Shown piece after piece: positions 1-37,578 of a DNA stretch of 37,578 nt; within the stretch, counting starts at the first letter, position 1; the number at the start of each line of letters is the position of its first letter. Source of the DNA: an uncultured Bacteroidota bacterium. GTDB lineage: Bacteria; Bacteroidota; Bacteroidia; Chitinophagales; Chitinophagaceae. The stretch is from positions 1 to 37,578 of the forward strand of contig CAIQHJ010000010.1 in the NCBI GenBank assembly GCA_903871575.1, written 5' to 3'. The position numbers were made by a program, and so were the translations under genes. The notes below the pieces were generated by a model. That model saw only the letters and a program-made list of their open reading frames with translations. It did not search any database and was not told the origin of the DNA.

Positions 1-1229
1 CTCCGGTTTCTGTTTGCCACCAAGTATCTACAATTGGACAATTTTTTTTGCCAATGTTTTCATCATACCAATGCCATGCTTCTTCATTGATGGGTTCGCC
101 AACTGTTCCCAATACATTCAATGAATCCAGATTTTTTCCTTCGATGGGGGATGTACCATACCCCATTAGACTGCGGATGGCTGTAGGGGCAGTATATAAA
201 ATATTGACTTGGTGTTTTTCAACGATTTCCCAGAATCTGCCAGCATCAGGCCAAGTTGGGATACCTTCAAACATCAAAGAAGTTGCTCCAGCACTTAAGG
301 GGCCATAAATGATATAACTGTGTCCTGTTATCCAACCAATGTCTGCAGTACAAAAATGTATTTGCTTGGGTTGGTATTGAAAAACATTTACAAAAGTATA
401 ATTCGCCCAAATCATATAACCGGCACAAGTGTGCACAACACCTTTGGGTTTTCCGGTGCTTCCGGATGTGTATAGAATGAACAACATATCTTCTGCATCC
501 ATTACTTCCGCATCGCAATTTATCGATCCTTGTTGTTCTACCCATTTCATTTCGTCTTCCCACCAAACATCTCTTCCTTTCATCATACTAACAGGTTCGC
601 TTGTACGCGTAAGTACAATTACTTTTTCAATAGAAGGACAGTACATTAGCGCATCATCCATCACAGATTTTAAGGGTATGGTTTTATTGCCTCTGTACCC
701 ACCATCTGCAGTAATAACCAATTTGCATGATGCATCTTGAATTCTGTCTGAAATACTTTGTGCAGAAAATCCACCAAAAACAACCGAGTGTATGGCACCA
801 ATTCTTGCACAAGCCAAGATGGCAATTGTCAATTCTGGAACCATTGGCATGTAAATACAGATGCGATCACCTTTTTGAGCACCATTGTTTTTTAAGACTT
901 GCGCAAATTGACAAACTTGATCATACAGTGCTTTGTAAGAGAGTGTTCTCGATGCTTCAGCAGGATCATTAGGCTCCCAAATAATTGCAGCGGTATCGGG
1001 TTGAGTGTCAACCCATCGATCCAAACAATTTTCAGTTATATTCAGTTTAGCGCCTTTAAACCATTCGATAGCGGGCTCATTAAAATTCCAATTTAACACA
1101 CTATCCCAGGTTTTGTGCCATTTAAAATGTTGTGCAATATCCGACCAAAATGCAGATGGATTATCGATACTTTTTTGATAAGCCAAATGATAAGCCTCTA
1201 AAGATTTTATTTGATATGGATATGGCATA
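1..1229 (-). CDS. acs: Acetyl-CoA synthetase (acetate--CoA ligase), 3' end cut off by the window edge
   Basis: Manual reverse-strand translation from the ATG at 1229: MPYPYQIKSLEAYHLAYQKSIDNPSAFWSDIAQHFKWHKTWDSVLNWNFNEPAIEWFKGAKLNITENCLDRW...RICIYMPMVPELTIAILACARIGAIHSVVFGGFS...LFILYTSGSTGKPKGVVHT...DTWWQTETG. AMP-binding signature YTSGSTGKPKG is present. Not in the ORF track because no stop codon lies in the window. Confidence 0.97.
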
Positions 1230-1339
1230 AACTTGCTGTGTTTGAATCGCTAATTTATATTTTAATTTCAAAAGCAATCTAGTTAATTGAAATTATTTGA
1301 TTAATATTTATATTTAGCATTACTAAACTAACCTGCAAT

Positions 1340-2896
1340 ATGGAATCAAACAAAGGCATTGGTAAAATTATATTTACTTCTTCGTTGGGCACGCTCATCG
1401 AATGGTATGATTTTTACATTTTTGGCATGTTGGCTAAAACCATTTCTATACAATTTTTTCCGGAGGGAAATGAAGCTACTGCATTGTTGAGCACCTTGGC
1501 CATTTTTGCAGCCGGCTTTTTAGTTCGTCCTTTTGGTGCAATGGTTTTTGGCCGATTGGGTGATATGATTGGCCGAAAATCTACTTTTTTACTTACGCTA
1601 ATTTTAATGGGGGGTTCTACTTTTTTAATTGGGTTGGTTCCCAGTTATAAATCCATTGGGATGATGGCGCCATTGTTGGTGTTGCTGTTGCGTTTGATCC
1701 AAGGGTTAGCCTTGGGCGGCGAGTATGGTGGCGCGGCAACCTATGTTGCAGAATATGCACCTGCAAATAGAAGAGGTTATTATACCAGTTGGATTCAAAC
1801 TACAGCCACCTTGGGATTGTTCGTTTCATTGGGTGTAATCATGGCTGTGAAATCCAATTTATCAGATGCACAATTCAATGCAGAATGGGGTGGATGGAGA
1901 TATCCATTTTGGGTTTCCATTATTTTGGTTGCAGTATCTATTTACATCAGACTAAAAATGGAGGAATCTCCGTTGTTTACAGCATTAAAAAAAGAAGGTA
2001 AAACATCAAAACATCCACTCAAAGAAAGCTTTGGAAATAAATCCAATTTTAAGATGGTGTTGCTGGCGCTTTTTGGGGCTGTAATGGGACAAGGAGTAAT
2101 TTGGTATACCGGGCAATTTTATGCGCAATCTTTTTTAGAGAATACAGCCAAGCTTGATTTTATGCAAAGCAGGGAAATATTATTGTGGGCTATCGCTTTG
2201 GGAACGCCATTTTTTTTGGTATTTGGTGCGCTAAGCGATAGGATTGGCCGCAAGTGGATAATGATTGGAGGCATGTTGTTGGGCGCAATTTGTTATCGAC
2301 CAATATTTACCGCATTTCTGCATGACACGGATATCAATTCGTTTGTTGTTGATGTGCATAAACCCGGAGCGCCATACGAATTAATACAAGCCAACATTAC
2401 TCATGCCGATACAAATGCTGTCAACCACACCATCATTACCAACAGCAAATCAACATGGAAATTGCCCAATAACATGCAGTTGTCCGAATCTCGAGCAGAT
2501 ACTTTATACAATTACAATATGCTTGCTGGTGCTTATTTGCATGCAGATCAACACCCCGTTTTCAATGGAATAATTTTACCAAATGCAAAGAAATGGAAAT
2601 TTATTTTTTTGGTTTGGATGATGATTGTTTTTGTGACGATGGCTTATGGTCCGATTGCTGCATTTTTGGTTGAATTGTTTCCAACTAAAATCAGATATAC
2701 CTCTATGAGTTTGCCGTATCATATTGGCAATGGTGTTTTTGGTGGCTTGGTTCCATTTATTGCCACCTTGCTTTCAGTTACTTTTACAACAGACCCATTG
2801 GTAGGTTTGTGGTATCCCATAGGTATAGCAAGTTTGAGCGCTATCATTGGCATATTGTTTTTACCCAATAAAATTGCACAAAACATTAAAGCATAA
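1340..2896 (+). CDS. MFS transporter, metabolite:H+ symporter (MHS) family
   Basis: 518 aa, multi-TM; GRLGDMIGRKSTF and ALSDRIGRKW motifs, VELFPTKIRYTSMSLPYHIGNGVFGG typical of the MHS/ProP-like family; hydrophilic insert of about 100 aa before YGPIAAFLVELFP. Confidence 0.9.
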   Translation: MESNKGIGKIIFTSSLGTLIEWYDFYIFGMLAKTISIQFFPEGNEATALLSTLAIFAAGFLVRPFGAMVFGRLGDMIGRKSTFLLTLILMGGSTFLIGLVPSYKSIGMMAPLLVLLLRLIQGLALGGEYGGAATYVAEYAPANRRGYYTSWIQTTATLGLFVSLGVIMAVKSNLSDAQFNAEWGGWRYPFWVSIILVAVSIYIRLKMEESPLFTALKKEGKTSKHPLKESFGNKSNFKMVLLALFGAVMGQGVIWYTGQFYAQSFLENTAKLDFMQSREILLWAIALGTPFFLVFGALSDRIGRKWIMIGGMLLGAICYRPIFTAFLHDTDINSFVVDVHKPGAPYELIQANITHADTNAVNHTIITNSKSTWKLPNNMQLSESRADTLYNYNMLAGAYLHADQHPVFNGIILPNAKKWKFIFLVWMMIVFVTMAYGPIAAFLVELFPTKIRYTSMSLPYHIGNGVFGGLVPFIATLLSVTFTTDPLVGLWYPIGIASLSAIIGILFLPNKIAQNIKA

Positions 2897-2899
2897 GTT

Positions 2900-3163
2900 A
2901 TGAAACCACTGAAAAAATTGATGGGTTTAATTTTAATTATTCTATCGCCTGTTATTCTCTATTTTCTAATTAATGGCGCATTGGTTAATATAGATGTTAA
3001 TGGAAAGAGGGACATCAACAAACCTATTCCTTGGATAATTATTATCACCATTTTTACACCCATCTCTGTTGGCTTGGGTATTTTTGGATACTATGCATTT
3101 AAAGGGGAGTATGATGATGTGAATGACTATGCAGAAAATGATCATCATTTACAGATGCCATAA
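2900..3163 (+). CDS. Small membrane protein with two predicted TM segments
   Basis: 87 aa; hydrophobic LMGLILIILSPVILYFLI and WIIIITIFTPISVGLGIFGYYAF; begins 3 nt after the MFS stop codon. Confidence 0.75.
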   Translation: MKPLKKLMGLILIILSPVILYFLINGALVNIDVNGKRDINKPIPWIIIITIFTPISVGLGIFGYYAFKGEYDDVNDYAENDHHLQMP

Positions 3164-4857
3164 CCAAAAGGGTATTTTTCGCAAACACTTACTGGCAATG
3201 TTCCGCTATATGGCAATTTTCCTTTGAGCATTTCTAACGCAACCGTTTGCACAATTGCATCGTCTTCATAACACACTACAAAGTTTCGGGCGTCGCACCA
3301 ATTTTTTGCCGCATATGCATTGCCAAATAAAAACGTAATCGAATTTGTTTGACGTTGAAGCGCGGTTACAAAATTGACTACTTCTTTTGACATGCTGAAA
3401 TTGTTAATTGGGGCACGTTGGATTTGATGTATACCAATGATTACATTTTTTCCAGTAGCCACAATGCTATTCAATTTCATTTTTATAGAGTCTGCATTTT
3501 TTTTACCCAATGGAAAATAATAAACATCAGCATTGTACTCAGCTATTAGTTGTTTTGCCAATTCATTGGCAGTGTCCATTCCAATGCTCACATACACCAA
3601 CTTGTGTTTGTTTTTGTGTAGATGCAATGGGAAAAAATCTTGATCTTTATTTGATAACAAGGTGATGGCATTCGTTGCAATTGATTTGCGAATGGCTGGT
3701 ACATCCTTATTAAGGTCAGCGGTTAATTGTTGCTGATTAATGGTGTCATTATATGGTAAAACATATTTGTATTTTGCCATCAACACTCTTTTGCAATGCC
3801 ATTCAATATCGCCCCAAGTCAATAAATTTTGTTGGATGGCCGATTTTATCTTTTCAACTACCATTGGCAGGCTATCTGGCAAACACAACAAATCATTTCC
3901 TGCCATTAATGACCGTACAGATGCCTCCCCATTGGGGTATGCTTTTTTTACACCTTGCATTTCCAGTCCATCCGTAATCGTTAGTCCGTTATATTTTAAT
4001 TTGCTTCTCAATAAATCTTGAATGGCATTTGAAGAAAGCGAAGTAGGTTTATTTTTTGTTGAATCGATGGTGGGTATAAACAAATGAGCAATCATCACGC
4101 TCGAAACATTTTGTTTAAATGCCATTTTGAAAGGATACAATTCAAGGGCATCAATTTGTTCCATACTTTTTTTGATAACGGGTAAATCGAGATGAGAGTC
4201 AACATCAACATCACCATGACCTGGAAAATGTTTGGCACAAGCCATCACGCCATTATCCTGAAGACCTTTGATGTACTCCATTCCATAGGAGGCGACTTTG
4301 TATTTGTTCTCACCAAAACTTCTATCGTTGATGATTGGATTATTGGGATTGTTGTTTACATCCATCACCGGTGCGTAATTCATTTGAATACCCATTCTTT
4401 TACATTGAGCCGCTACTACTTTTCCGTATTGATAAATAAGTTGGCTATCTTTTACCGCACCCAACATCATTTGTTTTGGCAAAGGCATCACACTATCTAA
4501 AATTCTTTGTCCCAAACCCCACTCACCATCAATTGAAAATAAAATTGGTGTTTTAGCGGCCTTTTTCAATTCATTTATCATTCCAGCTTGAAGCGTAGGG
4601 CTGCCTTGAAAAATACAAATACTACCCACATTGTATTTTTTCACATAGTCCATCACTTGTTTGTTCAAAAAGGTAATTTTCATTGTTTTCATGTCAATTG
4701 ACGACAGCCGTGTAACGATCAGCTGACCAATACGTTCATCTTCGTTCAAACTATTGTAAACACTATCTGCCCAGCTGCCAGCCTTTATGGTATCGTTTTG
4801 TTGACCAAAAGCTGATTGCAAAGAAAATAGCAGTAAAAAAATAAAAGTTAAGCGCAT
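3145..4857 (-). CDS. Glycoside hydrolase family 3 protein (beta-N-acetylglucosaminidase-like), exported
   Basis: 570 aa; N-terminal signal peptide (MRLTFIFLLLFSLQSAFGQ); NagZ/GH3 motif KHFPGHGDVDVDSH; TDGLEMQGV at the nucleophile region. Confidence 0.93.
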   Translation of the reverse strand: MRLTFIFLLLFSLQSAFGQQNDTIKAGSWADSVYNSLNEDERIGQLIVTRLSSIDMKTMKITFLNKQVMDYVKKYNVGSICIFQGSPTLQAGMINELKKAAKTPILFSIDGEWGLGQRILDSVMPLPKQMMLGAVKDSQLIYQYGKVVAAQCKRMGIQMNYAPVMDVNNNPNNPIINDRSFGENKYKVASYGMEYIKGLQDNGVMACAKHFPGHGDVDVDSHLDLPVIKKSMEQIDALELYPFKMAFKQNVSSVMIAHLFIPTIDSTKNKPTSLSSNAIQDLLRSKLKYNGLTITDGLEMQGVKKAYPNGEASVRSLMAGNDLLCLPDSLPMVVEKIKSAIQQNLLTWGDIEWHCKRVLMAKYKYVLPYNDTINQQQLTADLNKDVPAIRKSIATNAITLLSNKDQDFFPLHLHKNKHKLVYVSIGMDTANELAKQLIAEYNADVYYFPLGKKNADSIKMKLNSIVATGKNVIIGIHQIQRAPINNFSMSKEVVNFVTALQRQTNSITFLFGNAYAAKNWCDARNFVVCYEDDAIVQTVALEMLKGKLPYSGTLPVSVCEKYPFGYGICK

Positions 4858-4919
4858 ATCAGCAATAAAATTATTAGTGAAAAGGAATGGTTATTTTTGT
4901 GCTACAAATTACATTGATT

Positions 4920-6740
4920 TTGACAGATATCATTCATTTATTACCAGATAACATTGCCAACCAAATCGCTGCAGGTGAAGTTATACAGCGGCCAGGAAGT
5001 GCGGTAAAGGAATTGCTCGAAAATGCAGTTGATGCCGGTGCGGATGAAATTAGGCTAATTATTAATGATGCGGGAAAGTCGTTGGTACAAGTTATTGATA
5101 ATGGCAAAGGAATGAGTGAAACCGATGCTAGAATGGCGTTTGAAAGACATGCCACTTCCAAGATCAAGCACATTGATGATTTATTTAGCATTAAAACCAT
5201 GGGATTTAGGGGAGAAGCACTGGCAAGTATTGCAGCGGTTGCACAGGTAGAACTTAAAACCAAACGGGCTGATGATGCTGCAGGTACATTTATTCAAATT
5301 GAAAATAGTAGAGTTGTTTTACAAGAGCCAGTGGCAGTAAATACAGGAACCAGCATTGCCATGAAGAATTTGTTTTTTAATGTACCAGCTCGTCGAAACT
5401 TTTTGAAAAGCAATACGGCCGAATTGCGCCATATTTTGGATGAGTTTATTCGGGTGGCGATGTCTTTTCCAGATATTTTATTTTCCTTGCAATCTAACGG
5501 ACAAGAAGTATTTCATTTAGAGAAAGGCAGTTTAAAACAAAGAGTGGTTCAAATTTTAGGCAATAGCTATAACGCGAAATTGGTAAGTGTTCAGGAAGAA
5601 ACAGACTATCTAAATATCATGGGTTTTGTGGGGAAACCCGAAACAGCCAAGAAAACAAGGGGGGATCAATATCTATTTGTGAACAATCGGTTTATCAAAA
5701 GTGCATATTTGAATCATGCCATCATGAATGCATATTCGGATTTAATTCCGAAAGATAGTTTTCCAATGTATGCTTTATTTATTGATTTGAATCCGGCTAA
5801 GTTGGATATCAATGTACATCCAACAAAGCAGGAAATAAAATTTGAAGATGATAAAATTGTATATGCATTTGTACAATCAGCGGTGAAGCATGCCTTGGCA
5901 CAATTTAGCATTACCCCTACATTGGACTTTGAGTTGGATGCAACAATTCAGCAGCTCGATGCGGTGAGTAAGCCAGTTTCTGATGCACAGCGCACTGCCA
6001 CAACATCATCACACTTATTCAAAACATTTACACAAAAAGGGCAAGCGCATTTTATTGAAAAGAGCAGTGATTTAAAACATTGGAAAGATTTTTACGAGCC
6101 ATCGGCTGAAAAAAATGAGGCATCATCAATAGATGTCAATGTATCCATACAAAGTATGCATCAAGGATATAAAGCAGAGCAAGTAATGTTACAACTGCAT
6201 CTATCCTATATCGTGATGCAAACAGAAGCAGGATATCTGCTCATACATCAACAAAATGCACACGAAAGAATTTTATATGAAAGATATACGGTGGCATTAA
6301 GTGGTAAACCCATTGCTACACAGCAGAGTTTGTTTCCAACAACCATTACACTATCACCTGCAGATGCCTTATTGTTGGATGAGTTGCTACCCGATATGCA
6401 AGCGCTTGGTTATCAAATTGAAATTTTTGGCAAACATACATATGTCATTCAGGGTACGCCTGCGGACGTACAAATAGGTAATGAGAAGGCGGCTATTGAA
6501 AAAATAATGGAACAGTATAAACATTTCAGTAGTGATTTGAAGTTTACGAAAAGGGAAAAATTGCTACGTTCTATGGCGATACAGAATGCTATTAAAGCTG
6601 GGACTGCACTTACACAGAAGGAAATGCAAGGGTTGGTGCAGGATTTATTTGCTTGTGAGGTTTCTAATGCTACTGCTACTGGCCGTCCAACCTACACACG
6701 TTTTGAGAAAGGAGAGATGGATAGGATGTTTGGGAGATAG
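4920..6740 (+). CDS. mutL: DNA mismatch repair protein MutL
   Basis: IIHLLPDNIANQIAAGEVIQRPGSAVKELLENAVDAGA, DNGKGM, KTMGFRGEALASI, and C-terminal MutL dimerisation region. The ORF track starts at 4887; homologue-like N-terminus suggests the in-frame TTG at 4920. Confidence 0.97.
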   Translation: MTDIIHLLPDNIANQIAAGEVIQRPGSAVKELLENAVDAGADEIRLIINDAGKSLVQVIDNGKGMSETDARMAFERHATSKIKHIDDLFSIKTMGFRGEALASIAAVAQVELKTKRADDAAGTFIQIENSRVVLQEPVAVNTGTSIAMKNLFFNVPARRNFLKSNTAELRHILDEFIRVAMSFPDILFSLQSNGQEVFHLEKGSLKQRVVQILGNSYNAKLVSVQEETDYLNIMGFVGKPETAKKTRGDQYLFVNNRFIKSAYLNHAIMNAYSDLIPKDSFPMYALFIDLNPAKLDINVHPTKQEIKFEDDKIVYAFVQSAVKHALAQFSITPTLDFELDATIQQLDAVSKPVSDAQRTATTSSHLFKTFTQKGQAHFIEKSSDLKHWKDFYEPSAEKNEASSIDVNVSIQSMHQGYKAEQVMLQLHLSYIVMQTEAGYLLIHQQNAHERILYERYTVALSGKPIATQQSLFPTTITLSPADALLLDELLPDMQALGYQIEIFGKHTYVIQGTPADVQIGNEKAAIEKIMEQYKHFSSDLKFTKREKLLRSMAIQNAIKAGTALTQKEMQGLVQDLFACEVSNATATGRPTYTRFEKGEMDRMFGR

Positions 6741-6756
6741 GGGTCAGTTTTTATAG

Positions 6757-7007
6757 TCCACCATTTAAACGGTGGTTTGATGCATAGCTGAGAAAATCAC
6801 CATAAAAAATATTTGAAAAGACATCGCAAAGAAAGGGTTTTAAACCATCACCATGCAATCCACCATTTAAACGGTGGATTGATGCATAGCTGAGAAAATC
6901 ACCATAAAAAATATGTGAAAAGACATCGCAAAGAAAGGGTTTTTAACCATGATCATGCAAACCACCGTTTAAACGGTGGTTTGATACCCTCGCCGGAAAA
7001 TCACCAT
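6757..7007. repeat. Tandem repeat, period 102 bp, about 2.5 copies, each headed by a palindrome (CCACC-N8-GGTGG)
   Basis: Units start at 6757, 6859 and 6961. Units 1 and 2 differ at 5 of 102 positions by eye. Unit 3 matches the palindrome and then GAAAATCACCAT, after which similarity ends. Confidence 0.95.
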
Positions 7008-7156
7008 CCCCCCACAACCATTCACCACCCCAAAAACCGTTATTACAACATCCATTTTATTTTCCAAACAGATGTCTACTACTAGCATTGCTTCAATTCA
7101 GTTTTCAAAAAATGAATCATGAAGCCGCCAATCAGTTGAACTTCAAGTAAATGTTC

Positions 7157-7187
7157 AAAAAAAAACCACCGGCTTTCACCGGTGGTT
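7157..7187 (-). terminator. Rho-independent terminator of nrdJ
   Basis: Minus-strand AACCACCGG-TGAAAG-CCGGTGGTT followed by TTTTTTT; perfect 9-bp stem about 30 nt downstream of the nrdJ stop. Confidence 0.9.
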
Positions 7188-7218
7188 ATGTTTGCATGCA
7201 ATTAATCAAACATTATCT

Positions 7219-10200
7219 TTAGCTGCAACCTAAACTATTGCCGCAGTTCAAACATTTGTAACAAGTACCGCTTCTTACGGTGATATGACCACAAGTATTG
7301 CATGCTGGGGCATCGCCTTGCATTGATTTGTTTGCAGCATTCACCGCATCCATTGAACTGGTCATTTTTGCGGGACTATCTGAACGATGTGATCTTGTTC
7401 CATCATTGCCAGTGCTTGCCAATACACGTACTTCGCTAAGCTCATGTGTTCTTTCGCCAATTGTTGGTGTTGTCTCATCCCAAGGTTCATTTCCCAAGTT
7501 TCCTACCTCTGGCTTATCCAATACATGTACCAAATCCGTTCTTCCTAAATATTCATATGCCAAGGATCTAAACATGAAGTCGATGATAGATGTGGTTGTT
7601 TTGATGTTTGGATGTTCTACCATACCAGCCGGTTCAAAACGGGTAAACACAAACTTCTCTACATATTCTTCTAAAGGAACACCATATTGTAATCCTATCG
7701 AAATGGCAATCGCAAAGCAGTTCAGCATACTACGCATAGTCGCACCTTCTTTCGCCATATCAATAAAGATTTCCCCTAATGTACCATCATTGTATTCTCC
7801 TGTTCTCAAGAACAAAGCTTGACCATTTATTTTGGCTTTTTGTGTAAATCCACGACGCTTAGCAGGCAAAGCACGACGCTCTACAATCATCGCCAATTGA
7901 CGCTTCAAAGATGTATCAGCACTACTTTGTACACGTTTGTTCATTTCTTCTAACAACTCGTCAATGGTCAATTTGCCCATGTCCACCAATGAACTTTCCA
8001 TTAGAGCACTTTCTGTTTTCTCTTCAGTTTCGTCGGCTGTCTTTTTCTTTTTGTCTGATTTGTTGCTCAATGGTTGGCTCAATTTTGAACCATCGCGATA
8101 CAATGCACATGCCTTCAATCCCAATTCCCAACTCAATCTGTATGAATCTGCAATTTCTTCAATCGTAGCTTCATTTGGTAGATTGATGGTTTTGCTAATC
8201 GCACCACTCAAGAATGGTTGCGCAGCCGACATCATTCTAATATGACCATGAGCATGAATGTAACGTTGACCAGTTTGACCGCATTTATTTGCGCAATCAA
8301 AAACAGATAAATGTTCGTCTTTTAAATAAGGAGCACCTTCAACAGTCATTGTTCCGCATACATAAATATTTGCAGCTTCAATTTCATCGTCTGTAAAGCC
8401 CAAACCTTCTAATAAACTCCATCCAAAATCATTGTATTGGTTTGGTGAGAATCCTAAACGTTGTAAACATGCTTCACCCAAAGTGAATACATTGAACACA
8501 AATCCAATTTCGAAAGCACTTGCCATTGCGGCGTTTAATTTCTCAATTTCGGCCGGGAAGAATCCTTTTGCTGTCAATGTTTCTTCATTGATGAAAGGAG
8601 CTCCTTTAAGTGTTGCGTGTCCTTTTGCAAAATTTACGATCTCTTCAATTTGCGATTCTGTATATTTCAAGTTGCGCAATGCTTGTGGTACACTTTGGTT
8701 GATGATTTTGAAATATCCACCACCACTCAATTTTTTAAATTTCACCAATGCAAAATCTGGTTCTACGCCGGTAGTATCGCAATCCATAACCAAACCAATT
8801 GTTCCAGTTGGTGCAATTACAGTGGTTTGTGCATTTCTATAACCATATTTTTCGCCCATTTGAACGGCATCATCCCATGCTTTTGTCGCAGCTTTTAATA
8901 AATAATCTGGACAATATTTAGCGTTGATACCATTTGGTTTGATTTCTAATCCTTCATAAGCATCTGTTGCATCGTAAGCAGCAGCGCGATGGTTGTGCAT
9001 CACACGCAACATATGGGTTTTGTTGTCTTCATATCTGTCGAAGGCGCCAAGGAAGCTAGCCATTTCTGCAGATGTTTTGTAGGCAATACCTGTCATGATC
9101 GCTGTTATAGCTCCGGCAATACCTCTCGCTTGTTCGCTGTCATAAGCAATACCACTTACCATCAACATGCTTCCCAAATTCGCGTAGCCTAATCCTAAGG
9201 TTCTATAATCGTAACTTAATTGAGCTACTTCTTTCGAAGGGAACTGTGCCATCAACACAGAAATCTCCAACACCACAGTCCACAATCTACAAGTATGTTC
9301 AAATCCTGCCACATCAAATGTGTTGTTGTCTTCGTTGAAGAAACGACGAAGATTTACGCTGGCCAAATTACAAGCAGTGTTATCTAAGAACATGTACTCA
9401 CTGCATGGGTTGGATGCCCTAATTGGACCTCCTTCCGGACAAGTATGCCATTCGTTGATGGTTGTATCGTATTGTGTTCCTGGATCAGCACAACGCCAAG
9501 CCGCATAGTTGATTTGCTCCCAAAGCTCAGTAGCCTTTACGGTTTTCATTGTTCTGCCATCACTTCTCGCTTTCAATTCCCAATCGCCATTGGCATCCAA
9601 CACCTTAAAGAAAGAATTGGGTATGCGAACAGAGTTGTTGCTGTTTTGTCCACTTACAGTTCTGTATGCTTCTCCTTCATAATCACTCGAATATCCAGCT
9701 GCAATTAAAGCAGCTACTTTATCTTCTTCTTTCAATTTCCAGGTTACAAACTCCATGATTTCTGGATGATCTAAATCCAAGCAAACCATTTTCGCAGCGC
9801 GACGAGTTGTTCCACCACTTTTAATTGCGCCAGCTGCACGATCGCCTATTTTCAAAAAACTCATCAAACCACTTGAAGTTCCACCACCACTCAACTTTTC
9901 ATTCTCGCCTCTAATGCTGCTATAATTCGTACCTACGCCACTACCATATTTAAAAATTCTTGCCTCTCTAACCCACAAATCCATGATGCCGCCTTCATTT
10001 ACTAAATCATCATCCACACTCAAAATAAAACAAGCATGTGGTTGAGGACGCTCATATGCGGATGTTGATTTTTTTAACTGACCATCTTTTCCATCAACAT
10101 AGTAATGTCCTTGTGGCTTTCCGCTAATACCATAAACTTCATGCAAACCAGTGTTAAACCACTGTGGACTATTGGGAACGCATGCTTGATTTAAAATACT

Positions 10201-10572
10201 ATAGACCAACTCATCGTAAAATATTTGAGCATCTTTTGCTGTGGTAAAATAATCGTTTCTTTCACCCCACACACGCCAGCAATGTGCCATACGATGCGCC
10301 ACTTGTTTTGAAGTGGTTTCTCTCCCCAAACTTCCATCTGGTTGTGGAACACCTGCTTTTCTGAAATATTTTTGTGCTAAAATGTCCGTAGCAATTTGAC
10401 TCCATTGCTTTGGCACTTCCACATTATCCATTTGAAAAACTACCTCACCACTCGGGTTCTTAATAACGGAAGTACGATAGTCGTATTCAAACATGTCGTA
10501 AGGACTCACATCGTCCTTTGTAAATTGACGCTGGAAACTGAGCGCCTTGGTGGTTTGTTTTTTTGATGGCAT
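7219..10572 (-). CDS. nrdJ: Vitamin B12-dependent (class II) ribonucleotide reductase
   Basis: Long protein with [70 protein letters not shown], TSCPD-like C-terminal part and terminal CNTCG...CYKCLNCG cysteines. The ORF opens at 10626; MPSKKQTT at 10572 is the likelier start. Confidence 0.96.
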   Translation of the reverse strand: [1117 protein letters not shown]

Positions 10573-10862
10573 AAATTCTACTGTTATGTGGTTGTAAGTT
10601 AAAATGATTTTTCCCCTTGCGGCCAACGAAAATATCTGTTGTACGTCATCTTTTCACCCCTTAAATATCAACAATATGTGGACAAAAATGTGCATTGTTT
10701 TGGAAGTACTTATGCTTGCTGATTTTCGTGAGTTTTGCACCCTTTGTGGAAAGATTTAATTTTTTTCTCGTTTCAATTTGTCGTAAAAAATAAAGAAATC
10801 GTTTTTTATCGTTCGCTTGTACTAATTCATGTATTTTCAATTTCAAAATCTAGTTTCAATTT

Positions 10863-11315
10863 ATGAGAGTAGTTATTCAAAGAGTTACCGAAGCCAGTGT
10901 ATCCATCGATCATCAAATCACCGCAGCCATTTCGTTGGGACTATTGGTTTTAGTAGGTATTGAAGATGAAGACAATACAGATGATGTGGTGTGGTTGAGC
11001 AACAAAATCACACAACTTAGAATTTTTGACGATGCAGAAAAAACGCCCAATTTATCCCTAAAAGAAATTGGTGGAGATTTGCTCTTGGTAAGTCAATTTA
11101 CTTTACATGCAGCTACAAAAAAAGGCAATAGACCCAGTTACATCAAAGCAAGTAAACCCGAATTCGCCATTCCCTTATACGAACAGTTTATCGCTCAACT
11201 TGAAAAAGACCTCAATAAAAAAATTTATACAGGTACTTTTGGTGCTGATATGCAAGTGCGTTTATTGAATGATGGTCCCATTACCATTTTTATCGACACT
11301 AAAAATAAATCCTAA
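10863..11315 (+). CDS. dtd: D-aminoacyl-tRNA deacylase
   Basis: MRVVIQRVTEASV, LLLVSQFTLHA, KKGNRPSY, TGTFGADMQVRLLNDGPITI: canonical Dtd motifs. Confidence 0.97.
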   Translation: MRVVIQRVTEASVSIDHQITAAISLGLLVLVGIEDEDNTDDVVWLSNKITQLRIFDDAEKTPNLSLKEIGGDLLLVSQFTLHAATKKGNRPSYIKASKPEFAIPLYEQFIAQLEKDLNKKIYTGTFGADMQVRLLNDGPITIFIDTKNKS

Positions 11316-11333
11316 CTTCTAATTACTTTTCAA

Positions 11334-11675
11334 ATGAATGAATTGAGCATCGAAGAAGCACAAAAAAAAGTTGACGAATGGATAAAAACCATTGGTGTTC
11401 GCTATTTTAACGAACTCACCAACCTCGGCATTTTAATGGAAGAAGTAGGCGAACTCAGCAGGCTGATGGTAAGAACCTATGGCGAACAATCTTTTAAAGA
11501 ATCAGATAAAAACAAAGCACTGGCCGATGAGATGGCCGATGTTTTATGGGTGCTCATTTGTTTAGCCAACCAAACTGGTGTAAATCTAACGGAAGCTTTT
11601 CAACAGAATCTGCAAAAAAAATCTAGTCGAGATGCCAATAGACATCTTGATAATGAAAAATTAAAATCAGATTAG
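11334..11675 (+). CDS. MazG-like nucleotide pyrophosphohydrolase
   Basis: 113 aa; LMEEVGELSRLM and ALADEMADVLWVLICLANQTGVNL match the MazG-type EExxE...ExxD helix motifs. Confidence 0.9.
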   Translation: MNELSIEEAQKKVDEWIKTIGVRYFNELTNLGILMEEVGELSRLMVRTYGEQSFKESDKNKALADEMADVLWVLICLANQTGVNLTEAFQQNLQKKSSRDANRHLDNEKLKSD

Positions 11676-11733
11676 TCAAAAAAAACGCAGTTTTACAGAA
11701 TTTCCTTTTTCAACTCAATACAACGCTCATCAA

Positions 11734-13089
11734 ATGAAACATCTTTGTAGCTTACTTATTTTTTTGGGATATTTTTTATTGGCATCAGCTCAACAAAATA
11801 CAAAACTCATCAGCGGTCCTTGGGCTGGAAATGTAGAATGTAGAACCGCTCAAGTTTGGTTAGAAGTTACAGCTGCAACAAAAAAAGTTGAACTCAAATT
11901 TGCGCCCATCACCAACAATAAAAACAGCACATCAATAACCTACAAAGGCAGTCTGGGCAATGATTTCAATCCCATTCACTTCGACCTCAACGGATTGGAT
12001 TTTGCAACCACTTACCAATACGATATTTTTTTAGATGGACAGAAAATTACACTGCCATTCAAAACCCAATTTGCCACCAAAGATTTATGGCAATATAGAA
12101 AACCTGTTCCCGATTTTAGCTTCCTCACCGGAAGTTGCGCTTATTTTAATGAATCAAAATTTGACAGACCGGGAAAGCCATATGGCAGCGACAGCACAAT
12201 ATTTGAAACCATGTCCAATACATCGGCAAATTTTCATGTTTGGTTGGGCGACAACTGGTATACAAGAGAAGTAGACTACACTTCCGGCTGGGGTTTGAAC
12301 TATCGCGCATCACACGATAGAGCAACGCCCGTTTTGCAAAAATTTATGGCCTCCATGCCGCAATACGCGATTTGGGATGATCACGATTATGGACCAAATG
12401 ATGCAGGAAAAAGTTACGTGTTGAAAGATAAAAGCAGAAATGTTTTTTCAAACTATTGGCTCAATCCTTCATCTGGCGAAGACAATCAAGGCATCTACAC
12501 ACAAATCAATTACAACGATATCGACATTTTTTTAACAGACGATCGATATTTCAGAGCAGAAGCTGATTTAAAAGACAGCATCAACGGCATGCCCAATACC
12601 GACAAAACCTACTACGGAAAAAAACAAATGGATTGGTTAAAGAATGCTTTACTCAGCAGCCATTCCGCATTTAAAATTATTGTCACCGGAAGTCAAGTGC
12701 TCAATCCACTCAACAAATATGAATGCATGCAACATTATCCTTACGAATACAATGAATTGATGCAGTTTCTATCAGCACAAAAAATTGAAGGGGTGTTGTT
12801 CTTAACAGGCGACAGACACCACAGCGAAGTCATTCAAATGAAAAGAGAAAGCGCTTACACATTATATGATGTAACCGTATCGCCATACACTTCTGGCGTT
12901 AGTAAAGCGTCTGGAATGGAAGCAAACAATCCAAATAGAATATCCAATACGTTGGTTGAAGCACAAAATTTTGCCAAATTCGCATTCAGTGGAAAAAAAG
13001 GAGAAAGGGTGTTGCAGGTTACCTTCATAGGTATCCATGGTGAGCAATTGGGCGAATGGTCTATCAATCAAAAAACGTTACAATATTAA
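11734..13089 (+). CDS. PhoD-like alkaline phosphatase family protein
   Basis: Signal peptide; LTGSCAYF, HVWLGDNWYTREVD, AIWDDHDYGPNDA, LFLTGDRHHSEV metallophosphatase motifs. Confidence 0.9.
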   Translation: MKHLCSLLIFLGYFLLASAQQNTKLISGPWAGNVECRTAQVWLEVTAATKKVELKFAPITNNKNSTSITYKGSLGNDFNPIHFDLNGLDFATTYQYDIFLDGQKITLPFKTQFATKDLWQYRKPVPDFSFLTGSCAYFNESKFDRPGKPYGSDSTIFETMSNTSANFHVWLGDNWYTREVDYTSGWGLNYRASHDRATPVLQKFMASMPQYAIWDDHDYGPNDAGKSYVLKDKSRNVFSNYWLNPSSGEDNQGIYTQINYNDIDIFLTDDRYFRAEADLKDSINGMPNTDKTYYGKKQMDWLKNALLSSHSAFKIIVTGSQVLNPLNKYECMQHYPYEYNELMQFLSAQKIEGVLFLTGDRHHSEVIQMKRESAYTLYDVTVSPYTSGVSKASGMEANNPNRISNTLVEAQNFAKFAFSGKKGERVLQVTFIGIHGEQLGEWSINQKTLQY

Positions 13090-13105
13090 ATTCAATTATT
13101 CCAAC

Positions 13106-13591
13106 ATGACATCCAATTATTTCGAGTACAACAAACAAAAAACAATACAAGCGCTGCGGTATCATTTTATTTCCCGGAGAGAAATCAAGTTTATGATGGT
13201 GTTGGTGAATGTTTTTGCGATGTTGTCTGCCGGCTTGTATTATTTCAAAAAAATATCTCCCAATGCATTTTTAATGAGTTCGGTATTGTGGTTTTTTATG
13301 ATGATCATGTTTTGGTTTTTGCTACCTAGAATTATATACGCAAAATCACCTTCTTTTAAAGAGCGATTCAAAGCAGATATTACAGATGAACATTTTGGAT
13401 TAGAGAGCCAGAAAGGCAGTCGAAGTTGGGCATGGAATGATTTGTACAGCTGGATGGAAAGTCCTCATTTTTTTCATGTGTATTTTAGCAAAACAGCTTT
13501 TTTTATCATTCCCAAAGAAGCATTTGAAGAAGAAGACCTTACAAAAGTAAGGGGGTATTTTAAAGCACACATTAACGCATCCAAAAAGTAA
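13106..13591 (+). CDS. YcxB-like membrane protein
   Basis: Two TM segments followed by a domain resembling the YcxB C-terminal region (SRSWAWNDLYSWMESPHFFHVYFSKTAFFIIPKEAF). Start moved to the ATG at 13106, which avoids overlap with the upstream gene. Confidence 0.65.
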   Translation: MTSNYFEYNKQKTIQALRYHFISRREIKFMMVLVNVFAMLSAGLYYFKKISPNAFLMSSVLWFFMMIMFWFLLPRIIYAKSPSFKERFKADITDEHFGLESQKGSRSWAWNDLYSWMESPHFFHVYFSKTAFFIIPKEAFEEEDLTKVRGYFKAHINASKK

Positions 13592-13598
13592 TGCTTCT

Positions 13599-14030
13599 TT
13601 AAATCAATGCTTTTTCCATGATGTGGTGTGGCAAATTGACTTCCGTAAAACAGTCTCCAACTATTCGATATCCAAATTTTTCATAAAAACCAATTGCTGT
13701 ATCTCTAGCGTGCATGATAATATATTGGTATCCTTTATCCTTAGCAATATTCTCTGCAAAAGAAATGATTGTAGCACCTACACCTTTCAATTGACTATCT
13801 GGTAAAACGGCCATCTGCCGTAATCTTAAACGATGCGCATCCACTTTACACAGCATGCAGCAGCCAAGGATTTCATCTTCATCAAAAGCTGCGATTAAAA
13901 TTTCATCTTGCTCTGCAGCCAACTCTTCCGGGGTAAAAGTTAATCCCAAAGGTTGTCGAAGGATTTGAAACCTCAACTGAACCATCTGTTTGTATTCTGC
14001 AGATCCATGATCAATTTGCTTTAGTCCCAT
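13599..14030 (-). CDS. GNAT family N-acetyltransferase
   Basis: LRQMAVLPDSQLKGVGATIISFAENIAKDKGYQYIIMHARDTAIGFYEKFGYRIVG is typical GNAT; start at MGLKQIDHGS (14030). Confidence 0.9.
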   Translation of the reverse strand: MGLKQIDHGSAEYKQMVQLRFQILRQPLGLTFTPEELAAEQDEILIAAFDEDEILGCCMLCKVDAHRLRLRQMAVLPDSQLKGVGATIISFAENIAKDKGYQYIIMHARDTAIGFYEKFGYRIVGDCFTEVNLPHHIMEKALI

Positions 14031-14171
14031 GGTTATTTTATTTTGATGAAAGAATCGGATTTTAAATATACTGCAAAACTTAAAACAATACAGAAAACAG
14101 AAAAAAACAAAGTTTTCCACAACTAAATAAATGTTATGGGCACTATTTATTTTTTATTAGTTCAAAAAGTA

Positions 14172-14179
14172 TATTTTTG
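14172..14179 (+). promoter_or_regulatory. Candidate Bacteroidota -7 element upstream of acpP
   Basis: TATTTTTG matches the TAnnTTTG consensus, about 28 nt before the acpP ATG; no clear -33 TTG found. Confidence 0.4.
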
Positions 14180-14206
14180 CAATCGTATAAACCAAATCTT
14201 ACTATC

Positions 14207-14443
14207 ATGTCAGACATTGCAACAAGAGTAAAGAAAATTATTGTTGACAAATTAGGTGTTGATGAAGCGGAAGTAACTCCCGAGGCATCATTCACAAACG
14301 ATTTAGGTGCCGATAGCCTGGACACCGTTGAACTAATTATGGAATTTGAAAAAGAATTTAATATTTCTATTCCTGATGAACAAGCTGAAACCATCACCAC
14401 TGTTGGTCAGGCCGTAACTTACTTAGAAGAAAACGCTAAGTAA
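14207..14443 (+). CDS. acpP: Acyl carrier protein
   Basis: [51 protein letters not shown] with the DSL phosphopantetheine site. Confidence 0.98.
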
Positions 14444-14473
14444 TTATCTATTTTAATCTTACAGGCAAATCGT

Positions 14474-15727
14474 ATGGATTTAAAAAGAGTAGTTGTAACT
14501 GGGTTAGGCGCGCTAACTCCACTTGGTAGATCTGTCGAAGAATTTTGGCAGAATCTAGAAAATGGTGTGAGTGGATGTGACTTCATTCAACAATTTGACG
14601 TCTCTAAATTTAAAACCCGATTTGCTTGTGAGGTTAAAAATTTTGATGCTACCGAATATTTCGATCGCAAAGAAGCCCGCAAAATGGATCGCTATTGTCA
14701 GTTTGCACTTATTGCAAGTGATGAAGCAGTGAAAGATGCAGGCATCAACAAAGAAAATGTAAATCCCGATAGAGTGGGTGTCATTTTTGCTAGCGGTATC
14801 GGTGGCCTAATTACCTTCCAAGAAGAAGTAATCAACTTCGCTTCCGGAGATGGAACGCCTCGTTTCAACCCATTTTTTATCCCCAAAATGATTTTGGATA
14901 TCGCTGCAGGCCAAATCTCTATGAGACACGGTTTCAGAGGTCCAAATTATGCTGTTGTAAGCGCTTGTGCTTCTTCAACCAATGCCATCATCGATGCTTT
15001 CGATAATATTCGTTTAAACAAAGCGGATATCATCATCACCGGTGGTAGCGAAGCGGTAATTAGTGCAGCAGGTTTGGGCGGATTCAATGCGATGAAAGCA
15101 TTAAGCGAAAGAAACGACGATCCAGCCACAGCTAGCAGACCTTTTGATAAAGATAGAGATGGTTTCGTGATGGGCGAAGGATCCGGTGTACTTGTTTTAG
15201 AAAGTTTAGAACATGCATTGGCTAGAGGCGCGAAAATTTATTGTGAAATTGCTGGAGGCGGTGCAACAGCCGACGCCCACCATATTACTGCTCCACATCC
15301 AGAAGGGTTGGGTGCAAACAATGTAATGCGGGCTGCATTAAACGACGCCGGCATGAAACCTGAATCGATTGATTATATCAACGTTCACGGCACATCTACA
15401 CCGCTTGGAGATATCGCAGAAACCAAAGCCATCCTAAATGTATTTGGTGATCATGCATACAACCTCAACATCAGTTCTACCAAAAGCATGACCGGTCACT
15501 GCCTCGGAGCTGCAGGCGCACTCGAAGCACTCGCTTGTATCATGGCCGTTACAAAAGATATCATTCCGCCAACCATCAATCATTTTACCGACGATCCTGA
15601 TTTAGACGCCAACCTAAACTTCACGTTCAATAAAGCACAACACAAAGTTGTAAACGCTGCTTTGAGCAACACTTTTGGTTTTGGTGGTCACAATGCATCA
15701 GTTATTGTAAAAAAATATTCTGCTTAA
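14474..15727 (+). CDS. fabF: Beta-ketoacyl-ACP synthase II
   Basis: MDLKRVVVTGLGALTPLG, VVSACASSTNAI active-site Cys, HGTSTPLGD, STKSMTGHCLGAAGALE. Confidence 0.98.
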   Translation: MDLKRVVVTGLGALTPLGRSVEEFWQNLENGVSGCDFIQQFDVSKFKTRFACEVKNFDATEYFDRKEARKMDRYCQFALIASDEAVKDAGINKENVNPDRVGVIFASGIGGLITFQEEVINFASGDGTPRFNPFFIPKMILDIAAGQISMRHGFRGPNYAVVSACASSTNAIIDAFDNIRLNKADIIITGGSEAVISAAGLGGFNAMKALSERNDDPATASRPFDKDRDGFVMGEGSGVLVLESLEHALARGAKIYCEIAGGGATADAHHITAPHPEGLGANNVMRAALNDAGMKPESIDYINVHGTSTPLGDIAETKAILNVFGDHAYNLNISSTKSMTGHCLGAAGALEALACIMAVTKDIIPPTINHFTDDPDLDANLNFTFNKAQHKVVNAALSNTFGFGGHNASVIVKKYSA

Positions 15728-15812
15728 TTGGGAATAATAAGCGCACAATCATCTTCACACATCACCGTTTTTCAAAACAATACTATAATTTCGGCTTAAA
15801 TAATTGTAAAGC

Positions 15813-16529
15813 TTGTCATTCATTTCCCAATTTCTACAACGATTTAAAACGTCACTTGAGTTTAAAAAACATCTCAAAAACGTGCTCGGATTTTCACCCG
15901 GAAATTTGACATTATACAAAACGGCGCTCAGCCACCGCTCGGTTAGAGAAGGCGCAGATGAAAACAATGAACGATTAGAGTTTTTGGGTGATGCCGTTCT
16001 CAGCTCCATCATTGCACATTATCTTTTTAGAAGGTATCCCTATAAAGGCGAAGGGTTTCTCACAGAAATGAGAAGCAAAATGGTGAACAGGCAAAAGCTC
16101 AATGAAATCGCACTTAAAATGGGATTGAAAAAAATAACCATCTACAATAAAGCAGATGCTGCATTGAAAATATCTCAAATTTTTGGAAACACGCTCGAAG
16201 CATTAATTGGCGCAGTTTACCTCGACATTGGTTACGCCAAAACAAATCGTTGGGTAGAAGAAGTAATCATTCTTCCACATTTGTTTACCGATGACCTCGA
16301 AAATGTAGAAATCAACATCAAAAATAAATTATATGGCTGGGCAAATAAAAACGGTAAACAAATTGAGTTCGCCACACTGAATGAATCAATTGAAAATGGA
16401 AGACGATTGTTTACCATAGCAGCAACCGTTGACGGACAAATTATTGCACAGGCAAAAGGGTTTAATAAAAAAGATGCTGGACATATTGCAGCACAAATGG
16501 CCATTGAAAAATTAGGCATTACATCATGA
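15813..16529 (+). CDS. rnc: Ribonuclease III
   Basis: NERLEFLGDAVLSSIIAHYLF signature, FGNTLEALIGAVYLD, C-terminal dsRBD-like region. Likely TTG start. Confidence 0.96.
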   Translation: MSFISQFLQRFKTSLEFKKHLKNVLGFSPGNLTLYKTALSHRSVREGADENNERLEFLGDAVLSSIIAHYLFRRYPYKGEGFLTEMRSKMVNRQKLNEIALKMGLKKITIYNKADAALKISQIFGNTLEALIGAVYLDIGYAKTNRWVEEVIILPHLFTDDLENVEINIKNKLYGWANKNGKQIEFATLNESIENGRRLFTIAATVDGQIIAQAKGFNKKDAGHIAAQMAIEKLGITS

Positions 16530-16555
16530 ATTCAACAAGAAAATAAAATTTCGTT

Positions 16556-17593
16556 ATGACTTTTGGAATTATTGGCAGTGGCAGTTGGGGAACTGCAATC
16601 GCAAAAATATTAACAGACAACGGGCAGCATATTTACTGGTGGAACAGGCATGAAGCTGCCATACAACAATTTATTGAGCAAGCTCACAACCCGCAATATT
16701 TATCTTCTGCCAAATTTAATATGCAGCAGCTTACCTTGTCTTCATCGGTATTGGATGTAATACAGCATGCAGACGTAATTGTAATAGCGGTTCCTTCTGC
16801 ATATGTAACAGAAGTAATTAGCTTGCTACCTCGTGATGTCTTTGTAGGAAAAAAAATCCTATCTGCAGTTAAAGGTATTCTACCAGAACAAAATATGTTG
16901 TTGAATGATTATCTCTCTCAGCATTTCGATGTACAACTCGAAAATTATTTTGCAGTAATGGGGCCATGTCATGCAGAAGAAGTTGCTGCTGAAAAATTAT
17001 CGTACCTAACTTTTTCTGGCATCGACAAACCCACAACAAAATTGATTGCGTCACATTTTAAAACAAGATATATTAGAACCATAACCAACAAAGATATTTA
17101 TGGCGTTCAATATGCTGCAGTTTTAAAAAATATTTATGCACTCGGTGCAGGTATTGCTCATGGATTAGATTATGGCGATAATTTCTTGAGTGTATTGATT
17201 GCAAACAGCGCCGACGAGATGGCCGATTTCTTGAGAAAAGCAGGAATCATCAATGCAGAAATTGGATACTTAGAAAAAAGAAATCAAGAACAAGAAGCGG
17301 CACATCAAAACTACTCTGCATCCGTTTACATGGGCGATTTGCTGGTTACTTGTTATTCTCTATACAGCAGAAACCGATTGTTTGGCAATATGATTGGAAA
17401 AGGTTATTCTGTAAAAAATGCACAACTCGAAATGAACATGGTGGCAGAAGGTTACAATGCCAGCAAATGCATGTTTATGATAAATGCAAACATCAAAGCC
17501 GATATGCCAATAGCGGAAACTGTATTTAAAATATTATGGGAGAAACAAAATCCCGTTGATGCTTTTAAACTCGTCGAAGAGCATCTAATATAA
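16556..17593 (+). CDS. gpsA: NAD(P)H-dependent glycerol-3-phosphate dehydrogenase
   Basis: FGIIGSGSWGTAIAKIL Rossmann motif; VMGPCHAEEVA; QYAAVLKNIYALGAGIAHGLDYGDN. Confidence 0.96.
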   Translation: MTFGIIGSGSWGTAIAKILTDNGQHIYWWNRHEAAIQQFIEQAHNPQYLSSAKFNMQQLTLSSSVLDVIQHADVIVIAVPSAYVTEVISLLPRDVFVGKKILSAVKGILPEQNMLLNDYLSQHFDVQLENYFAVMGPCHAEEVAAEKLSYLTFSGIDKPTTKLIASHFKTRYIRTITNKDIYGVQYAAVLKNIYALGAGIAHGLDYGDNFLSVLIANSADEMADFLRKAGIINAEIGYLEKRNQEQEAAHQNYSASVYMGDLLVTCYSLYSRNRLFGNMIGKGYSVKNAQLEMNMVAEGYNASKCMFMINANIKADMPIAETVFKILWEKQNPVDAFKLVEEHLI

Positions 17594-17607
17594 TTTCACG
17601 AAATGGA

Positions 17608-18411
17608 TTAGAAATGATAACCAACTCTAATACCAATGGTAAAATTGAAATTGGTTTGTTTGTAATTTGCAAAACCTTCAATTGGTGCATTGGTAGAGGG
17701 GAATGAACCGTCTGTTCCAAAAGCATATTTTGTGCCTTTTACATTTCGTATACCCATACCCGTAGTGTAATCAACTGAAAGTCGATCGTACAAGTCATGG
17801 TAACCAAAATAAACCATCAAATCAGATAAATTTTCATGTTCTTTCTTCGTTGCTCCTTTATGGATATAAGAACTTGAAAAACCATTTTCTATCATACCTG
17901 GAATCTTAAATGCATAACGGCTATATTCATACGACAAGCCAAGGTATGCGCCATCAGGAGCTTCGCTGTCAAAATACAAACGCGGCTGTATAGAGAACAT
18001 ATATCCAAACGCAGCTGTTCTATGAGAAAAATCGAATGCATCATCTGCTTGATCATAAATTGTTGAAGCACTATTTCCATCTCCCCAAGGATAAACAATG
18101 TTGTTAAATCCGTCGCCATCCACTTGTCCAACCGATTGAATAGAGTTGCGCAAATAATTTCTATTGGTTAATCCTGCACCCAATTGCACAGTAAAAAATT
18201 CATTGACAACCCTTTCATAATAAATTGGAAATGATCCGGTAATAAAACCTAGTGGCGCAATTTTTAAGACGTTGTTTTCGGCTGTTGTTTTTTTCTTTTT
18301 TGATTTCTCCTCAAATCGAACAACTATATTGGTGTCTTTGTTTGACTTTACGTATTGTGCATTTGCCAACAAAGGTGTAGATAGCAAAAGGTAAATGATG
18401 AAACGCTTCAT
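17608..18411 (-). CDS. Predicted outer-membrane beta-barrel protein
   Basis: Signal peptide MKRFIIYLLLSTPLLANA; alternating beta-strand pattern; terminal aromatic residue (TIGIRVGYHF). Confidence 0.7.
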   Translation of the reverse strand: MKRFIIYLLLSTPLLANAQYVKSNKDTNIVVRFEEKSKKKKTTAENNVLKIAPLGFITGSFPIYYERVVNEFFTVQLGAGLTNRNYLRNSIQSVGQVDGDGFNNIVYPWGDGNSASTIYDQADDAFDFSHRTAAFGYMFSIQPRLYFDSEAPDGAYLGLSYEYSRYAFKIPGMIENGFSSSYIHKGATKKEHENLSDLMVYFGYHDLYDRLSVDYTTGMGIRNVKGTKYAFGTDGSFPSTNAPIEGFANYKQTNFNFTIGIRVGYHF

Positions 18412-18512
18412 GATATAGGTTTTTTAAATATGGCGCAAATTTATATGTTTAATCCAAAACAAGACGCAATAATATCGATAGATGTTGCTTGTCTTTAAAA
18501 ATTATTCCAGTT

Positions 18513-19646
18513 TCATATAAACAAGGCACTGGAAATGCCATCTGCAAATAATTTTCCTTCTCGGGTTAAAACAACATGGTTGTTTTCTTTGATCAATAGC
18601 TTTTCATCTTTTTCAAATGGCCGTATGGCATTTTTTAAATTTTCCATTGTGGTGGTTCCAAAAATAGCAGCAACATGCGACAAGGAAATCCCCTCAATTG
18701 TGCGCAAAGAAATCATGATATACTCATTCAATTGTTGTTGTTCATCTAATTGCTCTTCCTCAAAAACTGGCCGGCCTGCCAACATGTTTTGGATATATAA
18801 AGCATTGTTTGCCACATTCCACCTGCGCAATTGTTTTCCATCATAAGCATGTGCCGATGGCCCGAAACCATAATATGCGGTGCCTTTCCAATAACTGCTG
18901 TTGTGTTTGCTTCGCATGCCCGGCTTCGCATAGTTGCTAATTTCGTATTGCTCATATCCCAACTCCGACAAACAATCCATTGTTATTAAAAACTGTTTCG
19001 CCTGTTGCGCATTGCTCACAGCAGGCGAGTTCTTTTTTTGAATGTCATGATGCAATGCCGTTTTTTCTTCAACCGTTAAAGCATAACAAGAGAAATGCGG
19101 AATGTTTTTTTGTGCAAGCAAACGGATATTTTTTTCGAGCTGAACATCGCTTAACAATGGACTTCCAAAAATCAAATCAATTGAAAAATTCTGAATAGGG
19201 GAATTCAAAATATCGTCTATGCTTTGCAGTGATTGTTGTGCACCATGCGCTCTTTTCATCCAAATCAATTCTTCCGATTCCAAAGATTGTACACCCAAAC
19301 TCAATCGATTAATGCCTATTGAATGCCATGCTTTCAATACCGCCGGATTGACATCATCTGGATTGGCTTCCAATGTGATTTCAGCCGAAGGATCTACCCT
19401 GAAATTGTTAAATATGGATTGAAGAATTCCAGACAATTCAGAGGGTGTTAATAAACTAGGAGTGCCGCCTCCAAAATAAATGGTTTCAATGATTTCACGA
19501 TTTGAAATAAATTCCTGTTGAAGCGAAATCTCTTTGTGAAGTGCTGTTAAAAAATCCAATTTTCGCTCAATATTGGTTGAGAAATGAAAATTGCAATAAT
19601 TACAAGCTTGTTTGCAAAATGGAATATGAATATAAATACCCGACAA
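18513..19646 (-). CDS. hemW: Radical SAM family haem chaperone HemW
   Basis: GIYIHIPFCKQACNYCNF (CxxxCxxC), YFGGGTPSLL, NRLSLGVQSL, YEQYEISNYAKPG, YYGFGPSAHAYDG. TTG start. Confidence 0.93.
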   Translation of the reverse strand: MSGIYIHIPFCKQACNYCNFHFSTNIERKLDFLTALHKEISLQQEFISNREIIETIYFGGGTPSLLTPSELSGILQSIFNNFRVDPSAEITLEANPDDVNPAVLKAWHSIGINRLSLGVQSLESEELIWMKRAHGAQQSLQSIDDILNSPIQNFSIDLIFGSPLLSDVQLEKNIRLLAQKNIPHFSCYALTVEEKTALHHDIQKKNSPAVSNAQQAKQFLITMDCLSELGYEQYEISNYAKPGMRSKHNSSYWKGTAYYGFGPSAHAYDGKQLRRWNVANNALYIQNMLAGRPVFEEEQLDEQQQLNEYIMISLRTIEGISLSHVAAIFGTTTMENLKNAIRPFEKDEKLLIKENNHVVLTREGKLFADGISSALFI

Positions 19647-19677
19647 AGGATGTAGTTTTACATGAAAAAATAATCAG

Positions 19678-21486
19678 TTGTTGAAACGTGTCAATATAAA
19701 AGTCTTGGTATTTTTCCCAGTTGTTGTATTGCTGGTATTATATTGTTCAACTTCCGGATGGGCACAAAACAAGTATGCCTTAAACATCAATTTCGCCGAC
19801 AAAGATAGCTCCTTTCGGCCGGATGATTTGTCATTGCCAAGGTATTTTGACAATCAAAATCTAGCACAAATCTATATTCAAAAATTAACTGCAACACTTG
19901 CTTCGAAAGGCTTTCCTGTTGCATCGATCGACAGTATTCGCATTACCGATACCAGCGCAGATTTACAAGTGTATTTAGGAAAGCAGTTTCAATTGATGAA
20001 CATCTCCTGCCATCGGCTAGAAGAAAAATTATCATCTAACAAATGGCTCAACATCATCAAAAGCAAGCCAACCATTTCCATCAAAGAATGGGAACTTATT
20101 CAAATGGAATTGTTGCATTTTTATGAAAATAATGGATATCCATTTGCAACGGTTTATTTAGATAGCATTCGAATCGATGGTTCAGCGATTGGTGCTGAAC
20201 TCGCCGTTGATAAGGGGTTGTATTATACCATTGACAGCATCTCTATTAAAGGAAATGCGCAAATAAAAAATCGATTTCTTCAACAATACTTGGGAATTCA
20301 AAATGGATCTGCTTATAACAAAGAAATGATATCGCAGGTTGACAAAAAACTATTGGCGCTGCCATATTTATCAGTTTTACAACCATCAGATGTACTCATG
20401 CTTGGAACAGGTGCTATACTCCAAGTTTATGTGAACAATAAAAAAAACAATCAACTTAATTTTTTATTGGGATTACAACCATCTGCTACAAACCCAGGCG
20501 CAGTGCAACTTACAGGCGATGTAAATATCGACTTAAAAAACCAGCTCAATCATGGAGAAAGCATTCTTTTCAAATGGCAACAATTGCAACCGCAATCACC
20601 CAGATTGAATATCGGGTTCAATCAACCCTATTTGTTTAACTCCGCTTTTGGTTTTGACATGGCATTTGAAATGTTCAAAAAAGATTCTACATTTTTGCTG
20701 CTTAATACACAGTTGGGCACTTTATTCGATTTGCCCAACAATCAAAAAGGAAAGCTTTATTTTCAATGGCAATCCACTAATTTATTATCTGGCGCGATAG
20801 ATACCAACAAAATAAAAATCGACAAAAAACTTCCAGCACAAATAGACATGCATACCCAAAGTATTGGATTGCAATATCAATGGAACAATTTGAACGACCG
20901 CTCAAATCCGCAAAATGGGAATGAGATAAAAATAAATTTTTCTGCAGGGATAAAGCGTATAAAGACAAACGATGGCGTCACTGGCATTGCCAATACAGGA
21001 TTTAATTATTCATCACTGTATGATTCGATTGCATTGCAAACGTATCAGTTTCGTTTAAAAATGAGCGGAGCACATTATTTTCCAATTGGAAAATTCACGA
21101 CCATTAAAACAGGATTGCAAATGGGTTACTATGGCAGCACCTCAATATTTAAAAATGAGCTTTTTCAAATTGGGGGCTATAAAACACTGCGTGGGTTTGA
21201 TGAAGAAAGCATCTATGCTACCAAATATGCTATAGCAACTGCAGAGTATAGAATTTTGTTTGGGATGAACACGTTTCTTTCGTTTTTTATGGATGGTGCC
21301 AAAATACAAAATCAAGTGCAAGATGTTCAGACCAATAACCATTTTTTTAGTGGTGGTATTGGGTTGACTTATGAAACAAAAGTTGGCCTGTTGCAAATGA
21401 ATGTTGCACTAGGAAAAAGAAACGATGTAGACTTTGATATTCGAAAAGCTTCGAAAATTCATTTTGGTTATATCAATTACTTCTGA
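19678..21486 (+). CDS. Omp85/BamA-family outer-membrane protein with POTRA-like N-terminus
   Basis: Signal peptide; POTRA-like YYTIDSISIKGNAQIKNRFLQQYLGIQNGSAYN; C-terminal Omp85 features (FQIGGYKTLRGFDEESIYATKYAIATAEYR); ends HFGYINYF. TTG start. Confidence 0.85.
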   Translation: MLKRVNIKVLVFFPVVVLLVLYCSTSGWAQNKYALNINFADKDSSFRPDDLSLPRYFDNQNLAQIYIQKLTATLASKGFPVASIDSIRITDTSADLQVYLGKQFQLMNISCHRLEEKLSSNKWLNIIKSKPTISIKEWELIQMELLHFYENNGYPFATVYLDSIRIDGSAIGAELAVDKGLYYTIDSISIKGNAQIKNRFLQQYLGIQNGSAYNKEMISQVDKKLLALPYLSVLQPSDVLMLGTGAILQVYVNNKKNNQLNFLLGLQPSATNPGAVQLTGDVNIDLKNQLNHGESILFKWQQLQPQSPRLNIGFNQPYLFNSAFGFDMAFEMFKKDSTFLLLNTQLGTLFDLPNNQKGKLYFQWQSTNLLSGAIDTNKIKIDKKLPAQIDMHTQSIGLQYQWNNLNDRSNPQNGNEIKINFSAGIKRIKTNDGVTGIANTGFNYSSLYDSIALQTYQFRLKMSGAHYFPIGKFTTIKTGLQMGYYGSTSIFKNELFQIGGYKTLRGFDEESIYATKYAIATAEYRILFGMNTFLSFFMDGAKIQNQVQDVQTNNHFFSGGIGLTYETKVGLLQMNVALGKRNDVDFDIRKASKIHFGYINYF

Positions 21487-21531
21487 GTTTTGAACGAACT
21501 CACTTAATTTTACGCAAGAAATACTTATCTG

Positions 21532-22464
21532 TTGAAGACATTCATTTGTTTATCGTTATTATTTGTGATTGCTGTTGTTACCGTGCAAAGCGCATTGGCA
21601 CAGGATTCTGTTCTAAGCAACACAACGGCAAATGGTACGCTAAACAATACACAAAGCGCAGATAGATTTACAAATCCGCTACACGATTCTATCGATGGCA
21701 ACTCCACATCAATTCCAAAATCAGCCTCAACATGGCAAAGCATCTTCCTTCAAACGCGCTTTTTGAATAGTAAAGCGCCATCAACCACAAGCAATCAATC
21801 TATTCATAAAACAACATCTCAAAACATTGCGTTTTATATGCTTGCTTTGGTGTTTTTGTTTTTAGGCTTGCTCAAAACCATATACAGTAGATATTTCAAC
21901 AATCTCTTGAGGGTTTTCTTCAACACTTCGCTTCGCCAAAATCAATTAAAGGACCAATTACTCCAGGCCAAGTTGCCGTCGTTGTTGTTCAATATATTAT
22001 TTGCAATGGTGGGAGGTTTGTACTTGTATTTTCTACTCAGCAAATTAGGGATGGTTTTAGACCCATCGTTGCTTTTTTTATCGATTTGCATTGGTGCGGT
22101 AACCATTGTTTACACCGGTAAATTATTGATTTTGCAAGTTGCAGGTTGGCTTACTGGATTTAAACAAGATGCGGATGTGTATATATTTCTGGTGTTTTTG
22201 GTTAATAAAGTGATGTCCATAATGTTATTACCAATTGTAGTACTGATTGCTTTTACAGAAAATAATATTCAACAAGTTGCAATTGTAGCATCTATTGTGC
22301 TGGTTCTGCTCATGTTGATGTTGAGGTTTTTGCGATCATTTGGTCATTTTCAACAGAAACTTAAGATGAGCGGGTTTCATTTTTTATTGTACATCATTGC
22401 TATAGAAGTGCTGCCTATTTTTTTGATTTATAAATGGGGCTTGAGTATTCTAATCAAAAATTAG
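21532..22464 (+). CDS. DUF4271-like multi-pass membrane protein
   Basis: N-terminal signal/low-complexity segment then several TM helices (FYMLALVFLFLGLLKTIYSRYFNNLLRVFFN...). Position directly before hemD supports the family call. TTG start. Confidence 0.7.
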   Translation: MKTFICLSLLFVIAVVTVQSALAQDSVLSNTTANGTLNNTQSADRFTNPLHDSIDGNSTSIPKSASTWQSIFLQTRFLNSKAPSTTSNQSIHKTTSQNIAFYMLALVFLFLGLLKTIYSRYFNNLLRVFFNTSLRQNQLKDQLLQAKLPSLLFNILFAMVGGLYLYFLLSKLGMVLDPSLLFLSICIGAVTIVYTGKLLILQVAGWLTGFKQDADVYIFLVFLVNKVMSIMLLPIVVLIAFTENNIQQVAIVASIVLVLLMLMLRFLRSFGHFQQKLKMSGFHFLLYIIAIEVLPIFLIYKWGLSILIKN

Positions 22465-22494
22465 TATTTTTACACCACATAGGACAAACAAAGG

Positions 22495-23286
22495 ATGATT
22501 AAAAAAGCAGCAAAGAAATCTACAACTGTTGAGAAGTCAGTAAAGAAGATACTCATTACTCAGCCTAAACCCGAAGGCGTTAAATCACCTTATTATGATT
22601 TAGCCGTGAAATATGGATTGATGCTCGACTTCCATCCATTTATCAGTGTAGAAGGCATTCCTGCTAAAGAGTTCAGAAAACAAAAAATAGATATCACCGC
22701 ATATACAGGCGTCATTTTCACCAGCAGAAATACCATTGATCATTTCTTCAGAATTTGCGACGAAATGAAAATCAGCGTATCCCAAGAGACCAAATATTTT
22801 TGTATTACAGAATCGGTAGCCTTGTACCTACAGAAATTTATTTTATATAGAAAACGAAAAGTTTTTTATGGTGCAGATGGTTTAAATAAAAGTTTGTTTG
22901 ACGTCATCAACAAACACAAAGACAACGAGAAGTTTTTATATCCTTGTTCAGAATCTTTTGATTCAGACATTACCAATTGGCTGAAAAACAACAAATGCGA
23001 ATTTGCAACGCCTGTACTATATAAAATTGTGAGCAATGATATCAAAGCTGTAATAGCCAAAGAATATGATGTCATTTGTTTTTTCACACCAGGCGGTGTA
23101 AAAAGCTTGTTAGAAAATTTTCCAAAATACAAACAAAACGGCACCAAGATTGCCGCATTTGGCGCCAATACAATTAAATCTGTTGAAGATGCAGGTTTAG
23201 AACCCAACATCAAAGCACCGGCTCCACAATCACCAAGCATGGTAACCGCGTTAGATAATTTTTTGAAATCCACTTCAAAGAAATAA
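22495..23286 (+). CDS. hemD: Uroporphyrinogen-III synthase
   Basis: VKKILITQPKPE, TGVIFTSRNTIDHFF, YDVICFFTPGGVKSLLENFP, TKIAAFGANTIKSVEDAGL are HemD-like. Confidence 0.85.
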   Translation: MIKKAAKKSTTVEKSVKKILITQPKPEGVKSPYYDLAVKYGLMLDFHPFISVEGIPAKEFRKQKIDITAYTGVIFTSRNTIDHFFRICDEMKISVSQETKYFCITESVALYLQKFILYRKRKVFYGADGLNKSLFDVINKHKDNEKFLYPCSESFDSDITNWLKNNKCEFATPVLYKIVSNDIKAVIAKEYDVICFFTPGGVKSLLENFPKYKQNGTKIAAFGANTIKSVEDAGLEPNIKAPAPQSPSMVTALDNFLKSTSKK

Positions 23287-23307
23287 TCCAATTACATAAA
23301 TCTATTC

Positions 23308-25362
23308 ATGGAACATCCATACACGAATGAGTTGATACATGAATCAAGCTTGTATTTGTTGCAACATGCACACAATCCAGTGAATTGGTTGCCATGGAGC
23401 GAAAAAGCAATGCTTTTGGCCAAAGCAAACAACAAGCCCATCATTTTGAGTATTGGCTATTCCGCTTGTCATTGGTGTCATGTTATGGAGAAAGAAAGTT
23501 TTGAAGATGTTGAAGTTGCCAAATTGATGAATGAGCATTTTGTTTGCATTAAAGTAGACAGGGAAGAGCGGCCAGACATCGATCACATTTACATGGACGC
23601 GGTACAACTCATGACAGGGTCGGGGGGATGGCCGCTGAACGTATTTCTTACACCCGATGGAAAGCCCTTTTATGGCGGCACTTATTTTCCGCCCATTGCA
23701 AAACACAATCGATCATCCTGGACTACCGTGTTGTTATCGATCAATAATTTATGGCGTGAAAAAAAAGAGACTGCCGTGTTGCAATCTGAGCGTATCATAC
23801 AGCACATTCAATCAATCACAGAAACCTTCAACAAAGAATCAAGTCGGGTAGGGTACAACATCAGTAAAGAAGATGTAATGGAAATAAAAGACAAATTGAT
23901 GTCGACCGCAGACTTGAGAAATGGAGGCTTTGGTTCTGCACCTAAATTTCCACAAACCTTTTCGTTGAAATATTTGTTGATGCATGATTTTTTCCATGAA
24001 GAAGAACAGGTTACACATCATGCAAACTTGTCCATAAAAAAAATATTAACAGGCGGCATTTACGACCAATTGGGAGGAGGCATGTGTAGATACAGTACAG
24101 ACGATTATTGGCTGGCACCTCATTTTGAAAAAATGTTGTATGATAATGCATTGCTCATCGATGTGATGTGTGATGCATATAAGCTAACACAGGATCCTCA
24201 AATAAAAAAAGGAATTGAACATACCATTGCGTTTTGTGAACGAGAATTAAAATCTCCAACAGGTGGGTATTATGCAGCGATAGATGCAGATAGCGAAGGG
24301 GTAGAAGGGAAATTTTATACATGGGAAAGATCGGAGATTGAATCCGTTTTGGGTGAATCCGCAGCATTGTTTTGTATGCGATTTGGTATCCTGCCAAATG
24401 GCAATTGGGAACATACAAACATCTTGCATGCATCAAAAGAAATTGATGAATTGGCATTGCAGTTTCACATGTCAGCACAAGAAGTGGAAAGCCTTATTGC
24501 AAAAGCATCAGCAACATTGTTAGCCACTAGAGACAAGCGCATCAGGCCTCAAACAGATGACAAAATAATATTGGGTTGGAATGCATTGTATCTAACAGCA
24601 TTGTGTAAAGCATTTGCAGCATTGTCAAATGAAGAATATAAAAACGCAGCCATCGCATTAATTCATTACTTGCAAAGCACATTCATCAATTCGGATAAAG
24701 TATATCATGTTGCTCAGCATGGTTTAGCCAAGCAAATGGCATTTTTAGATGACATGGCTTATATGGTGCAGGCAATGATTTGTATGCAAGAAATTACCGG
24801 GCAGCAAACTTATCTTGATGCAGCAAAACAACTGACGGAAAACATCATAGCAAATTATCAACAAGCATCAGGGGCATTGTTTTATTTTACACATCAGCTG
24901 CAATCAGATATTATTTTGAGAAAAGTAGAAATGTACGATGCGGCCATCCCATCAGGGAATAGTGTAATGGCTGATAATTTGCATAAACTTGGAATCTTGT
25001 TTTCGAATGACACATGGGTTAATCACTCAAAGCGTATGCTCGAAACAGTAATGCCAGTGGTTAAAAAGCACCCACATTCATTTGGTGTATGGGCAAGTGT
25101 AGCAATAAAACAACAGCAAGGGCTAGTTGAAGTCGTGATAACTGGAGAACAATATGAAGAAAAACTACATCCTTTGCTAAGTTTTTATTTCCCAAGTATA
25201 ATTTTTCAAACATCTGCAACAGAAATAAAATATCCATTATTGATGCACAAACAATACGGAAATCAAGCACTGGTCTATGTTTGCAAGGATTCTACATGTT
25301 ATGCGCCGGAAAAAGATATCAACATTATTAAAAAGTTGTTAAAAAAAATCAAAACAATTTAA
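23308..25362 (+). CDS. Thioredoxin-domain protein of the YyaL/DUF255 family
   Basis: [83 protein letters not shown]; (alpha/alpha)-barrel C-terminus. Confidence 0.95.
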
Positions 25363-25445
25363 CATTTCAATTAGCAATAATTAAATAATTTAGTCGTTTA
25401 TGAAAACAGGTTTGATTTTTGCAGTAAAAAAAGCGCAAGATCAAA

Positions 25446-25477
25446 TTGATTTTGAATTAAAATAATTGTTACATTTG
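25446..25477 (+). promoter_or_regulatory. Candidate Bacteroidota-type promoter for gldK
   Basis: TTG (25446-25448) or TTTG (25451-25454) upstream of TACATTTG (25470-25477), matching TTG...TAnnTTTG; ATG at 25501. Confidence 0.65.
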
Positions 25478-25500
25478 CCATCACCCACAAAGTACAAAAA

Positions 25501-26799
25501 ATGATGAATCGGTTATTAACTCTTGTAGCCTTTGGAGCTATCCTAACAAACCTAAGCAGCTGTAGTATGCTTGGTGGAAACAACAAGACCGGAAGCGCGT
25601 TGCCGAACGACGGACAACTGCACGGTGTTGCACCAGCAGAAAGATGGACACCTACCAGACCTCCGGGAATGGTTTATGTCAACTCTGGAACCTTTCACAT
25701 GGGTCCGAGTGATGAAGATGTCAATTACACCTACACCGCAAGAAACAAATCTGTATCCATTAGTGGCTTTTGGATGGACGCCACTGAAATTACCAACAAC
25801 GAGTATCGTCAGTTTACCAATTGGGTTAGAGACTCAATAGGTGCAAAATTGATGGGCTACGTAAAACAAGGACAAGATGGTAATGAATACATCGATTGGA
25901 AAAGAGCATCAACCATCAAATGGGGTGATAAAGCAGTCATCGAAAAAATTGACGCAATCATCGTAACACCAGACAATAGAATTTTTGGTAAGAAAGAATT
26001 AGATGCCAATAAAATTGTCTATCAATCAGAAATATTTGATTACAAAGCAGCAGCTCAAAATAGAGACGTTACCATTCCACGTTCTGCTTTCATTCTAAAA
26101 ACCAAAGTGCCTGTTTATCCAGATTCATTGTGTTGGGTTAGAGACTTTGCTTACTCATACAATGAGCCAATGGCTAAGAAATACTATAGTCACCCAGCAT
26201 ATGGCAATTATCCAGTTGTTGGCGTGAATTGGAAACAAGCTACTGCATTCTGCGAGTGGCGTACACACTACATGAACTCATTTTTAGAGTCGAAGAAAAG
26301 AGCACCAGAATCTAATTTCCGTCTTCCAACAGAAGCACAATGGGAATATGCAGCAAGAGGTGGTCGTTCACAAGCACATTATCCTTGGGGCGGTCCTTAT
26401 TTAAGAAATAAAAAAGGTTGCTTGCTTGCAAACTTTAAACCAGGCAGAGGAAATTATCCAGAAGATGGTGGATTTTATACTGTAAGAGCTGATGCTTATT
26501 GGCCAAATGATTTTGGTCTATACAACATGGCTGGAAACGTTGCAGAATGGACTTCATCATTATACTACGAAGGTGGATACAATTTTCAACATGATATGAA
26601 TCCGGATATTCGTTGGAATGCAAAAGATTCAGATCCTCCAAGAATGAAACGTAAAGTTGTTCGTGGTGGTAGTTGGAAAGACGTTGGTATGTTCCTACAA
26701 TGTGGTACTCGTGCATACGAATACCAAGACACTTCAAAATCTTACGTTGGATTCCGTTGCGTTTTGGATTTACCAGCTCAACCATCAAGACGCAAATAA
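25501..26799 (+). CDS. gldK: Gliding motility / T9SS lipoprotein GldK (FGE-sulfatase-like)
   Basis: Lipobox LTNLSSC; PPGMVYVNSGTFHMGPSDEDV; FRLPTEAQWEYAARGG; MAGNVAEWTSSLYYEGGY; VVRGGSWKD. Confidence 0.97.
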   Translation: MMNRLLTLVAFGAILTNLSSCSMLGGNNKTGSALPNDGQLHGVAPAERWTPTRPPGMVYVNSGTFHMGPSDEDVNYTYTARNKSVSISGFWMDATEITNNEYRQFTNWVRDSIGAKLMGYVKQGQDGNEYIDWKRASTIKWGDKAVIEKIDAIIVTPDNRIFGKKELDANKIVYQSEIFDYKAAAQNRDVTIPRSAFILKTKVPVYPDSLCWVRDFAYSYNEPMAKKYYSHPAYGNYPVVGVNWKQATAFCEWRTHYMNSFLESKKRAPESNFRLPTEAQWEYAARGGRSQAHYPWGGPYLRNKKGCLLANFKPGRGNYPEDGGFYTVRADAYWPNDFGLYNMAGNVAEWTSSLYYEGGYNFQHDMNPDIRWNAKDSDPPRMKRKVVRGGSWKDVGMFLQCGTRAYEYQDTSKSYVGFRCVLDLPAQPSRRK

Positions 26800-26846
26800 C
26801 AAAATTTAACAAGCTCCTATAGCAAATTTCTAAATAAACTTATTGT

Positions 26847-26884
26847 AAAATAACCCACCAAGGAAAGTCTTGATGGGTTATTTT
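26847..26884 (+). terminator. Strong hairpin between gldK and gldL (terminator, attenuator or RNA-stability element)
   Basis: AAAATAACCCA-c-CAAG-GAAAGT-CTTG-a-TGGGTTATTTT: 11 bp, one mismatch, 4 bp, 6-nt loop. Confidence 0.75.
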
Positions 26885-26938
26885 AATAAAAATTGTAAAA
26901 CCAACTTTCAAAACAATAAACCTTAAAATTAAAAAAAC

Positions 26939-27697
26939 ATGTCATCAGTTAGAATCAATCCCAAACTTAGTAAATGGATGGACGTTGCCGTTTCTCTTGC
27001 CGCCGCAGTTGTAATTTTCGGTGCACTACAAAAAATTCTTCATACGCCAATTGCGGATTTATTCCTTCAAATCGGATTGTATTCTGAAGCTGCTATTTTC
27101 GCGATGTATGGTATTGTGTACATCAAGGCTCCAATTATTGATGATCATGCTGGTGCAAGTCATGCAGCTAAGCCAATCAATCCAATGGAAGCAATGGATA
27201 AAATGTTGAAAGATGCAGACATCACTCCTGCAAACATGAAAAAATTAAGCGAAGGTTTCCAAAAATTAGGCACTACTGTTGCTGGAATTTCTGATGTTAG
27301 CGACGTAGTAAAATCTACTAGCGATTTCGGTGCAAAAACTAAAGAAGCTACTGCATCTATTGGTTCAATGTCTGCTGCATTCACTGCAAGTGCAACAACC
27401 ATGGGTTCTTTCAACAACGCTGCTGAAAGTGCAAAAGGTTTCCACGAACAAGTACAAGTATTAACCAAAAACTTAGGTTCATTAAATACCATCTACGAAT
27501 TGGAATTGAAAGAAAGCAACAACCACTTAAAAGCGTTGAACACTTTCTATGGTAAATTGGCTGAAGCTAGTCAGGCAATGACCAGCAGCGTAGAAGATGC
27601 AACTAAAGTAAAAGACCAAATTGCTGCTTTAGCTGGTAATTTAAGCAAATTGAATTCAGTTTATGGCAACATGTTAACTGCAATGCAAGGCAGATAA
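26939..27697 (+). CDS. gldL: Gliding motility / T9SS motor protein GldL
   Basis: Two N-terminal TM helices (MDVAVSLAAAVVIFGALQKI; IGLYSEAAIFAMYGIVYI) followed by a long helical region; located between gldK and gldM. Confidence 0.96.
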   Translation: MSSVRINPKLSKWMDVAVSLAAAVVIFGALQKILHTPIADLFLQIGLYSEAAIFAMYGIVYIKAPIIDDHAGASHAAKPINPMEAMDKMLKDADITPANMKKLSEGFQKLGTTVAGISDVSDVVKSTSDFGAKTKEATASIGSMSAAFTASATTMGSFNNAAESAKGFHEQVQVLTKNLGSLNTIYELELKESNNHLKALNTFYGKLAEASQAMTSSVEDATKVKDQIAALAGNLSKLNSVYGNMLTAMQGR

Positions 27698-27763
27698 TCT
27701 TTTAGATTAACTGATAATAAAACTATCCAAACAATATTTATAAAATTATTAATCTAACAAGTT

Positions 27764-29299
27764 ATGGCTTTACCCGCAGAGCCCCGGCAGAAGATGATCA
27801 ACCTCATGTACTTAGTGCTTACAGCGCTATTGGCATTGAACGTTTCATCAGAAATCTTACACGCATTCGAGGTTGTAGACAAAAGTTTAGTTACATCAAA
27901 CTCTAACTTAAAAACCGCTAACCAAACATTATACACTTCTTTGGAAGCCAAATTAAATGATCCAATGACAGCTGAAAAAGCTAAGCCATGGTATGCAAAA
28001 GCAGAACAGGCAAAGAAAATTTCAGCTACAATGGATGATTATATTAATCTATTAAAAACAGAATTAAAAGCAGAAGCTGGAGCCAAAATGGTAGAAGTAG
28101 ATGGCAAGCAAGTTGAAGAATACAAAAAAGACGACTTGGAAGCTGCTACACGCCTTTTCGGAAACGAAAAAGGTGGAAAAAACAAAGGCCCTGAATTTGA
28201 AGCAAAGTTGAAAAAATTCAGAGAAGATATGTTAGGTATCGATCCTGAAATCAGAAAAGAATTTGAAAAAACCTTTCCAGTTGATGCCAGCTACAAAACC
28301 GTTGGACAAGATGGTAAAGAAAAAGATTTCACATTTGCTTATTTCCACATGACGCCTACGGTTGCTGCGATTACGTTATTAAGTAAGTTCCAGAACAACG
28401 TTAAGAATGCGGAAAATCAAATTGTAACCTATTGCCACAACCAAGTTGGTGCGGTAAAAGTTGTATACGATCAGTTTGCTGCATTGGTTGGACAAAGTTC
28501 TAACTACGTGATGCCTGGTGAAGAAATCGAAATCAATGCCGGTGTTGGTGCTTATAGTAAAGCAGCAGCTCCTCAAATTTCAATCGGTGGTGCATCAATG
28601 CCAATTGGCGACGATGGCAGAGCAACTTCAAAATTCAAAGTAAGCGGTTCAGGTTCTAAATCAGTGCCTGTAAATGTTACCTACACCAAACCTGATGGAA
28701 CAAAAGAAACCAAAACTTTCGAAGTAAAGTACACCGTAGGTACTCCTGGTGGAGCAGCGGTTATGCCTGATAAAATGAATGTATTTTACATGGGCGTAGA
28801 CAACCCGGTTACCATTGGTTCTCCTACAGGTTGGGATAAAACAACCGTTTCAATGTCTAATGGTACCATCACTGGACAAGGTTCCGTAAGAACTGTTCGT
28901 GTAAGCACTATTGGTAAAGCAAGCATTACGGTAGTTGCAGATAAAAAACCTACCACTTTTGAATTCAGAGTGAAAAGAATTCCAGATCCAATCTTCAAAG
29001 TGGGTTCTGGTAAAGTGAGAATGCCAGCAGTAGAATTTAAAAATCAACAATATTGCCGTGCAGAATTGGAAAATTTCGACTTTGATTTAAGATTTAGCAT
29101 CGTAGGTGCTACGGTTTATTTCTCTGGCGCTAACTTCCCTAATCCTGTTCCAGCAACATTAACCGGTAACAACTTATCTGGACTTGCTTCTTTAATTCAA
29201 AGATGTGGACCAGGTTCTGTTATCACTTTTGACAATGTGAAAGTTCAAGGTCCAGATGGTCCAAGAACAATTGAAGGAAAATCTATTGCCCTATACTAA
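27764..29299 (+). CDS. gldM: Gliding motility / T9SS motor protein GldM
   Basis: MALPAEPRQKMINLMYLVLTALLALNVSSEILHAFEVVDKSL is the canonical GldM N-terminus; C-terminal domains match the family layout. Confidence 0.97.
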   Translation: MALPAEPRQKMINLMYLVLTALLALNVSSEILHAFEVVDKSLVTSNSNLKTANQTLYTSLEAKLNDPMTAEKAKPWYAKAEQAKKISATMDDYINLLKTELKAEAGAKMVEVDGKQVEEYKKDDLEAATRLFGNEKGGKNKGPEFEAKLKKFREDMLGIDPEIRKEFEKTFPVDASYKTVGQDGKEKDFTFAYFHMTPTVAAITLLSKFQNNVKNAENQIVTYCHNQVGAVKVVYDQFAALVGQSSNYVMPGEEIEINAGVGAYSKAAAPQISIGGASMPIGDDGRATSKFKVSGSGSKSVPVNVTYTKPDGTKETKTFEVKYTVGTPGGAAVMPDKMNVFYMGVDNPVTIGSPTGWDKTTVSMSNGTITGQGSVRTVRVSTIGKASITVVADKKPTTFEFRVKRIPDPIFKVGSGKVRMPAVEFKNQQYCRAELENFDFDLRFSIVGATVYFSGANFPNPVPATLTGNNLSGLASLIQRCGPGSVITFDNVKVQGPDGPRTIEGKSIALY

Positions 29300-29407
29300 A
29301 ATTTGATTTTGGTGTGATGCAATAATAAAATCTTCAATTTGACGTTTGCTCATTTGAAGATGATCATGCTTCACACCAGAAAAAAATTAAAAACAAAACT
29401 AAATATC

Positions 29408-30442
29408 ATGAAAAGTACGATGCTCAAGTTTTTATTGTTGGCTGTAATATTTTGTGGCGCTGCAAACATGGCAGAAGCACAAAAGAAAAAGTCTACCAAA
29501 AGAACAACGAAGCCAAAGACAAAAGCCAAAATTCAGGCTAGTGCACCGTCTGAAGATACAGCAGCTGCTGCCATCGCAGCACCTCCAGCGCCTCCAGCAA
29601 AAGATAGTCTTCCTATTAAACAAGTGAAGCCTTCTCTTCGCCCAGATGAAGCTGTAGAAACTGCTGCATTAAGAGACAGAACACCTTTGCCTTACGAACA
29701 TCTACGTGCTGATGATGCGGTTTATAGACACAGAATTTGGAGAGAAATTGATACCAGAGAAAAAATCAACCAAACATTTTCTTATGCTGCTGATGCAGAC
29801 AATGGTAATCAACGCTTCATCTCTATCATATTACAATCGCTTGCCGATAGCACAAAAGGCATCACCGCCTTCTCTGCGTTGGATGATAGATTTACTACAC
29901 CAATGACGATGGGTGATATCGCCAAAGCAGTATTGGGTGAAGAAATCGATGTTCCACTTCAAGACTCATTAGGTAACATCATCGGAACCAAAAAAATGAG
30001 AAACGAAGTTAACCTTGATTCTTTCTACAAATTCCATGTAAAAGAAGAAGTTATTTTCGATAAAGAAAGCTCAAGATTATTCTGGAGAATCTTAGGTATT
30101 GCACCACTTAAAAGAATCGTAACGTCTACTGGATTAGATCTTGGTTTTACACCTTTGTTTTGGGTTTACTATCCAGATATGAGACCAATTTTTGCAAGCT
30201 ATGAAGTGTACAACGGTAAAAATTATGGCGGCAGAATGAGCTGGGAAGAATTGTTTGAAAGCAGAATGTTTTCTGGCAGAATCATCAAAAGCTCAATGGA
30301 CAACCCAAGAGATATCAGAATTGAAGATGTGAAAGGTATGGATGACAAAGAAAATCCAAACCATTTATTGCATCGCTTATTCGAAGGTGAAACAATCAAA
30401 GAGAAAATCTTTACTTACGAACAAGATTTGTGGTCTTACTAA
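29408..30442 (+). CDS. gldN: Gliding motility / T9SS ring protein GldN
   Basis: DDAVYRHRIWREIDTREKINQTFSYAAD; LDLGFTPLFWVYYPDMRPIFASYEVYN; start at the ATG at 29408, giving a signal peptide. Confidence 0.95.
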   Translation: MKSTMLKFLLLAVIFCGAANMAEAQKKKSTKRTTKPKTKAKIQASAPSEDTAAAAIAAPPAPPAKDSLPIKQVKPSLRPDEAVETAALRDRTPLPYEHLRADDAVYRHRIWREIDTREKINQTFSYAADADNGNQRFISIILQSLADSTKGITAFSALDDRFTTPMTMGDIAKAVLGEEIDVPLQDSLGNIIGTKKMRNEVNLDSFYKFHVKEEVIFDKESSRLFWRILGIAPLKRIVTSTGLDLGFTPLFWVYYPDMRPIFASYEVYNGKNYGGRMSWEELFESRMFSGRIIKSSMDNPRDIRIEDVKGMDDKENPNHLLHRLFEGETIKEKIFTYEQDLWSY

Positions 30443-30466
30443 TTTTTTCCTAAACAAATTAATACC

Positions 30467-30495
30467 AAAAGCCCTTTCGCAAGAAAGGGCTTTTT
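30467..30495. terminator. Bidirectional terminator shared by convergent gldN and uvrC
   Basis: AAAA-GCCCTTTC-GCAA-GAAAGGGC-TTTTT: perfect 8-bp stem, GCAA loop, A-tract and T-tract on opposite sides. Confidence 0.92.
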
Positions 30496-32296
30496 ATTTT
30501 TGTAAAGCTTCAAAAACAATTTTTCCTTTTTGTTTGCCAATCAATTGCTCAATTGACGCCAACGATTGTTCTTTTATCTTTTTAACAGATTTAAATGTTT
30601 TTAACAATAACGCAGCAGTAGATGGACCAATTCCCACAATGCTTTCCAATTCGGTGTGAATGGCTGCAGCGCTTCTTTTGTTTCGATGATGTGTTATGCC
30701 AAAACGATGCACTTCATCTCGTATTCTTCTGATCAACTTCAAACTTTCACTCGTCCATGGTAGTTCAATCGAATTTGCATCACCAGGGAAAAATATTTCT
30801 TCCTTGTTTTTTGCCAATCCTACAACCGTTGTTTTTCCAACCAAATCCAAAGCGCGAATACTTTCCATAGCTGCACCCAATTGCCCTTTGCCACCATCAA
30901 TAATGATTAAAGAAGGAATGGGCGATTGCTCGGCGATTAACCTTGCATATCTTCTATGTACCACTTCTTTCATCGAAGCAAAATCATCAATACCTTCTAC
31001 TGTTTTGATATTAAAATGTCTGTAATCTTTTTTGCTGGGAAGGCCATGTTTAAAACATACCATTGCAGCAACCGCATTCGTTCCGTGTAAATTTGAGTTA
31101 TCGAAACACTCTATGTGCACGGGTAAGGTATGCAGCTGCAAACTGTTTTGCAATTGTTCTAAAATGCCATTGATTTCCTCAGTAGTTTTATCTTCTACAT
31201 GCAGCATTTTTTTTGCTGCCAGTTCATTCTTAAAATAATTTACATTTTTTTGAGAAAGCTCCAACAATTTCTTTTTATCGCCAAGTTTTGGAATCGTGAT
31301 GATGAGTTTTTCATCGGGATAAGCGATGTCAAAAGGAATGATGATTTCATTTGCTTCGCTGTTGAATGTGTTTCGGAGCTGAGCAATTGCAAAACACATC
31401 ACATCTTCCTTACTTTCATCCAATCTTTTTTCGAGCATAATGGTTTTGGTGCGATAAATACTCCCGTCGTTAACAGCTAAATAATTTACGTAAGCCAAAT
31501 TCCCTTCCTCTAAAATGCTAAAAACATCTATCGTACCTGTTTTGGTATTCACCACAGTTGACCTTGCTTTGTAATCTTGCAAACTTTCGATTTTCTGTTG
31601 AATCATGGCAGCCTTTTCAAACTCCAAATTGGTGGCATGTGTTTTTACTGCTGTTTTTAAATGAAGCATCAACGGCGTCAAATTTCCTTTCAATAAAGCA
31701 ATGAGTTGTTGAATACCATCGTCGTAATCGGTTTTATCTTGAAGCCCTTCACATGGTCCCTTGCAATTCCCCAAATGATATTCCAAACATACTTTGAATT
31801 TCTTCTTCTGAATATTGGCGGCACTTAAATGTAGCTTACAGGTACGCAATGGAAAATACAGCTTTATAAAATCCATCATTTCTCGCACGTTTGCAATGGA
31901 TGTATAAGGACCAAAATATTGCGCCCCATCTTTTAATTTCTTTCGCGAAAAAAATACCCTCGGAAAGGATTCATTTTTGATTACTACATAAGGGTAAGAT
32001 TTGTCATCTTTTAAATTGATGTTATAATGTGGCAGGTATTCTTTAATCAAACTGTTTTCTAAAAAAAATGCATCTGCTTCATTGTCTACAATGGTGTATT
32101 CTATTTGATGAATACGTTTAACAAGCTCCATTGTTTTTTGATTGGGTAGTTGACTGTTAAAATAACTACTCACGCGCTTGCGTAGGTGCTTTGCTTTACC
32201 TACGTAAATCAATTCGCCCGATTGATCAAAATATTTGTAAATGCCCGGTAGGGTGGGAATGCTAGCCGATATGGTTGCAAATGTTTCTTTGGTCAT
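30494..32296 (-). CDS. uvrC: Excinuclease ABC subunit C
   Basis: LPGIYKYFDQSGELIYVGKAKHLRKRVSSYF GIY-YIG domain; IECFDNSNLHGTNAVAAMV; IIIDGGKGQLGAA; DEVHRFGITHHR; HhH IVGIGPSTAALLLKTF. Confidence 0.98.
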   Translation of the reverse strand: MTKETFATISASIPTLPGIYKYFDQSGELIYVGKAKHLRKRVSSYFNSQLPNQKTMELVKRIHQIEYTIVDNEADAFFLENSLIKEYLPHYNINLKDDKSYPYVVIKNESFPRVFFSRKKLKDGAQYFGPYTSIANVREMMDFIKLYFPLRTCKLHLSAANIQKKKFKVCLEYHLGNCKGPCEGLQDKTDYDDGIQQLIALLKGNLTPLMLHLKTAVKTHATNLEFEKAAMIQQKIESLQDYKARSTVVNTKTGTIDVFSILEEGNLAYVNYLAVNDGSIYRTKTIMLEKRLDESKEDVMCFAIAQLRNTFNSEANEIIIPFDIAYPDEKLIITIPKLGDKKKLLELSQKNVNYFKNELAAKKMLHVEDKTTEEINGILEQLQNSLQLHTLPVHIECFDNSNLHGTNAVAAMVCFKHGLPSKKDYRHFNIKTVEGIDDFASMKEVVHRRYARLIAEQSPIPSLIIIDGGKGQLGAAMESIRALDLVGKTTVVGLAKNKEEIFFPGDANSIELPWTSESLKLIRRIRDEVHRFGITHHRNKRSAAAIHTELESIVGIGPSTAALLLKTFKSVKKIKEQSLASIEQLIGKQKGKIVFEALQK

Positions 32297-32302
32297 TGTT
32301 AA

Positions 32303-32890
32303 TTATTTCCACTGATAGGTTGTTTCACTGACCATCATTTTTTGTGTGGCATCTCCTTCAGCAATATAGGTTTTTTTACAAAGGCTGCCCGGTATCCAAG
32401 TAAGTTGAAGGGTAGTGTTGTTGGGTAACGTCTTTACCAAATATATGCGCTCTACTTCGTTTGTTTCTGGTTGAATGTAGATGTCCCAATGTTGCCAAAG
32501 TATTGTATCTGGTAACATTTCTTTGGCATCATAACTCAAGGTAATGGCATTCAAGGTTTGGTCTTCAAATTTTGTTTCCTTGAAATATCTAGCAAGTGTT
32601 GTTGAGTCAATATTCGGCATTACGAAATCTGAAAAAATACTATCCATTTGGTTGGCAGCTACCAAAATGCTATCTGTTTGCTGATTTGCTGTATGATAGG
32701 CGGTTATTTTTTTATGTGCATTTTTAATCTCTACAATTTGACCTTCCAAATATGCGGTAACCGGAAAAAAAGAAGGCGCAACTGTTGCAGTATCTGTTGC
32801 TGGAATTTCAGTTGTTGTAGGTTCGTTTTTTTTATGTTGGCACGATGACAATATAACAACCATTACCATCGCGATGATTTTTATTTGCAT
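32303..32890 (-). CDS. Hypothetical lipoprotein
   Basis: MQIKIIAMVMVVILSSCQHKK gives a lipobox (LSSC); start chosen at 32890 rather than 32920. Confidence 0.75.
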   Translation of the reverse strand: MQIKIIAMVMVVILSSCQHKKNEPTTTEIPATDTATVAPSFFPVTAYLEGQIVEIKNAHKKITAYHTANQQTDSILVAANQMDSIFSDFVMPNIDSTTLARYFKETKFEDQTLNAITLSYDAKEMLPDTILWQHWDIYIQPETNEVERIYLVKTLPNNTTLQLTWIPGSLCKKTYIAEGDATQKMMVSETTYQWK

Positions 32891-32989
32891 GTAAGCTGAT
32901 TTGTTGTTTTTATTTGTCACATGGTTTGCCTCAATGTGGATGGCATTTCATGTCCAATAGATTTGTTGCTAAAAGGGATTCTACTCAAC

Positions 32990-34264
32990 TTAGAAGTTCT
33001 TCGTAACACCCAACTTGATTCCAAAATTATATAATTTCTCACTGTAAATATAACTTTTATCGAAGGAGGATAAGAGTTGATATCTGAATTGCGGACCGGC
33101 ATTGATGACGGCCCCATTTTTTAATTTATAACTCAGGTAGGTTTCAATGCTGGTGTTGATGTTCCACTTCCGCACTAAAAAAGGGTCTTCAACAATGTTT
33201 TTCATGTCGTTGGTGACCATGATTTTATTGCCACCAAACAAATAACTGGGTTGTATAGTGGCGCCGGCAAACCATTGAAAATTGTCGTTTCCGGTTAATT
33301 CAAATTCGGTTCCAATGGGTAATGATATTTGGTAAGAACGGTTGTTGTTTTCAACTGCTCTTTGATTGAGCAATGTATTGTTTTCGGTATTGAGTAAACC
33401 GGTATTGTCGTTGATTGATTTGGATGCTGCTTTTAGATTTTCTGCATCAGTGCTGTTGCCATATTGCGCAAAATTAAATTGCATACCAGCTTTCAACCGC
33501 ATGTATTTGGAGATGTTCATTAAAAAAGCGCCACCAGCTTCTAAATTCCAGGATGGACCGGTATAATAAGCACTTGCATTTTCATTGCTGTTGGCATTCA
33601 TTCCCTCGGTGTTGTTCAATGCCACCAAAGGATCCGTATTTCTAATGGTGCTTCGATAACCAAATGAAGGTGTGGCGTAAAACTGGTACGCATAACCGTT
33701 ATTAGATTTTGTAGGAGTAGAAACTTGTACCGGATTGTTTCTACTTGCTATGTATTGATTTGAATTAACAGTAGCGTTCAATCGAAGTGGTGCATTGATA
33801 ATGTTCGATGCTTGGTCAATTGCAATCGAAGTTGTCATTTGTATTTCACCCAACGCTGTTGCTTTTTCTGTTTCTATGTGTAAGAAATCTTTATCAGCAA
33901 TGGATTGCTGCGGCATCATATTTTTTTGACTGGCATTTGTTTTGTTTTCAAATGCTGTTGCCTCATTTTTTAGAAAGTTGCCATCAACTTTGTTCTGCGA
34001 TAAAGTTATTTCATTGAGCGTTGTATTTTGTTTTACAGACACAACGGTTGCAATATGATTTGATGATGTGATAGGGGTTGATTTTTTTTGCATGAACATA
34101 ACGAGCATAAGCATCAACATAATGGTAGTGACAGAAGGCAATTTTCTGCCGGGATACATATTGTTATAAATGCTATTCCACAATTTTATAGAAGGACGCA
34201 ACTTAAAATCTGCTGTTGCTTCTTTCAAAAATTGTTCAAAATTTCCAGGTGCGTTGTTCTCCAT
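32990..34264 (-). CDS. Single-TM protein with cytoplasmic head and C-terminal outer-membrane-type beta-barrel domain
   Basis: Head FEQFLKEATADFKLRPSIKLWNSIYNNMY, TM PSVTTIMLMLMLVMFMQ, Asn/Thr-rich linker, barrel-like C-terminus (YQISLPIGTEFELTGNDNFQWFAGATIQPSYLFGG ... FGIKLGVTKNF). Next to a sigma factor gene. Confidence 0.75.
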   Translation of the reverse strand: MENNAPGNFEQFLKEATADFKLRPSIKLWNSIYNNMYPGRKLPSVTTIMLMLMLVMFMQKKSTPITSSNHIATVVSVKQNTTLNEITLSQNKVDGNFLKNEATAFENKTNASQKNMMPQQSIADKDFLHIETEKATALGEIQMTTSIAIDQASNIINAPLRLNATVNSNQYIASRNNPVQVSTPTKSNNGYAYQFYATPSFGYRSTIRNTDPLVALNNTEGMNANSNENASAYYTGPSWNLEAGGAFLMNISKYMRLKAGMQFNFAQYGNSTDAENLKAASKSINDNTGLLNTENNTLLNQRAVENNNRSYQISLPIGTEFELTGNDNFQWFAGATIQPSYLFGGNKIMVTNDMKNIVEDPFLVRKWNINTSIETYLSYKLKNGAVINAGPQFRYQLLSSFDKSYIYSEKLYNFGIKLGVTKNF

Positions 34265-34291
34265 GATTAAATTTCATTGGACACTGGCTTA

Positions 34292-34870
34292 TTAGCCATG
34301 TGTTGCTTTGCCAATTGTTTTTTGTTTAATTGGTGACGAAATGATTCCTTTTTTGATGAGGAGATTTTCTAGCATACCCTTAGCTCTGGCATACTGACTT
34401 CTACTGGTTCCTTCTTCAATCTCAAGCATACTCGCAATTTCTTTGTGCGAATAACCTTCAATGGCATATAAGTTCAATACCGTTTTATAGCCAACCGGCA
34501 ACGAGCGAATGCATTCTACAATTTGTTTGGCTTGTATTATGGCTGGAATAAAATCCTCATTGCTGTGTAAATATGCCGCATTGGAAATGTCAACAAATTC
34601 GTTGAAGCGTTTATTTTTTTTAAGGTGGTTGATACAGGTGTGCACCATCACACGCCTAATCCATCCTTCCAATGATCCTTCATTTCTAAATTGATGAAGC
34701 TGAGCAAATACTCTAATGAATCCTTCTTGCAACATGTCTTCTGCGTCCATTCTGTTTTTGGCATAGCGATAACATACTCCCAACATTTTGGGACTGTATG
34801 TTTGATATAAAAATTCTTGTGCTGCTTTGTTGTTCAATAAACTATCCTGCAGCATTTGCGCTTCTGTCAT
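34292..34870 (-). CDS. RNA polymerase ECF-type sigma factor
   Basis: AQEFLYQTYSPKMLGVCYRYAKNRMDAEDMLQEGFIRVFAQLHQFRNEGSLEGWIRRVMVHTCINHLKK (region 2) and LPVGYKTVLNLYAIEGYSHKEIASMLEIEEGTSRSQYARAKGML (region 4). Confidence 0.95.
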   Translation of the reverse strand: MTEAQMLQDSLLNNKAAQEFLYQTYSPKMLGVCYRYAKNRMDAEDMLQEGFIRVFAQLHQFRNEGSLEGWIRRVMVHTCINHLKKNKRFNEFVDISNAAYLHSNEDFIPAIIQAKQIVECIRSLPVGYKTVLNLYAIEGYSHKEIASMLEIEEGTSRSQYARAKGMLENLLIKKGIISSPIKQKTIGKATHG

Positions 34871-34943
34871 AGACTAAAAAAGTACATTAAATATAGGTCA
34901 AAATCCGCTCAATTCATGTAAAAATTTAGAGGATGAACAACGT

Positions 34944-35447
34944 CTATTTTGATTTTTTTCTATGAATGGAGTCAGCAGGATAAACATGTTGGAAACTATC
35001 CATCAGATTGGATGCCCAATTGTTGATTTCTTGTTTGTCTGTGTCAGATAAAACCGCGTTTTGGTGTATAATGGTATAGCTCTCAAGTGGCATTTCATCT
35101 TCTTCAATCTGTTCTTTTATTTCTTCGAGTTTATGGTATTGACGCCTTAAGGAGTAGCTTCCAAATTCGGAAAAGTTTAATTCGCCTTTGCCTTCTTCAA
35201 TGTGATCATTTAACCACCAAGCAACAGGCTGAATGTTAGCATACCAAGGATAATGGGTGTTGTTAGAATGGCAATCGTAGCAACTGTTTTTCAACAATGA
35301 AATTGTTGATGGTGGAACCTGATGAACCTGATCAATTGCCATGGTTTCCATTTTAGTTGATTGATTTTTAGCTGCCTTCGGAATGAACTGAACACCAACC
35401 AAAACAATGACGATTAGGAGTAAAAAGAATTTTAAAAATGACTTCAT
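34944..35447 (-). CDS. Haem-binding domain-containing protein
   Basis: N-terminal TM/signal; NSCYDCHSNNTHYPWYANIQPVAWWLNDHIEEGKGELNFSEF with a CxxCH motif. Confidence 0.9.
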   Translation of the reverse strand: MKSFLKFFLLLIVIVLVGVQFIPKAAKNQSTKMETMAIDQVHQVPPSTISLLKNSCYDCHSNNTHYPWYANIQPVAWWLNDHIEEGKGELNFSEFGSYSLRRQYHKLEEIKEQIEEDEMPLESYTIIHQNAVLSDTDKQEINNWASNLMDSFQHVYPADSIHRKKSK

Positions 35448-35457
35448 CTAAAAAAAA

Positions 35458-36975
35458 TTATTGAATTAAAATTTCCCCTTTCATTTCTGTTGGAATGGGA
35501 AGGTCCATCATGTGTAAAATAGTTGGAGCAATATCGCCCAGCTTTCCAGGATGTATATTGCCTTTCCAGGTTTTGTCGATGATGAAAAGTGGAACCGGAT
35601 TTAAGGTATGTGCAGTATTGGGTGTGCCATCTTCGTTAATTTCATAATCAGCATTTCCATGGTCTGCGGTTAAGAAAATGGTGTATCCGTTTTCAATGGC
35701 AGTGCTTACAATTTTTTCAACACATTGGTCAACTGTTTCCACAGCTTTGATGACTGCCTCCCAAACGCCTGTATGGCCAACCATATCTGCGTTGGCAAAG
35801 TTTAAGCAAATAAAATCGGGTTTGTTTTCTTTTAATTCCTTTAATGCAGATTCGGTTAGTTCAATGGCGCTCATTTCTGGTTGAAGGTCGTAGGTAGCCA
35901 CTTTGGGAGAAGGAACCATGATTCTTTTTTCGCCTTCAAAAGGTGTTTCTCTGCCACCGCTGAAAAAGAAGCTTACATGCGGGTATTTTTCTGTTTCAGC
36001 CATTCGGAGCTGGGTTTTTCCATGTTGAGATAAAACCTCCCCGAGTGTATTTTTTAAATCATCATTCTCATAAACCACATGTACAGCTTTGAAATTTTGG
36101 TCGTACTGTGTCATGGTAGTATAATGTAAATCCAATGTATGCATATCAAAATCTGGCATATCGATTTGCGTTAGCACTTCAGTTATTTCACGACACCTAT
36201 CTGTTCTAAAATTGAAACAAATAACCGCATCTCCATTTTCAATCGTTGTTTTTCCAATGCTTTCGTTGATGATTGGCTTAATGAATTCGTCGGTTATGTT
36301 ATGCGCATATGCATTTTTCATTGCAGCTATCATGTCTGTGGTATGTTCACCAACTCCATTCACCATTGCATCATAGGCAATCTTTACTCTTTCCCATCTT
36401 TTATCTCTATCCATCGCATAATATCTACCGGTAATGGTAGCAAGTTTTCCGGTAGATTGTTCGATGTGTTGTTGAAGCGTTTCAATAAATTGTATCCCCG
36501 ATTTTGGATCGGTATCTCTTCCATCGGTGAATGCATGCACCAGTACATTTTGGAGATTGTGTGCTTTACAAGTACTCAAAATTGCTTTTAGATGATTGAT
36601 GTGTGAATGCACCCCACCATCGCTAACCAAACCCATCAGATGCAATGTTTTTTGCTTTGAGGCAGCGTATTCAATTGCAGCCAACAACTTCGGATGTTGC
36701 TGAAAACTATTATCGCGGATACCAACATTGATGCGTTGCAATTCTTGATACACAACCCTGCCAGCTCCTAAGTTTAGATGACCCACCTCACTATTACCCA
36801 TCTGCCCATCTGGCAAACCCACCGCCTCACCGCAGGTAATTAATGTAGTATTGGGATATTGATGATACAACGAGGTTACAAATGGAACATGTGCATGTTG
36901 TATGGCATCACTTTTTTTTACTTTCCCCAATCCCCATCCATCCATGATAACAAGCGCTACTTTTCTATTGTTCAT
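35458..36975 (-). CDS. gpmI: 2,3-bisphosphoglycerate-independent phosphoglycerate mutase
   Basis: VALVIMDGWGLG; GLPDGQMGNSEVGHLNLGAGRVVYQEL; GRYYAMDRDKRWERVK; FLTADHGNADYE. Confidence 0.98.
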   Translation of the reverse strand: MNNRKVALVIMDGWGLGKVKKSDAIQHAHVPFVTSLYHQYPNTTLITCGEAVGLPDGQMGNSEVGHLNLGAGRVVYQELQRINVGIRDNSFQQHPKLLAAIEYAASKQKTLHLMGLVSDGGVHSHINHLKAILSTCKAHNLQNVLVHAFTDGRDTDPKSGIQFIETLQQHIEQSTGKLATITGRYYAMDRDKRWERVKIAYDAMVNGVGEHTTDMIAAMKNAYAHNITDEFIKPIINESIGKTTIENGDAVICFNFRTDRCREITEVLTQIDMPDFDMHTLDLHYTTMTQYDQNFKAVHVVYENDDLKNTLGEVLSQHGKTQLRMAETEKYPHVSFFFSGGRETPFEGEKRIMVPSPKVATYDLQPEMSAIELTESALKELKENKPDFICLNFANADMVGHTGVWEAVIKAVETVDQCVEKIVSTAIENGYTIFLTADHGNADYEINEDGTPNTAHTLNPVPLFIIDKTWKGNIHPGKLGDIAPTILHMMDLPIPTEMKGEILIQ

Positions 36976-37181
36976 TTTTTATTTTTTGAAATGTAAAACT
37001 AAATAAATGGAAGTAAAGGTTGTGCTTTTCTTTTTATATAGCTGATAATTTGACGGAATACACAATTTTTCTAGCCGCTCCGTCGTTTCATAAATGGTTA
37101 ATTAGTTGAAGCTATGTCATACATGTTTATACATAGCTGCTTCAGATTTTTCAAATAACTGATTCAAAACAAAATATACAA

Positions 37182-37562
37182 ATGAAAAAGATCGTCGTAC
37201 TGATTTCTGCTTTTGTTGTTTTGGTTTCATTCACCACAAACAGTGCATGGGAAGATGTTTTATTGTCATTAAAATCTGGTAATTCAAGCCGCATTTCCTT
37301 ATTTTTTGACGAGCGTGTAGAATTGAGTTTTCCAGAAAGCAATTATGCATATAGCAAAACCCAGGCTGAAGCCGTTTTGAGAGATTTTTTTCAATTGCAT
37401 CAAGTGCGCAATTTTGAGCTGTTGCATAAAGGTGAGAATGTAGGCTCCTTCTATTGTATTGGTACATTGCATACCAAAAACGGCGTGTTTCGAACGACAG
37501 TGTTTGTAAAACAAAAAGGCAATAAGCAACTGGTACAAGAAATAAGGTTTGAAATCAAATGA
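37182..37562 (+). CDS. DUF4783-like exported protein
   Basis: 126 aa; signal peptide MKKIVVLISAFVVLVSFTTNSA; VLLSLKSGNSSRISLFFDERVELSFPESNYAYSKTQAEAVLRDFFQLHQVRNFELLHKGENVGSFYCIGTL. Confidence 0.75.
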   Translation: MKKIVVLISAFVVLVSFTTNSAWEDVLLSLKSGNSSRISLFFDERVELSFPESNYAYSKTQAEAVLRDFFQLHQVRNFELLHKGENVGSFYCIGTLHTKNGVFRTTVFVKQKGNKQLVQEIRFEIK

Positions 37563-37578
37563 TATTAATCGCTCCTGA

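Follow-up and report, generated by a model that had tools for sequence, protein, structure and literature searches.

What is made by the gene that directly follows an ECF sigma factor when its product, standing where an anti-sigma factor is usual, ends like an outer-membrane protein? The question is raised by the window analysed here, the whole 37,578-nucleotide stretch of contig CAIQHJ010000010.1 from an uncultured member of the Chitinophagaceae. A sequence-only reading had proposed that the product's head binds the sigma factor and its C-terminal barrel sits in the outer membrane, with a downstream lipoprotein as a possible third component. The three open reading frames, their frames and their common minus strand are as that reading described them, and the features are as follows.

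34918..34922 (-): TTTAC where relatives have the GCAGC -35 box, which is lost here (aligned by eye with L034)
34888..34906 (-): residual -10 region of the family's ECF promoter, GGATTTTGACCTATATTTA, which in the congener L034 reads GGATTTTGTCTATATTTA (orthologue upstream comparison, aligned by eye)
34292..34870 (-): 192-aa ECF sigma factor, the predicted cognate sigma (Pfam, orthologue identity, helix comparison)
32990..34264 (-): fusion protein, predicted anti-sigma (conserved linkage, AlphaFold, profile matches)
34142..34264 (-): its two-helix head in the cytoplasm, residues 1-41, predicted to bind sigma (AlphaFold, W29, head profile)
34082..34141 (-): its inner-membrane TM helix, residues 42-61 (AlphaFold helix, hydrophobic run)
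33695..34081 (-): its disordered periplasmic tether of 129 aa, residues 62-190, rich in Asn, Thr and Ser (pLDDT, length, composition)
32993..33694 (-): its 8-stranded outer-membrane beta-barrel, residues 191-424 (AlphaFold pLDDT, Foldseek)
32303..32890 (-): conserved lipoprotein, 195 aa, lipobox Cys17 (Cys17 invariance, AlphaFold pLDDT)

I put at roughly 85% the probability that the first two genes encode a sigma/anti-sigma switch of the Das/Dma type (EcfO/Reo type), working by the steps set out in the last section.

Linkage, architecture and kinship of the pair

The sigma factor carries the Pfam domains Sigma70_r2 (3e-18) and Sigma70_r4_2 (2.3e-14) and is 61-65% identical to its orthologues; NCBIfam returned only generic ECF matches, the subfamily models staying under their cut-offs. 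The fusion gene starts 27 bp downstream. When relatives from the same taxonomic family were sought with the fusion protein alone, all 15 independent full-length ones had a sigma gene directly upstream; these sigmas share 60-69% identity with that of the window in 14 cases and 44% in the remaining one. A search by sigma alignment, which covered named Chitinophagaceae genomes including Ferruginibacter, Niastella, Limnovirga and Longitalea, found 80 loci, 77 of them with enough downstream sequence, and sigma is followed by fusion in 76 of the 77 at a median gap of 32 bases. The more remote matches, some of them paralogues within the family and others from different families and classes, adjoin a sigma gene in 20 cases out of 20. 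A lack of conserved linkage was what the sequence-only reading had thought would speak against it, and it had suggested looking for the pair in other genomes; the pair is found across the phylum, and the linkage is kept. In other classes of the phylum, L174 and L177 encode a sigma factor and a head-TM-tether protein with a different head, for example PIERLFQKKAEEYDISYQEKDWLKLEKRLD.

An AlphaFold2 monomer model of the 424-residue fusion protein, made from an alignment with 70 relatives, agrees with the layout of head, single hydrophobic helix, long linker and C-terminal barrel that had been read from the letters. The head, which contains FEQFLKEATADFKLRPSIKLWNSIYNNMY (residues 9-37), is predicted to form helices at 8-19 and 26-36 with moderate confidence (block-mean pLDDT about 58-74), and the TM helix at 42-61 matches the hydrophobic run seen in the sequence. 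Residues 62-190 are unstructured, mostly with pLDDT below 50, and residues 191-423 form eight strands, mostly at pLDDT 90-98. In a Foldseek search of solved structures the strands matched OmpA, NspA, OmpX, OmpW and other outer-membrane barrels, so that the prediction is an outer-membrane barrel instead of the soluble periplasmic fold that would have told against the proposal. The Pfam model OMP_b-brl_2 is sub-threshold on the window's protein (4.8e-5) and matches 50 of the 71 alignment members. The terminal phenylalanine that had been taken as a mark of the barrel is not a family-wide trait, occurring in only 9 of the 71. Across the same members the tether is rich in Asn, Ala, Ser and Thr, with Cys nearly absent, and its length of 114-266 residues is enough to cross the periplasm.

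The classical route by which ECF anti-sigma factors are activated is regulated proteolysis, and this favours an account in which the protein spans a single membrane: the head binds sigma, the TM helix anchors it, and only a cleaved barrel reaches the outer membrane. Two sigma-adjacent proteins of about 250 aa (L175:2193-2933(+) and L176:2065-2823(-)) have the same head and TM helix and no barrel; they are a single-membrane variant of the family, and indicate that the head can work without a barrel. I nevertheless consider the single-membrane account unlikely for the window's protein, given the eight high-confidence strands with their OmpA-type structural matches, a tether that never falls below 114 residues in 71 members, and the dual-membrane topology of the published Reo and Dma models (PMC13088901, PMC9308784, PMC13114119).

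A further possibility is that the fusion protein is an OmpA-like outer-membrane protein with an uncleaved signal anchor, a sigma-regulated neighbour with no anti-sigma role. No cleavable signal peptide is evident in its sequence, as the sequence-only reading had also noted, and outer-membrane proteins are common targets of sigma factors. Against this, Trp29 of the head is the only residue outside the barrel that is invariant in the 71 sequences, Pro24 and Ser25 are nearly so, the head matches the heads of other groups and persists in the barrel-less form beside sigma, and in published work heads built in this way are those of proven anti-sigma factors (PMC13088901; PMC9308784, PMC13114119 for Reo). 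Together these make the signal-anchor account very improbable. Neither Pfam nor NCBIfam supplied an anti-sigma model for the head, and when the anti-sigma and lipoprotein profiles were run against PDB sequences, the only matches were due to chance or to signal peptides.

The architecture itself has been described. Dma1 and Dma2 of B. thetaiotaomicron form an already characterised class, defined by an N-terminal sigma-binding domain, a TM helix, a disordered tether, a C-terminal barrel and an adjacent ECF21 sigma factor (PMC13088901), and their equivalent, Reo of P. vulgatus and B. fragilis, has been described likewise (PMC9308784, PMC13114119). Judged by sequence, the window's fusion protein matches every feature of the published class that can be tested in this way, the ECF21 assignment of the sigma factor lying outside that match.

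Kinship was assessed in presumably Bacteroidales genomes, recognised by the marker domain NigD_N (control: Bacteroides ihuae, positive). The sigma profile served to find their sigma genes, and the genes that follow were then read. Sixteen loci have the same architecture after the sigma gene. Barrel profiles aligned at 97.8-99.5% probability, the match for the window's barrel being 97.8%. The head profiles were compared alone by hhalign, with 200 column shuffles as control, and none of the 200 reached the real score: the window's group against the NigD-genome heads, the weakest of three comparisons, gave 23.4 (shuffle maximum 11.2); heads from other genomes of the same class, presumably flavobacterial, gave 40.8 (14.3); and the third comparison gave 41.3 (10.9). 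These profile matches point to kinship with the same kind of protein, the comparators being NigD-genome homologues that stand in for Dma1, Dma2 and Reo. Dma1 is reportedly the subject of a 2024 PNAS paper. Also in NigD-carrying genomes, two short single-TM proteins of 178-182 aa follow an ECF sigma gene (L192:3669-4205(+) and L194:2499-3047(-)); they do not match the Dma profile and are possibly another type of anti-sigma beside nigD.

The window's fusion protein is thus an environmental member of a known family and not a new kind of regulator, because its architecture was described in gut Bacteroides between 2022 and 2026 (Reo, Dma1-3). The earlier suggestion was that such fusions may be common but poorly characterised; their topology has by now been characterised. 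What is gained is the extension of a dual membrane-spanning anti-sigma family, which the literature found treats in gut Bacteroidales only, to a large environmental family.

The lipoprotein and the conserved neighbourhood

The lipoprotein frame as first drawn ran over 32303-32920 from a GTG at 32920. The ATG at 32890 is the more likely start, because the resulting lipobox has a Cys17 that 36 aligned relatives keep without exception. The fold is confidently predicted (AlphaFold pLDDT 88), and its structural matches in Foldseek are weak: the LolA/lipoprotein-sorting-like 3bk5 (probability 0.99, E 0.026, TM 0.38), along with 4mxt and 8cgm, and none below E 0.001. An identification as RseB-like was rejected, these matches being too weak.

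Upstream of the sigma gene the window holds a gene with a Pfam haem-binding domain and an open reading frame that reads as phosphoglycerate mutase (pgm, named from its sequence). Downstream lie uvrC and then the convergent type IX secretion and gliding genes gldK, gldL, gldM and gldN (25501-30442(+)). Relatives keep the order pgm, sigma, fusion, lipoprotein, uvrC and then gldN.

Is the lipoprotein a dedicated partner of the switch, for example an RseB-like modulator? It lies directly after the fusion gene in 61 of the 71 loci with room for it, its LolA/lipoprotein-sorting-like matches point weakly the same way, and a third gene, BT_1557, of function not known, likewise belongs to the dma2 operon as published (PMC13088901). 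Such a three-component system is nonetheless doubtful. Fifty-two of 61 family genomes encode the lipoprotein, and where the fusion is absent or only weakly matched it stands without sigma or fusion beside it, mostly next to uvrC (L225, L226, L227, L229, L232, L233), while in L238 and L239 the sigma-Dma pair runs straight to uvrC without a lipoprotein. The lack of any match below E 0.001 also counts against a modulator of this kind, and the adjacency of lipoprotein and Dma is explained by the conserved pgm...uvrC neighbourhood. Because each is found without the other, the lipoprotein is not an obligate component of the switch, contrary to the suggestion of a third component, and its membership of the switch should not be taken for granted, though it is probably co-transcribed with the pair.

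In the window and in the flanks of L049-L128 the sigma-Dma operon keeps uvrC and gldK-gldN as neighbours, a conserved synteny of the environmental members beside type IX secretion core genes. An ECF sigma factor controls such genes in P. gingivalis and has been proposed to do so in F. psychrophilum (PMC9723704). With the neighbourhood conserved and this precedent elsewhere, a functional link between the operon and the type IX secretion genes would be worth a test.

Self-promoters and recognition helices

Upstream of the sigma gene, 67 of 80 sequences contain GCAGC-N16/17-TGTC, and a version that demands TTGYC is found in 55 of the 80 upstream regions, against 0.00025 in shuffles. Because the spacing and the TGTCTA -10 element resemble ECF promoters such as those of E. 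coli sigma-E, the sigma factor probably activates its own operon in these relatives. A strict search of 61 family genomes for GCAGC-N15/16-TTGTCTAWWT gave 25 matches, against one in the reversed control. About half lie directly before sigma, and most of the others have no gene start just downstream; I therefore infer no wider regulon.

The -35 box of this conserved ECF-type self-promoter tracks the recognition helix of the sigma factor, and both observations are new here. Helices of the form ESTSRSQ(Y/F)TRA pair with GCAGC in 90 cases and with GCAAC in none, whereas helices in which Gly, Asn or Ile replaces the first Ser (EG, EN or EI type) pair with GCAAC in 13 cases and with GCAGC in none. 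For Ser versus Gly helices Fisher's test gives 8e-11, a value that ignores shared ancestry, and for this reason contrasts within single genomes weigh more. A second sigma-Dma pair, paralogous to the first, is present in several Chitinophagaceae (L166, L167, L168, L169, L170), and four of these five, L168 being the exception, have a GCAAC-type self-promoter. Both types thereby occur in one genome four times, the orthologue with GCAGC and the paralogue with GCAAC (L044/L166, L036/L167, L038/L169 and L045/L170). Three sigma factors from NigD-carrying genomes (L178, L179, L181) likewise combine an EST helix with GCAGC. Recognition-helix residues set against the -35 box offer a testable promoter code for finding sigma regulons across Bacteroidota.

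The window's own sigma factor departs from its family, having the recognition helix EGTSRSQYARAK (EGTSRSQYARA) where the family has ESTSRSQYTRAK. Neither a GCAGC nor a GCAAC box occurs in the 150 bases upstream of it, and with the -35 box lost the self-promoter looks decayed. A GCAAC-type scan of the window's own small genome (2.3 Mb in 279 contigs, 95% complete) gave nine matches and its reversed control six, which is no excess. One tentative reading, which I hold to be somewhat less probable than its opposite, is that the switch has been rewired: with the helix changed from ESTSRSQYTRAK to EGTSRSQYARAK, and GCAGC lost without a GCAAC in its place, the sigma factor would be transcribed by read-through from upstream genes and have different targets, without positive feedback.

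Proposed mechanism and comparison with known systems

In the Das/Dma-type reading, homology and linkage suggest that the 41-residue head would keep the ECF sigma factor at the inner membrane in an inactive state. Residues 42-61 would cross that membrane, the 129-residue tether would span the periplasm, and the predicted 8-stranded barrel would sit in the outer membrane. A change there, probably envelope stress or failed insertion of the barrel, could be passed down the tether and free the sigma factor, which in most relatives would amplify its own operon from GCAGC-N16/17-TGTC. The absence of both known -35 boxes from the window's promoter counts against this positive-feedback step in the window itself. 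Because its self-promoter has lost the -35 box, amplification is probably weak or absent in this genome, and transcription of the operon may come by read-through from the haem-binding-protein gene upstream. On the inducing signal the present analysis adds nothing to the envelope-stress sensing that has been proposed for Reo (PMC9308784, PMC13114119). Loss of the anti-sigma factor activates the sigma regulon in Bacteroides and Phocaeicola relatives, as published.

Among known systems, FecR/FecA cell-surface signalling resembles the window's pair in coupling an outer-membrane barrel to an ECF sigma factor through an inner-membrane anti-sigma. There, however, the barrel is a separate TonB-dependent transducer, whereas the window has one polypeptide with an 8-stranded OmpA-like barrel. 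A system of the FecR/FecA type was rejected on the ground that the OmpA-like barrel is within the same protein and that no TonB-dependent receptor is found among the Pfam-scanned neighbours of the pair.

Reo with EcfO is closer, being a large anti-sigma factor that reaches from the cytoplasm to the surface with a C-terminal outer-membrane barrel, encoded downstream of its sigma gene. The EcfO regulon differs in including nigD genes, and NigD_N was not detected in the window's genome. Dma1 and Dma2, with Das1 and Das2, share the same order of head, TM helix, tether and barrel and the adjacent ECF sigma gene, and the Dma2 operon has three genes, as in the window. Their host belongs to another order of Bacteroidota, and no link to vesiculation or a glycan locus is known for the window's pair. 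Finally, Dma3 of B. thetaiotaomicron belongs to the same family as the window's fusion protein but has its sigma factor fused to the anti-sigma, where the window keeps separate genes. A Dma3-like single gene was also seen in a NigD-carrying genome (L196:1263-2906(-)), its 547-aa product joining an ECF sigma domain, a TM helix, a tether and a barrel.
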